Positions 1-64,000 of a DNA stretch of 64,000 nucleotides are shown piece after piece. Both the position numbers and the translations under genes were made by a program. Below the pieces are notes generated by a model. The model did no database searches and was not told where the DNA came from. It saw nothing but the letters and a program-made list of their open reading frames with translations. Numbering within the stretch: position 1 is the first letter of the stretch; each line of letters starts with the position of its first letter. This DNA comes from Lacibacter sp. H407 (GTDB taxonomy: Bacteria; Bacteroidota; Bacteroidia; Chitinophagales; Chitinophagaceae), in the NCBI RefSeq assembly GCF_037892605.1, contig NZ_JBBKTU010000001.1, forward strand, positions 682,001 through 746,000, in the 5' to 3' direction.

Positions 1-2
1 GC

Positions 3-125
3 CTTTCCATTTGCAAACACATTATTGAAGCACACGGACAAACCATGCATGTACGCAGCACATTGGATGTAGGCACCACTTTCGGATTTACATTACAGGG
101 CCGAATGGAAAAAGAAGAAGCATAA
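3..125 (+). CDS. Sensor histidine kinase, C-terminal tail (partial)
   Basis: Only the last 40 codons lie in the window. The translated tail reads LSICKHIIEAHG, then a GTTFGF motif, and ends in a charged tail (MEKEEA). This is the end of a HATPase_c domain just after the G2 box of a two-component sensor kinase. The gene stops at 125 and the 5' end lies upstream of the window. It is next to a phosphate-uptake island whose control region carries PhoB/PhoP-like repeats, so PhoR is an attractive identity. That is inference from position only; the sensing domain is not visible. Confidence 0.8.
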   Translation, partial: LSICKHIIEAHGQTMHVRSTLDVGTTFGFTLQGRMEKEEA

Positions 126-136
126 CTGCACTTTCC

Positions 137-171
137 AAAATAAAAAGGCCGTTCTGAAGAATCAGTACGGC
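137..171 (-). terminator. Putative intrinsic terminator, minus strand
   Basis: A hairpin at 148-171 pairs GCCGTTCTGA with TCAGTACGGC (one T-T mismatch, AGAA loop). Read on the minus strand it is followed by CTTTTTATTTT. It could act as a second, downstream stop for leftward transcription from the lipoprotein gene that ends at 488. Confidence 0.5.
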
Positions 172-311
172 GTAGTTCCCAGTCAAGTCATGAGAAAAAA
201 TGAACCCTCGATTGTTTAAAACTGCTAAACGATAAGTTTTTTTACTGCGCTGTAAAGATGTGGTTGCTGTTTTACCAAATGATGATGGAAATATGTTGGA
301 ATTGTTATTTC

Positions 312-344
312 AAAAAAGCTGATAGCTACAAGCTATCAGCTTTT
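312..344. terminator. Perfect 12-bp hairpin, probable bidirectional terminator
   Basis: AAGCTGATAGCT (316-327) and AGCTATCAGCTT (331-342) pair perfectly around a 3-base loop. The stem is flanked by A residues on the left and T residues on the right, so it can stop transcription in both directions between the kinase and the convergent lipoprotein gene. Confidence 0.65.
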
Positions 345-402
345 AGTAATACATTCCCGGCTATCAATCTGTTTTTACCTGCATTTAAAAGCTAAGGGCT
401 CC

Positions 403-433
403 AAATAAAAAAGCCCCCCGGGAACGGGAGGCT
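403..433 (-). terminator. Intrinsic terminator of the lipoprotein gene
   Basis: On the minus strand a stem of AGCCTCCCG with CGGGGGGCT is followed by TTTTTTATTT. It lies 55 bases beyond the stop codon of the TonB receptor/lipoprotein operon. Together with the hairpins at 148-171 and 316-342 it fills the otherwise gene-free stretch 126-487, where no further gene is seen. Confidence 0.75.
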
Positions 434-487
434 GAATAGAGGATACTTGCTTAAGGAAAATCTTTGAACTCTTTCGAGTATAATATT

Positions 488-1858
488 TTAGTACACGTTT
501 GTTTGTGGTGTAAAGCTTGTCCAGCCTTGCATCCAGTTCGTTGTTCCAAATGCACCAACATAAGTAGTAGTTGTAAAGCCACTTAAACCAAAGAAGCTTG
601 CACCGGTCAACGCAGGACTACCGGCTTTTGGTAAAAAGTTTGGAGCAGTAAGATTGAATGGATTCTCCAACATTACATCATTAGCAGATGCGTATGTTTT
701 ACAGCTATCGACACCTTCTGCTTTTGTTTTAACTGTTGCTGCATTGATCAATGAAGTACTGCTTACTTTATATGGTTCAACAACTCCATGTACAAGGTTA
801 TGACGGAAACTTGAACGCCCATCAATGTAAGCTGCAGCAGTTGAATCACTTTCAAACTGGAAGCCGGCATCCATGTAACCAATCAAGATAGAATTGGTCA
901 ATGAGAATTGTGTAGAACGACGGAAACGTGTAGTAAAATTGTGATTAGCTAATGTTCCATCAGCACCGTTTGGACCAACAAAAGTAAAGTTGCTTAACTG
1001 AGGACGTGTACGTGGTCCGGCAACCGTACCTGCACCATCATTATCACACTCAATACCATTGCCTGCATCGCCACCATCAACAAACTTCGGATCACGAAGT
1101 GAAACGGCAAACTGGATACGACCATTGTAGCCAAAGTCGAAATCAAAATCATCATCGGCTGTTGCAAATGCAATCAGGTTTTTGCAATTTACGGTACCGC
1201 CAAAAAATTCATATGAATCATCATTACCGTACGATACCTGAATGTTTTCAATCACTGTGCCGTTACCTACGCCACCTAAGGTTAAGCCATTTATCTCAGA
1301 GTTAGGATCGGCTGCAATACCTGCAAACTCGATACGTACATAGCGAAGAATACCGCTGTTATCGTTCGCAATACTTCCACCGTACACCGCATTTACACCA
1401 CCTTCGATGATGGGAGTGGTTGATCGGTTTGTTGGAGCATTCCCTAAAAGAATGATACCACCCCAATCGCCCGGCTTACGTTGACCAGGTACTTTGCCTG
1501 ATGTAAAGATGATGGGTTCGCTTGCAGTACCATCAGCGATCAAACGTGAATTCTGCTCTACAATAATGGCTCCTTTATTTACTGTATCGCTTAAAATGAT
1601 AGACCCTGCTGCAATGGTTAACCGGGCTCTGTCGTTTACATACACATATCCTTTTAATGTGTATTTGCCTTTTGGCAGTTCCACATTCTCATTGATACTT
1701 CCGCTGATCACTTTTGAGCTGATGATGCGATCCTGCAATGTTGTGCCAACAGGCGTTGTAGAACCATTGTTCACAGTAGAATCATCAATGTTTACTTTAA
1801 TACAGGCAGTAAAACTTACCGTAACTGCTGCAGCCAATGTCCATAAAAGCTGTTTCAT
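488..1858 (-). CDS. Outer-membrane lipoprotein paired with a TonB receptor
   Basis: A 456-residue lipoprotein with a signal peptide ending in a lipobox (Cys19). The body is rich in G, N and D and has parallel-beta-helix-like periodicity (for example LTIAAGSIILSD, then NSRLIADGTASEPIIF, then GGIILLGNAP). Proteins of this kind are widespread in Bacteroidota and usually sit directly after a TonB-dependent receptor, as here, where a 35-base gap separates it from the receptor gene. By analogy it is a surface-exposed accessory or substrate-capturing partner of that receptor. Its placement next to a phosphate porin, DUF47 and PiT genes suggests a role in acquiring phosphate or a phosphorylated compound. 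The substrate itself cannot be read from the sequence. Confidence 0.75.
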   Translation of the reverse strand: MKQLLWTLAAAVTVSFTACIKVNIDDSTVNNGSTTPVGTTLQDRIISSKVISGSINENVELPKGKYTLKGYVYVNDRARLTIAAGSIILSDTVNKGAIIVEQNSRLIADGTASEPIIFTSGKVPGQRKPGDWGGIILLGNAPTNRSTTPIIEGGVNAVYGGSIANDNSGILRYVRIEFAGIAADPNSEINGLTLGGVGNGTVIENIQVSYGNDDSYEFFGGTVNCKNLIAFATADDDFDFDFGYNGRIQFAVSLRDPKFVDGGDAGNGIECDNDGAGTVAGPRTRPQLSNFTFVGPNGADGTLANHNFTTRFRRSTQFSLTNSILIGYMDAGFQFESDSTAAAYIDGRSSFRHNLVHGVVEPYKVSSTSLINAATVKTKAEGVDSCKTYASANDVMLENPFNLTAPNFLPKAGSPALTGASFFGLSGFTTTTYVGAFGTTNWMQGWTSFTPQTNVY

Positions 1859-1893
1859 AATCTATTTTTAATATTTATTTGTTTGTTGATGGT

Positions 1894-4707
1894 TTACTTT
1901 CCTTTTAAATCAAAATCATATGTAAAGGCTACTGTAATGGTAGTGCCCGGTGTGTAAGAACTGAATGCTTTATCAATTCCTTTGTTGTATGCTTTTGCTG
2001 CATTTCTGTTCTCGTAAGTTTGAATAGGTTGATTTAGAATATCACTCACTGTTAAACGAACTTCTCCTTTTGTCTTTAATACTTTTTGTGAAAGCTGGAA
2101 ATCAAGAAGATCTCTTGGTCGCTCATAGATATCACCAAAATCTGCATTACCTACCAATGCTAAACGTTGTCCGATCTTGTTATATAATAACGAAACGCCG
2201 GTACCGCCTTTTGAATCGTATTGAAATCCTGCGTTCACGAGATAAGGTGATTGGCCTTGCAACGGACGGATTGTAGCAGGCAATGGATTACCTGATGGAT
2301 CTGTATTTCCCAGCAATACTTCAGAGAAAATCACCGATACATTACCAGACAGAAAGAAGCGTTCTAACCATTCGCTTGACTTAGATAGAAATGAAAGATT
2401 CTTGCGTATCTCAAACTCAGTACCATATAAATCGGCACTAACAGCATTCTGGAATTCGTATTGACGGCGTGTGGCTACACTACCACTATTCAAACGCAAT
2501 TCAATTGGATCAGTAAATTGTTTATAGAAAGCTGCAACAGAAATTACTTCACCGGCTTTGGGATACCACTCAAAACGAACATCAGCGTTGAGGATACTGC
2601 TTCGCTTCAAGTCAGGTGTACCTGCCGTTGAAGCAATGGTTTCAAAATCAAAGAATGTAAATGGTGCAATTTCACGGAACTCAGGTCTTGCTACTGTACG
2701 TGAACCGGCAATGCGGATATTTGCTCTGCTTGCAGGACTGTATGTTAAATTGAATGATGGAAGGAAATCAATTTTTTCTGTGTTTATAATGATCGCCTTA
2801 TCTGTTCCCGGAAGTTGCGATTTGAGGAACTGCTGAAAACTTTCAACACGTGAACCCCACACCAAACGCCATTTGTCAGAAATTTTATTATCAAACATCA
2901 GGAACCCTGCATTTAGAGCAGAAATACCATAATATTTATCCTGTGGGTTTTGCAACGCAGTGATCATTTCAAATCCACCGTTCTTGATAAAGTTGTCACG
3001 GGCAAAAATGCGGTCGAAAGGTTGCGTAAGCAAACTTGCATCACTTGGTTCACTAAAACCAAAGATCGTTGCTCTGAAATCTCTGAAGCGTACCAACGCA
3101 TTACCACCTGCTTTGATGGTTTGCTTTTGTTTACCAATGTCAAATGTATAAGCCAGTGACACATTATAACCTGCTGCGTGATCACTTAAGCTGCTGAAGA
3201 AACGATTGGTATTGTTTCCACGAAGGTTGGCGCTGAACGGATCATTGGAACCGAGACTGCGACCATAAGTGAGTACACGTAAATCGGGTTGCTCTTTACT
3301 GTTGTATGAATAGTTGATGTTCCAGGTAGCTTTCAGGTTACGCCAGAATGTGTGCGCACCTTCTAACTGAGAAGATAATAAACTGCGTTGATTCAATACC
3401 GATGAACGCAAGCGTACATCTTGCAGATTCTCTGTATTCGGACCTTCACGACGGTAGTAATTATCTTCATACAACTGGTTGAATAAATTCTTGAACGCTA
3501 CTTTATGATTACGTTTTGTCCAGGCAAAATTGGCAATGGCTCCAACAGTTGTGCTGTATTTATTTTGCTGATCTGCATAACTAAAGAATGCCTGCTGTCC
3601 ATCTTTTTCAAACAACTCTTTTGTAGCGTTGTAAATAAGCTTTGAATTACGGTATGTAACACCAATTACAGAACCAAAAGCACCACCTTTTTCACTGCGT
3701 ACTGCATTGGCCCATGTAAGATTGTATGATTGAACAGGACCTGCAACGGAAGTTTGTTCGGCCCAAACATCATCACGAAAGTCAGCAGATATCTGACGAC
3801 GTTCTTCTGCCGGCAATGTATTGTAAACACCATACTTCATTGGATAAGAAGAAGGAATACTTCTTCTGTCATCAAAACCTAAGTAATCAGTTGAACCACG
3901 TTCGTTGCTTACAAAATCCTGAAATGCTGATTGCGTATTGAAACCAAAGCCAACACCAAATGCCAGCGAATTTTTTGTTGGAATATCTTTTGTGTTGATT
4001 TGCACCAACCCACCTGCAAACTCACCTGTTAGATCAGGCGTTGCAGTTTTGTTGATGATGATATTATCGATGAGTGCTGAAGGAATTACATCGAATGAAA
4101 ATGCTTTTTTATCCGGCTCGGATGATGGTAACTGTGCACCATTGATGAGTGCCTGGTTATAACGATCGCCCAAACCACGTACAATTACAAACTTATTATC
4201 CTGAATAGATGCACCACTTACACGCTTCAACACTTCGCCTGTATTTTTATCGGGTGTACGACGGATGAAATCTGCCGACAAACCACTTGATAACGATGTG
4301 TTGTTCCGCTGAAAACTTAACAACCCAGATGTGTTCTCTCTGCGTGCAGTACTACGGATAATAATTTCTGTTCCTTCTTTTGCAGCAACATCCATTAAAA
4401 TGGTAAGCGTGTTGTCAATTTCATTTGCCTTTACTTCTACTTCATCCACGGCTTTGGTTTGAAAACCAACAGCGGTTACCGTGAATGTGTACTTCTTTCC
4501 CTGTTCTAACAAAACAGAGAAACGTCCTTCAACATCAGCAGCAAACGAGCGGTTGATTTCTGAAACAGAAATAGAAGCGCCCGGTATAGGTTCGTTTTTT
4601 TGGTTGAGCACACGGCCGTTAATGCGAATAGATTGTGCAGCTGAAGACAGGGTAATTAGTAACAGAGAAAGGAGATAAAATAGTTTCCTCAAGTTTTTCC
4701 TTTGCAT
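1894..4707 (-). CDS. TonB-dependent outer-membrane receptor (CarboxypepD_reg type)
   Basis: About 937 residues. A signal peptide ends at SSAAQ and is followed by a carboxypeptidase-regulatory-like beta domain (INGRVLNQKNEPIPGASISV), a plug domain (from about residue 130, with the RGLGDRYNQALINGAQLP segment) and a 22-strand-type barrel. The reading frame can be extended to a TTG at 4728, but that codon overlaps the probable -7 element, so ATG 4707 is preferred. It is first in an operon with the lipoprotein gene. The promoter lies 14 bases beyond a six-unit array of 7-bp repeats at 4743-4804, so induction by a PhoB/PhoP-type regulator under phosphate limitation is likely. The cargo is unknown; phosphate esters or other phosphorus compounds are the best guess. 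Confidence 0.88.
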   Translation of the reverse strand: MQRKNLRKLFYLLSLLLITLSSAAQSIRINGRVLNQKNEPIPGASISVSEINRSFAADVEGRFSVLLEQGKKYTFTVTAVGFQTKAVDEVEVKANEIDNTLTILMDVAAKEGTEIIIRSTARRENTSGLLSFQRNNTSLSSGLSADFIRRTPDKNTGEVLKRVSGASIQDNKFVIVRGLGDRYNQALINGAQLPSSEPDKKAFSFDVIPSALIDNIIINKTATPDLTGEFAGGLVQINTKDIPTKNSLAFGVGFGFNTQSAFQDFVSNERGSTDYLGFDDRRSIPSSYPMKYGVYNTLPAEERRQISADFRDDVWAEQTSVAGPVQSYNLTWANAVRSEKGGAFGSVIGVTYRNSKLIYNATKELFEKDGQQAFFSYADQQNKYSTTVGAIANFAWTKRNHKVAFKNLFNQLYEDNYYRREGPNTENLQDVRLRSSVLNQRSLLSSQLEGAHTFWRNLKATWNINYSYNSKEQPDLRVLTYGRSLGSNDPFSANLRGNNTNRFFSSLSDHAAGYNVSLAYTFDIGKQKQTIKAGGNALVRFRDFRATIFGFSEPSDASLLTQPFDRIFARDNFIKNGGFEMITALQNPQDKYYGISALNAGFLMFDNKISDKWRLVWGSRVESFQQFLKSQLPGTDKAIIINTEKIDFLPSFNLTYSPASRANIRIAGSRTVARPEFREIAPFTFFDFETIASTAGTPDLKRSSILNADVRFEWYPKAGEVISVAAFYKQFTDPIELRLNSGSVATRRQYEFQNAVSADLYGTEFEIRKNLSFLSKSSEWLERFFLSGNVSVIFSEVLLGNTDPSGNPLPATIRPLQGQSPYLVNAGFQYDSKGGTGVSLLYNKIGQRLALVGNADFGDIYERPRDLLDFQLSQKVLKTKGEVRLTVSDILNQPIQTYENRNAAKAYNKGIDKAFSSYTPGTTITVAFTYDFDLKGK

Positions 4708-4725
4708 AGTATCAATTTGATGCCG

Positions 4726-4733
4726 CAAAGGAA
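4726..4733 (-). promoter_or_regulatory. Probable -7 element of the TonB receptor promoter
   Basis: The minus strand reads TTCCTTTGCGG here, resembling the Bacteroidota -7 box (TAnnTTTG) at the TTTG core. It lies 14 bases from the last operator repeat and about 20 bases from ATG 4707. The same 14-base spacing occurs at the rightward promoter near 4960. Confidence 0.5.
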
Positions 4734-4742
4734 CCCTTGCTA

Positions 4743-4804
4743 TGTTACCCCAAAGTGAAGAGCGTGTTAAGGAAACATTACCTGCATATTAAGCCAATGT
4801 TAAC
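4743..4804 (-). promoter_or_regulatory. Pho-box-like operator array, six units of 11-bp period
   Basis: Read on the minus strand, 7-bp units recur every 11 bases: GTTAACA (4798-4804), CTTAATA (4787-4793), GGTAATG (4776-4782), CTTAACA (4765-4771), a degenerate CTTCACT (4754-4760) and GGTAACA (4743-4749), with 4-base spacers. The 7+4 architecture matches PhoB boxes, and the TTAACA core matches the Bacillus PhoP repeat. The array ends 14 bases before the -7 element of the TonB receptor gene, the usual place for an activator. The repeats are directly visible; the identity of the bound regulator is inferred. Confidence 0.75.
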
Positions 4805-4906
4805 GACGGAAGAAAAAACCCGTTGAATCAGTTTATCGGATGCTTGCATATGATTAAAAGAATGATCTGCATAACTGTTTTTGCTCGGAACAGGCACATA
4901 TGGAAA

Positions 4907-4946
4907 ATTAATATACAGTTAACCGCAGGGTAACAATTGGGTAACA
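4907..4946 (+). promoter_or_regulatory. Pho-box-like operator array, four units
   Basis: Plus-strand units at exact 11-base steps: ATTAATA (4907-4913), GTTAACC (4918-4924), GGTAACA (4929-4935) and GGTAACA (4940-4946). The last unit ends 14 bases before TTTG at 4960-4963, the same spacing as in the divergent TonB array. This implies a rightward Pho-type promoter well upstream of the porin gene. Confidence 0.72.
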
Positions 4947-4955
4947 TAGAACTGA

Positions 4956-4963
4956 AACATTTG
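4956..4963 (+). promoter_or_regulatory. Probable -7 element P1 (rightward)
   Basis: AACATTTG is followed by CGCT. It matches TAnnTTTG except at the first base and shares the TTTGCGCT string with the porin-proximal promoter at 5140-5147. Transcription would begin near 4968. Confidence 0.45.
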
Positions 4964-4967
4964 CGCT

Positions 4968-5085
4968 TCCCGGTTAAGAATGAATAAGACATTATTCTGA
5001 TTAACAGGCATTCATACAGCCTCAAGATAAGGCATATATTATCTTTTAATTGCAACGCCCTGCCTTTCCTGGCGGGGCTTTTGGT
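4968..5085 (+). ncRNA. Candidate Pho-controlled small RNA or attenuated leader
   Basis: The segment runs from the likely start of promoter P1 to a terminator hairpin at 5057-5082, about 118 bases, with no credible coding frame. A local hairpin pairs AGAAT/ATTCT and AAT/ATT near 4977-5000. Bases 5037-5054 are a perfect 18-base complement of 5151-5168, which is the short leader of the porin mRNA. The segment could therefore be a trans-acting RNA on the porin leader, or the 5' part of a longer leader that masks the porin start region when the terminator is read through. Expression is not shown by sequence. Confidence 0.38.
5057..5082 (+). terminator. Intrinsic terminator upstream of the porin gene
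   Basis: GCCCTGCC (5057-5064) pairs with GGCGGGGC (5071-5078) with one G-U pair and a 6-base loop, followed by TTTT. It precedes the porin-proximal Pho box, so it would end or attenuate transcripts from promoter P1 rather than those from P2. Confidence 0.6.
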
Positions 5086-5089
5086 TAGA

Positions 5090-5147
5090 GTTAACAATTT
5101 GGTAATACGCATAACCCGTATGCCAATGCCCGTTTTCTACACCTTTG
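5090..5147 (+). promoter_or_regulatory. Porin promoter P2 with a two-unit Pho-box-like site
   Basis: GTTAACA (5090-5096) and GGTAATA (5101-5107) are 11 bases apart. CACCTTTG at 5140-5147 is a plausible -7 element followed by GCGCTGCA, which would place the start near 5152 and give a leader of about 20 bases. The box-to-promoter spacing (37 bases) is longer than the 14 bases at the other two arrays. Confidence 0.55.
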
Positions 5148-5171
5148 CGCTGCAATTAAAAGATAATACCA

Positions 5172-6392
5172 TTGAGAACAATCGTAGGGGCTATGATTGT
5201 CGTACTATTATTCATTTCGGACAACCTCATGGCCCAAAACAATCAGCTCGACACAATTAGTACTTCCGCTAAGAAGAAGTGGTACGAAACCATTTCCTTA
5301 CGTGGTTACATGCAGGTTCGTTATAACCGCTTGTTAGAAACGAATGAAAACCTGAAATGTGAACAATGCGACAAATCATGGGGCGAAGGTGGTGGATTCG
5401 CCATTCGACGTGCACGACTTATCTTAAGTGGCAACCTCACAAAACAAATCTACTTCTACATTCAACCCGATTTTGGCAGCACCGTCGGAACATCACAAAA
5501 TGTATTCCAGCTACGTGATGCATATGTAGATGTTGCGTTCGATAAAAAAAGTGAGTTCAGAGTTCGTATTGGTCAAAGTAAAGTACCGTATGGTTTTGAG
5601 AATATGCAATCGAGTCAGAACCGTTTGCCGCTCGACCGGAACGATGCGATGAACAGCGCTGTATCGAACGAACGTGATCTGGGTGTATTCTTCTATTGGG
5701 CTCCTGCAAAAACAAGAGAACAGTATCCCGAGTTTATTAATGATAACAGAAAAGGATCAGGTGATTATGGTGTATTTGCATTTGGAGTATATAATGGTCA
5801 AACTGCGAACAAACCTGAGCAAAATAAAAAAGCTCATATTGTTTCAAGACTCAGCTATCCCTTCAAAATAAAAAACCAGACAATTGAACCGGCCATTCAG
5901 GCATATACCGGCCAATACGTGTTACCCACCGATGTGCGGACAGCCGGGGTTAAATCAGTAAAAAGTTTTGAATACAGAGATGAACGTGCCGCTGTAAGTT
6001 TTAACTTGTATCCCAATCCTATCGGTTTACTTACGGAATATAACTGGGGACGTGGCCCGCAATACAATCCGGTTAATGATTCCATTGAAGTAAAAAACCT
6101 GCGTGGTGGTTATGCTACACTCTATGGACGCATAAAAAGTAAAACAAAGAAAGACATGTTCTTTTTTCCATATACCCGTGTACAACAATATGAAGGTGGA
6201 AAAAAACATGAACTGGATGCAAGAAGTTACAATGTAAAAGAAATTGAAATGGGCGTTGAGTGGCAGATGAACCGCTTTTTTGAAATTACGGCTGCTTACA
6301 CTATTTCAAAGAGAAGATTCGAAGATTCTAAGTTGCGTGAAAATTACCAGCAGGGAAACTTGTTGCGATTACAGGCACAATTAAATTTTTAA
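5172..6392 (+). CDS. Phosphate-selective porin, OprP/OprO type
   Basis: A 406-residue outer-membrane porin. The TTG start gives a complete signal peptide (MRTIVGAMIVVLL, cleavage after MAQ); the next ATG at 5193 would remove its basic residue. The mature part begins with ISLRGYMQVRYNRL, then IRRARLILSGNL and the AYVDVAF and RIGQSKVPYGFENMQSS segments that are standard for the Porin_O_P family, and ends in a strand with terminal Phe. It is followed 18 bases later by a DUF47 gene and then by a PiT gene, giving a complete route for phosphate across both membranes. The short leader is the target of the inverted repeat described above and its promoter carries a Pho-like box. Confidence 0.9.
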   Translation: MRTIVGAMIVVLLFISDNLMAQNNQLDTISTSAKKKWYETISLRGYMQVRYNRLLETNENLKCEQCDKSWGEGGGFAIRRARLILSGNLTKQIYFYIQPDFGSTVGTSQNVFQLRDAYVDVAFDKKSEFRVRIGQSKVPYGFENMQSSQNRLPLDRNDAMNSAVSNERDLGVFFYWAPAKTREQYPEFINDNRKGSGDYGVFAFGVYNGQTANKPEQNKKAHIVSRLSYPFKIKNQTIEPAIQAYTGQYVLPTDVRTAGVKSVKSFEYRDERAAVSFNLYPNPIGLLTEYNWGRGPQYNPVNDSIEVKNLRGGYATLYGRIKSKTKKDMFFFPYTRVQQYEGGKKHELDARSYNVKEIEMGVEWQMNRFFEITAAYTISKRRFEDSKLRENYQQGNLLRLQAQLNF

Positions 6393-6410
6393 CATCATTA
6401 AATCAACCGT

Positions 6411-7061
6411 ATGTCAGTGATCAATTCGTTCATGAAATTCTTTCTGCCCAAGGATCGTATTTTTTATCAGTTGTTTGAAGAAGTATCTGTAACATCTTTA
6501 GAAATGGCAGTACTGCTTAAAAAGATGGTAAACGAACGTGAATTTGATGTACGGGCCGATATTATACGCCAGATCGAAGACCTGGAACATAAGAATGATG
6601 ATTTGACACACAAGATATTCACGGAGCTGAGCCGCAACTTTATTACTCCTTTCGATCGGGAAGATATTCACTATCTCGCCTCAGCAATGGACGATGTGGC
6701 GGATTATATTTTTGCGTCTGCTAAAAAGATCAACTTTTACCGTGTAGATCCACAACACGAAAGTTTCAGCAAAATGGCTGACCTGATTGTACAAGGTTGC
6801 GAAAACATTAAGATTGCTGTTACCGGTTTAAAGGATATGAAAAATATGCGCCAGATCACAGATGCATTGGTACGCATTAACAGCATCGAAAACCAGGCCG
6901 ATGATGTGTTTGATTACAGCATCGAACGCTTGTTTGCAACAGAGAATGATGCCAAAGAAGTAATCAAGAAAAGAGAAATTTATCAGGTAATGGAAATTGC
7001 AACCGATAAATGTGAAGATGCAGCGAATGTAATTGAATCTATTATTGTGAAATACGCATAA
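6411..7061 (+). CDS. DUF47 (PhoU-like) phosphate transport regulator
   Basis: A 216-residue, all-helical cytoplasmic protein with no membrane segment. It has the PhoU-like repeated helices with acidic pairs typical of DUF47 (EDLEHKNDDLTHKIFTEL and later SIENQADDVFDYSI, then EIATDKCEDAANVIESI). DUF47 proteins are nearly always encoded next to PiT transporters and modulate them. Here the gene sits between the porin and PiT genes in the same direction, so co-transcription is expected. Length and order are normal for Bacteroidota. Confidence 0.92.
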   Translation: MSVINSFMKFFLPKDRIFYQLFEEVSVTSLEMAVLLKKMVNEREFDVRADIIRQIEDLEHKNDDLTHKIFTELSRNFITPFDREDIHYLASAMDDVADYIFASAKKINFYRVDPQHESFSKMADLIVQGCENIKIAVTGLKDMKNMRQITDALVRINSIENQADDVFDYSIERLFATENDAKEVIKKREIYQVMEIATDKCEDAANVIESIIVKYA

Positions 7062-7062
7062 A

Positions 7063-7137
7063 CAATTTGAAAATGTAAAGCATGCAACAACTGCCGGCTT
7101 CATTTTCAAGTTTTCAAATTACTTCCTTTTCAAATTG
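7063..7137 (+). promoter_or_regulatory. Intercistronic segment with alternative hairpins
   Basis: CAATTTGAAAATG (7063-7075) can pair with CATTTTCAAG (7101-7110), with TTTTCAAATT (7111-7120) or with TTTTCAAATTG (7127-7137). The last pairing ends just before the PiT start codon at 7143. It may be an mRNA processing or translation-tuning element, or a duplication trace; there is no T-tract typical of a terminator. Confidence 0.35.
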
Positions 7138-7142
7138 ATCTA

Positions 7143-8282
7143 ATGACTTTACTTGTAATCATCATAGCACTGGCTCTCATTTTTGATTATATCAATGGCT
7201 TTCATGATGCGGCCAACTCTATTGCCACCATTGTATCAACCAAAGTATTAACACCGTTTCAAGCGGTGGTGTGGGCAGCGTTCTTCAACTTCGTAGCCTT
7301 TTTCATTTTTACTGATCATGAAGTGGCGAACACGATTGCCAAAACAGTACACAAAGAATTTATCACAATGCCGCTTGTTTTGTCTGGATTAATTGCGGCC
7401 ATTTTCTGGAATCTGCTCACATGGTGGTATGGTATTCCTTCTTCATCATCACATACATTGATCGGTGGATTTGCGGGTGCTGCTATTGCGCATGCCGGTT
7501 TCCAGAGTATTGATCCAACGAGTATTTATAAAACACTCATCTTTATTATTCTTGCTCCCATCATTGGAATGCTGATCTCCATTTTTATTACGCTTGTTAC
7601 CATTCAACGTAATTTCTGGCTCAAGATCGCTATCATCACTTTACTCATCAGTGCAAGTATTATTTTCATTCCATTCAAAAAAGATTTTGAACGCTGGGCC
7701 TTGCTTGGTCTCGGAGTAATTTTTGTGGGGACCTATATTTACAACCACTTGCGTGGTGAAACGGCTTACCGTACAGCCAATATGTATAAAAAATTGCAGC
7801 TGGTTTCATCCGCCATCTTCAGCATTGGTCATGGTGGTAACGATGCACAAAAAGTAATGGGTATCATTATGGCTGCATTGATCGCCTACGACCCTACGCA
7901 GTTCCGTTTAGGTGAAATGCCTAACTGGATTCCCATTGCCTGCTACTCGGCTATTGCACTTGGCACCATGAGCGGCGGCTGGAAGATCATTAAAACCATG
8001 GGCACCAAAATCACCAAGGTTACACCACTGGAAGGTGTTGTTGCTGAAACTGCCGGTGCTATCACGTTGTTTACAGCTGCCAATCTAGGTGCGCCGGTTA
8101 GTACTACGCATACCATTACCGGTTCTATTGTGGGCGTGGGAGCTACCCGTCGTTTAAGTGCGGTACGTTGGGGTGTAACCATCAACCTGTTGTGGGCGTG
8201 GATCTTAACCATACCTGTGAGTGCAGGTGTGGCTGCATTGGTGTATGCACTGTTTCACTTCTTTATTCCGGGGTTTGATTAA
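7143..8282 (+). CDS. PiT-family inorganic phosphate transporter
   Basis: A 379-residue inner-membrane protein with about ten hydrophobic segments. Both inverted PiT signatures are present: NGFHDAANSIAT around residues 18-29 and GHGGNDAQK at 229-237. The SSSSHTLIGG and PVSTTHTITGS repeats are also present. The family imports phosphate with protons or sodium. It is last of the porin-DUF47-PiT series and is followed by a terminator. Control by phosphate is inferred from the Pho-like boxes upstream of the porin gene. Confidence 0.95.
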   Translation: MTLLVIIIALALIFDYINGFHDAANSIATIVSTKVLTPFQAVVWAAFFNFVAFFIFTDHEVANTIAKTVHKEFITMPLVLSGLIAAIFWNLLTWWYGIPSSSSHTLIGGFAGAAIAHAGFQSIDPTSIYKTLIFIILAPIIGMLISIFITLVTIQRNFWLKIAIITLLISASIIFIPFKKDFERWALLGLGVIFVGTYIYNHLRGETAYRTANMYKKLQLVSSAIFSIGHGGNDAQKVMGIIMAALIAYDPTQFRLGEMPNWIPIACYSAIALGTMSGGWKIIKTMGTKITKVTPLEGVVAETAGAITLFTAANLGAPVSTTHTITGSIVGVGATRRLSAVRWGVTINLLWAWILTIPVSAGVAALVYALFHFFIPGFD

Positions 8283-8302
8283 ACCACACCAGATAACATT
8301 GA

Positions 8303-8333
8303 AGAATCCAACCCCTAAGGTTGGATTTTTTAT
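8303..8333 (+). terminator. Terminator after the PiT gene
   Basis: AATCCAACC (8305-8313) pairs with GGTTGGATT (8319-8327), followed by TTTTATTT. It closes the phosphate operon. Confidence 0.85.
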
Positions 8334-8378
8334 TTATAGCAGGTAGTTGCATCTTTGCGACTCAACTATTAAGAACAC

Positions 8379-9242
8379 ATGAAAGGAATTATTCTTGCAG
8401 GCGGATCGGGTACCAGATTGCATCCCATCACCTTTGCGATCAGTAAGCAGATCATGCCGATCTATGATAAGCCGATGATCTATTACCCATTATCTGTTTT
8501 GATGATGGCAGGTATCCGTGAAATTTTAATTATCTCTACCCCGCAGGATCTGCCCAACTTCAAACGACTGTTTGGCGATGGAAGTACACTCGGCGTGAGT
8601 TTTACATACGAAGAGCAAGCTGTTCCAAATGGCTTGGCACAGGCATTTGTAATTGGCGAAAAATTCATTGGCAACGATAGTGTGGCGTTGGTGTTGGGTG
8701 ACAATATTTTCTACGGTGCAGGACTGGGCAAATTACTCGCCAACAATACAAACCCCGATGGCGGAATTATTTATGCCTATCATGTAAGCGATCCGGAACG
8801 TTATGGCGTAGTTGATTTTGATGAAAACTTCAATGCTTTGAGTATTGAAGAAAAACCTGCTGAACCGAAAAGTAATTATGCTGTTCCCGGTTTATACTTC
8901 TATGATAATGATGTGGTACAGATCGCAAAAGATTTGAAACCAAGCCCTCGTGGTGAATATGAAATTACCGATGTAAATAAAGAATACCTGAAACGTGGCA
9001 AGCTGAAAGTATCCATTCTTGACCGTGGCACTGCGTGGTTAGACACAGGTACGTTTGATTCGTTAATGCAAGCTTCACAGTTTGTACAGGTAATTGAGCA
9101 GCGACAGGGAATCAAGATCGCCTGTATTGAAGAAATTGCATGGCGTAAAGGATTTATTACAACTGAACAATTGCAGGAGCTGGCGAAACCATTATTAAAA
9201 AGCGGTTACGGACAGTATATCATGAATCTCATCAAACAATAA
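8379..9242 (+). CDS. rfbA: Glucose-1-phosphate thymidylyltransferase
   Basis: A 287-residue nucleotidyltransferase that makes dTDP-glucose from glucose 1-phosphate and dTTP, the first step of dTDP-rhamnose and related sugars. The N-terminal GGSGTRLHP signature (residues 8-16), [26 protein letters not shown] and [13 protein letters not shown] blocks are those of RmlA/RfbA. A CATCTTTG promoter-like box at 8350-8357 lies 22 bases before the ATG. The other rml genes (rfbB, rfbC, rfbD) are not adjacent; the next gene, in the same direction 21 bases later, is galE. Confidence 0.95.
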
Positions 9243-9263
9243 ACAAACAGCGATCAAACAACT

Positions 9264-10319
9264 ATGAATAAGATATTAGTTACAGGCGGATGCGGATACA
9301 TTGGAGCACATACCATTGTTGACCTGGTTGAAAACGGATACGAAGTGGTATGTGTTGATAATAATTCACGATCAAACATGAAACTGCTGGATGGTGCAGA
9401 AAAAATCCTGGGCCAAAAAGTAAAGAATTACAAAGTAGATCTCTGCAATTATGATGAAACCTATGCGGTGTTGCAGGAGAATCCTGATATTACCGGTGTT
9501 ATTCATTTTGCAGCCTACAAAGCAGTTGGTGAAAGTGTAGAACGTCCGTTGATGTATTTTGAAAACAATCTTTTATCACTCATCAACCTGCTGAAATGTG
9601 TGCAGGAATTTCAGATTCCTCATTTTGTATTTTCATCTTCCTGTACAGTTTATGGTAATCCTGATGTGGTACCTGTTACTGAAGAAACGCCACCGAAGCC
9701 GGCCGAAAGTCCATACGGTTATACCAAACAAATGGGTGAGCAGATCGTAAGCGAAACCGTAAAAAATATTTCTACCAACGCTATTCTGCTTCGTTACTTC
9801 AACCCGGCGGGTGCACACCCAAGTGGCATTATTGGTGAATTGCCCGTTGGTCGTCCGCAAAATTTGGTACCGGCTATTACACAAACCGGCATTGGCAAAT
9901 TGCCGCAAATGGTGGTGTATGGCAATGATTACGATACAAGAGATGGTTCCTGTGTGCGTGATTTTATTCATGTGTGCGATCTGGCGCATGCACATACATT
10001 GGCCCTTGATTACCTCGTACAGAAAAAGAACATCAGCCGCTGCGAAGTATTTAACCTCGGCACCGGTAATGGCGTAACGGTGCTGGAAGCCATTCAAACG
10101 TTTGAAAAAGTAAGTGGCGAAAAACTCAATTACAAGATCGGTCCACGCCGTGCGGGTGATGTAGTGGCAACTTATGCGAATAACGATAAAGCAAAAACAT
10201 TGCTCGGCTGGGATCCAAAGTTCAGCCTCGACGATATGATGTCTACCGCCTGGCAGTGGGAACTGAATGTAAAGCGGGACGAAGGCTTGTTCAACAGCCA
10301 GAACAGCGTACTGAATTAA
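9264..10319 (+). CDS. galE: UDP-glucose 4-epimerase
   Basis: A 351-residue extended short-chain dehydrogenase that interconverts UDP-glucose and UDP-galactose with bound NAD. It shows the GGCGYIGAH nucleotide-binding loop (residues 8-16), the catalytic serine region SSSCTVYG and the YGYTK (Y151-K155) motif. The RYFNPAGAHPSG and DYDTRDGSCVRDFIHV blocks are characteristic of GalE. It follows rfbA by 21 bases and likely shares its transcript, supplying sugar nucleotides for surface polysaccharide. A terminator follows. Confidence 0.96.
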   Translation: MNKILVTGGCGYIGAHTIVDLVENGYEVVCVDNNSRSNMKLLDGAEKILGQKVKNYKVDLCNYDETYAVLQENPDITGVIHFAAYKAVGESVERPLMYFENNLLSLINLLKCVQEFQIPHFVFSSSCTVYGNPDVVPVTEETPPKPAESPYGYTKQMGEQIVSETVKNISTNAILLRYFNPAGAHPSGIIGELPVGRPQNLVPAITQTGIGKLPQMVVYGNDYDTRDGSCVRDFIHVCDLAHAHTLALDYLVQKKNISRCEVFNLGTGNGVTVLEAIQTFEKVSGEKLNYKIGPRRAGDVVATYANNDKAKTLLGWDPKFSLDDMMSTAWQWELNVKRDEGLFNSQNSVLN

Positions 10320-10345
10320 TGCAACAACAGCATTTATTGCTGCAA

Positions 10346-10388
10346 CAAAAACCGTTACGGGAAGAAATATCCGGTAACGGTTTTTTGT
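10346..10388 (+). terminator. Terminator after galE
   Basis: AACCGTTAC (10350-10358) pairs with GTAACGGTT (10374-10382), followed by TTTT and further T residues. The stem continues inward as GGA/TCC across a G-G mismatch. Confidence 0.85.
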
Positions 10389-10491
10389 TTCTCATCAACT
10401 CAAAACTTTCCCTTTTCTTTGCAGCAAAATTAAAGTTTGCCTTAGTTGATGGCTTTATCAACGGGTTACATTCAATCTAAATTTTTTGCAA

Positions 10492-11451
10492 ATGGCATTA
10501 CAGGATATTCAGGTAAGTGGTAATAAAGATACCCGCAGCGGTTTTGGTGATGGTATTTTAGAAGCCGCCCGTAAAAACGAAAACGTAGTTGCATTAACAG
10601 CCGATCTCGCAGGTTCATTAAAACTGCAGGCCTTCATTAAAGAATTTCCGGAGCGTTTTATTCAGGTAGGTATTGCCGAAGCAAACATGATCGGTATTGC
10701 AGCCGGTTTAACCATTGGCGGTAAAATTCCTTACACAACGACGTTTGCCAACTTCAGTACGGGCCGTGTGTACGATCAGATCCGTCAGTCAGTTGCTTAC
10801 AGTGATAAGAATGTAAAGATCTGTGCATCACATGCCGGTTTAACACTGGGCGAAGATGGTGCAACCCACCAGATCTTAGAAGATATTGGTTTGATGAAAA
10901 TGTTGCCTGGAATGACCGTGATCGTTCCTTGCGATTACAATCAAACCAAACAGGCAACCATGGCTGTGGCTGAACACCATGGACCGGTTTACCTGCGTTT
11001 CGGTCGCCCCGTATGGCCCATCTTTACAAAGCCTGAAGATGATTTCATTATTGGCAAAGCACAAAAGTTCAGCGATGGTACCGATGTAACCATTTTTGCC
11101 TGCGGTCACATGGTTTGGTACGCTATTCAAGCCGGTTTGCAATTGCAGGAAAAAGGAATCTCTGTTGAAGTGATCAATATTCACACCATCAAACCTCTGG
11201 ATGAAGAAGCCGTATTAGCTTCTATCAAAAAAACCAAATGTGCAGTAACTGCTGAAGAGCACAACATTATTGGTGGCTTGGGTGATAGTATTGCACAAGT
11301 TGCAGCCAAGCACTTCCCGATTCCAATCGAAATGGTGGGAACAAAAGATACATTTGGTGAAAGTGGCAAACCAATGGACCTATTGAAGAAGTATGGTTTA
11401 GATGTGGTAGATATTGTTGCCGCTGCCGAAAAAGTGATGAGCAGAAAATAA
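10492..11451 (+). CDS. Transketolase C-terminal subunit (split transketolase)
   Basis: About 319 residues covering the pyrimidine-binding and C-terminal domains of transketolase: SGFGDGILEAAR, the cofactor-activating glutamate in VGIAEANMIGIAAGL, ASHAGLTLGEDGATHQ, and the C-terminal VEVINIHTIKPLDEEA. The thiamine-diphosphate-binding N-terminal half is absent, so a separate partner protein is needed. The frame extends back to a TTG at 10486, but ATG 10492 is the normal start. No N-terminal subunit gene is adjacent here, although the two halves are often neighbours in bacteria with split transketolase. A terminator follows. Confidence 0.92.
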   Translation: MALQDIQVSGNKDTRSGFGDGILEAARKNENVVALTADLAGSLKLQAFIKEFPERFIQVGIAEANMIGIAAGLTIGGKIPYTTTFANFSTGRVYDQIRQSVAYSDKNVKICASHAGLTLGEDGATHQILEDIGLMKMLPGMTVIVPCDYNQTKQATMAVAEHHGPVYLRFGRPVWPIFTKPEDDFIIGKAQKFSDGTDVTIFACGHMVWYAIQAGLQLQEKGISVEVINIHTIKPLDEEAVLASIKKTKCAVTAEEHNIIGGLGDSIAQVAAKHFPIPIEMVGTKDTFGESGKPMDLLKKYGLDVVDIVAAAEKVMSRK

Positions 11452-11474
11452 GAGAACTACTTGCTTAGAATAAG

Positions 11475-11507
11475 AAACCCCGACCGATGTGTTGGGGTTT
11501 TGTTTTT
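11475..11507 (+). terminator. Terminator after the transketolase subunit gene
   Basis: AAACCCCGAC (11475-11484) pairs with GTTGGGGTTT (11491-11500, one G-U pair), followed by a T-rich tract (TGTTTTT). Confidence 0.75.
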
Positions 11508-11584
11508 AAAGAAAGGCATATTACTTAGAAACATTCTTTAGGCAGTCGGGCAAAAAATGTATCTTCAATACGACGACAAATACC

Positions 11585-12277
11585 ATGAAAAAAGAGTTTT
11601 TACACCTCTACATTCTCCTTCTCGTCCTTTCATCAACTGGCTGTTTGAAAATGAAACAACCAAAGTTTGATGGGGTTACCTGTAACAGCAAATGCTATAT
11701 TCTCACAGGCGTTTTACTTGACTCTGCCTTTAACAAGGGAATAGCTAACGGAGAAGTGAAATTTTATTTCAACTACTCAGGCGGTATATTCGGCAGGACT
11801 GATTTTTTAGGAAGAGTGAAAACGGATGCAATGGGAAATTACCGTTTTGTAATGCCCGGCAACGTGTATCAGTATGTGTCTGGATATTTTTATGCAGAAG
11901 CATTTAAGGATAATATGTTTAATAGTCCATTCTTTAAAAATAAAGTAGCGAACTATCATCTCGATTCTACTGATTTTGATATCCCGGTAGTAAAGAACCT
12001 TTTATTATTCCGGCCAGCAACCTTAAAGCTCAGAATTGTTACAACTACAGTAACTGGCTTTAATTTTTTGACTGTCAGCTATGGTTACGGAAACGGGTCA
12101 GACGGAGTTGTTATAAATGGTCCGAGATCAATTGATACAACTATTACATTTAAGACTGCCGGAGACATTCGAACTTTTATTCAAGTTGATGCTAAAGGCA
12201 ATGGTGTGAATGTTGAAAAATTCGATACAATATTTATTCCTGCAAATAATACAAGGCAGGTGGAAATCAGGCTATAA
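11585..12277 (+). CDS. Hypothetical lipoprotein with a carboxypeptidase-regulatory-like fold
   Basis: A 230-residue protein with a signal peptide and a lipobox LSSTGC (Cys20), so it is probably anchored in the periplasm or outer membrane. After the anchor, the segment YILTGVLLDSAFNKGIANGEVKFYFNYS and the later KTDAMGNYRFVMPG resemble a transthyretin-like or carboxypeptidase-regulatory beta domain. No enzyme motif is seen. It stands alone between terminators and has no functional neighbour; its function is not recognised. Confidence 0.7.
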   Translation: MKKEFLHLYILLLVLSSTGCLKMKQPKFDGVTCNSKCYILTGVLLDSAFNKGIANGEVKFYFNYSGGIFGRTDFLGRVKTDAMGNYRFVMPGNVYQYVSGYFYAEAFKDNMFNSPFFKNKVANYHLDSTDFDIPVVKNLLLFRPATLKLRIVTTTVTGFNFLTVSYGYGNGSDGVVINGPRSIDTTITFKTAGDIRTFIQVDAKGNGVNVEKFDTIFIPANNTRQVEIRL

Positions 12278-12471
12278 ACTTTTCTAAAAGTTAGTTTAAT
12301 ATAACCACCTAAAAACAGCAGGCGCCTCAGCCTTAGCTGTACAACCTTTTATTACAGACTGGAAAAATTCACCCTCATTAAACTTCTCCCTCCAAATTCC
12401 ATCTTACCGTCGGCTTTTTCTAACTTTAACCTCGTTCAGAAAGATCCAAACCAGAAAACCTCTATTCAACA

Positions 12472-13020
12472 ATGACGCAACCAGACGACAAGGAATTACT
12501 GCTGCAATTCCATGAGCCGGCTACTAAAGAGCGGGCTTATACCCGTATCATCAAGAAATATCAGGAAAAATTATACTGGCATATCCGCCGCATGGTGGTG
12601 GAGCACGAAGATGCCAACGATGTGCTGCAAAACATGTTCATCAAAGTATGGAACGGGCTGGAAAACTTCCGGGAAGATGCCCAGCTTTATACCTGGCTGT
12701 ACCGTATTGCCACCAACGAAAGCCTCACCTTTCTGGAACAACGGAAAAAACGGACAGCCATCTCGATGGACCAGGTTGAAACCGGACTTAGCAACTCCAT
12801 TAAGGCCGATAAACATTTTGATGCCAACCGGCTGGAATGGAAATTACAGTTGGCCATCCAGCAACTGCCTGAAAAACAGCGTGCTGTGTTCAATCTGCGG
12901 TATTACGATGAAATGCCGTACGAGCAAATGAGCCGTGTGCTGGAAACCAGCGAAGGAGCGCTCAAAGCAAGCTATCACCATGCCGTGAAAAAAATAGAGG
13001 ATTATATCCTCAACCGTTAA
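12472..13020 (+). CDS. ECF-type RNA polymerase sigma factor
   Basis: A 182-residue sigma-70 family protein. Region 2 is seen in HEDANDVLQNMFIKVWNGLENFRE and LYTWLYRIATNESL; region 4 is seen in QLPEKQRAVFNLRYYDEMPYEQM and SEGALKASYHHAVKKIE. It is the first gene of a set with a membrane protein and a Spy-like periplasmic protein, an arrangement typical of envelope-stress sigma circuits. The next gene starts 36 bases downstream. Confidence 0.93.
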   Translation: MTQPDDKELLLQFHEPATKERAYTRIIKKYQEKLYWHIRRMVVEHEDANDVLQNMFIKVWNGLENFREDAQLYTWLYRIATNESLTFLEQRKKRTAISMDQVETGLSNSIKADKHFDANRLEWKLQLAIQQLPEKQRAVFNLRYYDEMPYEQMSRVLETSEGALKASYHHAVKKIEDYILNR

Positions 13021-13056
13021 ACTTTCAGCCTCGAAAATCATCTATAGATACAGAAA

Positions 13057-13851
13057 ATGACACGTAGTAAAGACATATTGAAGGAGTTAGAAGACATCAG
13101 CCCCGTTGTGGCGCAACTAAACCCCATGGTTCCGTATCAGGTGCCCGAGGTTTATTTCGACACTTTGAGCTCGGTGATCATGGCACGAATTGCTGCCGGC
13201 GGACATGAAGAAAATTCATTGCTGCAGGTGGTGGGTAAACAAATGCCGCAGGATGTGCCAGCTGGTTATTTCGAAAATTTAGCTGACGATATTCTTTCCA
13301 AAATCAACAGAAAACAGGAGCAATCGGTGAATGATGAGTTGAAAGAATTGTCACCGGTGTTAGCCCGCATCAGCAAAACAAATGTGTATGAAGTACCGGT
13401 TGGTTATTTTGATGGAATTGCAGCAACTGTTGCCACACAAACAACTTCGGCAACAAAAGTTGTTTCCCTCTTCAGCCGCAAATTATTGATCCGTTATGCA
13501 GCAGCCGCTGTTGTGTTTACAATGATTGCATTTGGAATTAACTTCTTCATGAACAACCAAACAACCGTAAATGATACAGTAGATATCATTTCACCTATTA
13601 AAACAGAAAAGCAATTTAATAACGAATTAGCTGCATTGAGTGATGATGCTATTGTAAGTTATCTGGAAATGACATCGGATGTAAAAGATGTCGAGAAGAT
13701 CAGCGAATCAATTGATCAAAGCAAGTTGCCTGAAGAAACAGATTATATGGATGATGTGTTTCTGGATTCATTGATGAAACAATTGGAACAACCGGAAGCA
13801 AACAACAACACAACAGAACCACAAACAGAAACAGAAACAGAAACAAAATAA
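13057..13851 (+). CDS. Single-pass membrane protein, putative anti-sigma factor, with three internal repeats
   Basis: A 264-residue protein. The N-terminal cytoplasmic part contains three copies of a VPxxYF motif: VPEVYF (29-34), VPAGYF (67-72) and VPVGYF (113-118). Copies 1 and 3 are preceded by related helices (LEDISPVVAQL and LKELSPVLARI). A transmembrane segment follows at about 143-165, then a polar, Thr/Gln/Glu-rich periplasmic tail. Its position directly after an ECF sigma gene and its topology suggest an anti-sigma factor. No zinc-binding ZAS motif is seen, so this is inference. Confidence 0.7.
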   Translation: MTRSKDILKELEDISPVVAQLNPMVPYQVPEVYFDTLSSVIMARIAAGGHEENSLLQVVGKQMPQDVPAGYFENLADDILSKINRKQEQSVNDELKELSPVLARISKTNVYEVPVGYFDGIAATVATQTTSATKVVSLFSRKLLIRYAAAAVVFTMIAFGINFFMNNQTTVNDTVDIISPIKTEKQFNNELAALSDDAIVSYLEMTSDVKDVEKISESIDQSKLPEETDYMDDVFLDSLMKQLEQPEANNNTTEPQTETETETK

Positions 13852-13869
13852 GAAACGGAGGAACAGATT

Positions 13870-14295
13870 ATGAAAAAAATATTTACACTGATGATGATCG
13901 TTGCATGTAGCTTAACAAGCTATGTGTATGCTCAGGACCAACCCGATCCGAAAGAACAGGAAAAGATCCAGGCATTGGAGATCGCATTCATCAGCAGAAA
14001 GTTGAATTTAACTACGGATGAAGCACAACGTTTCTGGCCCATTTACAACGAATACAAACGAGATGTTCGGCAGGTAATGATCGCACAAAAGAATAACAGC
14101 AACCGTGATATTGTTGATGATGAACAGAAGATCATTGATGTAAGAAAAAAATATCGTGATCGTTTTGTTGGTGTGATAGGACAGCCCAGAATGAATAAAT
14201 TCTTTCAGGCCGAACGTGAATTTCGTGGCGTGTTATTGAATCAGTTAAAAAACCGCCCCAACAGGCCAATGTTGCAACGTCAAAAGAGAAATTAA
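13870..14295 (+). CDS. Spy/CpxP-like periplasmic protein
   Basis: A 141-residue secreted, helical and highly charged protein. A signal peptide ends at VYAQ. ISRKLNLTTDEAQRFWPIYNEYKRDVRQV resembles the LTxxQ-type helices of Spy/CpxP chaperone-like sensors, and the C-terminus is strongly basic. It starts 18 bases after the putative anti-sigma gene, with a GGAGG element 10 bases before the ATG, unusual in this genome. It probably works in the same envelope-sensing circuit as the sigma factor. A terminator follows. Confidence 0.75.
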   Translation: MKKIFTLMMIVACSLTSYVYAQDQPDPKEQEKIQALEIAFISRKLNLTTDEAQRFWPIYNEYKRDVRQVMIAQKNNSNRDIVDDEQKIIDVRKKYRDRFVGVIGQPRMNKFFQAEREFRGVLLNQLKNRPNRPMLQRQKRN

Positions 14296-14357
14296 TTTGG
14301 AATTTTAATTTCTTATGCTATAAATTTGCGAATAGGTGTTTTTCATAGGTTAGCAAC

Positions 14358-14390
14358 GGCCGACTCTTTTCAGGGTTGGCCTATTTTTTT
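14358..14390 (+). terminator. Terminator after the sigma/anti-sigma/Spy-like set
   Basis: GGCCGAC (14358-14364) pairs with GTTGGCC (14375-14381, one G-U pair) and is followed by TATTTTTTT. Confidence 0.75.
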
Positions 14391-14429
14391 GCCCTGAAAC
14401 CTGCGCCAGCAAAGCATTTCAGCTAACCC

Positions 14430-14476
14430 AAAAAACAAAAAAAGCATGAATGATGTTGCTTGTTCATCATTCATGC
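14430..14476 (-). terminator. Strong minus-strand terminator of the MBL hydrolase gene
   Basis: GCATGAATGATG (14444-14455) and CATCATTCATGC (14465-14476) pair perfectly over 12 bp. On the minus strand the stem is followed by TTTTTTTGTTTTTT. It lies about 95 bases past the stop codon at 14570. Confidence 0.85.
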
Positions 14477-14569
14477 CATCTGCTTAATAAGAGGTTTGAA
14501 TTCCCTACGTTACATAAAAATTGAATATGTAGTAATACGTCTACAAAACGATTATGCTTCAGCAACGAA

Positions 14570-15313
14570 TCAAAAGCTGAATACCGGAGTTTTAAGATCA
14601 TGATAAAATAAAAATTTCCAGTTCTCTTTTTGACCCTGCTCCCACCATTTTACACGAAGATCAGCAGCAAGCTTTCCATCAAAATCGTACTTGGTTACAA
14701 ACTTCGTTTTCATTTGGAATAACTGCGGTGCCACATCACCACCAAAGAAAACCGTCTCGTCATTTTCTTTGATCCAGAATGCCTGGTGCCATGGGCTATG
14801 TCCGCCTGTCCATTCATAATGGATGTACTCATCAATTACACCGGAGCTTTCGATCAATTGTACTTTATCTGATTCAGCTAATAAACTCACATCATCAATT
14901 GCATACGACTTCGAGAGTTTGCTTACTGCAATTTCCAGTTCCTGTTGATTGACGATATAAGTTGCATTGGGAAAACTTAAAAACTGTTGTTGCAATACAG
15001 CATCTTCTTTGCTTACACCACCTGCATGATCTTTATGCAAATGACTCATCAATACTTTTGTTACTTCCATGGGATTAATGCCGGCCTGCATCAGATTGTG
15101 ATGGATCTGCAACGTACCATCGGGCATTGTAAAACCAAGACCAGTGTCAAGTAATAAAATATCTTTTTCAGTGATCACCACAAAGGGTTGTACTTCTACC
15201 AACAAACTACCTACAGGTCGGTCTTTGATATTATCACGTTCGGGATCAAAGGGAACAAATTTTTTAGAACCATCTACTGTAAAACTACCTTCAGAAAGTG
15301 GAATTATTTTCAT
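14570..15313 (-). CDS. MBL-fold metallo-hydrolase
   Basis: A 247-residue metallo-beta-lactamase-fold protein with the metal-binding motif HLHKDHAGG (H91, H93, D95, H96), a second site in GGHSPWHQ, the bridging-Asp motif GGDVAP and a terminal histidine region FYHD. There is no signal peptide, so it is cytoplasmic. The family includes lactonases and thiol or phosphoester hydrolases; no feature fixes the substrate. A TATCTTTG promoter box is at 15370-15377 and an operator-like palindrome lies between it and the start codon. Confidence 0.88.
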   Translation of the reverse strand: MKIIPLSEGSFTVDGSKKFVPFDPERDNIKDRPVGSLLVEVQPFVVITEKDILLLDTGLGFTMPDGTLQIHHNLMQAGINPMEVTKVLMSHLHKDHAGGVSKEDAVLQQQFLSFPNATYIVNQQELEIAVSKLSKSYAIDDVSLLAESDKVQLIESSGVIDEYIHYEWTGGHSPWHQAFWIKENDETVFFGGDVAPQLFQMKTKFVTKYDFDGKLAADLRVKWWEQGQKENWKFLFYHDLKTPVFSF

Positions 15314-15342
15314 GTATACTGTGTTATCATTTCATGTATCCT

Positions 15343-15377
15343 GTTGTATACAATACAACATTGAGGCTGCAAAGATA
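15343..15377 (-). promoter_or_regulatory. Promoter and operator-like palindrome of the MBL gene
   Basis: The minus strand carries a perfect TATCTTTG (-7 box, 15370-15377). Between it and the ATG lies GTTGTATACAATACAAC (15343-15359), a 7-bp perfect inverted repeat with a 3-base centre, and a further GTATAC at 15314-15319. The position overlaps the expected transcription start, as for a repressor site. Confidence 0.5.
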
Positions 15378-15394
15378 CAGGCACAGCAACGAAA

Positions 15395-15688
15395 TCAGTT
15401 CATAACCAGTTTGGGTGCGCCGATCATGGAATCAAAGATGAAAAGTTCATCCAGTTCATAATGAATGAACTTACTGATGGGAAACCGATCAATGAGTGCG
15501 GCTGCTTCCATTTCAGAGGCGGCATTCAACACCACCCATCCCTTACTGCGTACATCGTTTACACAATACGTAACAATCACTTCATCACGCATTAATTCAT
15601 TTACATATTGGCGATGTCCGGGGATCAATGCCCAAAATTCATCATCGAGCATATCAGGCAAATAAAACGTGCAGAGATACTTTTTCAT
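15395..15688 (-). CDS. YciI-like dimeric alpha-beta barrel protein
   Basis: A 97-residue cytoplasmic protein with the compact ferredoxin-like fold pattern of YciI/muconolactone-isomerase-like proteins: KKYLCTFYLPD strand, HRQYVNELMRDEVIVTY, GWVVLNAASEMEAAALIDRFP and the final YELDELFIF strand. The catalytic His-Asp pair of YciI is not obvious, so activity is uncertain. It lies 81 bases upstream of the MBL hydrolase gene in the same direction, but that gene seems to have its own promoter. Confidence 0.6.
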   Translation of the reverse strand: MKKYLCTFYLPDMLDDEFWALIPGHRQYVNELMRDEVIVTYCVNDVRSKGWVVLNAASEMEAAALIDRFPISKFIHYELDELFIFDSMIGAPKLVMN

Positions 15689-15780
15689 TTGTTTGTTTTA
15701 GCAGTGATCAATCGCTGCAAATACAGCATGAACTAAAACACGATTATGAAACAGCGGGACTTGAAAAAAGTTGATACAGC

Positions 15781-17124
15781 TTACCGTAACACCATACTTC
15801 GGTCAGCATCCAGCCGCAGCATAATAAAGATCAGGATGGTAAATGTAACCAACGATGACCCTCCATAGCTTAATAAAGGTAGTGTAATCCCGATTACGGG
15901 CATCAGACCAATGGTCATGCTGATGTTGATCATTACATGAAATAGCAGAATAGCGGCTACGCTGTAGGCATACACACGGGAGAATGTACTTCGTTGCCGC
16001 TCAGCCAGGGTAATGATCCGGAACAGGAGCACAAAATACAGGCCCAACAGCAGAGCACTGCCCCAAAAACCGAAACTCTCGGCGATAGCTGTAAAAATGA
16101 AATCAGTATGTTGCTCCGGTACAAAATCACCCTGAGTGGTTACGCCTTTCAAAAAACCTTTTCCTAAAAATCCACCGGAACCAATGGCAATTTTAGATTG
16201 CTTCACATTGTAGTTATAATCACGTTTTTTTCCGGCTTCCCGTTCTTTTTCAAATTGAGCGATCCGTGCAGGATCCTTCGGAATATAACTTTTACCAAAC
16301 ATGCTCAATACACGTTCGGCCTGGTAAGGTTTCAGAATTTTATCAAACACAATATGGTCAACAAAATATTTAAAGCCCACACATGCGCCTGCCAGCAATA
16401 CAATAAAAACCATCAAGCCATAATTGCGTCTTATTTTTCGCCACAACACATAACAGGCAATTACAACCGCAGCTGCCATAAAAATGGCATACACAGGAAA
16501 CGAAAACACAATGGCCGTAACAAACAATACAACAATTGAAAAGCCTGCAATGAGATAAATAGCCGGTAACCCTTCTCTGTACATCACCAGAAAGAATGAA
16601 AAATATACCAATGCCAATCCTGTTTCTTTTTGCAAGATGGATAACAATGCAGGACCCAGCGTTAAAGCAAACGCAATTGCATGCGATCGGAAAGTGGTGA
16701 ATTCAGTTTCTTGCCGGCTTAAATATTTCGCCAATGCAAGTGCAGTAAATACTTTACACAACTCAGCCGGTTGCAAATTGAAACCACCTCCCAATGCGAT
16801 CCATGATCTTGATCCGCTGATATCTTTCCCAATTACAAACGTGAGTAACATGAGCAAGATACCAGCCATGTACAACAGGTTGGCGATGGTGGTAAAGAAT
16901 TTACTATCAGTCAATAAAATAAAAACGCCTACCAATGAACTGATGCCGATAAAGAGTACCTGTTTTGAATAATTTTTTTTCAACTCCAGTAAGGATTGAA
17001 AAAAAGCATCCCCATCTCTGAACTCTACTGAAAAAATAGCAATGAAACCAACTGTCACCAATGCATAGTATAACAATACGGTGATCGTATCTACTCCTTT
17101 CCCTATGGTGGCCTGATTTTCCAT
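15781..17124 (-). CDS. rodA: Peptidoglycan glycosyltransferase RodA (SEDS family)
   Basis: A 447-residue polytopic inner-membrane protein of the SEDS family. It polymerises glycan strands for cell elongation together with PBP2. Recognisable blocks are KDISGSRSWIALGGGFNLQPAELCK, IAIGSGGFLGKGF and PEQHTDFIFTAIAESFGF, followed by the C-terminal GITLPLLSYGGSSL. Its ATG overlaps the stop of the PBP2 gene in the form TAATG, indicating translational coupling. It is last in the mre operon. Confidence 0.95.
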   Translation of the reverse strand: MENQATIGKGVDTITVLLYYALVTVGFIAIFSVEFRDGDAFFQSLLELKKNYSKQVLFIGISSLVGVFILLTDSKFFTTIANLLYMAGILLMLLTFVIGKDISGSRSWIALGGGFNLQPAELCKVFTALALAKYLSRQETEFTTFRSHAIAFALTLGPALLSILQKETGLALVYFSFFLVMYREGLPAIYLIAGFSIVVLFVTAIVFSFPVYAIFMAAAVVIACYVLWRKIRRNYGLMVFIVLLAGACVGFKYFVDHIVFDKILKPYQAERVLSMFGKSYIPKDPARIAQFEKEREAGKKRDYNYNVKQSKIAIGSGGFLGKGFLKGVTTQGDFVPEQHTDFIFTAIAESFGFWGSALLLGLYFVLLFRIITLAERQRSTFSRVYAYSVAAILLFHVMINISMTIGLMPVIGITLPLLSYGGSSLVTFTILIFIMLRLDADRSMVLR

Positions 17125-19217
17125 TAACTATGAAACGTGTAATTGAATTTCTTAATGACGAACCGATCGGATGGTAAAACAGCCATCATTTTTTCTGTTT
17201 GACTATTTTGTTGCGGCTTTTCTGCAGGTACTACTGGAAGCTGTTGCTGTTGCATACCAATTGCCGTTGAATCAACACGCAAACGATTTTGCTTCATACG
17301 TATCACTGAATCTTTGATACGTTTGATCGAATCACGTTTGAACAGCTCGTACTTAATACGTGTTGGTGTGATGGTTACATTGCTGATGCGTTCCACTTCT
17401 GCTTTTCGTTTATCGCCCGCAATGGAATCCGTTAAAAACTTTTCCATCAACAACGAAGCGATTGGTGCAGCCCATGTAGAACCATACCCTGCATTTTCCA
17501 CCACCACGCAAATAGCAATCCGTGGATTATCTTTTGGTGCAAACGCCACAAAGAACGAGTGGTTCTGCTGCTTTACATTTCTGAAATAATTTTCTACAGT
17601 TCCTGTTTTTGCACACACAGCAAAACCGTCGATGTGTGCATTACGGGCCGTACCATTTGTTACCACCATCTCCATTCCGTCAATTACTGCCTGGTAGTAA
17701 TCATTGGGAATATGCAAAGGCGAAATTTTCTGACGGTACTTATTCAACACCGTATCTTCCGGCGTTTCGCCGTCAATATTTTTCACAAAGTGTGGCGTGT
17801 AATACCAGCCACGGTTAGCAATCAGGCACATGGCGTTGGCCATTTGTAATGGGGTAGCTTGAATTTCGCCTTGCCCAATACCCAGCGATGCAATAGTGCA
17901 GGAACTCCAGCCACCTTTTCGAAAAACACGATTGTATCGTGCAGTGTCCGGAATAAACCCGGCATATTCACCCGGCATATCAACCCCAAGACGATGACCT
18001 AGTCCGAAGCCGGTCATATATTCTTTCCATTTCAACAATCCTTTCTCTACATCTTTATACGCAGGGTTATCAATGGCCATGCGAAACATATGTGCGTAAT
18101 ACGAGTTGCAGGAGTTGGCAATTGATAAACTCAGGTTTGCAGCATGCCCTGCATTTGAATGCGTGCAGGCAGGCCGACCGCATGGGCCATAACGCCCAAA
18201 ACAGGCATATCCATAATCCGGTGTGATCAATCCCTCATCCAACGCCACCAATGCACCCAATGGCTTGAACGTTGAACCCGGAGGATACACACCTTGCATT
18301 CCACGATTCAGTAATGGCGAGGAAGGATCTAAAAATAAACGGCTGAAATTTTTTCTTGATTCACCACCTGTTAATTCGTTTGGATCATAACTGGGGCCCG
18401 ATGCCATGGCGATGATGCCACCTGTACTTGGCTCTATCGCCACTACACTGCCCACTTTACCATTCATTAATCGCTCAGCTAGTTCCTGTACTTCAATGTC
18501 GATATAGGTATTAAGATGGCGACCGGCTGTTGCAGCTGAATCAAATTCGCCGTTTTCGTATGGACCAATGGGTCGGTTGAAATTATCACGCAGTACATAT
18601 TGTATACCCCGCTGTCCCATCAATATTTTTTCATAATAACTTTCTAATCCGCTGCGACCGGCAAAATCGCCCATCTGATAAAAATAGTTAGATCGTTTCA
18701 GCATGGATGAATCTACTTCACCAATATAACCAAGCAGGTGTGCAGCAGCTTTGTATGGATAACTCCGGATAGGTCGTTCCTGCAAAAAGAAGGCAGGTTG
18801 AAACTTGAACAGGTTCTCATTCACTTTTGCATATTGCTCAGGGGAAAGCAGTGGTTCAAAAACTCCCGGACGGTTTCGTGAATTTTTAATGATCGATGTA
18901 ACAACCCTCTTTTTGAATTCGGCTGTATCAATATTTAAGATGCGGCATAATGCAGATGTATCAACGCCTTTCAGTTGCGAAGGTGTAACCATCAAATCAT
19001 ACATGGTTACGTTATCCAAAATGGCTTTGCCTTTCCGGTCGAAAATAATACCACGGCTTGGATAAACAATTTTGCGGAGGATGGCCTGATCACTCGCCAA
19101 TTTTGAATACTTGGATGTAAATAACTGCAACGTCATTAATCGTACAAGAATAATGGCGAATACAATACCGATAATAATACGGAAGGTGGTTTGTCGTGAC
19201 TGATTAAATTCGGCCAT
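17124..19217 (-). CDS. mrdA: Penicillin-binding protein 2, elongasome transpeptidase
   Basis: A 697-residue class B PBP with one N-terminal membrane anchor (IIIGIVFAIILVRLMTL), a dimerisation domain (YPSRGIIFDRKGKAILDN) and a transpeptidase domain. The catalytic motifs are STFK (SxxK), SCN (SxN) and KTGT. It crosslinks peptidoglycan during lateral growth. A C-terminal tail of about 90 residues, rich in K, R and Q, extends beyond the usual domain. It lies between mreD and rodA. Confidence 0.95.
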   Translation of the reverse strand: MAEFNQSRQTTFRIIIGIVFAIILVRLMTLQLFTSKYSKLASDQAILRKIVYPSRGIIFDRKGKAILDNVTMYDLMVTPSQLKGVDTSALCRILNIDTAEFKKRVVTSIIKNSRNRPGVFEPLLSPEQYAKVNENLFKFQPAFFLQERPIRSYPYKAAAHLLGYIGEVDSSMLKRSNYFYQMGDFAGRSGLESYYEKILMGQRGIQYVLRDNFNRPIGPYENGEFDSAATAGRHLNTYIDIEVQELAERLMNGKVGSVVAIEPSTGGIIAMASGPSYDPNELTGGESRKNFSRLFLDPSSPLLNRGMQGVYPPGSTFKPLGALVALDEGLITPDYGYACFGRYGPCGRPACTHSNAGHAANLSLSIANSCNSYYAHMFRMAIDNPAYKDVEKGLLKWKEYMTGFGLGHRLGVDMPGEYAGFIPDTARYNRVFRKGGWSSCTIASLGIGQGEIQATPLQMANAMCLIANRGWYYTPHFVKNIDGETPEDTVLNKYRQKISPLHIPNDYYQAVIDGMEMVVTNGTARNAHIDGFAVCAKTGTVENYFRNVKQQNHSFFVAFAPKDNPRIAICVVVENAGYGSTWAAPIASLLMEKFLTDSIAGDKRKAEVERISNVTITPTRIKYELFKRDSIKRIKDSVIRMKQNRLRVDSTAIGMQQQQLPVVPAEKPQQNSQTEKMMAVLPSDRFVIKKFNYTFHS

Positions 19218-19249
19218 AGCCTGTTACTAGGTTTTTCAATAATGGAAGA

Positions 19250-19780
19250 TCAGGTATTGGTTAAAAATTTCTGCTTGCGTATAAAGATAATTTCTATAAT
19301 GGTAACAAGCAACAAACTTATTACAGTTGACCCGAGTGTTTTTAAAATGAGATATAAAATATTTCCAAACTGGAATGCCTGGATGGTAAATAACAAACCA
19401 TGATGAAAAAGTGTAAGCACTGATACATAAGTGATGTATTGTGTAAACCCCAAACTTGCTACCGAAGGCTCACGGTAATTAAATTCAACTCCTTGCTGTG
19501 GCATTAATAAGTTAATGAGAAAGGGACGCAGGTAACCGATCAATACACAGGCGGCTGCATGAAGCCCCGGCGTTTTTGTAAAGAAGTCAAGACAAATACC
19601 AGTAATAAAAGATACGATCAATAATCCACTGCGGCTAAGACTGAACGGCAGCCACAAAATAAACAGGAAATAAATATAAGGAGTGATGTATTGATGCAAC
19701 GGCGGCACCTGATTGAGTACAAACACCTGCAACAGGATGAATAAAATCAAACGGATAATATTTCGTAAGAGCGTACTCAT
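19250..19780 (-). CDS. mreD: Rod shape-determining protein MreD
   Basis: A 176-residue protein with about five or six hydrophobic helices and little else, as usual for MreD. The call rests on topology (LRPFLINLLMPQQGVEFNYREPS loop) and on position between mreC and mrdA. It overlaps the end of mreC by 4 bases, implying coupled translation. Confidence 0.88.
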   Translation of the reverse strand: MSTLLRNIIRLILFILLQVFVLNQVPPLHQYITPYIYFLFILWLPFSLSRSGLLIVSFITGICLDFFTKTPGLHAAACVLIGYLRPFLINLLMPQQGVEFNYREPSVASLGFTQYITYVSVLTLFHHGLLFTIQAFQFGNILYLILKTLGSTVISLLLVTIIEIIFIRKQKFLTNT

Positions 19781-20625
19781 TTCTTCTTTTTCAAACGGTT
19801 TTCAAGTTCCAGTTGTTCATTGCGTTGCAGGTTGGATATCACAAATACATTTTGCAAACGACTGAAATCGTTGGAAGGACGTATCTGCAACAAATAGTTA
19901 TTACTGCTTTGTTCCGGAATTACTTTTATAATTACGCCAATCATCACACCCGGAGGAAAATCAGAATACTGACTGGTGATAACAGTATCGCCTACTGCCG
20001 GTTTTACACTTTTTGGAATATCCCTCAACTGCACCTGCCGGGGGTTTTTGCCATCCCATTCAATACGTCCGCTTTCGCCTGTTTTCTTTAACCGTGCACT
20101 GATGCGGCTTTGCTTGTTGAGCATACTCATTACAGTGGCAAAATTATCAGTAGCATCCAATACAACACCCGCTACACCATTGGGTGAAATAACTACCATG
20201 CCCGGCTGTACGCCTTGCTTAGTTCCACGATGAATAGTGAAATAGTTATTGGGCTGCGAAACAGAGTTATTTACAACCTCTGCATCCATATACAGGTACT
20301 TGCGTTTGTTACCAAGCGTATCAATGGGAATAGAATCAGTGATGATTCGTTGTGAAGTATCGGGGCTTTGAAAATTTTCGGCCAGCTTATTTTGTACTTC
20401 GGTTAACCGGCGACGTAATGCTTCATTCTCCTTTTTCAAACTAAAGTAACCGCTTACTTTACTGTACTGGGCTTCAATACTGCCTGTAATTTCACCGGCT
20501 GTATCCATATAAGCCGCCTGATGAAATTTGTTGTAGCGGAACAAAAGCATCAGACTGATGACTTCGAGCACCAGGAAAAAAAGTAAGACTGAGAATCGTC
20601 TGATAAAAGCAAAAAGATTCCGCAC
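19777..20625 (-). CDS. mreC: Rod shape-determining protein MreC
   Basis: A 282-residue protein with an N-terminal membrane anchor (FSVLLFFLVLEVISLMLLF), a coiled-coil (KKENEALRRRLTEVQNKL) and the periplasmic beta-rich domain (GVVLDATDNFATVMSMLNKQSRISARLK, then GDTVITSQYSDFPPGVMIG). It links MreB to the murein synthases. It is 43 bases downstream of mreB and overlaps mreD. Confidence 0.94.
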   Translation of the reverse strand: MRNLFAFIRRFSVLLFFLVLEVISLMLLFRYNKFHQAAYMDTAGEITGSIEAQYSKVSGYFSLKKENEALRRRLTEVQNKLAENFQSPDTSQRIITDSIPIDTLGNKRKYLYMDAEVVNNSVSQPNNYFTIHRGTKQGVQPGMVVISPNGVAGVVLDATDNFATVMSMLNKQSRISARLKKTGESGRIEWDGKNPRQVQLRDIPKSVKPAVGDTVITSQYSDFPPGVMIGVIIKVIPEQSSNNYLLQIRPSNDFSRLQNVFVISNLQRNEQLELENRLKKKK

Positions 20626-20668
20626 GAAAGGTGGGTTTTATTGGTTCCACCGTTTGTGGATGCTATCA

Positions 20669-21697
20669 TCAGTTGCGCATCACAAACGGGTAGCGATTGT
20701 AGTTTTTCAATGCAATACCTGTACCTCTTACCACACTCTTTAGCGGATCATCTGCAATATGAACCGGCAGTTTGATCTTTTGATTCAAACGCTTATCCAG
20801 TCCACGTAACAAGGCACCACCACCTGTAATATAGATACCTCTGCGGTAGATATCGGCCGCCAGTTCGGGAGGCGTCATTTCCAAAGCTTTGAGGATGGCT
20901 TCTTCTATTTTGAAAATACTTTTATCGAGTGCTTCTGCAATTTCCTGGTAACTCACCATGATCTGTTTGGGAATACCCGTTACAAGATCACGACCGTTTA
21001 CCGGAATATCATCGGGTGGATTGTCCAGTTCCTTCATGGCAGCACCGATCTGAATTTTGATCTGCTCGGCCGTACGTTCACCAATCAATAAACTGTGGTA
21101 GCGGCGAAGTGCTTCCATAATATCAGCTGTAAATTCATCGCCGGCAATACGGATACTCTGATCGCACACGATACCTGCCAACGCAATAACGGTAATACCG
21201 GTAGTACCACCACCAATATCAACGATCATATTACCAACCGGTTCTTCTACATCAATGCCAATACCAAGAGCTGCTGCCATTGGTTCATGCAACAGATATA
21301 CTTCCTGTGCACCGGCCTGCTCGGCACTGTCACGTACCGCTCTTTTTTCTACCTCGGTAATACTGCTTGGTATGCAGATCATCATCCGCCACTTGGGGGC
21401 AAACAATGGTTTTTTGGTCAATACTAATTTGATGAGTTCACGGATCATCAGTTCCGCTGCATTGAAATCGGCAATTACACCATCTTTCAACGGACGAACT
21501 GTGCGTATACTTTCGTGGGTTTTTTCGTGCATCATCAATGCCTTTTTTCCCACTGCTAAAACGTTCTTTGGATTATTGCGATCAAGTGCTACGATAGACG
21601 GTTCATTTACAACAATTTCATCGTTGTGTATAATGAGGGTATTGGCGGTACCCAGGTCCATAGCTATTTCCTGAATAAAAAAGTTGAAGAGTCCCAT
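20669..21697 (-). CDS. mreB: Rod shape-determining protein MreB
   Basis: A 342-residue bacterial actin. Phosphate-binding and nucleotide motifs are visible: MDLGTANTLI near the N-terminus, NMIVDIGGGTTGITVIAL in the middle and GIYITGGGALLRGLDK near the C-terminus. It directs insertion of new wall along the cell cylinder and is the first gene of the mreB-mreC-mreD-mrdA-rodA operon. A CAAATTTG promoter-like box at 21733-21740 is about 40 bases before the ATG. Confidence 0.97.
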   Translation of the reverse strand: MGLFNFFIQEIAMDLGTANTLIIHNDEIVVNEPSIVALDRNNPKNVLAVGKKALMMHEKTHESIRTVRPLKDGVIADFNAAELMIRELIKLVLTKKPLFAPKWRMMICIPSSITEVEKRAVRDSAEQAGAQEVYLLHEPMAAALGIGIDVEEPVGNMIVDIGGGTTGITVIALAGIVCDQSIRIAGDEFTADIMEALRRYHSLLIGERTAEQIKIQIGAAMKELDNPPDDIPVNGRDLVTGIPKQIMVSYQEIAEALDKSIFKIEEAILKALEMTPPELAADIYRRGIYITGGGALLRGLDKRLNQKIKLPVHIADDPLKSVVRGTGIALKNYNRYPFVMRN

Positions 21698-21890
21698 ATT
21701 GGTTACTGGAAATTGATTGTTCCGATGCTTGCAAATTTGAGTGAAAAATTTGGAATAACAACGCTAAAACCGTGCCCGTAAGTGTTTTTTCAACAAATTT
21801 TTCAAAACATCATCCAACACTTTACCACCTGACTTTTCATTGATGGCAGTAAACAGGAAAAGAAGAGTCGCTCAACTTCGTTTATACGTT

Positions 21891-23195
21891 TCAGTTAGTA
21901 TTCAAAAATTCATACCCAATATCGCTGCGGTAATACATTTTTTTGAAGCGGATACTCGACAGTATATTTTTTGATTGTGCCACACAATCAGCTACCTCGT
22001 TTCCCATTGATGTTACAGCAAGCACACGTCCGCCGCTGGTTACAATTGTATCTCCTTCAGCAGCTGTGCCGGCATGAAAGATCATGGAACCTTCGACTGT
22101 TTGGTCGAGCCCTTCAATTTCATATCCCTTAATATAATCGCCGGGATAGCCACCGCTTACTGCCATCATGGTAACGGCAAAGCGTGGATCCTGTTCTATT
22201 TTGACAGTATCAATGGTTCCGTTTGCCGTAGCTGTGAGCAATTCTACCAGGTCGTTTTTAAGCCGCGGAATCACCACTTCTGTTTCCGGATCGCCCATGC
22301 GACAGTTGTATTCGATCACATACGGTTCGTTGTTCACCTTGATCAATCCAATGAATACGAAGCCTTTATACACCAAGTTCTCTCTACGAAATCCATTGAT
22401 GGTTGGCTCTACCACACGATCGATCACTTTTTTCATAAACACATCATCGGCAAACGGAACCGGGCTTACTGCACCCATTCCTCCCGTATTCAAACCGGTA
22501 TCGCCTTCGCCAATGCGTTTGTAGTCTTTTGCTTCGGGTAAGAGGCAATAATTTTTGCCATCGGTGAGCACAAACACGCTCATTTCAATTCCATTCAAAA
22601 ACTCTTCGATCACCACACGTTTACCGGCGTCGCCAAATTTGTGTTGATGGATCATCATATCAAATTCAGCCACGGCTTCCAGATGATTATTACAAATGAT
22701 CACTCCTTTTCCTGCGGCCAATCCATCAGCTTTCAGCACAACCGGCAATGCATGATTCATGAGATATTCTCTTCCTTCATCGAAGTTGACATCGGTAAAC
22801 TCACGATAAGAAGCGGTTGGAATATTGTGACGCTCCATGAATGCCTTTGCAAATGCCTTGCTTCCTTCTAACTGTGCGGCGTATTTGGATGGGCCTATTA
22901 CTCCCAGCCAGCCATCAGTAAATGGATTGGTTTGATGTGCGGTTTCAAAATAATCGTACACACCTTTTACCAGCGGATCTTCGGGCCCAACAATTACAAG
23001 GTGAATATTTTTGCTGCGACAGAATTCTTCCATTGCAGCAAAATCATCATCGACACGTAATTGCACGTTGATGCCACATTGAGATGTACCAGCATTACCC
23101 GGTGCGATGTATAGCTGATCGCATAACGGGCTTTGTGTTAATTTCCACGAGAGAGCATGTTCACGGCCGCCAGAGCCAAGCAGTAGTATATTCAT
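21891..23195 (-). CDS. purD: Phosphoribosylamine-glycine ligase
   Basis: A 434-residue ATP-grasp enzyme for the second step of purine synthesis. It starts with the classic MNILLLGSGGREHALSWKL and contains the GPEDPLVKG, LKADGLAAGKGVI, NTGGMGAVSP and NCRMGDPETEV blocks of PurD. Length is normal. It lies upstream of mreB in the same direction with a 193-base gap in which mreB seems to have its own promoter. Confidence 0.97.
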   Translation of the reverse strand: MNILLLGSGGREHALSWKLTQSPLCDQLYIAPGNAGTSQCGINVQLRVDDDFAAMEEFCRSKNIHLVIVGPEDPLVKGVYDYFETAHQTNPFTDGWLGVIGPSKYAAQLEGSKAFAKAFMERHNIPTASYREFTDVNFDEGREYLMNHALPVVLKADGLAAGKGVIICNNHLEAVAEFDMMIHQHKFGDAGKRVVIEEFLNGIEMSVFVLTDGKNYCLLPEAKDYKRIGEGDTGLNTGGMGAVSPVPFADDVFMKKVIDRVVEPTINGFRRENLVYKGFVFIGLIKVNNEPYVIEYNCRMGDPETEVVIPRLKNDLVELLTATANGTIDTVKIEQDPRFAVTMMAVSGGYPGDYIKGYEIEGLDQTVEGSMIFHAGTAAEGDTIVTSGGRVLAVTSMGNEVADCVAQSKNILSSIRFKKMYYRSDIGYEFLNTN

Positions 23196-23343
23196 GTCGG
23201 ATTTTTCTTCGCCCCGAAATTAGTTCTTACATCTCCAACTTCCTAAACCATTCATAAAAACGGGAAGAGTTAACACGAATTATTGTTAGTATTAATTCCT
23301 TACTTTCGAAACTTCGCATCGTAAAAAAACATAAACCAATTGT

Positions 23344-24855
23344 ATGAGTGAATTAACTGCACAGAAAGGACATCCGAAAGGGCTATGGGTTTTATTCGGC
23401 ACTGAAATGTGGGAACGATTTAATTATTACGGTATGCGTGCCGTACTGGTTTTATTTATGACCAAGGCCTTGTTATTTGACAAAGTATTTGCTTCCAATT
23501 TATATGGCAGCTATACCAGCCTTGTATATCTCACACCGTTGATTGGTGGCTATATTGCTGATCGCTACTGGGGCAATCAACGTTCCATTATTGCCGGCGG
23601 TATTGTAATGGCCTTGGGCGAATTTTTATTATTCTTCTGCGGATCAACCTACCAATCATCACCCGAGTTATCTTCTTTGTTGTTCTTTTCCGGTCTTGGA
23701 TTAATGATCGCTGGGAATGGATTTTTTAAACCCAACATTTCTTCGCTCGTGGGGCAGCTATACCCAAAGAACGACCGAAGAATTGACCCTGCATACACTA
23801 TTTTCTATATGGGTATTAATGTGGGCGGTGCTTTAGGTCCTTTTATATGCGGGCTGGTAGGTGATACCGGCGACCCCACAGATTTCAAATGGGCATTTTT
23901 GGCTGGTGGTATCGGCATGTTGATCAGCGTGGCTGTACAGTTAGCTTTTCACAAAAAATATGTGCTTGGCCCCGATAATCAAGTACTTGGACTAACTCCA
24001 AAAAACACACCCGCAATTTGGATAAAACCAATAGCGATCATTTTAGGACTGGCCGTTTTTTCTGCTCTTGCAATTGGCATGCTTTACATCGATGCAAAAG
24101 TGGTGAGTTACTTAACCTATCTGTTGGGAGGTGCCGCTATTTTTATTTTTGTGATGGTAATGGCTGATAAAACACTCAATAAGTTTGAAAAGAACCGGGT
24201 GATCGTACTGTTTACAGTTGTATTTTTTGTGATCTTTTTCTGGAGCGCTTTTGAGCAGGCCGGAGCATCGCTTACATTTTTTGCTGAAGAACAAACACAA
24301 CGTGATCTTGGATTTTATACAGTGCCTGCCAGCTGGTTTCAATCGCTCAATTCAATTTTTGTAGTGGCCTTTGCACCTTTATTTGCATGGCTTTGGATAA
24401 AGCTTGGTAAACATGAACCCTCTGCCCCTACCAAAATGGCGATCGGTTTGTTTTTACTTGCAGTTGGTTATTTGTGGATTGCATTTGGTGTAAAAAATGT
24501 TGGCACAGGTATTAAAGTAAGTATGATCTGGCTTACGGGTATGTATGCGTTACACACATGGGGCGAACTCTGTTTGTCGCCAATAGGATTGTCGCTTGCA
24601 AACAAACTTGCACCGTTTAAATATGCTTCACTTCTTATGGCCGTATGGTTTTTAGGCAATGCATTTGCCAATAAACTGGCGGGTGTTTTGAGTGCTTTGT
24701 ATCCAGATGGAAAAACAAAATCGTTCATGGGTTATGAAATGAATAACAACTACGATTTCTTTATGTTGTTCGTTGCGATGGCAGGCGTTGCATCACTCAT
24801 CCTTTTCTTGCTAACCAAGAAACTGCAGACGATGATGCATAGCGATCAACATTGA
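23344..24855 (+). CDS. POT-family proton-coupled di/tripeptide transporter
   Basis: A 503-residue major-facilitator protein with about 12-14 helices. The proton-coupling ExxER motif is present in TEMWERFNYYGMRAVL, followed by LIGGYIADRYWG and FKPNISSLVGQLY, all standard for PTR2/POT transporters. It should import small peptides. A promoter-like TACTTTCG is at 23301-23308. Transcription ends at a very strong hairpin shared with the convergent PsbP-like gene. Confidence 0.92.
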   Translation: MSELTAQKGHPKGLWVLFGTEMWERFNYYGMRAVLVLFMTKALLFDKVFASNLYGSYTSLVYLTPLIGGYIADRYWGNQRSIIAGGIVMALGEFLLFFCGSTYQSSPELSSLLFFSGLGLMIAGNGFFKPNISSLVGQLYPKNDRRIDPAYTIFYMGINVGGALGPFICGLVGDTGDPTDFKWAFLAGGIGMLISVAVQLAFHKKYVLGPDNQVLGLTPKNTPAIWIKPIAIILGLAVFSALAIGMLYIDAKVVSYLTYLLGGAAIFIFVMVMADKTLNKFEKNRVIVLFTVVFFVIFFWSAFEQAGASLTFFAEEQTQRDLGFYTVPASWFQSLNSIFVVAFAPLFAWLWIKLGKHEPSAPTKMAIGLFLLAVGYLWIAFGVKNVGTGIKVSMIWLTGMYALHTWGELCLSPIGLSLANKLAPFKYASLLMAVWFLGNAFANKLAGVLSALYPDGKTKSFMGYEMNNNYDFFMLFVAMAGVASLILFLLTKKLQTMMHSDQH

Positions 24856-24874
24856 TCAGTTATTTAATGTATAT

Positions 24875-24911
24875 AAAACGAGGGCGGTCGCTAAGCGACC
24901 GCCCTCGTTTT
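24875..24911. terminator. 17-bp bidirectional terminator
   Basis: Bases 24875-24891 and 24895-24911 form a perfect 17-bp stem around a TAA loop, with a GC-rich centre and AAAA/TTTT ends. It serves both the POT gene and the convergent PsbP-like gene. Confidence 0.92.
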
Positions 24912-24927
24912 TACTTCAATATTTTTA

Positions 24928-25545
24928 TCAGAACTTAAATGAATTAAAGATCTTGTTCGCTGTGGTTTCAAATGCATCACGCTCTCCTTCTTTGCTTACA
25001 TAGGTAAGTACATATCCTTTACCGCTGCTTGAAATGGTAAAGAGTTGTTTGATCTGGATATCATCGGTCATGCTTCCATATCTTCCTTTGTAAATGATCT
25101 GGTATGCTCTTGCGCCATTGCGGTTGAAATACATGGACGATACTTCTTTATACCCCTTCACCAGTTCTTTTACGGCATCCATATTTGTTTGCACATACTG
25201 TTCAATGGTAGTATTTGCTTTTAATTCTTCAATTTGAAGATTCAGATTTTGTCTGAATTTATCATCACTGTTTTCTGCAGGTGATGTTAACTGAAAAATA
25301 GCGTTATCCGATTTATCATTAAAAGTCCAGTCGCCGGGATAGCCAATGGTATAACGTCCTTGCGGATCGCTGTACTTCTTCAACTCACTGCTGGTTGTGG
25401 GGGTGTTTGAATTGGAATTGGTGGGTGTGTTGGTATTGGGTTTGTTGTTGCCTGTATTCAGGTCGTTCACAGGTATACGTGCAGGCTGTGCCCATACAGC
25501 CGTAGCAGATACAACAAGGGAAAGGGCTACGATTATCTTTTTCAT
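24928..25545 (-). CDS. Secreted PsbP/DcrB-like protein
   Basis: About 205 residues. The open frame extends to 25632, but MKKIIVALSLVVSATAVWAQ at 25545 is a clean signal peptide and is taken as the start. A Pro/Asn/Thr-rich linker is followed by a domain beginning YSDPQGRYTIGYPGDWTF, with NLNLQIEEL and the final YVSKEGERDAFETTANKIFNSF, the pattern of PsbP or DUF1795 folds. Such proteins are periplasmic; no activity is assigned. Confidence 0.72.
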   Translation of the reverse strand: MKKIIVALSLVVSATAVWAQPARIPVNDLNTGNNKPNTNTPTNSNSNTPTTSSELKKYSDPQGRYTIGYPGDWTFNDKSDNAIFQLTSPAENSDDKFRQNLNLQIEELKANTTIEQYVQTNMDAVKELVKGYKEVSSMYFNRNGARAYQIIYKGRYGSMTDDIQIKQLFTISSSGKGYVLTYVSKEGERDAFETTANKIFNSFKF

Positions 25546-25823
25546 TATCATTGATTGTGTTATAAAAGTACAAACTTGTATTCCATAATGCAATGAAAAA
25601 TCCTGTGAACCCCTTAAAATACCGTATTCCACGGATAGTTTCCGTCCGTCAACAAGGGAGTTTTTGATTCCACCAGAAAATATTTAGTTTTACAACTCTT
25701 ATTTTACGCATATGAAGTTCTAAGCTGTCTTTGTTTCAAAAGACAAACTCTCCCGACACTGTTTAGCTGAAGTCAATCTCTTCGGCTTATCTTCTATTTC
25801 ATTAACAGATTTAAACCTTTTTC

Positions 25824-27221
25824 ATGACGACTAACCAAAAACCGAACAGGCTATCCTATATCTATCAAACATTCAAACAATCACTGAACGGGGAGCAGCA
25901 GGATTATACAACAGGAAGTATTCGCAAAGCAGTGTTTCTGCTGGCCATTCCCATGATCCTAGAACTGAGCCTTGAAAGCGTATTTGCTGTAGTAGATATG
26001 TTTTTTGTAGGTAAGCTTGGCGAAAATGCAATTGCAACTGTTGGCCTTACCGAATCGGTGATCACCATTGTCTATTCCGTAGCCATTGGCTTAAGCACAG
26101 CAGCTACGGCCGTTGTAGCAAGACGGATCGGTGAAAAAAATCCGGATGCTGCTGCACACGCCGGTGCACAATCCTTACTTATTGCATTTGTTGTAACTGC
26201 TCTTATCAGTGTAGCAGGTATTGTTTATGCATCGGATATTTTACGATTAATGGGTGCCAGTGATGATGTGGTAAAAGACGGCACCATTTTTACACAGATC
26301 ATGCTGGGCGGAAGTATTGTGATCATGTTACTTTTCCTCATCAATGGTATTTTCAGAGGAGCAGGTGATGCGGCCATGGCGATGAAAAGTTTATGGATCG
26401 CCAGTATCATCAATATCATTCTCTGCCCCATATTTATCCATTACCTGGGATTGAAAGGCGCTGCTATTGCAACCGTAATTGGACGAAGTTCCGGTGTGTT
26501 GTATCAATGCTGGCATTTATTCAAAGGCAATGGTATTTTAAAAATGACGGCTGCTCACTTTGGGTTTGATCCAAAACTCATTCGCTCTATTGTAACCATT
26601 GCATGGCCAGCCACTTTACAGTTTGTAATTGCAAGCGGCAGCTGGATCTTTCTTGCACGTCTTGTAGCAGAAACAGGTGGCACCACCGCATCAGCAGGTT
26701 ACCAGGTAGCCATCCGCAATGTGGTGTTCTTTATTTTACCGGCATGGGGATTGAGTAATGCGGCGGCAACATTGGTAGGACAAAATCTTGGCGCCAAACA
26801 AATTCAACGGGCCGAGCAAAGTGTGTTACTAACGGCGAAGTATAATGCCATTTTTATGAGCCTTGTCACGGTACTGTTTGTATTTTTTGCAAAACCCATT
26901 ATCAGCATTTTCTCGCAGGATGCAGGCGTGATCGCATACGGTGCCAGAGCTTTGCAGATCATTGGTACCGGTTATATTTTTTACGGAATAGGGATGGTAA
27001 TGATACAGGCATTGAATGGCGCAGGCGATACAAAAACGCCTACCTGGATCAACTTTATTGGCTTCTGGTTATTCCAGATTCCGCTTGCTTATTTCCTCGC
27101 AAAAGGATTGGATATGAATTCAACCGGTGCATTTATTGCCATACCGGTGGCTGAAACATTGATCGCATTGGTAGCGTGGTACTATTTCAAAAAAGGAAAG
27201 TGGAAACTGGTGCAGGTATAA
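25824..27221 (+). CDS. MATE-family efflux transporter
   Basis: A 465-residue inner-membrane protein with two MatE domains of about six helices each (first IPMILELSLESVFAVVDMFFVG, second WPATLQFVIASGSWIFLARL). It would export cationic drugs or metabolites using proton or sodium gradients. The ATG is preceded by a TTTAAACCTTTTTC leader that resembles those of several other genes in this window. A terminator follows. Confidence 0.92.
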   Translation: MTTNQKPNRLSYIYQTFKQSLNGEQQDYTTGSIRKAVFLLAIPMILELSLESVFAVVDMFFVGKLGENAIATVGLTESVITIVYSVAIGLSTAATAVVARRIGEKNPDAAAHAGAQSLLIAFVVTALISVAGIVYASDILRLMGASDDVVKDGTIFTQIMLGGSIVIMLLFLINGIFRGAGDAAMAMKSLWIASIINIILCPIFIHYLGLKGAAIATVIGRSSGVLYQCWHLFKGNGILKMTAAHFGFDPKLIRSIVTIAWPATLQFVIASGSWIFLARLVAETGGTTASAGYQVAIRNVVFFILPAWGLSNAAATLVGQNLGAKQIQRAEQSVLLTAKYNAIFMSLVTVLFVFFAKPIISIFSQDAGVIAYGARALQIIGTGYIFYGIGMVMIQALNGAGDTKTPTWINFIGFWLFQIPLAYFLAKGLDMNSTGAFIAIPVAETLIALVAWYYFKKGKWKLVQV

Positions 27222-27227
27222 AATAAC

Positions 27228-27253
27228 AAGCCCTGTGCAAATGCACAGGGCTT
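27228..27253. terminator. Bidirectional terminator between the MATE and 281-residue protein genes
   Basis: AAGCCCTGTGC (27228-27238) and GCACAGGGCTT (27243-27253) form an 11-bp perfect stem with an AAAT loop, followed by TT on the plus strand. Confidence 0.82.
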
Positions 27254-27274
27254 TTACCAAACAAGACCAAGTGA

Positions 27275-28120
27275 TCATTTTATTTCGTTCATCCATTGCT
27301 GCGCAAAGTTGCGAGCAACGGTTACTACGTCTTTTCCTGCACGGAATGCCATTTTCCAACGGTTGCCTTTTGATTCGTAAGCACGGTTTTCAAAATAAAG
27401 TTTGTTGCCCTTTGTTACAACTTTCGCATCAAAATCAACAGTTGCTGTTTCATCCATGAATTCCTGCAACCGCTTCTTAACATATAATAAATGATTGGCG
27501 GGATATTTTTCTTCCCACGCTTTAATTTGTCGATCATAATTTTCCTGATTACTTTTTACCATGTCGTCGTATGCATTTGCATAGTTTACAACTGATTTAT
27601 TATTGGGATCTTCCGCTTTTTTTAATTCTGCTTTGTTGCTTGCCAGCATTTTTTCAAACAAGGGTTTCATGGAAGCATCAGCTTTTTTATAACTCTCTTC
27701 CATGTCGGCTACACTTTTTCTAAAGCTTGCAATTGATTGCTCACGCATTTCTGCAGGTGTTTGAATTTTTTGAAACGCAGGTTTGTGGTAGTTGCGCATT
27801 TCAGTATAGTTCTTGATAAAATCAGCAGAGCCCACATATTTTTTTGAATACGTCATTATCTCATTTGTCAATACTACCCTGCTGCCTGCAGCAATGCTTT
27901 TTAAATTCTTAACGCCATAGGCATCAAATGAACCGCTTAAAAATCCATGCCTGATCTTTTCCTCCGCCCCGGGTTTTGATAAACCGAGTTGCTTCAAAAA
28001 ATCATCGCTGAATGAGCGAATACTAAATGATACAAGTGAAGATGCAAGAATGGTGAGCACTGCTGCAATACTCAATACCTGAATGGCTGGCAGTATTTGT
28101 TTGAATTGTGTTTTTTTCAT
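27275..28120 (-). CDS. Hypothetical membrane-anchored coiled-coil protein
   Basis: 281 residues from ATG 28120; the longer frame to 28294 overlaps the hemerythrin-like gene and lacks a plausible start. An N-terminal hydrophobic helix (VLSIAAVLTILASSLVSFSI) anchors a long charged helical region with repeated K, E and A (about residues 110-210). The C-terminus (KGNKLYFENRAYESKGNRWKMAFRAGK) looks like a small beta domain. The family is not recognised. It starts 35 bases after the hemerythrin-like gene and is probably co-transcribed with it. Confidence 0.65.
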   Translation of the reverse strand: MKKTQFKQILPAIQVLSIAAVLTILASSLVSFSIRSFSDDFLKQLGLSKPGAEEKIRHGFLSGSFDAYGVKNLKSIAAGSRVVLTNEIMTYSKKYVGSADFIKNYTEMRNYHKPAFQKIQTPAEMREQSIASFRKSVADMEESYKKADASMKPLFEKMLASNKAELKKAEDPNNKSVVNYANAYDDMVKSNQENYDRQIKAWEEKYPANHLLYVKKRLQEFMDETATVDFDAKVVTKGNKLYFENRAYESKGNRWKMAFRAGKDVVTVARNFAQQWMNEIK

Positions 28121-28155
28121 TGTGATGATGTTTCGTTTGTGATGAGTAAAAAGTA

Positions 28156-28839
28156 TCAGGAAGCCAGCATTGCTCCCTCTGTTAAGTGCTCCTGAATTTT
28201 TTGCCAGCGATTGTCCGTCAGCTCTGCCATTGCAAGACCAAGGAACGATTGAAATACAAAATCGGGCGCATTGTTTTTTACCTGTTTCAGCCAATCAATG
28301 ATCTCTGTATTTGACAATCCACGCATCATCCATTTATTGTAAAGTGGCATTTTCTCAGCAGGTACATTCGCAATTATAGTAGCTGTAATACTATGCAAGT
28401 GCTCATCATCAAAATAGCGCCATAATAATTTGTTGAGAACATCTTCTTCCTTTTTCATATGCTCCAGGTTGAACAATGTAAATTCAAATACCGCCTTACT
28501 GATAGCTGCGCCAATTTCCTGTTTTGCATTTGCAGAAATCGTAAGCGAAAATGCCTGAAGTAACCCATGTACATTTTTACTGAGAGTAAGATCTTTTACA
28601 TGCTCCTGTTCAAACACATCCACAACAGAAGGTTCATATTCAGCAATGGCCGGAAGAATAAATGTATCTTCTGTATGCGCATGCTCATCAAATAATTCAA
28701 GAATAATTTTCACTTGCTGAACCGCTTCTTCTGCATCTTCTGCATCTGTAAAATCGGTTTGCTGAAGTTTGATAATTGTTTCATACAACAATGCACGTAA
28801 TCCTTTGTGGACCTGGTTGAAAATATTATAACGTTTCAT
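28156..28839 (-). CDS. Hemerythrin-like HHE domain protein
   Basis: A 227-residue cytoplasmic four-helix protein. Probable iron ligands are spread as in HHE proteins: H11 in NQVHKGLR, the DEHAHTEDTFILP segment, FEQEHV and NLEHMKKEED. Family members bind a di-iron centre and sense or scavenge oxygen, nitric oxide or peroxide. The C-terminal third (from about residue 160) is not part of the HHE domain. The leader contains ATTTATCATTAAACCTT, shared with other genes here. The 281-residue protein follows in the same direction. Confidence 0.75.
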   Translation of the reverse strand: MKRYNIFNQVHKGLRALLYETIIKLQQTDFTDAEDAEEAVQQVKIILELFDEHAHTEDTFILPAIAEYEPSVVDVFEQEHVKDLTLSKNVHGLLQAFSLTISANAKQEIGAAISKAVFEFTLFNLEHMKKEEDVLNKLLWRYFDDEHLHSITATIIANVPAEKMPLYNKWMMRGLSNTEIIDWLKQVKNNAPDFVFQSFLGLAMAELTDNRWQKIQEHLTEGAMLAS

Positions 28840-28843
28840 AAAA

Positions 28844-28858
28844 AAGGTTTAATGATAA
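28844..28858 (-). promoter_or_regulatory. Shared leader motif before the hemerythrin-like gene
   Basis: The minus strand reads TTATCATTAAACCTT just before the ATG. Similar blocks precede the genes starting at 29862, 33334 and 39786, each within 20 bases of the start codon. Confidence 0.45.
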
Positions 28859-29006
28859 ATAATAACTACTGTAAAATTGATGCGTTTCTGCTGCGTTGCA
28901 AACAAGCACTGTAATGAGTTGATTGTTTTACTGAATGAAATGAAAACAAATAAAATCTTCTGCAAACTCTGAACGAAAAATCAACCTCAAATAAATTCCA
29001 TCACTC

Positions 29007-29044
29007 TAAAAAAAACAGCCGGATGTCTTACGGGACTTCCGGCT
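29007..29044 (-). terminator. Terminator of the His-rich lipoprotein gene
   Basis: AGCCGGA (29017-29023) pairs with TCCGGCT (29038-29044). On the minus strand the stem is followed by GTTTTTTTT. It lies 48 bases beyond the stop at 29092. Confidence 0.8.
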
Positions 29045-29091
29045 GCAGCTGCTGTTTCAACAATACTCGCCTTACGGGGCAAGCAGGTTGT

Positions 29092-29862
29092 TTATGATGC
29101 CTGTCTTAAAACAAATCCTTCCAGAATAATATTTGTGATGTTATTAATTTTTGCAATCCGCATTTTTGTTGGGTAGTACCCGGTTGTTTGAACTTTCGCA
29201 GGTTGTGGAATGCTGCGTTCAAAATTCGGATTTGCAAGAATGAATTGTTCCGTGATCATCGGTTCATAGAATGTTACTTTCCCATCGTACGAACCATAGA
29301 TAAATGTTTGTGTAAACGGAGCACCGTTTAATTCAGGTGCTGTAAAATCAAGCCAATGCACGCCCATTTTTGGAACACCGCCTCCAGGGTTAAAATAAGT
29401 AGCAGGAAAATAAGCAGGAGCAGGCCAGTTCTTGTGTTTGCTGCTGTCAACTTCGTAGGGAGGAATTGCAGCAACTGCTTCCGGTGTGATGCTGTAAAAA
29501 TGAAAATCAAAATGCGGTAATCCATAAATAAACTCAGGCTCATGTCCATGTGGATTCCAACCGAGATCTACGTGGTTGAACGGAGTGGCCGCAGCTTTGG
29601 GATGTAATTTGAGTATCACTGAATTGTTGTGACTGTGTCCACCACTTTGATCTTGCCCTCTGTCTAAACTACTCATCGCTGCTTCATCCACAGCAACTGC
29701 AAGACGCAGTGGTTTATTGTTATCATCTACTTCATACCAGGTCCATGCTTTACCATGTTGAAAAGTTGTAACCGGGCCAATAAATACTTTTTCATTGCTT
29801 TCTTTTTTGCAGGAAGTAAAGAGAGCACTTGCTATTACAGCAAAGAATAAAATCCGTTTCAT
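29092..29862 (-). CDS. Histidine-rich lipoprotein, TTHB210/DUF5602-like
   Basis: A 256-residue lipoprotein (lipobox FTSC, Cys18). The mature part holds an unusual density of histidines: GGHSHNNSV, then HVDLGWNPHGHEPE and GLPHFDFHFYSIT, followed by VHWLDF. This suggests a metal site, and the pattern recalls secreted TTHB210-like proteins (DUF5602), an assignment made from memory with limited certainty. It has its own CATCTTTG promoter (29907-29914) and an AAACCTT leader, and is followed by a terminator. The substrate or partner is unknown. Confidence 0.6.
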   Translation of the reverse strand: MKRILFFAVIASALFTSCKKESNEKVFIGPVTTFQHGKAWTWYEVDDNNKPLRLAVAVDEAAMSSLDRGQDQSGGHSHNNSVILKLHPKAAATPFNHVDLGWNPHGHEPEFIYGLPHFDFHFYSITPEAVAAIPPYEVDSSKHKNWPAPAYFPATYFNPGGGVPKMGVHWLDFTAPELNGAPFTQTFIYGSYDGKVTFYEPMITEQFILANPNFERSIPQPAKVQTTGYYPTKMRIAKINNITNIILEGFVLRQAS

Positions 29863-29871
29863 TTTTTGTTT

Positions 29872-29914
29872 AAGGTTTAATGATTAATACTGATTGAATA
29901 ACACTGCAAAGATG
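29872..29914 (-). promoter_or_regulatory. Promoter and shared leader motif of the His-rich lipoprotein gene
   Basis: CATCTTTG on the minus strand (29907-29914) is followed by a leader containing TTAATCATTAAACCTT (29872-29887) close to the ATG. The same promoter-leader pairing recurs at 33285-33328. Confidence 0.5.
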
Positions 29915-30112
29915 TACATCCGTTATCTGCAACAGAACCTGCATGTGAATGAAATGCTGATTTGAAGTATTGAATTGTAAGCGCATACTGCCATTACACT
30001 TCATTATAATAGCATCAAAAAACAGCAGTACAATTCATCCCCGCATTTCATCAATTCAGATACCCGAATTACAATTCATACAGGCATTTACACAGTTTAT
30101 ACAACCAATCAT

Positions 30113-30120
30113 TACATTTG
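30113..30120 (+). promoter_or_regulatory. -7 promoter element of the propeller kinase gene
   Basis: TACATTTG is an exact TAnnTTTG match, 15 bases before ATG 30136. It overlaps an in-frame TTG at 30118 and so argues that the TTG is not the start. Confidence 0.6.
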
Positions 30121-30135
30121 GAATACCTGAACACT

Positions 30136-33100
30136 ATGCTGCACAAGTTTTTCCTTTTTTGCGGATGTATATTTTTTCTGAGCGGATTATCTGCGCAGCA
30201 ATTGGATTATACATTTACGCATTACTCCACCAATTCAGGATTGTTATCGAACCAGATCAACAGCATTGTGCAGGATGAAAAAGGGTTTATCTGGACGGGC
30301 ACTACCGACGGACTGCAACGTTTTGACGGTATCCGTTATAAATCATTCCGGCATATAAAGAACGACAGCACCAGCCTGCCTTCCAACCCGGTGTGGCAGT
30401 TGAAAGTTGATCACAAAAAAAACTTATGGGTGTTTCTTGCCAGTGGAGAGATCGGCATTTTCAATACGAAAACATTCAAGTTTCGTCAAGCGCATGTTAA
30501 AACCATTCATCCACGTGCTGAAAAAACGTCGGTGAAGCGGATGACCGAAGATGATAAAGGAAATATTTTTTTGATACTGGGTGGCAATGAAGTACTCACC
30601 TATAATGCAGCCCTGCATGAATTCGCCCCGGCACATAATTTTTTCTTATTTAAACCTGAATGGCGTATTGCTGATTTTGCTCCGCAACCCGGCACCCAAA
30701 AATATTGGATCAGTATACAGGATCACGGCTTTGCGATTTACAATCATGCAACCAAATCGCTGAGTTATGCAGGTAACAACAAAGAAGATGAAAAACTGAT
30801 CGATGAATTTAACGGCAACCGCCATCCCTATGGGTTATACTTTGATAAACAGAACCGGCTTTGGTTCTTTACCTGGGGCAATGGTTTTCCTTCGATCTAT
30901 TGCTACGATCTTCGAAAGAAAGAATTTATCCTGTATGAATATAATTTGATCGCAACACTTCAAACCTACTATGAAGTGCATGGATTTCTGGAGCAGGAAG
31001 ATGGGAGTCTCTGGTTACGGGGCCTGCAGGTGTTTGGGCGATTTAACGAAACAACAAAACAATTTCAATTTGTAAAGAACGGTTATGGCAACGAGCGAAG
31101 TATTGCGTATGAAAACATCAGAGGGTTAATCGAAGATCGTGAAAAAAATATCTGGGTCGCCACCAGCAATAATGGTGTGTTTCGTTTTAACCCTGCACAG
31201 CATGCGTTTCAAAACATCACACACATCAACCGGATCATCGGCAAACAGGGAACAGGAAGTGCGTTGTCGTTTTCGGAAACCAAATGGGGAACTGTACTTG
31301 TTGGCACCTGGGGCGATGGATTGTATCATTACGATAAAAACTTCAACCAAATTCCTTTGAATCTGAAAGGAATAAAAGAAAATGAAAGCTATTCGTTTTG
31401 GAATATGGTTGCATCTGCCGACAGCAATACGATTTGGTTATCGGCACAACCCGGCATTATGAAGATCAACCAGGATCAGCGAACGGCAACGTACTACAAC
31501 CCTCCTGCGTTGGAAAACAGGACAATGCGGCAAATAGCAGAAGATAAGTTTGGCAACTTATGGGTCGGCGCACAAAGTATTGGACTGTTTAAGTGGGATG
31601 CTGCAAAGGGAGCCAATGATTTTAACAACGGAATTCGAAAACTTAAGAACGTACCGCAACAACAGGTAAACAAGATTATAATTGATTCAAAAGGGTTGGT
31701 TTGGGTTGCATTTGGAATTGGAGGTGCGTATGCTATAGATCCAGCAACAGAAAAAATTGTTTATCAATTCAGCGACCAACTTCCGTATCCTTACAAACTG
31801 CCTGAAGAGGGTGTATCATCGCTACTGGAATATAACGACAGCATGATGATCATCACCACTTCCACGCAAATCGTGTTGTACAACAAGCGCAGTAACAAGT
31901 CGTCGCTTGTTGGAACCGCCGAAACAATTTCCGGTTATATTACCGACCTGCGCAAAGACAAGAACGGCTATGTATGGCTAACCAGCACCAGTGGCCTGTA
32001 CCGGATCAACGTTGAAAAAAATGTATTCGTTCGTTTTACAAAAGAAGATGGAATTGACAACGAAAATTTTATTGTTGCAGCATCAGCGCTGTTACGTGAT
32101 GGCCGGATGTTGTTAGGCAGTACCAATCAGTTTATTGTTTTTGATCCGCTTGCAATTATTGTAAAACGCTCGGCCCCATCGGTGATCGTTACTGATTTTA
32201 AGATCAGAAATAAATCAGTACCGGTTGATTCATTGCAACAACTGAAAACAATTAATCTGAAACCCGGCAACAATTCGATCAGTATTGAATTTTCCTGTCT
32301 GGAATTTTCTACTCCATATAAAGTGGCTTACCGGATGAGCCATATTGACAAAGACTGGGTAATTGCAGATGCCAGTCAGCAAGCGATCTATTCCTATTTA
32401 CCAAGCGGCACATACCTGTTTGAACTGCGTTCGATCGATGAAGAAGGACGAATGGGTACCACCATTACGCAACTTGAAATAAAAATGAATGCGCCGTTCT
32501 GGAAAACATGGTGGTTCTATGGTATTCTTATTTTGCTTAGTGCAGCATTTATTTATTGGCTCGATCGGGAACGGATGAAACGGAAAGAAGCGATGTTGCA
32601 AATGCGTACTTCTATTGCCGACAATCTGCACAATGAAGTAAACACTGCTTTGAACAATATCAATATCCTGAGTGAGATGGCGAAGATTAAAGCCGATAAA
32701 GATCCACAGAAATCGAAAGAATACATTGAACAAATCCATACCAAAAGCCATAACATGATGATCGCAATGGATGATATGTTATGGAGTATTGATCCGCATA
32801 ACGATAACATGCAGAAAACGATCGAACGCATGAAAGAATACCTGGACGCATTACGTAACCGGCACCAGGTAGAGATCGAAATTGTGTTTGAAAAAAATGT
32901 GGAGCTGCTGGAGTTGAATATGAAACTGCGCCATGAAGCATTTCTCCTTTTTAAAGATGCCATTAACAGCCTGGTACAGGCCGGTGCAAAAAAATGCCAG
33001 ATCCATTTAGGCATTGAAAAATCGAAGCTGCAATTCACCATGCAAATTGAAAACGATTGTTGCGACATGCAGCAGCTCAACAATCTCCTTCAACGGCAGG

Positions 33101-33195
33101 ATATGGAAATTAGGCTTGCTGCTATCAAAGCAAAGCTGGATGTGCAGGTTCATAAAAGCAGTTCGGTTTTTATACTGCAGGTTCCTGTTGCTTAA
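30136..33195 (+). CDS. Two-component propeller sensor histidine kinase with a degenerate ATPase
   Basis: About 1019 residues. A signal peptide (MLHKFFLFCGCIFFLSGLSAQ) leads into about 700 residues of propeller repeats of the reg_prop type (IVQDEKGFIWTGTTDGLQRFDG, IIDSKGLVWVAFGIGG and others), then a Y_Y_Y domain, a transmembrane helix (FYGILILLSAAFIYWL) and a HisKA_3-type region with the likely phospho-histidine in IADNLHNEVNTALNN. The following ATPase is odd: the N box reads LFKDAINSLVQAGA, the expected DNGxG reads ENDCCD, and no GxGL box is found. It may signal without its own ATP-dependent kinase activity. A LytTR regulator lies nearby. Confidence 0.85.
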   Translation: MLHKFFLFCGCIFFLSGLSAQQLDYTFTHYSTNSGLLSNQINSIVQDEKGFIWTGTTDGLQRFDGIRYKSFRHIKNDSTSLPSNPVWQLKVDHKKNLWVFLASGEIGIFNTKTFKFRQAHVKTIHPRAEKTSVKRMTEDDKGNIFLILGGNEVLTYNAALHEFAPAHNFFLFKPEWRIADFAPQPGTQKYWISIQDHGFAIYNHATKSLSYAGNNKEDEKLIDEFNGNRHPYGLYFDKQNRLWFFTWGNGFPSIYCYDLRKKEFILYEYNLIATLQTYYEVHGFLEQEDGSLWLRGLQVFGRFNETTKQFQFVKNGYGNERSIAYENIRGLIEDREKNIWVATSNNGVFRFNPAQHAFQNITHINRIIGKQGTGSALSFSETKWGTVLVGTWGDGLYHYDKNFNQIPLNLKGIKENESYSFWNMVASADSNTIWLSAQPGIMKINQDQRTATYYNPPALENRTMRQIAEDKFGNLWVGAQSIGLFKWDAAKGANDFNNGIRKLKNVPQQQVNKIIIDSKGLVWVAFGIGGAYAIDPATEKIVYQFSDQLPYPYKLPEEGVSSLLEYNDSMMIITTSTQIVLYNKRSNKSSLVGTAETISGYITDLRKDKNGYVWLTSTSGLYRINVEKNVFVRFTKEDGIDNENFIVAASALLRDGRMLLGSTNQFIVFDPLAIIVKRSAPSVIVTDFKIRNKSVPVDSLQQLKTINLKPGNNSISIEFSCLEFSTPYKVAYRMSHIDKDWVIADASQQAIYSYLPSGTYLFELRSIDEEGRMGTTITQLEIKMNAPFWKTWWFYGILILLSAAFIYWLDRERMKRKEAMLQMRTSIADNLHNEVNTALNNINILSEMAKIKADKDPQKSKEYIEQIHTKSHNMMIAMDDMLWSIDPHNDNMQKTIERMKEYLDALRNRHQVEIEIVFEKNVELLELNMKLRHEAFLLFKDAINSLVQAGAKKCQIHLGIEKSKLQFTMQIENDCCDMQQLNNLLQRQDMEIRLAAIKAKLDVQVHKSSSVFILQVPVA

Positions 33196-33284
33196 ACACA
33201 TCTCTGCCGAATTGTTTTTTACACTTTATACGGCTATTCGTACAATTCATTCACAGCAGCATTGACCAAGGTTTGCTGCTGCCT

Positions 33285-33328
33285 CATCTTTGTGTTGTAA
33301 TTTTTTAACCTTATCATCATTAAACCTT
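33285..33328 (+). promoter_or_regulatory. Promoter and shared leader motif of the DUF2807 gene
   Basis: CATCTTTG (33285-33292) is followed by a leader with TTTAACCTTATCATC (33304-33318) and TTAAACCTT (33320-33328), close to ATG 33334. The block is nearly the same as the one at 39757-39778. Confidence 0.5.
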
Positions 33329-33333
33329 TTCTC

Positions 33334-33846
33334 ATGAATGTTAAACATCTGTTTGCAGCCATGCTGTTGCTGGTTGCAACTGCTGCAAATGCACAAACAA
33401 GCGGATCAAAAAAAGCAGCCATCAAAAAAATCAACGTTGAACGTTTTCACAAACTGGTGATCGATGCATCCATTGATGTACTCCTCATTGAAGACGATGC
33501 ACCCGGCAAACTTTATATTGAGGGTGACTCCACTTACTTCAATGAGATAACAGTTACTGAAAAAGAAGGTGTGCTTACGATTGCCGCCACCAAAGACCGG
33601 AATTACAAAAAGCGTATTTACATTGGCTTACCGGTGCAACAACTGAAAGAAGTGGAGATCAATGCAGCTTCGTTTGTATTGGGGATGAATACGCTGAAAT
33701 CTCCAAACTTAATTGTAAAAATGAACTATGATTGTATTGTAAGTTTGAAATCGACCGGCCCAATTGAATTAAAAACGAATACTGAAACCAGTTATACGCA
33801 ATTTAAAGAGTTGCCCAGGCAGTACAGAAACAGCTTCGGAAAATAA
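33334..33846 (+). CDS. Secreted DUF2807 (head GIN) domain protein
   Basis: A 170-residue protein with a signal peptide ending at ANAQ. The body is beta-helical in pattern: FHKLVIDASIDVLLIED, then YFNEITVTEKEGVLTIAATK and LKEVEINAASFV, as in DUF2807 putative auto-transporter adhesins of Bacteroidota. It is shorter than many family members (about 220-250) and ends soon after the first repeat set, so the C-terminal part may be missing. It lies 138 bases after the propeller kinase gene with its own promoter. Confidence 0.7.
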   Translation: MNVKHLFAAMLLLVATAANAQTSGSKKAAIKKINVERFHKLVIDASIDVLLIEDDAPGKLYIEGDSTYFNEITVTEKEGVLTIAATKDRNYKKRIYIGLPVQQLKEVEINAASFVLGMNTLKSPNLIVKMNYDCIVSLKSTGPIELKTNTETSYTQFKELPRQYRNSFGK

Positions 33847-33860
33847 GGATCCACATCAGT

Positions 33861-33898
33861 ACATAAAAAAGGACAGCAAATGCTGTCCTTTTTTATGT
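33861..33898. terminator. 17-bp bidirectional terminator
   Basis: Bases 33861-33877 and 33882-33898 form a perfect stem with GGACAGC/GCTGTCC at the centre and A/T runs at the base. It serves the DUF2807 gene and the convergent LytTR gene. Confidence 0.9.
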
Positions 33899-33908
33899 TG
33901 TTCCTTTT

Positions 33909-34682
33909 TTATTTACCCATCCACTTTTTAAAATCACTCACCTTTTCACGGCTTACTAATGCTTCTTTATCCACCGCTGGTTTTAATTGCAGGATGAGGC
34001 GGTTGCCAAAATAATCATCAATTTTTTCGATGCTCCCAACTGACACATAAAAGGAACGGCTAATACGGAAATATTTTTCCGGGTCCAGCATTTCTTCCAA
34101 TTCGTCCATTGTATAATCAACCACATATTTTTTGTTATCGGATGTTTTGAAAAAATTCAACCGTCCATCGCTATAGAAATAAGCGATCTCGTCAATTTCA
34201 ACCGATACCAGTTTCTGCGCATGTTTTACCAGGAATCGCTTACGGTATTCTTTTGGTTGTAATTTCTGCTGCAATTGCTTCACAAGGCTATCCAGGTTAA
34301 TATCCGCCTTCCCTTCTGCTGCAGCCACATGTAACTGACGATACTTTTGCAAAGCGGCCTGCAACTCTTCTTTTTGCACAGGCTTCAGCAAGTAGTCTAT
34401 ACTGTTTACTTTAAATGCTTTCAATGCATATTCATCGTACGAAGTAGTAAAGATCACCGGGCTCTTTACATCTACGAGATTAAACACTTCAAAACTTTGT
34501 CCGTCGGCCAACTCTATATCCATCAAAATAAGATCCGGACGTTCATTTTCGTTTAACCAATCAACGGTTGCTTTAATACTATCGGTTACGCCTATTACAT
34601 TAGCAGTGCTATCCACGGCCAGTAAAGTTTTTTGCAGTTTTTTTACTGCCAGTTCTTCGTCTTCAACAATAAGAATTTGCAT
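33909..34682 (-). CDS. LytTR-family response regulator
   Basis: A 257-residue regulator with a receiver domain (acidic pocket VEDEE, phospho-acceptor D55 in LILMDIELADG, Lys in DYLLKPVQ) and a C-terminal LytTR DNA-binding domain (FLVKHAQKLVSVEIDEIAYFYSDGR, then FRISRSFYVSV). It should bind DNA direct repeats once phosphorylated. The start codon is 1 base from the stop of the upstream LytS-type kinase gene, so the two are translationally coupled. Confidence 0.95.
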   Translation of the reverse strand: MQILIVEDEELAVKKLQKTLLAVDSTANVIGVTDSIKATVDWLNENERPDLILMDIELADGQSFEVFNLVDVKSPVIFTTSYDEYALKAFKVNSIDYLLKPVQKEELQAALQKYRQLHVAAAEGKADINLDSLVKQLQQKLQPKEYRKRFLVKHAQKLVSVEIDEIAYFYSDGRLNFFKTSDNKKYVVDYTMDELEEMLDPEKYFRISRSFYVSVGSIEKIDDYFGNRLILQLKPAVDKEALVSREKVSDFKKWMGK

Positions 34683-34683
34683 A

Positions 34684-35772
34684 TTATACTGTTTTGGTTT
34701 CGTTAATAATTGTTCGCTTTGTTTCGGTATTGTTATTCCATATTAACGGCAATACCACGGTATAATTTTTTTCATCATCAATTACCTGGAAGCCTTGCTG
34801 CTTCAACAGTTCATATTTTGCCTTTATATTACCGAGCCCTACTTTATTACTGGGCACTTTTACCGTTCTTCGTTGCAGGTTATTGTTCACCACCAGTTTG
34901 TTGCCGGCCGTTGTAAAAATATCGATCACCAATGGCTTGTTTTTCGACAGCACATTGTGCTTCACTACATTCTCCACCAGCAGTTGTAATGTAAGAGAAG
35001 GCAGCATGTAGGTATCGTAGCGTTTATCAATTTCAATATTTAACTGCACCGCTTCACCATGACGTGTTTGTAATAACTGGTAATACGAACGGATGAAACG
35101 GATCTCATTGTCTACCGTACTGAGACCATCTTCATTATTACGTAACAGGTAACGATACACTTTGCTCAATTCATTCAAAAATTTCTCGGCTGTTTTTTTA
35201 TCTTCCGAGATCAGTGAAGAAAGTGTATTAAAACAATTGAACAGAAAATGGGGGTTTACCTGGTTCTTCAAACTGTCAAACTCCTGAAACATTGACAGCT
35301 GCTGCATGTTCTGTTTTTCCTCCACACTTTCTTTGTACCGCTCCAGCACGTAATCAGCTTCATACAAGGTTTCAAAAATGAGGTTCACACAAAAACCAAT
35401 GATCAGCCCTGCTTTAAAATCTTCCATCGAAAATTCATAGCTGAGCACATGTATAAGATCATACAAAAAAAAGATAAACGTAACAGACAGCGACATGAAC
35501 GGGATCAAACAAAATGCCTGTATCAGTATCCTGCTTTTTGTTTGTCTGATCTCCGGCAGCCGATGCTTAATGTAGTTCCCGATAAACACATGTCCTCTCC
35601 ACGAGCCCATACCGACTATAAAGATCAATGGAAAAGAAATGAACCATACCATAAAATCATTGAACAGCCGCTGATCGAACATAATATAATTCAGCAGTAT
35701 TGAAATAATAGGCATGGATGCAAAGAACGAATGCACCTGTAGCTTGGTCGGCTTATTCCATTTACTACTCAT
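34684..35772 (-). CDS. LytS-type sensor histidine kinase (intact)
   Basis: A 362-residue membrane kinase with about four hydrophobic helices in the first 140 residues, a coiled-coil, and the His_kinase domain with phospho-histidine H175 in VNPHFLFNCFNTL. The ATPase motifs are intact: N box LLVENVVKHNV (N268, H272) and a glycine box VGLGNIKAKYELL. It lies in the middle of a kinase-kinase-regulator operon, overlapping the upstream kinase gene by 4 bases and almost touching the regulator gene. Confidence 0.93.
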   Translation of the reverse strand: MSSKWNKPTKLQVHSFFASMPIISILLNYIMFDQRLFNDFMVWFISFPLIFIVGMGSWRGHVFIGNYIKHRLPEIRQTKSRILIQAFCLIPFMSLSVTFIFFLYDLIHVLSYEFSMEDFKAGLIIGFCVNLIFETLYEADYVLERYKESVEEKQNMQQLSMFQEFDSLKNQVNPHFLFNCFNTLSSLISEDKKTAEKFLNELSKVYRYLLRNNEDGLSTVDNEIRFIRSYYQLLQTRHGEAVQLNIEIDKRYDTYMLPSLTLQLLVENVVKHNVLSKNKPLVIDIFTTAGNKLVVNNNLQRRTVKVPSNKVGLGNIKAKYELLKQQGFQVIDDEKNYTVVLPLIWNNNTETKRTIINETKTV

Positions 35773-36833
35773 ACAGCTACCTCCTCTTGTTTAACGATCA
35801 ATGGCAAACGTATGCTTCGCTCGCCTCCTGTTTCTTTGATGAGTACGGGCGATTGATTGAGCAACTGGAATTTATTTACCAGGTGATCAAGCTCAGCTTC
35901 CATATCATGTATCTCTTCAGTTACAAGTTTTGGTTGCACGTTGTTGTGCACGATCAATGTTGTGTCAGTAGGTGTGTCAATGGCAATGCATAGTGGACTG
36001 GACTTGCTCATACTGTTTTGTGTAAATGCATTTTCAATCAACACCTGCAGCGATAATGGTGGTAATAAATTTTTAGCAGCCGCATCGCTTACACGCACCG
36101 ATAATTGTAACCCTTCGCCATAGCGTGCTTTCAGCAAATAAAAATAAGAATCCACAAACTGTAATTCTGTTTCCAGGCTTACCAAATGATCTTCATCGTT
36201 GCGCAGCATATAACGATATACTTTACTCATTTCATTCAAAAAACGTTCTGCTTTTTCTTCATCATCCTGTATTAAACTTGATAATGAATTTAAACTGTTG
36301 AAGAGGAAATGCGGATTCAACTGGCTCTTCAACCCCTGCAGTTGACTCTGTTTGAAAACTTTTTTTAATTGCTCTGTTTCTTTTAAACTATTGTTCCATT
36401 TTTCATAACGGTCGAGCCCCTCCATGAGTAGAGTAATAAAAACATTCACAATCCCCATTCCGATATAAGCCAGAAAAAAAATACGTTGATCGAACGTGTA
36501 ATTGAACATCTGAATCAGTTCATACCCCTTAAACAGCGAAGCCAGAAACAAGCCTGTAATTACTATGAACGTCAAGATCATTACACTCAACTTGATGCCA
36601 ACCTGCCGCTCCTCAGGAAACCGACGTTTCATCAATACTGCCCATCCACCGCAAAGTGTAAAATTGATGGCAAATGCAAAACATGCCAATCCTGTTGCTA
36701 CGATAAATATTTGCCAGCTTGAATAATATTTAATGCCCAGAATAATTGAATTAAGCACAATAGAAATTGGCAAAAGAATCAATGCTAAAACACTGTAATC
36801 CCGGCTGGTGTAATATGGTAATTTCAATTTCAT
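35769..36833 (-). CDS. LytS-type sensor kinase paralogue with a degenerate ATPase
   Basis: 354 residues from ATG 36833 (an earlier ATG at 36854 is possible). It is a clear paralogue of the next gene: same multi-helix N-terminus, phospho-histidine in LNPHFLFNSLNSLSSLI and the KVYRYMLRNDEDHL block. The N box reads LIENAFTQNSM, with KHN changed to TQN, and the GLGN loop is replaced by MEAELDHLVNKF. ATP binding is probably weakened or lost. A heterodimer with the intact kinase is a plausible role. Confidence 0.88.
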   Translation of the reverse strand: MKLKLPYYTSRDYSVLALILLPISIVLNSIILGIKYYSSWQIFIVATGLACFAFAINFTLCGGWAVLMKRRFPEERQVGIKLSVMILTFIVITGLFLASLFKGYELIQMFNYTFDQRIFFLAYIGMGIVNVFITLLMEGLDRYEKWNNSLKETEQLKKVFKQSQLQGLKSQLNPHFLFNSLNSLSSLIQDDEEKAERFLNEMSKVYRYMLRNDEDHLVSLETELQFVDSYFYLLKARYGEGLQLSVRVSDAAAKNLLPPLSLQVLIENAFTQNSMSKSSPLCIAIDTPTDTTLIVHNNVQPKLVTEEIHDMEAELDHLVNKFQLLNQSPVLIKETGGERSIRLPLIVKQEEVAV

Positions 36834-37304
36834 GGTACTACTACAAATTACCATCTTTTGCTGATTTTGTTGAATGGGGCCGAAAGGATTTACGGATCAT
36901 ACTGTATGAATTGAGGAAAAGAAGGGATGAATTGCAGCCGGACTACCTATACTGTATCCCTGCTATTGGTTTATAAAATTACCCCAAGGTCAATTTTCAC
37001 AGCCTGCATCCGAAACGTTTGTGTGTTCATGTTGACAGAATTAATAATCAAGTGCAAACTTACCGGGTACAATGTTTGAAAAACAGCCGTACTTGCATGA
37101 ACTGTTTTATTCATTGTATGACCTGTACAATTGAAGTGTACGCTTCACGGTACAAACACACTGAAAAAACCAATATTTCTAAATAGCAAAAGCCCGCAGG
37201 GAGAACCCGACGGGCAGATAATGATACCTAAACACTAAACAATCGTACTGGTATATGCAAACAGGTTTACTGGGAGCAGTATCTTCAGTTCCATCAACAA
37301 TGGT
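36834..37304. other. Gene-free stretch
   Basis: Upstream region of the LytS operon and downstream region of the OmpA gene. Apart from the terminator at 37185-37215 nothing is recognised: no coding frame with family features, no RNA gene and no long repeat. Confidence 0.5.
37185..37215 (-). terminator. Terminator of the OmpA-family gene
   Basis: GCCCG (37192-37196) pairs with CGGGC (37211-37215), extended inward by GG/CC. On the minus strand the stem is followed by TTTTGC. It lies about 90 bases beyond the stop codon. Confidence 0.6.
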
Positions 37305-38579
37305 TTACAGTTTAGTAAATTCAACTCTGCGGTTGGCTGCTTTTCCTTCTTTGGTTTTATTGTCGGCCACAGGTTTTGCTTCGCCCTTCCCATCAGTTTC
37401 AAGTCTTGCTGCATCAATACCAAACTCGTTCGTTAATACATCCTTTACAGTTGCTGCACGTTTTTGTGAGAGCGTAAGATTGGCGGCATCTGCCCCATCA
37501 CTATCAGTATGTCCGGTAATGCTGATGCGTACCGATGGATTTGCTTTAAGCACCGCTGCAATTTCCCGGATCACACCATACGATGTTGGCTGCAACGTTG
37601 CTTCATTTACATTAAAGAGAATGCCTGTTGTTGAGAATGTACCTTCTTCCATCAGCTTATGTCTTGTATCAGGGATACCCGTTGCCACTTTGATATTGCC
37701 GAGATAAAAGCCAATTTCATTTTCTTTATACCCCGAACTATGGATCTTGAAGAATAGTTGATTAAACATGTATTGTGTTGCCAGTGCTTTTGGTATATCA
37801 AATACTTTTTCGCTGTTGATCCAGATGCGTAAGCGGCTTTCCTGTATCTGCAAGGCAATGTGTATTACTTTGTTGTAATTATCATCAAAGCTGTTTAATT
37901 CCTGATCAGTGCTTTTATAAAAATCTTTTCGTTCAATAAAACTTTTCACGCCGGCATAGCTGGGTGTACTTTTATAACCCGGACGAAGCATTACTTCTGT
38001 TGATTGGTATTTACTGTGATTGGTCATTAGCTCATTCTCTGTAGTAGCCAAGTCACTACTTGACAACAACCCAAACGTAACCAACGGAAGTGTATAACTC
38101 TTGTAGTTAAATGCCAGCAGCAGATCAAACTCAACCGTAAAGTTTTTTGGAAACTCCGTTTTATTACCTGTGAGGTAAAAAGAGTTCTGGTACATCTTTG
38201 TCCAGTTGCCACTCAAACCATCTACAGTTACTACTTCACCTTTGCCGGTCGTATTCCAGTTAAGTGGCAATTCACCAATGGCATCCTGCGAAAAATCTTC
38301 GGTGTACAATAATTTTTCGCCGGGAATAAAATCAAAGCTGCTTGCATATCCCACATTCTTTTTAGTTGAAGAAGCAGAGCCATCGGTTGAATTGTTGGTG
38401 GCAGGTTTCTGTTTTCCTTTTCCTTCCACTTCATCCAATGCTTCATCAATCCCTTTGTCAATTTTTGTATTGACACGCTGATTTACTTTTGCCTTTGCAC
38501 GATTCAATATATTACCGACTTGTGCCTGCAACATCATTGGCACTAAAAACAGAATCGCAATAAAAAGATGTTTGTTCAT
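37305..38579 (-). CDS. OmpA-family outer-membrane protein
   Basis: A 424-residue protein with a signal peptide (cleavage after LQAQ), a basic and charged segment (RAKAKVNQRVNTKIDKGIDEAL), a central beta-sandwich of about 200 residues starting YTEDFSQDAIGELPLNWN (LamG-like pattern), and a C-terminal OmpA peptidoglycan-binding domain (about 318-424: ITGHTDSDG, LSQKRAATVKDVL, NRRVEF). It probably ties the outer membrane to the wall. It follows the cytochrome gene by 11 bases, so the two likely form an operon. Confidence 0.88.
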   Translation of the reverse strand: MNKHLFIAILFLVPMMLQAQVGNILNRAKAKVNQRVNTKIDKGIDEALDEVEGKGKQKPATNNSTDGSASSTKKNVGYASSFDFIPGEKLLYTEDFSQDAIGELPLNWNTTGKGEVVTVDGLSGNWTKMYQNSFYLTGNKTEFPKNFTVEFDLLLAFNYKSYTLPLVTFGLLSSSDLATTENELMTNHSKYQSTEVMLRPGYKSTPSYAGVKSFIERKDFYKSTDQELNSFDDNYNKVIHIALQIQESRLRIWINSEKVFDIPKALATQYMFNQLFFKIHSSGYKENEIGFYLGNIKVATGIPDTRHKLMEEGTFSTTGILFNVNEATLQPTSYGVIREIAAVLKANPSVRISITGHTDSDGADAANLTLSQKRAATVKDVLTNEFGIDAARLETDGKGEAKPVADNKTKEGKAANRRVEFTKL

Positions 38580-38590
38580 GGTTAATTGTT

Positions 38591-39535
38591 TTATTTTTCT
38601 TCAACTGATGTTTTAGATGGCTTTACCGATTGCAGATAATTGTAAACAGCGGTCAATTCATCATCTGTCATTTTCTTATATGAATTCCATGGCATGTGAC
38701 TATGTTTTATCAATTTGCCCATGCGTACACGATCAATAAAGTTCTTTTTACTCCAGCCATACATTCGGCTTTCAGTATGTGGTGTAAGATTGGGAGGCGT
38801 TAAAGTATCAACACCGGGTTCAATAAACGGATTACCACCAGCCAGATGTTCTCCTATCAATTCACCGGTTGGGCCACGTTGTGTATGGCAACCGGTACAA
38901 TTGGCTACATAGTTTACAATATAACTACCATATGCAGCCGATGTATCTTTCGTAACAGTTTTTGGAATTTCCCCACTTGGACCAACAGGTTTTATTAGAA
39001 AAGCCTTGAGCACTTTCCCCATTGTGCTGTATTCATTTTCAGGTACTTTATTTTTTACTGGCTTTAATGTTCGCAGATACGAAATAATCGCTGTCATATC
39101 TTCTTCGCTTACATTGTGGAAAGGCATAAAATCGATCATAGCCTGCCCTTTTGAATTAACGCCATAATATAATGTGCGGGCAATCTCAGCATCTGATAAT
39201 TTACCGATACCGGTTTCAGCATCAGACGTAATGTTTCTGCTATAGAATTTTCCCAATTCAAATTCAAACTTTCTTCCGCCACTCAGCGTTGGTTCAATAC
39301 CCAGTTGTGCTAATGAATCTGTGTTTTGATCGCTGTGGCAATCGGCACAATGCGCCATGCTGTAAACAAGATGTTTCCCCTGTGCAATAACTGTACTGTC
39401 TGTTGATGCTTTAATGTTGGGATAAGGTGCTTCAAAACGAAGGTCCTGACGGGTGGCAGTTAATGCGGTGAGTGCTACGACAATGAACAGCAGAATAATG
39501 CCGGTCCATTTCGCAATTTTTTTAAATCGCTTCAT
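38591..39535 (-). CDS. Membrane-anchored di-heme cytochrome c
   Basis: 314 residues from ATG 39535; the frame extends to 39574 but that part overlaps the promoter. One N-terminal transmembrane helix (WTGIILLFIVVALTALTA) anchors two cytochrome c domains with heme sites CADCH (63-67) and CTGCH (213-217). Candidate axial methionines are in the MPFHNVSEEDMTAI and MPWNSYKKMTDDEL segments. It is an electron carrier on the periplasmic face, perhaps a dehydrogenase subunit. A CATCTTTG promoter box (minus strand, 39556-39563) and an AAAACCTT leader precede it. Confidence 0.9.
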   Translation of the reverse strand: MKRFKKIAKWTGIILLFIVVALTALTATRQDLRFEAPYPNIKASTDSTVIAQGKHLVYSMAHCADCHSDQNTDSLAQLGIEPTLSGGRKFEFELGKFYSRNITSDAETGIGKLSDAEIARTLYYGVNSKGQAMIDFMPFHNVSEEDMTAIISYLRTLKPVKNKVPENEYSTMGKVLKAFLIKPVGPSGEIPKTVTKDTSAAYGSYIVNYVANCTGCHTQRGPTGELIGEHLAGGNPFIEPGVDTLTPPNLTPHTESRMYGWSKKNFIDRVRMGKLIKHSHMPWNSYKKMTDDELTAVYNYLQSVKPSKTSVEEK

Positions 39536-39739
39536 GATAATAAGGTTTTGGACAGCAAAGATGTTTTGCCGCAACTACAATCAACAGCATGGCTTGCATG
39601 AATTGTATTTTTTGAATGATGAATTGGAAAGAAGACTTTCGAAAAGCAGCCTTTGTTACTTACAAACAGATCAAAACAATTCATGTTGTTGTTTTTTCAG
39701 TTCATACTTCCGGGCTTTTTTATTTGTATGAAGTGATCC

Positions 39740-39778
39740 TATGTTTGTATTGTTCATTTAACCTTATCATCAAACCTT
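39740..39778 (+). promoter_or_regulatory. Promoter and shared leader motif of the Cys-rich protein gene
   Basis: TATGTTTG (39740-39747) is an exact -7 match. The leader carries TTTAACCTTATCATC (39757-39771) and AAACCTT (39772-39778) just before ATG 39786, almost identical to the leader at 33304-33328. Confidence 0.5.
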
Positions 39779-39785
39779 ATTCATT

Positions 39786-40001
39786 ATGAACGAAAAACAA
39801 CCTTTACAAAACGGCAAGCCGGTTGCCGGAGATGAATGCAGCACCAACAGTTGCAGCAACTGTTATACGTATCATGGCTGTATGCATCAGCCTTATTCTT
39901 TCTGGCAGGCGTTGTGTGATGCCGCTGCTTTACAGTTGCAGCCAAGTGAAGAATTAAAAGCAAGGATATTTAACAGCAGTAGCCGATCTTTTGCTGCCTG
40001 A
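39786..40001 (+). CDS. Small cysteine-rich protein
   Basis: 71 residues with no signal peptide or membrane segment. Four cysteines are arranged C18-x4-C23-x2-C26-x5-C32 with H30 and H34 near the last, which looks like a zinc or iron-sulfur binding knuckle; the C-terminal half is helical (FWQALCDAAALQLQPSEELKARIF). It is short but has a clear promoter and leader, which supports expression. No family is recognised. Confidence 0.55.
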   Translation: MNEKQPLQNGKPVAGDECSTNSCSNCYTYHGCMHQPYSFWQALCDAAALQLQPSEELKARIFNSSSRSFAA

Positions 40002-40085
40002 TGCAATGAACATCTGAAAATCTTGGTAAACACCAAGAACCAAGTCTTGTGCTGTTTCGATTTTTGTATTCTTAAAAAAACAAAT

Positions 40086-40499
40086 ATGAAACAGCACAAA
40101 CTTTTACGCATTTCCTCTGCCACGCTCATCGGTTTTTCAGCATTTGCTATTTTAATGGTGAGCCTCATGGCTTTTCAAAATCCACAAGCCGTAATGGATC
40201 TGGTACAGGTAAAATTGCCGAACAACGACGCCTTCAGTTCAATTCGTGGAGTATATGGCGGCGTGGGCTTCACCATTTTTATCAGCTTTATTTATTTGGC
40301 ATTTAAAGACCATACCAGAGGATTGGCCTTTGCCGCCATTCTTTGGGGATGCTATGCATTTTCCAGATTACTCACCATTTCAATCGAAGGCCCACTGGGT
40401 GCGTTTGGTCAGCAATGGCTGATGATCGAGAGTATACTTTGTATTATATCGGTCATCTTATTGATCATTCGTGTAAAAATGCAGGAGGCAAACGCATAA
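40086..40499 (+). CDS. DUF4345-like small membrane protein
   Basis: 137 residues from ATG 40086; the longer frame from 40023 is not supported. Four hydrophobic helices (LIGFSAFAILMVSLMAF, GFTIFISFIYLAF, LAFAAILWGCYAF, LCIISVILLIIRV) and the IRGVYGGVGFTIF segment match the pattern of DUF4345 proteins. Its function is unknown. It ends just before a bidirectional terminator. Confidence 0.7.
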   Translation: MKQHKLLRISSATLIGFSAFAILMVSLMAFQNPQAVMDLVQVKLPNNDAFSSIRGVYGGVGFTIFISFIYLAFKDHTRGLAFAAILWGCYAFSRLLTISIEGPLGAFGQQWLMIESILCIISVILLIIRVKMQEANA

Positions 40500-40504
40500 G
40501 CAAT

Positions 40505-40534
40505 AAAAATCCCCCGTTGTTACGGGGGATTTTT
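40505..40534. terminator. Bidirectional terminator
   Basis: AAAAATCCCCCGT (40505-40517) and ACGGGGGATTTTT (40522-40534) form a 13-bp stem with a TGTT loop. It serves the DUF4345 gene and the convergent NahK-like gene, whose stop codon abuts it. Confidence 0.9.
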
Positions 40535-41634
40535 TATTCATTGGTTGAAAGTACCCGGTTGATCAAAGGAACTAATTCGTTTTCTTTTGCAATGAGTTTT
40601 TCAAGCAACACCAGTTGATTAGATGCCCGGATGAAATTATGTTTGAGATAGCGAGCAGCATAGTACACATCATCATTCAAATAATCAGTAAGGAAACGGA
40701 TGGCCTGCATGTAGATCATGAACTTGCCAGCATAAAAAAACAATTCCTTTTCTGTTGCAGTCAGATCGGTTTTCATTTCGCTAAAGTAGCCACGTACGAT
40801 CGCCTCAAAAATATCTGCCCTTATTTCGATCTTGCCGAAATCAGCCTCCTCTTCACTTACTGGCGATAGATAGGTACGCATCATATCACCCACATCACTA
40901 ATAAAATGGCCGGGCATTACTGTATCAAGATCAATTACACACAAGCCTTTACCTTCTTTATTAAATAATACGTTGCTGATCTTTGTATCATGGTGTGTAA
41001 CCCGCAACTTACAATCAGTATTTGTTTTTATCTGTTGATATTGTTCTGCAATGGACCTTTTATCCATCACTTTCTGTATCAAGGCATCTGCTTCTATGAT
41101 CCGATCTGCATTTCCATGTTCCAATGCAACAAGAAACTGCTGATATCGCAACGACAGATCATGAAAAGACGGGATCGTGGTTTTCAATTGCGCAATGTCA
41201 AGTCCGCTAAGCAAATGAGTAAACCGTCCAAACTGTGTAGCCGCTTCGTACGCTTCGGTTGCTGTTTCCACCACTTCTTTTGCATACGAGCCTTTTACAA
41301 ATGGAAACATGCGAAAAAAACCTTCGTTTTCTAAGTAAACAAGCGAGGCCCCATCTTCAGCAGTAATTGGTGCAGCAAATGAATAAGCAGGATAATGCTG
41401 TTTAAGATAGTTTGCAATTAAACTGATGTTGTATGCAATATCTTCGGGTTCATTAAATACCAAATGATTTAACCGTTGCAGAATATATTCGTTTGAGGCA
41501 GTTGTAACTTTCCAGGTGCTGTTGATCAGGCCACTTCCAAAAGCTTCCAGTTTCACTTTCGTTTCCGTTAAACCAAAAACAGGCAATACGGATTTCGACA
41601 TGATTTGTTGATATTCCAATATATTATAGCTCAT
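40534..41634 (-). CDS. NahK-like N-acetylhexosamine 1-kinase family phosphotransferase
   Basis: 366 residues from ATG 41634 (the frame extends to 41670). It has an aminoglycoside-phosphotransferase fold with the Brenner motif THHDTKISN (D216, N221) and metal-binding VIDLDTVMPG (D235, D237). The N-terminal FGSGLINSTWKV, RFLTDYLNDDVYY and RYLKHNFIRASNQ segments closely follow N-acetylhexosamine 1-kinase (NahK), which phosphorylates GalNAc or GlcNAc at C1. It lies 75 bases after a GH109-type gene, consistent with using the sugar that enzyme would release. Confidence 0.82.
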   Translation of the reverse strand: MSYNILEYQQIMSKSVLPVFGLTETKVKLEAFGSGLINSTWKVTTASNEYILQRLNHLVFNEPEDIAYNISLIANYLKQHYPAYSFAAPITAEDGASLVYLENEGFFRMFPFVKGSYAKEVVETATEAYEAATQFGRFTHLLSGLDIAQLKTTIPSFHDLSLRYQQFLVALEHGNADRIIEADALIQKVMDKRSIAEQYQQIKTNTDCKLRVTHHDTKISNVLFNKEGKGLCVIDLDTVMPGHFISDVGDMMRTYLSPVSEEEADFGKIEIRADIFEAIVRGYFSEMKTDLTATEKELFFYAGKFMIYMQAIRFLTDYLNDDVYYAARYLKHNFIRASNQLVLLEKLIAKENELVPLINRVLSTNE

Positions 41635-41709
41635 GTTAACTCTTGCGGCGATTCTGTTTCTGTAATACAATCATCTCCGGTCATTCGTTCAATACTTGCC
41701 ACTTCATTA

Positions 41710-43062
41710 TTAATAATCATCGTTCAATGCAAATACAGGTTTGCGATACATCCATCTTCCTCCTGTAAAATCGGGAAACTCAATTGTTTCATTTCCTTTT
41801 TCAATGGAGAGTTCGCTCAACGGTGTAATGGCACTCCATGCGGCCGCATCATACACATCCATTGGTGTTGCTGTTTTTCGTTTGATAGATTCAACAAACG
41901 AATGGATCACATAAAAATCCATACCGCCATGACCTGCACCTGCTGTTTCTTTACTCCAACGTGCCCATAACGGATGATCGTATTTATCGAACCAATCTTT
42001 GGATGCATCCCATTGATGCGGCTTTGATTGGCCTTCGATGTGCACCCCTTTATTTACATCCATCCAGATACCGTTAGTGCCTTGCACACGGAAGCCTAAT
42101 GAGTAAGGACGGGGAAGATTGGTATCGTGCTGTAATAAAATAGTCTCGCCATTTGCACAACCAATGGATGTAGTAACCACATCACCCAACTTAAAATTAA
42201 TTTTTGCATTCGGATGTTCAGGTCCGCATTTTTTTACAATATGCTCATGCAAGCCTCTTGCTTTACTTGAGAACGAAGAAATATTTACAAACCTGTTTCC
42301 ACGGTTGATGTTAATGTAATGTGCAATGGGGCCGATGCCGTGTGTTGGATACAGATCACCATCACGATATACCGAATGATGCGTACGCCATCTTGCTTCG
42401 CTCCAGCCTTTATCGCCAAACTCACAACCTTTTCCGTATGCATCAACACCATTGTTGAATTTTACTTCACGCAGATCGTGTTGGTAGCCACCTTGTAAAT
42501 GCACCAGCTCACCAAACAATCCCTGCCGCACCATGTTCAACGCTGCCATTACATCTCTGCGGTAGCAAACATTTTCCAGCATCATTACATGTGCATTGTA
42601 TTGCTCGGCTGCTTTTACTACATCCCAGTGATCCTGCAACGTAATACCGATCATTACTTCGCTTCCTACATACTTAATACCTGATTGCAGAGAACCAATG
42701 ATCATTTCTTTGTGCCACTCCCACGGAGTAGATATGATAATACCATCAATACCTTTCAGCTCCAGCATTTTTTTCCATGCATATGGATCGCCGGTAAATA
42801 TCTGGGGCATCTTCTTTCCGCTCTTGGTGATCATTTCTTTTGAACGGCTGAGCATACGGTCATCGATATCGCAGATAGCTACCAGCTCTACATCATTACG
42901 TCTTAATACAAGATCAAGATGATTCTGTCCACGAAGGCCAACGCCGATCATTACCAGTTTTACTTTTGTGTCTGCTTTCGCAGCAAACAAACTTCCTGTA
43001 GGTAACACTGTGAGTGAGGCTGCAGTAAGCCCTGTGTTTTTTATAAAATCTTTTCTGTTCAT
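41710..43062 (-). CDS. Gfo/Idh/MocA-type protein resembling GH109 alpha-N-acetylgalactosaminidase
   Basis: A 450-residue NAD-dependent protein with an export signal of Tat-like form (NRKDFIKNTGLTAAS). The dinucleotide fold shows GVGLRG (40-45) and CDIDD. ISTPWEWHKEM, GSEVMIG, the His-rich GDLYPTHGIGPIAHYININRGN and the GAGHGGMDFYVIHSF stretch are those of GH109 enzymes, which remove alpha-linked GalNAc by an NAD-dependent mechanism. An inactive or different-specificity oxidoreductase cannot be excluded. It is first of a two-gene operon with the NahK-like kinase gene. Confidence 0.82.
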   Translation of the reverse strand: MNRKDFIKNTGLTAASLTVLPTGSLFAAKADTKVKLVMIGVGLRGQNHLDLVLRRNDVELVAICDIDDRMLSRSKEMITKSGKKMPQIFTGDPYAWKKMLELKGIDGIIISTPWEWHKEMIIGSLQSGIKYVGSEVMIGITLQDHWDVVKAAEQYNAHVMMLENVCYRRDVMAALNMVRQGLFGELVHLQGGYQHDLREVKFNNGVDAYGKGCEFGDKGWSEARWRTHHSVYRDGDLYPTHGIGPIAHYININRGNRFVNISSFSSKARGLHEHIVKKCGPEHPNAKINFKLGDVVTTSIGCANGETILLQHDTNLPRPYSLGFRVQGTNGIWMDVNKGVHIEGQSKPHQWDASKDWFDKYDHPLWARWSKETAGAGHGGMDFYVIHSFVESIKRKTATPMDVYDAAAWSAITPLSELSIEKGNETIEFPDFTGGRWMYRKPVFALNDDY

Positions 43063-43333
43063 GAACGTAGTTTAAGTTTTTTTAATGTCGCAACGTTTAG
43101 AGGCCTTGGCTCCATTGTTCAGATAATAACTATTTGTGAAAATAAGATAATTCAATACGAGAAAAGAGCGCAGTCGTTTGCACAAGATTCAGCTGCTACA
43201 GGTCATACAATTCCGATGAGTCAGGTTCACAAACTCACACCACAAAAATGTGCGTTCCTTAAAAACCTGCAATTATGCAAAAAACCGTCTGCTCAGCGTT
43301 AGAAGATCAGCAATCCGTTAAAGGAAAAATTAA

Positions 43334-44365
43334 TTATATAATCGACTGCTGGTAAACAACCAACGTAGCAGGTATTTCCTCTTTGTAATATTCCTGGGGA
43401 GAAACTTTGTTATCGGATTTTTCGTTGAGTATCCTGATCATTAACTCCATTGCACGCTCACCCTGGCCATAAGGATATTGCTCTACAGAAACCAACGGTG
43501 GAAATGCGGTATAACTGGTGATGGGCAAATTAGCATAGCTCACAAATACAATCGTTTTATTCACTTCAATATTCTGCCGCTGTGCATACTGCACTGCATC
43601 CATATGCACATAATCGTTAAAACTGATGATCGCCTGTGGAGGAGTTTTTAAAGCAAGTAATTTTTTCATTGCAGCTTGTGTGCTCTCTTTGCTGAGATCG
43701 GTTTTTTCAACCAACTGCATATCCACTTTCAGTTTTTGTTTCGCCACGCCATCCATATAACCCGACATGCGTTCTTTACTGGCCTGCAACTTATCGGGAC
43801 CATTGATAAATGCAATACGGCGGTAACCCTTATGAAACAACCAACCTACCATTTCAACAGTACCCTTGTATAAATTACAATATACTTTATGTGCATCTGT
43901 CATGTTTGGTACACGATCGAAATACACAACAGGTATTTCATATTTACGAAGCGCCTCGAGGTGATCGTACCTGTTTGTGCCTTTTGATAAGGAAATAAGC
44001 AACCCATCAACCCGCTGTTTTTTCATGGCATCCACTACCTGCTTCTCACGTTCAGGATCATCATAACTCTGTCCAAACAAAATGGTGTATTGATGTTCCA
44101 TGGCTGCTGTTTCAATACCACTGATGGCTTGTGAGAAAAATTCTTCCCGTATAAACGGAATCACCACGCCAATTACAAATGTTTTCTTTTGCTTGAAAAA
44201 GATGGCTTGTGCATTTGGTTCGTACCCCAACTCTTCGGCCAGTTGTTTCACCTTCAGCTTTGTGCCAAGCCCAATACGTGGATGATCGCTCAATGCTCTT
44301 GATACGGTTGATACCGATACTTTCAGCCGCTCAGCAATTTCTTTTATGGTTGGTAGTTTATCCAT
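43334..44365 (-). CDS. LacI-family transcriptional regulator
   Basis: A 343-residue repressor with the LacI helix-turn-helix at the N-terminus (TIKEIAERLKVSVSTVSRAL) and a periplasmic-binding-like effector domain (VIGVVIPFIREEFFSQAISGIE, and FVSYANLPITSY). It lies 271 bases upstream of the GH109-type gene in the same direction, so a likely target is the amino-sugar operon. The ligand could be GalNAc or a derivative. Its start is 11 bases after the CBM9-like gene. Confidence 0.93.
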   Translation of the reverse strand: MDKLPTIKEIAERLKVSVSTVSRALSDHPRIGLGTKLKVKQLAEELGYEPNAQAIFFKQKKTFVIGVVIPFIREEFFSQAISGIETAAMEHQYTILFGQSYDDPEREKQVVDAMKKQRVDGLLISLSKGTNRYDHLEALRKYEIPVVYFDRVPNMTDAHKVYCNLYKGTVEMVGWLFHKGYRRIAFINGPDKLQASKERMSGYMDGVAKQKLKVDMQLVEKTDLSKESTQAAMKKLLALKTPPQAIISFNDYVHMDAVQYAQRQNIEVNKTIVFVSYANLPITSYTAFPPLVSVEQYPYGQGERAMELMIRILNEKSDNKVSPQEYYKEEIPATLVVYQQSII

Positions 44366-44376
44366 GCATCACAAGA

Positions 44377-45036
44377 TTATAAAATATTCGTTTCAAATTT
44401 AAGTTCGCCAAAAAAAGCCGGCTGATGAAAATCTGGCTCGGTTGTTTCAATATTATTCCATGCAAGAAAATGAGGTTGTGTAAGCTTATCTCCGCATTTA
44501 TAAAAATTTGCTTTGCAACTCTTTCCGTCGAGTGAAAAAACAGTATGGTACATAAACACACTCCCCGGAATAATGACCTGTAATTGCCACTGTATACTGT
44601 TTGCATTTTTTTCCATTGAAGCAAAACACCGGATACGTTTTACCAATGTAACAGGTAACAGCTTCCTGTCGTTTCGATCGCTGCCAAAACCAACCAATGC
44701 GGTGCCGATGCAGTTGAATTCAAAATTGTAATAACCGCTGGTATCAAAGCTGATGAAAAATTCCACGCAACTATCTTCCCACACAGAAGAATTGATGGCT
44801 GTATTTTCATGCCGCACTTCTGCTTCTTCTACATTGAACGTAAGCAAAATGTGATCGCCTGTATGTGCAATAGAAAATGTAACGTCGGGTTTATAAGCAA
44901 AAGATGGCCAAGGTTGTTCTGCCAATTGTTGCAACGGGAGAGGATGTGTTATTACAACCGCCTGTTTTGTTGTTGACAAATCTTCCCTACACACGATATG
45001 TGGAACATGAAGTACACGCATCTTGTTTAAAACCAT
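44377..45036 (-). CDS. CBM9-like carbohydrate-binding domain protein
   Basis: 219 residues, no signal peptide. The whole protein resembles a family 9 carbohydrate-binding or DOMON-type beta-sandwich: PDVTFSIAHTGDHILLTFNVEE, VWEDSCVEFFISF, YYNFEFNCIGTALVGFG, and a FNxI-like WNNIETTEPDFHQPAFFGEL end. It precedes the LacI gene by 11 bases and is probably in the same operon. The start may instead be the ATG at 45021; an AAGGAGG lies immediately before the first ATG. Its role is probably sugar binding. Confidence 0.7.
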   Translation of the reverse strand: MVLNKMRVLHVPHIVCREDLSTTKQAVVITHPLPLQQLAEQPWPSFAYKPDVTFSIAHTGDHILLTFNVEEAEVRHENTAINSSVWEDSCVEFFISFDTSGYYNFEFNCIGTALVGFGSDRNDRKLLPVTLVKRIRCFASMEKNANSIQWQLQVIIPGSVFMYHTVFSLDGKSCKANFYKCGDKLTQPHFLAWNNIETTEPDFHQPAFFGELKFETNIL

Positions 45037-45368
45037 CCTCCTTAAGATCTTTTTGAAAATAATTCCTTAGCAGATAAATGTAAGAAATATAAAAGGGCTG
45101 CTCCTGCACAAACGTATGCGCAGATTGAAAAGGCAACCGTAAAAGAAGTCAATCATTTGCTGCAATAGATGTACAAATATCAATAACTGCCAAATATCTC
45201 CTTAAAGGAGGAAAATCAATTTACTGCGATTACACTAACCTGTGTTTGCAGTGCCGGTCTTGAAAAAGCGAATACCTGTTTTTTACGGGTTACCGTTAAG
45301 CAACCGTTAGGTTGGAACATAAAAAAACCTTGCAACGTTGATTACTGCAAGGTTTCGGTATTCCCATT
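45037..45368. other. Gene-free stretch between the CBM9-like gene and the tRNA
   Basis: Contains the tRNA terminator at 45318-45355, a short direct repeat ACCGTTA near 45290-45310 and a palindrome CTCCTTAAAGGAG near 45200. No coding frame or further RNA is recognised. Confidence 0.5.
45318..45355 (-). terminator. Terminator of the tRNA-Arg gene
   Basis: AAACCTTGCA (45325-45334) and TGCAAGGTTT (45346-45355) pair perfectly over 10 bp. On the minus strand the stem runs into TTTTTTT. It lies 14 bases beyond the tRNA 3' end. Confidence 0.82.
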
Positions 45369-45443
45369 TGGTAGTCCCGACAGGAATCGAACCTGTATCT
45401 AAAGTTTAGGAAACTTCTATTCTATCCATTGAACTACGGGACC
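45369..45443 (-). tRNA. tRNA-Arg (anticodon CCU)
   Basis: The minus strand folds as a complete cloverleaf. The acceptor GGTCCCG pairs with CGGGACT (first pair G-U), the D arm contains GTTCAATGGATAGAAT, the anticodon loop is TTCCTAA giving CCU, and the T arm is ACAGG-TTCGATT-CCTGT. CCA is encoded at 45369-45371. It decodes AGG. Confidence 0.95.
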
Positions 45444-45530
45444 GGCAGAAAATACAGTATAACTGTTTCCCTCGGGCGGCAAAAATAACAGAATTCAGCA
45501 ATCTCCAATCTAAAATCTACCCTCAAACCT

Positions 45531-45538
45531 TACCTTTG
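45531..45538 (+). promoter_or_regulatory. -7 promoter element of the TPR protein gene
   Basis: TACCTTTG is an exact TAnnTTTG match, 20 bases before the ATG at 45559. Confidence 0.6.
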
Positions 45539-45558
45539 CAGCCCAATTTGTTTTACAT

Positions 45559-46218
45559 ATGAAGTTCTTAAACGTTTATATCCGCTACAGACTTATTATC
45601 GGTATTGTGCTGCTGCTGGTGGCAGGTGTAGTTCATTATTATACCAGCTTTTGGCCATCCTTTATTATTTACCTGATTGCCGTGGTAAGTATTGTCGGTC
45701 ATTTTTTCTTTGGTCCGCTTCGTCTCATTCAACAATATATGGAAGCAGGTGATATGGATGGCGCTGAAAAGATCCTTAACTCCGTAACATTTCCCGGTTT
45801 ATTATTCAAACCGATCCGTTCAGTATTCTATACACTAAAGGGTAATATCGCCATGATGAAGCAGGATTTTGATGGTGCAGAGAAAATGATGAAGAAAGGA
45901 ATGGACCTCGGTTCCGGTTCATCACTGATGCAAGGCACCGAAGGTGCAAGCTTATTACAAATGGGAATGCTGGCCATGCAGAAAAACAACTTCAAACAGG
46001 CAGAAAGTTATATTCGTCAGGCTCTCCGCAAAGGATTGCCCGATAAAGAAAACCAGGCTGCCGCCAACCTGCAGATGTGCAGTATTATGATGAACAAACG
46101 GGAATTCAGAGCGGCAAAAGAATTTTTCCGCAAAGCAAAAGCACTGAAGCCTTCAACGCAACAGTTGGCCGATCAGATCAAACAAATGGAGAAATATATT
46201 TCCCGGATGCCGGGATAA
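45559..46218 (+). CDS. Membrane-anchored TPR protein
   Basis: A 219-residue protein with two N-terminal hydrophobic helices (LIIGIVLLLVAGVVHYY and FIIYLIAVVSIVGHFFF), followed by about four TPR-like helical pairs (YMEAGDMDGAEKILNSV, MKQDFDGAEKMMKKGMD, MQKNNFKQAESYIRQAL, REFRAAKEFFRKAKALKP). It is likely an inner-membrane scaffold facing the cytoplasm. Partners cannot be deduced from the neighbours. Confidence 0.8.
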   Translation: MKFLNVYIRYRLIIGIVLLLVAGVVHYYTSFWPSFIIYLIAVVSIVGHFFFGPLRLIQQYMEAGDMDGAEKILNSVTFPGLLFKPIRSVFYTLKGNIAMMKQDFDGAEKMMKKGMDLGSGSSLMQGTEGASLLQMGMLAMQKNNFKQAESYIRQALRKGLPDKENQAAANLQMCSIMMNKREFRAAKEFFRKAKALKPSTQQLADQIKQMEKYISRMPG

Positions 46219-46228
46219 GTAAAGAAAA

Positions 46229-46277
46229 GAGGCAGAAAGGATGTTTTGCTGAATAGATCGGCGGTTCTTTCTGCCTC
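46229..46277 (+). terminator. Hairpin after the TPR protein gene
   Basis: GAGGCAGAAAG and CTTTCTGCCTC pair over 11 bp with a 27-base loop. The downstream T-tract is missing, so it may be a weak or processed 3' end. Confidence 0.4.
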
Positions 46278-46418
46278 GACATAATCTTTACAGGTAAGCT
46301 GAATAATCAGCGGGTGTGGTAGGACAACAACGGCTAAAACCTTCAACACGTAAATGTAAACCTATCACTTCATTCAAAAAATACCACTTATAGGGTATAC
46401 GATTCCCCCCAAGCCCAT

Positions 46419-46450
46419 AAAAAAACCGCCTTTTTTTGCAAAAAGACGGT
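46419..46450 (-). terminator. Orphan minus-strand terminator-like hairpin
   Basis: ACCG-CTTTTT (46425-46435) pairs with AAAAAG-CGGT (46440-46450) with one internal mismatch. On the minus strand it continues into TTTTTTTATG. There is no minus-strand gene to its right, so it could end an antisense or small RNA starting near the helicase promoter. Confidence 0.45.
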
Positions 46451-46627
46451 CAATACTGTACGGTTTAAGCTGGATTTTAAAAACGGGCGTGTAGTTAGTA
46501 GTTGAAAATTAGGCTAAAACCTTTTCTGTTTAACTTTTCTCCACTTTATCTTTTGCAAGCTTTATCCACAAAAGGGTGAAGCCTTTCGCAACGGTCAAAA
46601 ATCCCTTTCAGCACAAGCAGAGACGAT

Positions 46628-46635
46628 TAACTTTG
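46628..46635 (+). promoter_or_regulatory. -7 promoter element of the helicase-nuclease gene
   Basis: TAACTTTG is an exact TAnnTTTG match and ends only 4 bases before the ATG at 46640. Transcription would start at or next to the start codon, which points to a leaderless mRNA. Confidence 0.55.
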
Positions 46636-46639
46636 AAAC

Positions 46640-49600
46640 ATGTCCATTAATAAAGAACGCCTGGAACAACGGTTCCGAGAAGAATACGAACGGCTCAATG
46701 AAAAACAGAAGCTGGCGGTTGATCATATTGAAGGGCCTGTGATGGTGATTGCCGGACCAGGCACCGGCAAAACGCAGATACTTGCCAGCCGCATTGGCAA
46801 GATTTTACTGGAAACCGATGCGCTGCCGCAAAATATTTTATGTCTTACCTATACCGATGCAGGCGTGGTGGCCATGCGCAAACGTCTATTAAAATTCATC
46901 GGGCCCGATGCATACAAAGTAAACATCTACACCTATCATGCTTTTTGTAATGATGTGATACAGGAAAATCTTTCGCAGTTTGAAAAAACAGCACTCGATC
47001 CTTTATCTGAACTGGAGAAGATCGAATTGTTTAAAGAACTCATTGATTCATTTCCTAAAAACCATCCACTGAAACGATACAGAGGTGATGTGTATTTTGA
47101 GATAACGAATCTTGATCGCTTGTTCAGCACCATGAAGAAAGAAGGCTGGACAGCAACCTTTATTGAACAAAAGATCGATGAGTACCTGACCGACCTCCCA
47201 ACACGTGATGAATATGTTTACAAACGTAAGTACAAACAATTCAACGCAGGTGATCTTAAAAAAGAAAAGCTGGATGAAGAAACCGAACGCATGGAAAAAC
47301 TCCGTGCAGCTGTAAAAGAGTTCGATCGTTTTCAGCAACTCATGCGCAAACGCAACCGTTATGATTTTGATGATATGATCACATGGGTCATCAAAGCATT
47401 TGAAGAAAATAAAAACATGCTGGCCAATTACCAGGAACAGTTTCAATATATTTTGGTTGATGAGTTCCAGGATTCAAGCGGTACGCAAAATAAAATTGTT
47501 GAACTACTTATCAGCTATTGGGATCAGCCGAATGTGTTTGTAGTGGGCGATGATGACCAGAGTATTTTCCGTTTCCAGGGGGCAAACGTGGAGAACATGG
47601 AAAGTTTTGCAGGCATGTATGCGAACGATCTGGTAACAGTTGTTCTATCAAACAACTATCGTTCAACACAACCCATTCTTGATATTTCAAAATCGCTCAT
47701 CAACAGGAACGATGAACGTTTAATTAAAAAGATACCGGGCTTAACAAAAGATCTTCTCGCAAGTAACAGTAAGATCAATCACCTGTTGCACAACCCATCG
47801 ATCAAAAGTTATCAAACGCAACGAGAGGAGATGATCGATATTACGTTGCAGGTGCAACAGCTGTTGAAAGAAGGTATATTGCCCGGTCGCATTGCAGTGA
47901 TTTATAAAGAGAATAAATATGGTGAAGAATTAACGCATTACTTCAATCACCTTGGTATTCCCTTTTACAGCAAGCGCCATTTGAATATACTGGAGTTGCC
48001 GTTGGCACAAAAGATCATTCTTATACTGAAATATTTAGCTGCCGAGCATGATGTGCCGTATGGTGGCGATGAAATGCTGTTTGAATTATTACACTTCAGT
48101 TGGTTCCATATTCCGCCGATTGAAATTGCGAAACTTACGGTTGAAGTATCGGCCACACAATTCAGCGACAACAAAACATCGCTCAGGCGATTGTTGTACG
48201 AAAAAGCACACGCACCTGCCAAAGATCTTTTTTCGCAAGGCATTCATCATGGTTTAAAATCAGCAAGTGGGATTTTTGAAAAACTTGTGGGCGATGTACC
48301 GAATGTAACGTTGCAGCATTTGTTCGACAACATCATTCGTGAAACAGGCATTCTCAAACACACCATGCAAAGCCCGGACAAACATTGGCAGTTGAAAATA
48401 CTCACCGGCTTATTCGATTTTATAAAAGAAGAAACAAGACGTGACCCTTCACTTTCACTGCAGGGTTTGGTTTCTATTATTGAACTGATGGAAAAGGAAG
48501 ATCTGAAACTTCCACTAGTGCAGGTAAGCGGCAGCGACAACGGAGTAAATCTTCTAACAGCACATGGTTCCAAAGGTTTGGAATTTGAGCATGTGTTTGT
48601 GGCCGGTTGTAACTCCGGCTATTGGGAAAAGAAACGTAATCCTTCCAATGGTTATAAATTACCGGATACCATTTTCACTACTTCATCTGTAACAAAAGAA
48701 ACCTCTACGGAAGAATTACGTCGTTTATTTTACGTAGCTATTACAAGAGCAGAAACACATTTGAATCTTTCTTTCAGTCAATTTAAAAATGATGGGAAAG
48801 AACTGGAACCATCGATGTTCGTGGAAGAGATAAGAGAAGAACAACCAATTGACATTGTGCCAGTGATGCTGAGTCCGGAAGCATTGAGTGAATTCACTGC
48901 GTTGTTGTTTGGCGAAGCACAGGCACCTGAAATTGAAAAGATCGAAGAAAGTTTTATTCAGCCAATACTGGAGAAATTTGTAATGAATGTGACGGCGCTG
49001 AACAATTATTTAAAATGTCCGCTGGAATTTTATTTCAAAAATCTCATCCGTATTCCGTCGCCCAAAAATGAAGCAACGGAATTTGGTTCATCTGTTCACT
49101 ATGCATTGGAACAATTGTTTCGTAAAATGCAGGATAGCAAAACAGATACGTTTCATTCGAAACAACAATTCATTGCCGATTTTGAATGGTATATGCGGCG
49201 CCACCGTGAAAGTTTTACCAAAGAACAGTTTGCACGAAGAATGGAATACGGAGTGGAAGTATTGAGCAATTACTACGATAAATACATCAACAGTTTCTCA
49301 ACTATTGTGGCTATTGAACGCAACATCCGCAATGTGATGATCAAAGGCATTCCGTTGAAAGGCAAGCTTGACAAACTGGAGTTTGATGGCAAAGCGGTGA
49401 ATGTAGTGGATTATAAAACCGGCAATGTTGATAATGCCAAAGAAAAAATAAAAGGCCCCAACGATAAACAACCCGATGGTGGTGATTACTGGCGACAGGC
49501 GGTCTTCTATAAAATTCTTGTTGACAACTACGAAGCGAAAGACTGGAAAGTAGTAAGCACCGAATTTGATTTTATCGAACCCGACAAAAAGAAAGAATAC

Positions 49601-49798
49601 CGAAAAGAAAAAATTGTAATTACTCCGGCAGATATTGAAACAGTGACCCAACAAATCGTTCGGGTATGGGAAAAAATTCAGAACCGTGAGTTTTACATCG
49701 GCTGTGGTAAAGAGGATTGTCATTGGTGCAATTTTGTAAAGACCAATGAAATGGCGGTGGCATTGCATGAAATAGAGGAAGAAGAGTCTGAACCATGA
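46640..49798 (+). CDS. UvrD/PcrA-type helicase fused to an AddB/Cas4-like Fe-S nuclease
   Basis: A 1052-residue superfamily 1A helicase. Motifs are Walker A GPGTGKT (39-45), DEFQD, GDDDQSIFRFQG, NYRSTQPI, TAHGSKGLEFEHV and LRRLFYVAITRAE. The C-terminal 260 residues are a PD-(D/E)xK nuclease: LKGKLDKLEFD and VVDYKTGN supply the acidic and lysine residues. C793 with C1022-x4-C1027-x2-C1030 forms the Fe-S cluster motif of AddB and Cas4. One polypeptide thus combines AddA-like and AddB-like activities, suggesting a role in double-strand break processing. It has a TAACTTTG promoter and may be leaderless. Confidence 0.92.
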   Translation: MSINKERLEQRFREEYERLNEKQKLAVDHIEGPVMVIAGPGTGKTQILASRIGKILLETDALPQNILCLTYTDAGVVAMRKRLLKFIGPDAYKVNIYTYHAFCNDVIQENLSQFEKTALDPLSELEKIELFKELIDSFPKNHPLKRYRGDVYFEITNLDRLFSTMKKEGWTATFIEQKIDEYLTDLPTRDEYVYKRKYKQFNAGDLKKEKLDEETERMEKLRAAVKEFDRFQQLMRKRNRYDFDDMITWVIKAFEENKNMLANYQEQFQYILVDEFQDSSGTQNKIVELLISYWDQPNVFVVGDDDQSIFRFQGANVENMESFAGMYANDLVTVVLSNNYRSTQPILDISKSLINRNDERLIKKIPGLTKDLLASNSKINHLLHNPSIKSYQTQREEMIDITLQVQQLLKEGILPGRIAVIYKENKYGEELTHYFNHLGIPFYSKRHLNILELPLAQKIILILKYLAAEHDVPYGGDEMLFELLHFSWFHIPPIEIAKLTVEVSATQFSDNKTSLRRLLYEKAHAPAKDLFSQGIHHGLKSASGIFEKLVGDVPNVTLQHLFDNIIRETGILKHTMQSPDKHWQLKILTGLFDFIKEETRRDPSLSLQGLVSIIELMEKEDLKLPLVQVSGSDNGVNLLTAHGSKGLEFEHVFVAGCNSGYWEKKRNPSNGYKLPDTIFTTSSVTKETSTEELRRLFYVAITRAETHLNLSFSQFKNDGKELEPSMFVEEIREEQPIDIVPVMLSPEALSEFTALLFGEAQAPEIEKIEESFIQPILEKFVMNVTALNNYLKCPLEFYFKNLIRIPSPKNEATEFGSSVHYALEQLFRKMQDSKTDTFHSKQQFIADFEWYMRRHRESFTKEQFARRMEYGVEVLSNYYDKYINSFSTIVAIERNIRNVMIKGIPLKGKLDKLEFDGKAVNVVDYKTGNVDNAKEKIKGPNDKQPDGGDYWRQAVFYKILVDNYEAKDWKVVSTEFDFIEPDKKKEYRKEKIVITPADIETVTQQIVRVWEKIQNREFYIGCGKEDCHWCNFVKTNEMAVALHEIEEEESEP

Positions 49799-49889
49799 TT
49801 TGGGGAGATTCGAAAGATGAAGAAGATGTATGTTTTAGAAAATCCTGTTAATCCTCTTCATCATCAAAATCAACGTTCATACAATTAGC

Positions 49890-49897
49890 CTAAGTTT
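49890..49897 (+). promoter_or_regulatory. -7 promoter element of the Ig-like lipoprotein gene
   Basis: TAAGTTTG is an exact TAnnTTTG match ending 9 bases before ATG 49907, implying a leader of only a few bases. Confidence 0.55.
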
Positions 49898-49906
49898 GCA
49901 GCTTCT

Positions 49907-51322
49907 ATGACAGCAGGCAGAATTATATCTTTTTTAGTTATCAGCGCTTTGTTTATTGGGTTATTCAGTGGCAGTGGCTGCGCCAACATTGTTCCGCCCG
50001 GTGGTGGACCAAGAGACAGTTTGCCACCTGTACTCGTATCAGCAACACCAAAGGATTCGGCCACATTTGTAAAGGATCAAAAGATTACCATCGTATTCGA
50101 TGAATTTATTGAATTGAAAAATGCACGAGAAAAAGTACTCTATTCACCTTTCCCAACGAAGGATCCGGATATTGACTCCAAACTCAAAACAATTACCATC
50201 CGGTTAAAAGATTCATTGCTGCCAAATACTACTTATACTATTGATTTTGGCGATGCAGTAGTTGATTTGAACGAAGGCAACATCTTGAAAAATTTCCGAT
50301 ACGCATTTTCTACAGGCACATCGATTGATTCAAACGAAATAACAGGAAGAATCATTCTTGCTGAAACCGGCAAAACCGACAGTACCATGTTTGCTGTGTT
50401 GTACAACAAACAGGAAGATTCAACGGTAGCCAAACAAAAACCCATGTACGTTGCACGTGTAGATGGGCAAGGCAATTTCCGTTTCACCAATTTACCAACA
50501 GGCGCTTTTTATTTATACGGTCTTGGCGATGTAGATGGCAATAAACAATACAATCAACCGATCGAGCAATTTGCGTTTTTGGATTCTCCGATTGTTGTAA
50601 GTACTACAACTCCATCTGTTCAGTTATATGCGTATGCTGCAGAAAAAGAAAAACCAAAACCATCTTCTTCAGCAAGTGGCGATAAAATCCGTGGCTTACT
50701 TGTATCCCCCAATCTCGAGGCAGGTGCGCTGGATATATTGGATAGTTTTCGTCTACGTTATACAAAACCAATCCGAAAGTTTGATCAATCAAAAGCAAGA
50801 TTGGTGATTGATTCCGCACAAACGGTAAGCGATGTAACGTTCCTGAACGACAGTATCCGGAAACAGATCATTGTGATGGCACCATGGAAAGCAGGCAGCA
50901 AGTACAAACTTTTTTTAGAGAAAGAATACGCTACCGACACTTCAGGGTTAACTGCTATTAAAAACGACACCATTTCCTTTCGTGTAAAATCAGAAAAGGA
51001 ATATGGAACTGTTCGGGTTCGTTTTTCAGCACTAGATACAGCCGCACACCCGGTTCTATTTGTATATAGCGGTGAAGAAATCGTTGGCCGCTACCCATTA
51101 ACAGGAAAAGAATTTTACCGTTCGATGTTTAAACCGGGTAATTACAAACTGGCGCTGTTGTACGATACAAATCAAAACGGCGTTTGGGACCCGGGTGATT
51201 ATTTCTCCAAACCAAAACGACAACCGGAACTGGTACAACCTCTCAGCAATCCGCTCTTGGTGAAAGAAAACTGGGACAACGAATTGGTGATCGACATGAA
51301 CGCTCCTCCTAAAAAACAATAA
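49907..51322 (+). CDS. Lipoprotein with a bacterial Ig-like (Big_5) domain
   Basis: A 471-residue lipoprotein (lipobox SGSGC, Cys25) that begins with [23 protein letters not shown], the usual entry to a Big_5 Ig-like domain ([11 protein letters not shown], then [17 protein letters not shown]). Further beta domains follow, one transthyretin-like ([24 protein letters not shown]). Such proteins are common and conserved in Bacteroidota without known function. recR follows after 56 bases in the same direction. Confidence 0.85.
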
Positions 51323-51378
51323 CCGTTGTTACCGGCACAAACGAATATTTAATTCAGCATCCTTCGTACTTTCGCCAC

Positions 51379-51999
51379 ATGTCATTTTCTTCTACTTTGC
51401 TTGAACAGGCCGTCAACGAATTTTCCAAGCTGCCCGGCATTGGTAAAAAAACGGCGTTGCGTTTAGTGCTGCATCTCATCAAGCAACCGGGAGAAGAAAC
51501 AAAACTGTTTGCTGATACCATTGCACGCATGCGGAAAGAAATTAAATTCTGTAACAAATGTTGCAATGTATCCGATACCGAAGTTTGTAATATCTGCAGC
51601 AATATCTCCCGCAAAAAACAGATCATTTGTGTGGTGGAAAATATCCGTGATGTAATTGCCATTGAAAGTACACAGCAGTTCAACGGATTGTATCATGTAC
51701 TCGGCGGTATCATTTCGCCATTGGATGGTGTTGGGCCTGATCAGTTGACAATTGAACCATTGATCAGCCGTTTAAAAGAAGATGAAGTGGAAGAACTCAT
51801 CTTTGCACTCAGCCCTAACATACAAGGCGACACAACATTATTCTACATCAGTAAAAAAATAAAAGACCTGCCTGTTAAGATAACCACCATTGCACGTGGT
51901 ATTGCCTTTGGCGGCGAACTGGAATATGCGGATGAGTTAACATTGGCCCGTAGTTTACAAAACCGCCAGCCTGTGGCGAATTATGTAAGCATGAAATAA
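51379..51999 (+). CDS. recR: Recombination protein RecR
   Basis: A 206-residue protein with the N-terminal helix-hairpin-helix ([17 protein letters not shown]), a C4 zinc finger (C58, C61, C70, C73) and a Toprim domain ([30 protein letters not shown]). It acts with RecO/RecF in gap repair. It is convergent with the beta-barrel protein gene, only 10 bases away, with no terminator between them. Confidence 0.97.
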
Positions 52000-52009
52000 A
52001 AACGCTGCA

Positions 52010-53215
52010 CTACCTGAGTTGAAATCTTGCACTCAAAGTTATCCCGGCATTATACAAACGAACTTTTCCATAGCCAATTCCTGCTGTGGGGATCTTGATA
52101 ATTGGCTCAGCCATTAATGAAAACCGATCAGTTATTTTCCGTTCGGCAATTACAGAAAAATTTACGCCGGAGAATAAATGAAAACTGTTGTTGTTAAAGG
52201 AACGGTTTACAACGGTATCGTTACCGTATTGATTCTTATAATAATATTCGTATGATTCTTTCCGCATAATGTAGGAGGATGCACCTGCAGATACAAACAA
52301 ACTCGTTTGTCTGCCACCTGCAACTCTGTATGCTACACTCAATGGAATTTCGGTGATCTTACAATCTGCATCAATCTTATTAAATGTTACATAACTATAC
52401 CAATAGCCTGAGGGGTTGTAATCTTTATCTGCGGCAGAATAAATTTTTGTTGCTGTAGCAATACCTGTGCGCAGTATAATTCTGTTACGAAAACTATACT
52501 GCACCCCCACTCCTGCCAACGGCGTTACTCTTCCCCATGTATTAAAAGCAGTACCGGGTGCTTCAAGCCCCGTGCTGAAGGTTAAGGAAAAATTATTCTT
52601 AACCGGCTTCCTCACCGGAGCGATTTTTTTATTGGCTGCAATCAACGAGCTATTCTTTGCCGACTCATTTGGCAGCAACAGGAAATTTTTCCTGTTCGTA
52701 AGTAAAGCAACATTCTGGATTGGCGTTAATGAACCTTCCAGTGGAGCATCATGTATTGTATGGTTTACAAATTCCTCTTGCTTCGTTTCACCTTTTTCTG
52801 TTTTGACAAACAACAACCGTTGCTGATTCGGCTTTATTTGTACAACATCAGCTGCAACTGTTTTCTTAGGTTGTAGTGCAAGATCAGTTGAACGGTCACT
52901 ATTATCATCAGCAGCAACAGGAGGTTGTTGCACGTCATATTTCTCAATTACAGGAACAGGTTTAGAAATTGAGTTTTTTGCATTGCTTAGCTTGCCTCCA
53001 TCCAATTGGGTTGATCGCTTTGCAGGGAGAAATGTAGTTAACGATGCCAAAATAACACAGCTCAGCAATAAGATATACGGGAATGGTTTACCATTGGTCT
53101 CCGGCAAATGTTTATCCAGTAATACCTCCATCTTCCTCCACGATTCCTCTTCAAATTTTGGAAAAGAGTCAGGAGAAGGTTCGTTTAATTTTTTATATAG
53201 ATCATCACCAGGCAT
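52010..53215 (-). CDS. Membrane protein with a C-terminal beta-barrel, sigma-factor partner
   Basis: 401 residues. A short cytoplasmic N-terminus (FEEESWRKMEVLLDKHL) is followed by one transmembrane helix (YILLLSCVILASLTTFL), a long polar linker, and a C-terminal part from about residue 210 that looks like an OMP beta-barrel (LTFSTGLEAPGTAF, TPLAGVGVQYSFRNRIILRTGI, ending in LSARFQLR). It overlaps the sigma gene by 11 bases. The N-terminus may act on the sigma factor as an anti-sigma domain while the C-terminus senses or sits in the envelope. This reading is inference. Confidence 0.75.
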   Translation of the reverse strand: MPGDDLYKKLNEPSPDSFPKFEEESWRKMEVLLDKHLPETNGKPFPYILLLSCVILASLTTFLPAKRSTQLDGGKLSNAKNSISKPVPVIEKYDVQQPPVAADDNSDRSTDLALQPKKTVAADVVQIKPNQQRLLFVKTEKGETKQEEFVNHTIHDAPLEGSLTPIQNVALLTNRKNFLLLPNESAKNSSLIAANKKIAPVRKPVKNNFSLTFSTGLEAPGTAFNTWGRVTPLAGVGVQYSFRNRIILRTGIATATKIYSAADKDYNPSGYWYSYVTFNKIDADCKITEIPLSVAYRVAGGRQTSLFVSAGASSYIMRKESYEYYYKNQYGNDTVVNRSFNNNSFHLFSGVNFSVIAERKITDRFSLMAEPIIKIPTAGIGYGKVRLYNAGITLSARFQLR

Positions 53216-53789
53216 TTATTTCTTTTTTAGTGGATTTTTGCAGGAGCTTATTCTGTAAAAAAGCTCTTGCCTTTGCAAAATTTGATTTAGATGTTCCTTC
53301 AGTTATGTTCAACTGCTTACCCACTTCTTTATGGGTCATTCCTTCAATGGCATACAGGTTAAAAACGATGCGGTAAGCAGGACTTAGTTCCTGAACAATT
53401 TTGATCAATTCATTGTAGGAGAGATTCGCCAGCATATCTTTCTCTTCGCCAACAGTTACATTCGTATGCTCATCATTCAAGTCTTTGAAAATGGCGTTAT
53501 TCTTATTCTTCCTGTAATGGTCTATTGCGGTATTGATCATGATACGCCTCAACCACGATGTGAAGCCAAAAGCAATATCTTCTGAAAGAGGTTTGTAATT
53601 GTATATTTCCCTGAAGATCTTTAAAAACCCGTCGTTGATGATTTCCACTGCGTCTTCCTTGTCGTTGCTGTATTTGAAACATATAGACATAGCATAGTCA
53701 TAAAAAGCAACATATATCTTGTTTTGATATATACGCTTATTATGCCTGCATCCTTCTATGCAATTAACTAATTCCTCTTTTGTCAGCAC
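53205..53789 (-). CDS. ECF-type RNA polymerase sigma factor
   Basis: A 194-residue sigma-70 family protein starting at GTG 53789, since no ATG is available before residue 34. Region 2 includes DYAMSICFKYSNDKEDAVEIINDGFLKI and FTSWLRRIMINTAIDHYRK; region 4 includes LSPAYRIVFNLYAIEGMTHKEVG and TEGTSKSNFAKARAFLQNKLL. The downstream gene overlaps and is presumably its regulator. Confidence 0.92.
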   Translation of the reverse strand: MLTKEELVNCIEGCRHNKRIYQNKIYVAFYDYAMSICFKYSNDKEDAVEIINDGFLKIFREIYNYKPLSEDIAFGFTSWLRRIMINTAIDHYRKNKNNAIFKDLNDEHTNVTVGEEKDMLANLSYNELIKIVQELSPAYRIVFNLYAIEGMTHKEVGKQLNITEGTSKSNFAKARAFLQNKLLQKSTKKEINAW

Positions 53790-54155
53790 GGCCTGTGGTT
53801 GATATTATATTAAGTAACGAAAAGACAGAACAAACAGTTGCCTTGTGATTCAGATATTGCCTGAAACCAATTCCCTGTCTTAAGACTCTATAAAAGTTAC
53901 AAAATTATTCGTAGAAAGGCAACCTTTCTCCTTCTGACTACGATAGTTAGAATACAGCGGTTTGGTAATTGGTTGATAGATATTAAAAGCTTGTTGAGTT
54001 ATCCGTTAGATATTTTTATGATGCCTGGTGGTTGCAACCTCATGAACTTTCGCCTGTGAAGCATAGCAATGGAGATGACAGTTGGTTAAGTGTAGTGCTT
54101 GCTTCAAAAATTATCCGTTAACCATTTTATATATGTAACTCAATCGGCTTTTGGT
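53790..54155. other. Divergent gene-free stretch
   Basis: Lies between the sigma factor gene and the OB-fold protein gene and should hold both promoters. A small GAAAGG/CCTTTC hairpin is near 53917-53931. No RNA gene, coding frame or repeat array is recognised. Confidence 0.45.
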
Positions 54156-54572
54156 ATGAAAAAACGATCGCTCATAGTCTTTATTCTATTTGCAGTATTG
54201 ATTGGCGCAGCAATACTCTTTATCTATACGAAATGGAATAAAGCTCCAGAAAGCATTGAAAACGCTGAGGCTGTTCGTATAAATGCAGCTGATCTTTTCC
54301 GTGAGTTTTCAGAAAATGAACAGCAGGCAACACAAACCTACAATGGCAAAGTGCTTGAAATAACCGGCATCGTCAGCTCAATTGCAATGAACCAGGAAGG
54401 AAAAACGATTGTGCAGTTGCAAACCAATGATCCCTTATTTGGCATTAACTGCACCATGGAAAAAGAGTCAAGTATAAAAGAGGGCCAGAACGTTATAATA
54501 AAAGGCGTTTGTAGTGGCTTTACAACTGATGTTATTCTTATACGCTGTTACCTTATTAATAAAACAACATGA
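54156..54572 (+). CDS. Membrane-anchored OB-fold (tRNA_anti-like) protein
   Basis: 138 residues from ATG 54156; the frame extends to 54099 without support. One N-terminal transmembrane helix (SLIVFILFAVLIGAAILFIYT) precedes a periplasmic OB-fold: AADLFREFSENEQQATQTYNG, KVLEITGIVSSI, GQNVIIKGVCSGF. The pattern is that of tRNA_anti-like domain proteins. It overlaps the next gene by 4 bases, so it belongs to a co-translated envelope operon. Confidence 0.78.
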   Translation: MKKRSLIVFILFAVLIGAAILFIYTKWNKAPESIENAEAVRINAADLFREFSENEQQATQTYNGKVLEITGIVSSIAMNQEGKTIVQLQTNDPLFGINCTMEKESSIKEGQNVIIKGVCSGFTTDVILIRCYLINKTT

Positions 54573-54925
54573 AACTGATCTATATTACTATTCTGTGTTT
54601 AGCACTTTTTTCTTCCTGTACGTATAACAAAGAAGAGTTGTTGTACAATAACACCTGCGATACCAGCAATGTGAAATACAGTGTGCAAATAGTAAACACA
54701 CTCTCTGCAAATTGTTTAGGCTGTCATACAGGTGCAAGTGCACCCGGAGGTATCATGCTTGATACATATACAGATGTGCGTACAGTTGCCATGAGCGGTC
54801 GGCTGCTTGGCGCTGTCACTCATTCACCCGGCTATCGTGCAATGCCCGACTTTGCTCCCAAACTTCCCGAATGCCGTATTGCTGAAATCAGAACATGGAT
54901 CAGAAATGGCATGTTGAATAATTAA
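54569..54925 (+). CDS. Small c-type heme lipoprotein
   Basis: A 118-residue lipoprotein (lipobox FSSC, Cys17) with a single heme c motif CLGCH (49-53) in a context (NTLSANCLGCHTGASAPGGIMLDTYTDVRTVA) typical of planctomycete/Bacteroidota-type cytochrome c domains. A methionine in RAMPDFAPKL may be the sixth ligand. It overlaps the OB-fold gene and lies 11 bases before the YceI gene. Confidence 0.85.
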   Translation: MKLIYITILCLALFSSCTYNKEELLYNNTCDTSNVKYSVQIVNTLSANCLGCHTGASAPGGIMLDTYTDVRTVAMSGRLLGAVTHSPGYRAMPDFAPKLPECRIAEIRTWIRNGMLNN

Positions 54926-54935
54926 ACCTGAAAAC

Positions 54936-55502
54936 ATGCGCACAATTTCTTTCATACTTATTCTTTGCTTCTCACTGCTGAAGTTGCAGGCGCAGGAAAA
55001 CTATATGACCCGCAACGGGCAGATCAGTTTTTTCTCCTCCACACCATTGGAAGATATTAAAGCGATCAATAACGAAGTGGCATCTGTGATGAACCGAAAG
55101 ACCGGCAGCGTTCAGTTTATTGTACTAATCAAAAGTTTCCAATTCAGGAAAGCTGCCATGCAGGATCATTTCAATGGAAAAGATTATATGGATTCGGATC
55201 GTTATCCCAAAGCTGAGTTGAAGGGAACAATCACCAACATCAGCACGGTTGATTTTACAAAAGACGGCACTTATCCTGTAACAGTGGAGGGTACACTCAG
55301 CATGCATGGTGTCAGCAATAAGATCAAAACTGCAGGGAATATCATTGTAAAAGGTAGTACTGTAACCGCTACTGCTGTCTTCACAATTAAGCTTGTCGAT
55401 TATAAAATTTCTGTTCCAACCATTGTCTCAAAAAAAATAGCAGAGAAAGTGGAAGTAACGGTGAATTGCAATTACCAACTCTATCAACCAAAAACAAAAT
55501 AA
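54936..55502 (+). CDS. YceI-family periplasmic protein
   Basis: 188 residues with a signal peptide (cleavage after LQAQ). The lipocalin-like YceI fold is visible in NGQISFFSSTPLEDIKAINNEV, the FQFRKAAMQDHFNGKDYMDSDRYPKAEL core and the GTLSMHGVSNKIKTAG strand. Family members bind isoprenoid lipids such as quinones. Beside a heme lipoprotein gene, a quinone- or lipid-linked redox role is plausible but not shown. Confidence 0.92.
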   Translation: MRTISFILILCFSLLKLQAQENYMTRNGQISFFSSTPLEDIKAINNEVASVMNRKTGSVQFIVLIKSFQFRKAAMQDHFNGKDYMDSDRYPKAELKGTITNISTVDFTKDGTYPVTVEGTLSMHGVSNKIKTAGNIIVKGSTVTATAVFTIKLVDYKISVPTIVSKKIAEKVEVTVNCNYQLYQPKTK

Positions 55503-55505
55503 CCC

Positions 55506-56414
55506 ATGCTTGATAAAAAATATATGTTGTTATTGATAATGCTTATCAGTAGTTGTTTTCTCACAGCACAAGAGATCGATCTCAACAAACAACTTGAAGA
55601 GGAAAAAGAAAAACCTAAAACACAGTACACAGCCAATACATTTCAATCAACACGCATCATCAACAGTCATTCCATTGAAATTACACCAAAGGGTTATATG
55701 GATTTTCGTATTGCACACCGCTTCGGCACAGTCAATGGTGGCTTTTATGAATTGTTTGGATTAGATAATGCCAGCATGCGTATGAGTTTCGATTTTGGTT
55801 TAACACCCAATCTTATGTTCGGGGTTGGAAGAAGCACTTATCAAAAACAATACGATGCATTCGGCAAGTATCGCTTTCTCCGGCAAAGCAAAGGCGAACG
55901 GACTATGCCCATCAGTGCGGCTATTGCATCATCCATCATGCTTACAACATTAAAATGGCAAGACCCGACAAGAGAGAATCTGTTTTCATCACGTTTGCAA
56001 TATGCCCATCAACTCATCATTGCCCGTAAGTTTTCAGAAGGTACGGCCATTCAACTGATGCCAACGATGGTGCATTACAATCTTGTACCAAAGGCCAGCG
56101 ATCCAAATGATATTCTGGCGTTGGGCATTGGTGGTCGTCAACGTATAACTAAAATGGTATCGGTGAATGCAGAATATTATTACCTGTTGCCGGGGTCCCG
56201 TTTCGAAGGAACCACCAACTCTTTTTCCATTGGCTTCGATCTTGAAACTGCCGGGCATGTGTTTCAACTTCATTTCACCAATTCACGTGGTATGACGGAG
56301 CGAACATTCATCAGCGAAACGGCTGGCAGTTGGGGCAAAGGAAACATCCTCTTTGGTTTCAACATTTCACGGATGTTCAACTTGCAAAAGAAAAAGAAGG
56401 TTAAAACAGCATAA
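55506..56414 (+). CDS. DUF5777 beta-barrel outer-membrane protein
   Basis: A 302-residue secreted protein (cleavage near LTAQE) with alternating barrel strands and the family-typical start NTFQSTRIINSHSIEITPKGYMDFRIAHRFG, then GLDNASMRMSFDFGLTPNLMFGVGRS. It resembles DUF5777 proteins. It begins 3 bases after the YceI gene stop and is part of the same operon as the heme lipoprotein and OB-fold genes. Confidence 0.82.
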   Translation: MLDKKYMLLLIMLISSCFLTAQEIDLNKQLEEEKEKPKTQYTANTFQSTRIINSHSIEITPKGYMDFRIAHRFGTVNGGFYELFGLDNASMRMSFDFGLTPNLMFGVGRSTYQKQYDAFGKYRFLRQSKGERTMPISAAIASSIMLTTLKWQDPTRENLFSSRLQYAHQLIIARKFSEGTAIQLMPTMVHYNLVPKASDPNDILALGIGGRQRITKMVSVNAEYYYLLPGSRFEGTTNSFSIGFDLETAGHVFQLHFTNSRGMTERTFISETAGSWGKGNILFGFNISRMFNLQKKKKVKTA

Positions 56415-56456
56415 GCATTTGGCAGGTAGCTGCTCATTGCTGAACTTCATTCCTGA

Positions 56457-56840
56457 ATGCGAAACACTTTACTATACTTCTTACTGTTTATCAGCATCAG
56501 CTCCTGCAGAAAACCGGGTACAACCGATGAGCCTTCAGTTAACATCAGCGACGGCACTTGGCGTATCAGCTATTTTTGGGATCAACAGGATAAAACATCC
56601 AACTACACGTCATACTACTTCATGTTCCTGAATGGCGGCACCTTCATGGCGCATGGCAGTTCAACCACCATCACGGGTATATGGAGCCAAACAGGTACAA
56701 GAATCAATATCAACTTCAGCAACCCCACAATGAGCGACCTCAACGGTGATTGGCTCAAGACCGAACTCACCAATTCAGGTATCAAACTCAAAGACGACAG
56801 TCCCTCGCAGGACGATCAATTACATTTTGTAAAAAACTAA
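56457..56840 (+). CDS. Small lipocalin-like lipoprotein
   Basis: A 127-residue lipoprotein (lipobox ISSC, Cys17). The sequence DGTWRISYFWDQQDKTSNYTSYYFMF, GGTFMAHGSSTTITGIWSQTG and the terminal DQLHFVKN look like a lipocalin-type beta barrel found in many Bacteroidota lipoproteins. It is the last gene of the envelope series, 42 bases after the DUF5777 gene. Its function is unknown. Confidence 0.7.
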   Translation: MRNTLLYFLLFISISSCRKPGTTDEPSVNISDGTWRISYFWDQQDKTSNYTSYYFMFLNGGTFMAHGSSTTITGIWSQTGTRININFSNPTMSDLNGDWLKTELTNSGIKLKDDSPSQDDQLHFVKN

Positions 56841-56888
56841 CCCTCTCCCTCAAAAGCCCAAACCCCTTGTTGGTGCGTGTTTTTCATT

Positions 56889-56896
56889 TACATTTG
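56889..56896 (+). promoter_or_regulatory. -7 promoter element upstream of the methionine synthase locus
   Basis: TACATTTG is an exact TAnnTTTG match. If used, it would give the first methionine synthase gene a leader of about 210 bases. Confidence 0.5.
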
Positions 56897-56929
56897 CACT
56901 TCATTCAGGCGGATTTGTTTATTGTTCGG

Positions 56930-57112
56930 CCAAACGGAACTAATAAACGTCAATAAAACTCTCACCCGGTTTTCCGAAACGTTTATAGTTTAAATTATGT
57001 AGCCAGCTTTTATGCTGCTATCATCTTTTGTTGCGTCGCACTCTTGTACGCCTGATGCTATTATTCATCTGCTTTATTGAACACTTTGTTCGGGCAGTTA
57101 AAATGATAAACT
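56930..57112 (+). promoter_or_regulatory. Structured leader of the methionine synthase locus
   Basis: Within the presumed leader, ATAAACGT near 56943-56950 can pair with ACGTTTAT near 56979-56986, and TAGC-AGC can pair with GCT-GCTA at about 57000-57022 with one bulged C. No known riboswitch consensus was recognised: no cobalamin box and no SAM-I core. The length and pairing leave a regulatory role open. Confidence 0.35.
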
Positions 57113-58108
57113 ATGGACATCAGAAAAGAACTCGAAAAAAGAATCCTCGTTATTGATGGCGCAATGGGCACCATGATCCAGCGGCATAAATTGGAAGAAG
57201 CTGATTACAGAGGCGAACGTTTCAAAGATTGGCATTGCGATGTTAAAGGCAACAATGATCTGCTAAGTATCACACAACCACAGATCATTACCGGTATTCA
57301 CAAACAATATTTAGATGCAGGTGCTGATATTATTGAAACAAATACGTTCAGCAGCACCAGCATTGCACAAGCCGATTACGATATGCAATCGTTGGCTTAT
57401 GAGTTAAATGTTGCTTCTGCAAAATGTGCAAGAGAGGCGATTCAGCAATCGGGCAAAACTGCGTTTGTTGCCGGCGCCATCGGGCCTTTAAATAAAACAT
57501 TGTCACTTTCTCCCGATGTAAATAATCCCGGTTACCGTGCTGTTACATTTGATGAAGTTGTAACTGCATACTACGAACAGATCAAAGGCTTGGTTGATGG
57601 TGGCGTGGATGTATTGTTGATCGAAACCATTTTCGATACACTCAATGCGAAAGCTGCCATCTTCGCCATCAAGAAATATTTTCATGATACCAATAAGCCA
57701 GAGTTGCCGATCATGATCAGTGGTACCATCACTGATGCAAGTGGAAGAACTTTGAGCGGACAGACACTTGAAGCTTTTTACATTTCAGTAATGCATGCCA
57801 ATCCATTAAGTATTGGTTTGAACTGTGCATTAGGTGCGCATGAAATGCGTCCGCACATTGAAGAGCTTTCGCAGATCGCTTCCTGTTATGTATCTGCTTA
57901 TCCCAATGCAGGCTTACCAAATGCAATGGGTGAGTATGACGAAGAACCTTCAGATACCGGTCATTACTTAGAAGAATGGGCAAAAGAAGGTTGGGTGAAT
58001 ATTGTTGGCGGCTGTTGTGGTACCACACCTGATCACATTAAACATATAGCAGATCATGTGAAGAAATTGCAGCCGAGGGAATTGCCGGTTGTAGAAGCAG
58101 CTTTTTGA
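57113..58108 (+). CDS. Methionine synthase, homocysteine-binding part
   Basis: A 331-residue homocysteine S-methyltransferase domain equal to the N-terminal module of MetH. It starts with the standard [15 protein letters not shown], and the zinc-binding cysteines are C238 (GLNCALG) and C301-C302 ([10 protein letters not shown]). With the 907-residue protein encoded downstream, the two add up to a full-length MetH (about 1,238 residues), so this is a split synthase, not a free-standing MmuM. Between the two parts lies a GxxExxY gene flanked by inverted repeats. Confidence 0.93.
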
Positions 58109-58113
58109 TTTGT

Positions 58114-58570
58114 GCCACGAAGGCACAAAAGCACAAAGAAACACAAAGAAGAAAAATGCAGAATGAAACAGAAATAAGAGAATGGCTTGGCAAAGAGATA
58201 GTAGATATCGCTTACCAAATTCATTTAACACTTGGGCCGGGTTTACTGGAAAAAGTGTACGAAGCCTGTTTTTGCTATGAATTAAAGAAAAGAGAAATCC
58301 CTTTTGTTACACAAAAGAAAGTTCCCATTCTGTACGATGGTATTGAGTTTGAAGAAGCCTTAAAACTTGATATACTTGTTGATGACAGAATTATTATTGA
58401 ATTAAAAGCTCAGGAAAATTTTAACCCTGTATGGGAAGCTCAGCTTCTAAGCTATATGCGCCTAACAGATAAACAACTTGGCTTTATTATAAACTTTACT
58501 GTTCCATTAATTAAAAACGGCATCAAGCGCATGATCCTTTGAGAACTTTGCGTCTTAGTGCCTTTGTGGC
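58114..58570. mobile_element. Inverted-repeat-bounded GxxExxY cassette between the methionine synthase genes
   Basis: A 25-base sequence at 58114-58138 (starting GCCACGAAGGCAC) recurs inverted at 58546-58570 with 20 of 25 matches. The 457-base unit encloses just one gene, a GxxExxY protein. It begins 5 bases after the stop of the first methionine synthase gene and ends 6 bases before the start of the second. GxxExxY genes are often found scattered and flanked by such repeats; how they spread is not established, so calling it mobile is inference. Confidence 0.6.
58156..58542 (+). CDS. GxxExxY protein
   Basis: 128 residues from ATG 58156; the frame extends to 58105, but that part runs through the left inverted repeat. 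The naming motif GLLEKVY (GxxExxY) lies in LTLGPGLLEKVYEACF, followed by YDGIEFEEALKLDILVDDRIIIELKA, whose D and ExK resemble a PD-(D/E)xK nuclease core, and a C-terminal INFTVPLIKNGIKRM block. It is cytoplasmic, and its biochemical role is not established. It shows no link to methionine synthesis. Confidence 0.9.
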   Translation: MQNETEIREWLGKEIVDIAYQIHLTLGPGLLEKVYEACFCYELKKREIPFVTQKKVPILYDGIEFEEALKLDILVDDRIIIELKAQENFNPVWEAQLLSYMRLTDKQLGFIINFTVPLIKNGIKRMIL

Positions 58571-58576
58571 AAAAAC

Positions 58577-61300
58577 ATGAATACTATTAAACCATATTCA
58601 AGATTCAGCGGATTAGAGCCTTTGGTTGTTCGTCCGGAAACCAACTTTTTAAACGTTGGTGAACGTACCAATGTAACCGGTAGTAAAAAGTTTGCACGTC
58701 TTATTCGTGAAAACCAATACGAAGAAGCATTAAGCATTGCACGCCAGCAGGTAGAGAATGGTGCACAGATCATTGATGTAAACATGGATGATGCTTTGCT
58801 CGATGGTGTACATGCCATGACCACATTCATCAACCTCATGCAAAGTGAACCTGACATTGCCAAGATTCCGTTGATGATCGACTCATCAAAATTTGAGATC
58901 ATCGAAGCAGGTTTGAAATGTGTGCAGGGGAAAAGTATTGTAAACTCTATCTCCATGAAAGAAGGAGAAGAAAAATTTATTGAACAGGCACGCATCTGTC
59001 GCATGTATGGCGCATCAGTCATCGTCATGGCCTTTGATGAAAAAGGACAGGCAGATACCAAACAACGCAAAGTAGAGATCTGTCACCGTGCTTATAAAAT
59101 ATTAACGGAGCAGGTTGGCTTTGCGCCACAGGATATCATCTTCGATCCAAACATCTTTGCCATTGCAACAGGTTTGGAAGAACACAATAACTACGGTGTT
59201 GATTTTATTGAAGCAACCAAAGAAATTAAAGAACTGATGCCGCTTACCAAAGTAAGTGGTGGTGTAAGTAACCTTTCGTTCTCCTTCCGTGGTAATGAAC
59301 ATGTACGTGAAGCCATGCACAGTGTGTTTCTCTACTATGCTATCAAAGCCGGTATGGATATGGGTATTGTGAATGCTGGTCAGCTGGTGGTTTACGATGA
59401 AATTGAACCGAACCTTCGAAACCTCTGTGAAGATGTAATTCTCAACCGCAACAACGATAACAACGAAGCCACTGAAAAGCTCATCAATTTTGCAGAGACA
59501 GTAAAAGCAAAAGGAAAAGAAATTGTAAAAGATGAAGCTTGGCGCAACAGTTCTGTTGAAGAACGTTTGAAACATTCGTTGGTAAATGGCATCACTGATT
59601 ATATTGATATTGATACCGAAGAAGCAAGACAGAAATACAGTGCGCCGCTTGAAGTGATTGAAGGACCGCTTATGGCCGGCATGGATGTAGTGGGTGATCT
59701 GTTTGGTGCAGGTAAAATGTTTTTGCCACAGGTGGTAAAGAGTGCAAGGGTGATGAAGAAGAGTGTGGCGATCCTTACACCTTATATTGAACAGGAAAAA
59801 GAAGATCGCAAACAGGCGCATCTTGCAGCAGGAACAGTGAATGAAGAAAGTGCCGGTGCTGCAAAAATTTTATTGGCAACAGTTAAAGGTGATGTGCATG
59901 ATATTGGTAAAAATATTGTGGGTGTTGTACTCGGTTGTAATGGTTATGATGTAATTGACCTGGGTGTAATGGTATCAACCGATAAAATTTTAGATACGGC
60001 ACAAAAAGAAAATGTAGATATCATTGGCTTGAGTGGATTGATCACGCCTTCGCTTGATGAAATGGTGCATGTGGCACATGAAATGAAACGCAGAGGCATG
60101 AAGCAACCATTGCTCATTGGTGGTGCAACCACTTCACGTATGCATACAGCGGTGAAAATTAATCCGCAGTACGACGAAGGTGTAATTCATGTATTGGATG
60201 CGAGCCGTAGTGTAACTGTTGCAGGTAACTTATTAAGTCCGGAACAGAAACCTGCGTTCCTGCAAGGCATACAGGCAGAGTATGAAAAACTGCGTGATGA
60301 TTTTAATAATAAGAAAGTTGTAAAACAGTTTTTACGTTTTGAAGAGGCGCAGAAGAATAAAGTAAAAATTGACTGGACTGCCTTCACGCTTGTTGCACCA
60401 ACATTCACCGGAGCAAAACGATTCGATGCATACGATCTGGAGGAGATCAGGAACTATATTGACTGGCAACCATTCTTTATTGCGTGGGAACTGCATGGTA
60501 AATTCCCGGCTATCTTAAGCGACAGCATTGTAGGTGTTGAAGCAACCAAACTTTACAATGATGCAAATGCATTGCTGGATAAGATCGTTAAAGAAAAATG
60601 GTTAACTGCAAAGGGAACCATTGGTTTCTGGCCTGCGAACAGCGATGGAAAAGATTCTGTTGCGGTATTGCACGAACAGGCAGGACCGGATGAAGTACTG
60701 CATCTTCAATTCCTTCGTCAGCAGATCAAGAAAACAGAAGGACAACCGAATATTTCCTTAGCCGACTTTATTGCACCTGCTGAAACAAAAGCACAGGATC
60801 ATATTGGCGCATTCGCTGTTACCATTCACGGGATTGAAGAGCACATCAAACGTTTTGAAGCAGCACATGATGATTATAACAAGATCATGTTACAGGCATT
60901 GGCCGATCGTTTAGCCGAAGCATTTGCTGAAGTGTTGCATCAACGTACAAGGAAAGAATTCTGGGGTTATGCAAAAGATGAAACGCTGAGCAATGAAGAT
61001 CTCATCAAAGAGCAATACATCGGTATTCGTCCGGCACCGGGCTACCCTGCCTGTCCGGATCATACAGAAAAGTATAAATTATTTTCACTGCTTGGTGGCG
61101 AAGAAGCAACCGGTATTCATTTAACGGAATCACTGGCCATGTATCCGGCATCCTCTGTATGCGGCTGGTACTTTGCTCATCCTGAATCAAAATATTTTGG
61201 TGTCGGTAAAATTGAAAAAGATCAGTTGAATGATTATACCAAACGTAAAGGAATGAGTTTGGAAGAAGCGACAAGATGGTTGAGGCCGATACTGGAATGA
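58577..61300 (+). CDS. metH: Methionine synthase, folate/cobalamin/activation part
   Basis: A 907-residue protein with the remaining MetH modules: the pterin-binding domain ([14 protein letters not shown] at 26-39; [12 protein letters not shown]), the cap and B12-binding domain with the cobalt-ligating motif [11 protein letters not shown] (D439, H441, G444), and the reactivation domain with [12 protein letters not shown]. Together with the 331-residue protein encoded upstream it methylates homocysteine using methyltetrahydrofolate. The right inverted repeat of the GxxExxY cassette ends 6 bases before the ATG, so its native leader has been replaced or displaced. Confidence 0.96.
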
Positions 61301-61319
61301 TAAAACAAATAATTGTGTT

Positions 61320-61346
61320 AACCCTCACTTTTCAAGTGAGGGTTTT
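61320..61346 (+). terminator. Terminator after the methionine synthase locus
   Basis: AACCCTCACTT (61320-61330) and AAGTGAGGGTT (61334-61344) form an 11-bp perfect stem with a TTC loop, followed by T residues. Confidence 0.88.
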
Positions 61347-62120
61347 TCATATCCATCCACCTCTAATTGCCTTTCCAATCAACTCGCCTGTATTATTCAA
61401 ATGTTTTTTATGCAGCATATTCTTACGATGTGTATCTACAGTTTGTTTACTGATCTTCAGTAAACTGCTGATCTCTTTACTCGGTTTTCCTTCGATCAAT
61501 AATTTCAACACCTGTTTTTCACGTCTCGTAAATTCTTCTTTGCTTTCAACAAATGCCTTTTCCGACACAACATCTAAATAAGAAGGCTCACCTTCCATCC
61601 CGATAAATGAAAGCATGGGTTTACCCTCCTGCTTCAGGTAAGTAATATCTGAATGCATATTTAGTGTTCGTAAAAACCGTCCGTTCGTATCATGTTCTAA
61701 TAATATTCCCTGGTAAAGAATGCGGGCATAGTTGCCATCTTTTTTCCGGAACCGGATATCATATCGCACTTTATACTTCAAGAGTTTATCCATCGGCAGG
61801 TGGGAGAAAAAATCAACCACACTGTTGCCGATAGCTAAAAAAAAGGAACGATCGTCGGGATGGATCTTTGCGTTCATGAAGGGGATGCTAAATTCAGATG
61901 GAAGATATCCGATCACATCTTCAACTTCATTACTGATGTATTCAATCATCAGGTTATGATGGTTGATCACAAAGTAATACGAATCGCCAACGAGGAAAAA
62001 ATTCAACAGCTTCTTGTAAAGATCAAGTTCGATCTGTAACTGGCTTGGCAAAGAATCACTACCAAACCATTTAAACATCCGGTTAAATGCCAGATCAAAA
62101 GGCTCCTGTTTCATAAACAA
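61347..62120 (-). CDS. PAS-domain LuxR-type transcriptional regulator
   Basis: A 257-residue cytoplasmic protein. Residues about 45-170 form a PAS domain (YYFVINHHNLMIEYISNEVEDVIGY, then PDDRSFFLAI and ILYQGILLEHDTNGRFLRT). The C-terminus is a LuxR helix-turn-helix (FTRREKQVLKLLIEGKPSKEISSLL, KQTVDTHRKNMLHK). No receiver domain is present. It probably binds a small ligand or senses redox. It is convergent with the methionine synthase locus; a link to the divergent haloperoxidase gene is possible. Confidence 0.9.
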   Translation of the reverse strand: MFMKQEPFDLAFNRMFKWFGSDSLPSQLQIELDLYKKLLNFFLVGDSYYFVINHHNLMIEYISNEVEDVIGYLPSEFSIPFMNAKIHPDDRSFFLAIGNSVVDFFSHLPMDKLLKYKVRYDIRFRKKDGNYARILYQGILLEHDTNGRFLRTLNMHSDITYLKQEGKPMLSFIGMEGEPSYLDVVSEKAFVESKEEFTRREKQVLKLLIEGKPSKEISSLLKISKQTVDTHRKNMLHKKHLNNTGELIGKAIRGGWI

Positions 62121-62421
62121 CTTATTAGTGTATAAATGAAAAGAGACGGGTTATCCTTTTATTTCACAGAGTTTGGTGGTGATCAGGGGGAGAGGAGTAA
62201 ACTGGTGTGAACGACAAAACTACCTATAAATCGGTATTTTTTATAGCTTTTATCAACCCTACATTTATATGTTATTCCTGGAAAAACGTACTTACTCCCT
62301 GCAATCCCTTTCTTTCAAGAGAAAGTAATTTTTACGATTTACTTTCTGAAACTGCTTAACCGGATTTTATCCCCGTGAGCCTGATGAAAATCATTCGTCA
62401 TCATCACTAAAACTTAAATCT
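62121..62421. other. Divergent gene-free stretch with a leader hairpin
   Basis: Contains a perfect 9-bp inverted repeat AGAAAGTAA (62320-62328) and TTACTTTCT (62339-62347) about 75 bases before the haloperoxidase start codon. It could be an operator of the neighbouring LuxR-type regulator or an mRNA hairpin. Nothing else is recognised. Confidence 0.4.
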
Positions 62422-63789
62422 ATGAGCAAAAAACTTCAAGGGGCGCTTTTTCTGTTGCTGTTCCTTTCCTTCGCTAATTTTTCCTGCCAAAAAGAAGTAA
62501 GCGAAGATCTTGCACAGGAAAAAAATGTCAGCCCGTCGAACAAGACCGGTGTAAACGGCCATCTGCAGCAGGCCAAAACATTCTCTTCTGATGTAATTAT
62601 CCGTTGGTTAAATATGCAAATGGAGATGCTACGATTGCCACTGCCCGCAGGAACAGGTGCTCAGGCTACGGATCGCAGCCAGGCGTATTGTGGTATTGCG
62701 GCTTACGAGGCTGTTGTAAATGGTATGCCTGCTTATCAATCGCTCGAGAATCAATTAACGGACTTTCCGGAAATGCCAAAAACAGAACCCGGCAAAGCTT
62801 ATCATTGGGCAGCAAGTGCCAATGCGGCGTTGGCTGAAATGAACAGGCGACTTTTTCCAACTACTTCAGCGGCCAATAAAACTGCGATGAATAATCTGGA
62901 AAGCACCCTGCAAGCTACCTATGCTACCGAAGTAAACGATGCAACCTTGCAACGTTCCATTGCTTTTGGAAAAGAAGTCGCAATAAGAATTTTTGCGTGG
63001 GCAGCAACTGATGGTTCAGCAAATGTAAATCCACCATACGTTCCACCTGTTGGGATGGGTCTTTGGGTACCTACTGCAGCAACACCTGCAATAAATCCGT
63101 ATGCAAGTCAGCGCAGGTTACTTACACCTGCCTCAGCAAATGGCACAACACTTACACCATTACCGGCGTTTTCAACAGATCCATCGTCTGATTATTATGC
63201 CATGGTGAAAGAAGTGTATGATGCATCACTTACATTAACAACGGAGCAAAAAGCAATGGCTGATTATTTTAAGGATAATCCCGGCTATGGTGCGGGTGGC
63301 ACTTATGTAGCTGCATTTACACAAGCACTCAACATAGCACAATTCAAACTGGATATGGCAGCGCTGGCTTACGCCAAAGTTGGTATTGCTCAGCATGATG
63401 CTACGATTGTTTTGTTTATAAACAAATACATTTTCAATGTGATGCGTCCGATCACCTATATACGGTTATACATAAATCCTGCATGGAATACCTATATCCC
63501 AACTCCCAATCATCCTGAGTTTCCTTCAGGCCACGCAACAATAACAGGTGGTGCATTGACAATGATGAGCAATGTGTTTGGAGAAAAATTTCCCATGACG
63601 CTGCACACATACGATTACCTGAATTATCCTCCACGTAGTTACAGCACGTTCACACAAATGGGATTAGATATTGCCAACAGCAGAATATATGGTGGCTTGC
63701 ACTACAGGCTTACCTGCGAAAGAAGCATTGCACAGGGTAAAAAAGTAGCAGAAAATATCATCAGCACTGTAAAGTTTTTGAAAGAGTAA
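62422..63789 (+). CDS. Vanadium-dependent haloperoxidase / PAP2-superfamily lipoprotein
   Basis: A 455-residue lipoprotein (lipobox FANFSC, Cys22). The three PAP2/haloperoxidase signatures occur in order near the C-terminus: KYIFNVMRP (KxxxxxxRP), PSGHAT and SRIYGGLHYRLT. In the last, the Asp usually four residues after the catalytic His is Thr. The enzyme may be a phosphatase or haloperoxidase at the cell surface. The substrate is unknown. Codon usage and context look ordinary. Confidence 0.85.
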   Translation: MSKKLQGALFLLLFLSFANFSCQKEVSEDLAQEKNVSPSNKTGVNGHLQQAKTFSSDVIIRWLNMQMEMLRLPLPAGTGAQATDRSQAYCGIAAYEAVVNGMPAYQSLENQLTDFPEMPKTEPGKAYHWAASANAALAEMNRRLFPTTSAANKTAMNNLESTLQATYATEVNDATLQRSIAFGKEVAIRIFAWAATDGSANVNPPYVPPVGMGLWVPTAATPAINPYASQRRLLTPASANGTTLTPLPAFSTDPSSDYYAMVKEVYDASLTLTTEQKAMADYFKDNPGYGAGGTYVAAFTQALNIAQFKLDMAALAYAKVGIAQHDATIVLFINKYIFNVMRPITYIRLYINPAWNTYIPTPNHPEFPSGHATITGGALTMMSNVFGEKFPMTLHTYDYLNYPPRSYSTFTQMGLDIANSRIYGGLHYRLTCERSIAQGKKVAENIISTVKFLKE

Positions 63790-63874
63790 AAAGATATTCT
63801 TCATCTTTTCCGGTCATGTCCCGTCTTGTTTAATCAGCATTAAAGAAAACACCTGAAAAAATATACAGTTAACC

Positions 63875-63902
63875 AAGCCCCCGATCTATCGGGGGCTTTT
63901 CT
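63875..63902 (+). terminator. Terminator after the haloperoxidase gene
   Basis: AAGCCCCCGAT (63875-63885) and ATCGGGGGCTT (63888-63898) pair perfectly, followed by TTC and further T residues. Confidence 0.85.
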
Positions 63903-63932
63903 TTAAAAAATGTTTTGTTTTTAAATCCGCAA

Positions 63933-63998
63933 TTACTGCAGCTCCGTAACTGTACTTGTATCTGAATCAACAAAAGCAGTATTAACCAACAACTGCTC
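63933..63998 (-). CDS. C-terminal end of a minus-strand gene (partial)
   Basis: At the right edge the minus strand reads an open frame of 21 codons ending in TAA at 63933: EQLLVNTAFVDSDTSTVTELQ. It would continue beyond the window. It is too short to identify and could be chance, though the spacing from the terminator at 63875-63902 is natural for a convergent gene. Confidence 0.35.
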   Translation of the reverse strand, partial: EQLLVNTAFVDSDTSTVTELQ

Positions 63999-64000
63999 GT

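Follow-up and report, generated by a model that had tools for sequence, protein, structure and literature searches.

The window, i.e., the whole 64-kb stretch of Lacibacter sp. H407 DNA analysed here (the genome of the same organism, G000, is referred to below as the own genome), contains a neighborhood that, judged by its genes, looks like a Pho locus. A gene for a phosphate-selective porin (Porin_O_P, PF07396, E 6.4e-24; 5172–6392, plus strand, with a TTG start at 5172) is followed on the same strand by genes for a DUF47/PhoU_div protein (6411–7061; PF01865) and a PHO4/PiT-type phosphate transporter (7143–8282; PF01384). Divergently, on the minus strand, lie genes for a TonB-dependent receptor (1894–4728; PF07715/PF13715), the promoter of which carries Pho-type repeats (box score 16.0, matched by 0 of 300 shuffles), and for its partner protein (488–1858, from the list of open reading frames), which has a lipoprotein-like N-terminus, no Pfam or NCBIfam match, and relatives at E 1e-30 or better in 280 of the 394 family genomes. 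The own genome encodes, just past the left end of the window, a response regulator and a histidine kinase that converge on 488–1858; the best NCBIfam matches are PhoB for the regulator (236.9 bits, below the cut-off of 296.2) and PnpS for the kinase (250.1 bits, cut-off 400), with PhoR at 221.3 bits (cut-off 334.2), both again below the cut-off. In Flavobacterium johnsoniae, the excerpted report places OprP, a TonB-dependent transporter and a hypothetical lipoprotein in the phoBR cluster, and describes the transporter and the lipoprotein as strongly induced upon phosphate depletion, and OprP as not induced (PMC8115612). The window genes may be counterparts of these genes. Given that OprP is not induced there, induction of the porin by PhoB cannot be assumed.

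Upstream of the porin gene, two promoter-like elements are recognizable on the plus strand. The first, P1, contains Pho-type direct repeats with an 11-nt period (TTAAC at 4919, GTAAC at 4930 and GTAAC at 4941; 4919–4945), a putative PhoB site with box scores of 13.7 and 11.2 (0 of 300 shuffles as high), followed by the −7-like box AACATTTG (4956–4963), with TTTG at 4960–4963. The second, P2, consists of the Pho-type box TTAACAATTTGGTAATA (5091–5107), which recurs in the same form in 12 of 12 carriers of the locus, and the −7-like box CACCTTTG (5140–5147, with TTTG at 5144–5147), the spacing of which is constant among relatives. The excerpted transcriptome report on F. psychrophilum gives TAnnTTTG at −12 to −5 as the sigma-A consensus and 24 bp as the median 5′ UTR (PMC9723704). 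With the −7 boxes placed at −12 to −5 as in that species, transcription is predicted to start at ~4968 and ~5152, yielding an RNA of ~116 nt (4968–5083) that would end at an intrinsic terminator (5057–5082) and a porin mRNA leader of ~20 nt, a normal length by the F. psychrophilum standard. The 11-nt repeats and the PhoB/PhoR-like neighbors are what point to the small RNA (sRNA) and the porin as putative members of the PhoB regulon.

Much of this layout had been proposed in the first-pass annotation, namely, a promoter-like element with a Pho array, the absence of a coding frame after it, a terminator at 5057–5082 and starts near 4968 and 5152, and it holds: the same starts are predicted from the placement of the −7 box in the F. 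psychrophilum excerpt, and no plus-strand open reading frame of at least 60 aa lies within the predicted sRNA stretch. A minus-strand frame of 94 aa (4828–5112) overlaps the region, but the matching frame is broken by stops in five relatives (L003, L004, L005, L006 and L012). The terminator scan by itself is not above chance (1 found, 0.8 expected), although the stem (5057–5078, followed by a T-rich tail) covaries in relatives. For the last 86 nt of the sRNA, a model named R1 was built from 10 sequences. In the terminator, 4 of the 9 pairs have changed on both sides and 96.7% of cells are paired; 0 of 500 shuffles were as high on either measure, and slid controls gave 37–58%. The locus thus appears to possess the covarying terminator stem that a base-pairing sRNA would have. 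The predicted RNA folds with a z of −3.2, and its minimum-energy fold includes a possible internal hairpin (AAGATAA/TTATCTT; 5024–5045), for which the comparative signal is weaker (84% of cells paired, 1 pair changed on both sides); this hairpin is not the minimum-energy fold in L012, and other hairpins occupy the place in L091, L092 and L008. Rfam 15 has no match in the region at the gathering score, nor at E up to 1 within 4880–5260.

The terminator and P2 are enclosed by the two arms of an inverted repeat, 5037–5058 and 5147–5168, each of 22 nt, complementary at 21 of 22 positions (95%) and separated by 88 nt. An inverted-repeat search of the whole window (12-base seed, at least 18 nt, within 250 nt) recovered 4 such repeats, two of them tight hairpins (1–2 nt apart) and two spaced, both of 22 nt, the one at the porin leader being 95% and the other 86% complementary. 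The tight ones, at 24875–24911 and 33861–33898, are perfect 18-bp hairpins. The repeat had been described as an 18-base perfect antisense to essentially the entire porin leader. In the window, the 18-nt complement is indeed present (5037–5054 with 5151–5168) and reaches from +1 to +17 of the 20-nt leader, but what is conserved among relatives is a 12-nt core, CTTTTAATTGCA in the 5′ arm (5043–5054) and TGCAATTAAAAG in the 3′ arm (5151–5162), at the 5′ end of the porin mRNA, which spans +1 to ~+11; the remainder of the 18-nt match is not generally conserved. The core of the sRNA arm is invariant in 10 of 10 aligned sRNAs. Its first 3 bases belong to the internal hairpin and bases 5046–5054 are unpaired in the minimum-energy fold of the window RNA, in which UUAAUUGCA and two further bases lie unpaired between the hairpin and the terminator.

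Porin homologs were searched for in three sets: 14 genus genomes, 6 of which had a hit at E 1e-30 or better; 394 family genomes, 41 with a hit at E 1e-60; and GTDB contigs, of which the best 80 of 306 hits were kept. Once duplicates were removed, 108 porin loci remained, and the arm counts use the 107 for which 250 nt or more of upstream sequence is present. Lack of co-conservation of the arms in relatives had been named beforehand as a refutation of the proposal, but the arms proved to be co-conserved: both were found in 10 of the 107 loci, neither in 96, and the leader arm alone in one (L090, genome G370). Outside this count, in G305, both arms lie at a contig end (L152) and the porin at the start of another contig. 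The layout is rigid: the P2 Pho-type box starts 61–62 nt 5′ of the leader core in 12 of 12 carriers, and the porin start lies 21–22 nt after the first core base in 10 of 10 adjacent-arm carriers (TTG in 7, ATG in 3), with a TTG at 20 nt in G370. The R1 model, matches to which adjoin the porin in relatives, scores 93 bits or more in 5 of the 14 genus genomes, always next to the porin (next score 39.1), and a sixth porin-bearing genus genome, G013, with a porin 58% identical, has no strong match. Among the 394 family genomes, R1 reaches at least 73 bits in 8, adjoining the porin (at the contig end in G305), and 49.8 bits in G370; all 9 family genomes with at least 49.8 bits also carry the leader arm, the next-best score being 46.1 bits. 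Weaker R1 matches (<49.8 bits) were rejected as sRNAs: the 8 viewed by eye are ordinary-looking terminators without the core. No carriers were found outside the family at E 1e-6 in 396 order genomes (stricter filters), and plasmids gave no match.

Given that the carriers are mostly nearer relatives by porin identity (62.8–100%), these co-occurrence counts are not independent; L102, L016 and L030, with porin identities of 62.8–63.6%, lack both arms. A chance repeat was rejected on the co-occurrence of the arms, not on the length of the match, and complementarity to a target leader is conserved. An explanation without RNA regulation would be that promoter function or translation requires the leader arm, the other arm being a by-product, for instance, of an old inverted duplication. 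The core is frozen rather than freely covarying, as such an explanation would have it; against it, most porin loci do without the leader motif (96 of 107), all 11 loci with the motif have the antisense arm in the genome, and the 12-mer occurs at no other leader in the own genome, so that we regard this explanation as very improbable. P1-like boxes scored p < 0.01 (300 shuffles) in 9 of the 11 carrier loci scanned and were not significant in L092 (p 0.14) and L152 (p 0.26), so that co-regulation of the sRNA and the porin is likely, although not universal by this measure. As the model used to score the boxes came from the P2 elements of these loci, the scores measure likeness to P2 rather than PhoB binding.

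The perfect match varies among carriers from 12 to 18 nt: the window has 18 nt, whereas L003, L004, L005, L008, L012, L091 and L092 match over 12 or 13 nt, with one extra A in the L005 leader and a G-U pair in L003 and L004. Match length is a weak criterion, given that L059, a non-carrier, attains 13 nt with an A+T-rich match and that 12 nt or more were obtained in 4 of 333 shuffles. The sRNAs of L012, L091 and L092 keep TTAT before the core, and their leaders match only the last of these four bases; in L012, the TTAT could pair with an internal AGATAA, whereas L091 and L092 lack such a partner. The internal hairpin as the reason for a longer match was rejected: it fits the window, most genus relatives and L088 but fails in L091 and L092. 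When cognate and non-cognate sRNA-leader pairs of the 12 carriers were compared by permutation, with relatedness still included, cognate pairs had the longer mean perfect match (14.2 versus 13.4 nt; p 0.007) and the lower duplex energy (−19.9 versus −18.2 kcal/mol; p 0.001). This effect comes mostly from G370 and L008, and, the sRNA core being invariant, evidence of covariation is limited to the flanks in these two lineages.

G370 separates the two arms. Its porin contig has the Pho-type box and the leader but no adjacent arm; the missing sRNA arm and terminator are on a different contig (contigs C2 and C3), where the R1 match directly follows the stop codon of a gene whose product (L174 4922–6298) is 61% identical to that of window 488–1858, i.e., it lies in the 3′ UTR of a TonB receptor/lipoprotein operon. 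Pho-type repeats are present in the promoter of this operon (score 15.2, a value reached by 0 of 300 shuffles), and the operon converges on a histidine kinase/response regulator pair. The arms nevertheless match perfectly over 15 nt, compared with at most 12 nt between the G370 sRNA and the other 11 leaders, and TGCAATTAAAAG occurs exactly twice in the genome (95% complete), in the porin leader and in this 3′ UTR. In the three pairs that extend the core, G370 and the window have different bases, which means that both arms have changed. The G370 porin frame, however, contains an internal TAA after 333 codons (codon 334; next stop at 402), compared with 403–409 codons in the adjacent-arm carriers (n = 10), and may be a decaying gene or a metagenome assembly error; the kept pairing may therefore be a recent leftover. 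A target encoded at a separate locus was found in G370 only; elsewhere, the sRNA adjoins its target, including the relatives of G370 in genus g54 (G066 and G323), in which the module still adjoins the porin. The antisense was not found in the 3′ UTR of the lipoprotein-like gene 488–1858 itself or of its relatives in G066 (where a terminator is present), G038, G003, G013, G007 and G229. As a side observation, genes named by likeness as nucleotidylyltransferase and UDP-glucose 4-epimerase follow the PiT gene in the window (8379–10319), and the same two types lie next to the TonB-receptor operon of G370 (L174 10–1956), which hints at a rearranged ancestral Pho locus.

Two models had been put forward at the outset, a trans-acting RNA and a cis switch, the latter being an attenuator in which the arms pair with each other on RNAs that read through from P1, concealing the porin start, whereas RNAs begun at P2 stay open. 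Read-through RNA is indeed predicted to fold strongly with the arms paired (z −6.2), and the arms are adjacent in 10 of the 11 carriers of the 107-locus count. A cis attenuator or riboswitch would, however, have both arms on one transcript in every carrier, and in G370 they are unlinked yet complementary, although the porin frame there is interrupted; furthermore, compensatory changes have preserved the terminator that separates the arms. On these two grounds, we reject a cis-only switch as the main model and consider it improbable, although cis read-through might occur as a side effect in adjacent-arm genomes. The trans-acting RNA, in turn, gains from the co-occurrence of the arms, the covariation of the terminator and the G370 arm that still matches its porin leader from another contig, and is the model that the evidence favors.

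A wider set of targets for such an RNA appears unlikely. In the own genome, the 12-mer occurs at 6 sites, the two arms and 4 sites inside coding sequences. In nine relatives, it occurs at 58 places, of which 17 are the arms by coordinates; of the remaining 41, 18 were viewed, and 17 of these fall within open reading frames of at least 60 aa on either strand, the one at L238 being in none. The core sites in L220 and L228 lie 70–74 nt before the start of another frame, not at the distance of a 20-nt leader. A looser pattern, TTTG-N1-6-TGCAATTAA, was found at 52 places in 8 genomes; the 30 viewed comprise 8 porin leaders, one per genome, and 22 sites overlapping open reading frames of at least 80 aa. 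The positions of the sites in the own genome and in the relatives viewed make a general leader motif or a multi-gene regulon unlikely, and this candidate was set aside.

The arms, terminator, boxes, co-conservation and relocation are all seen in the sequence, and the reading that we consider probable is that a ~116-nt sRNA, co-induced with the porin in the Pho response, base-pairs with the start of the porin mRNA and thereby prevents ribosomes from loading. The stretch 4968–5083 would be transcribed from its own Pho-type promoter, presumably under PhoB control, into an sRNA with a 3′ part comprising the hairpin, the exposed UUAAUUGCA and the terminator. Acting as a separate RNA molecule, this sRNA would pair in the cell through its 12-nt core with positions +1 to +11 of the porin mRNA (to +17 in the window species), cover most of the 20-nt leader and, most likely, keep the 30S subunit off the porin start codon. 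The simplest consequence of pairing over +1 to +11 or +17 of a ~20-nt leader would be that ribosomes cannot load. The main rival concerns the direction of the effect: by pairing at the extreme 5′ end, the same trans-acting sRNA might shield the porin mRNA from decay and raise porin levels in a coherent loop. Pairing does begin at the predicted +1, and FasX of Streptococcus pyogenes, which according to the excerpted source pairs at the 5′ end or ribosome-binding region of its targets, increases ska by stabilizing the mRNA through pairing at its 5′ end, and decreases cpa (PMC4691137). FasX resembles the porin sRNA in pairing at the 5′ end of the target mRNA, a likeness of description rather than sequence; in the same excerpt it has several targets and is not described as part of a phosphate response. 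Here, a ~20-nt leader leaves 9 nt between the core and the start codon, and 3 nt for the full 18-nt match of the window, so that the duplex should clash with ribosome loading, and we consider stabilization unlikely. If the sRNA represses the porin, the Pho-type boxes on both would make the circuit an incoherent feed-forward loop, by which the amount of porin made during the phosphate response would be capped or its synthesis delayed. In G370, with the module in the 3′ UTR of the TonB-receptor operon, expression of the active uptake system would itself dampen the porin. More tentatively, the module might be viewed as a portable, single-target RNA element that connects two phosphate routes across the outer membrane, lowering the passive porin at any time that the active TonB-receptor operon is expressed. 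In most carriers it would be encoded next to the porin as an sRNA gene of its own, and in one lineage it would have been rewired into the 3′ UTR of the receptor operon.

The kind of regulator proposed, a base-pairing sRNA acting on an outer-membrane protein, is already known; the sRNA family, its placement in tandem ahead of what seems to be its only target and the copy carried by the partner operon in its 3′ UTR appear to be new, and no sRNA acting on this porin was found in the literature among the matches listed. CpxQ and OppZ are sRNAs derived from 3′ UTRs. The G370 copy, located between a stop codon and a terminator, may be alike, and its release is possible, whereas the sRNA of other carriers lies upstream of the target, mostly with a P1-like box. 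The divergent type I antitoxin RNAs OhsC, OrzO and IstR-1 adjoin the gene that they act on and have ~18–20 nt of complementarity to the leader of the neighboring mRNA. The porin sRNA likewise has an adjacent gene and similar complementarity to the leader of its neighbor, but its target is a transport porin and it is arranged in tandem upstream rather than divergently. Among Bacteroidota, the excerpted report on Bacteroides thetaiotaomicron describes GibS, an sRNA of ~145 nt that pairs around start codons, and reports that obvious homologs of Hfq and ProQ are absent from Bacteroides (PMC7366714). GibS shares with the predicted porin sRNA the phylum, pairing in the start-codon region and an organism without an obvious Hfq; as excerpted, it differs by its GlcNAc response, 5′ seed and metabolic-gene targets, whereas in the porin sRNA the pairing segment lies toward the 3′ end, just ahead of the terminator, and the target is usually the adjacent gene. 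The Hfq that the Hfq-dependent class of sRNAs calls for (PF17209) was not found in the own genome, the control being detected in 5 of the 14 named genomes. To our knowledge, few sRNA-target pairs are defined in Bacteroidota. The present pair offers one clear target, sequence variants that arose naturally and a relocation, likewise natural, by which cis and trans action can be told apart; the phosphate response would gain a post-transcriptional layer, and the pair would be a concrete case of an sRNA gene becoming, or arising from, a 3′ UTR.

Two minor observations concern the porin start and leader. The start codon appears to be TTG in the window (5172), L003–L006, L008, L092 and L090, and ATG in L012, L088 and L091; a weak TTG start may be a factor in leader control. 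In G013, Pho-type repeats and a TTTG box (L007, ~1060–1510) lie roughly 340–380 nt before the start of the porin, which is divergent in sequence, and this porin has a long leader with several apparent short inverted repeats, so that a different form of leader control is possible there.
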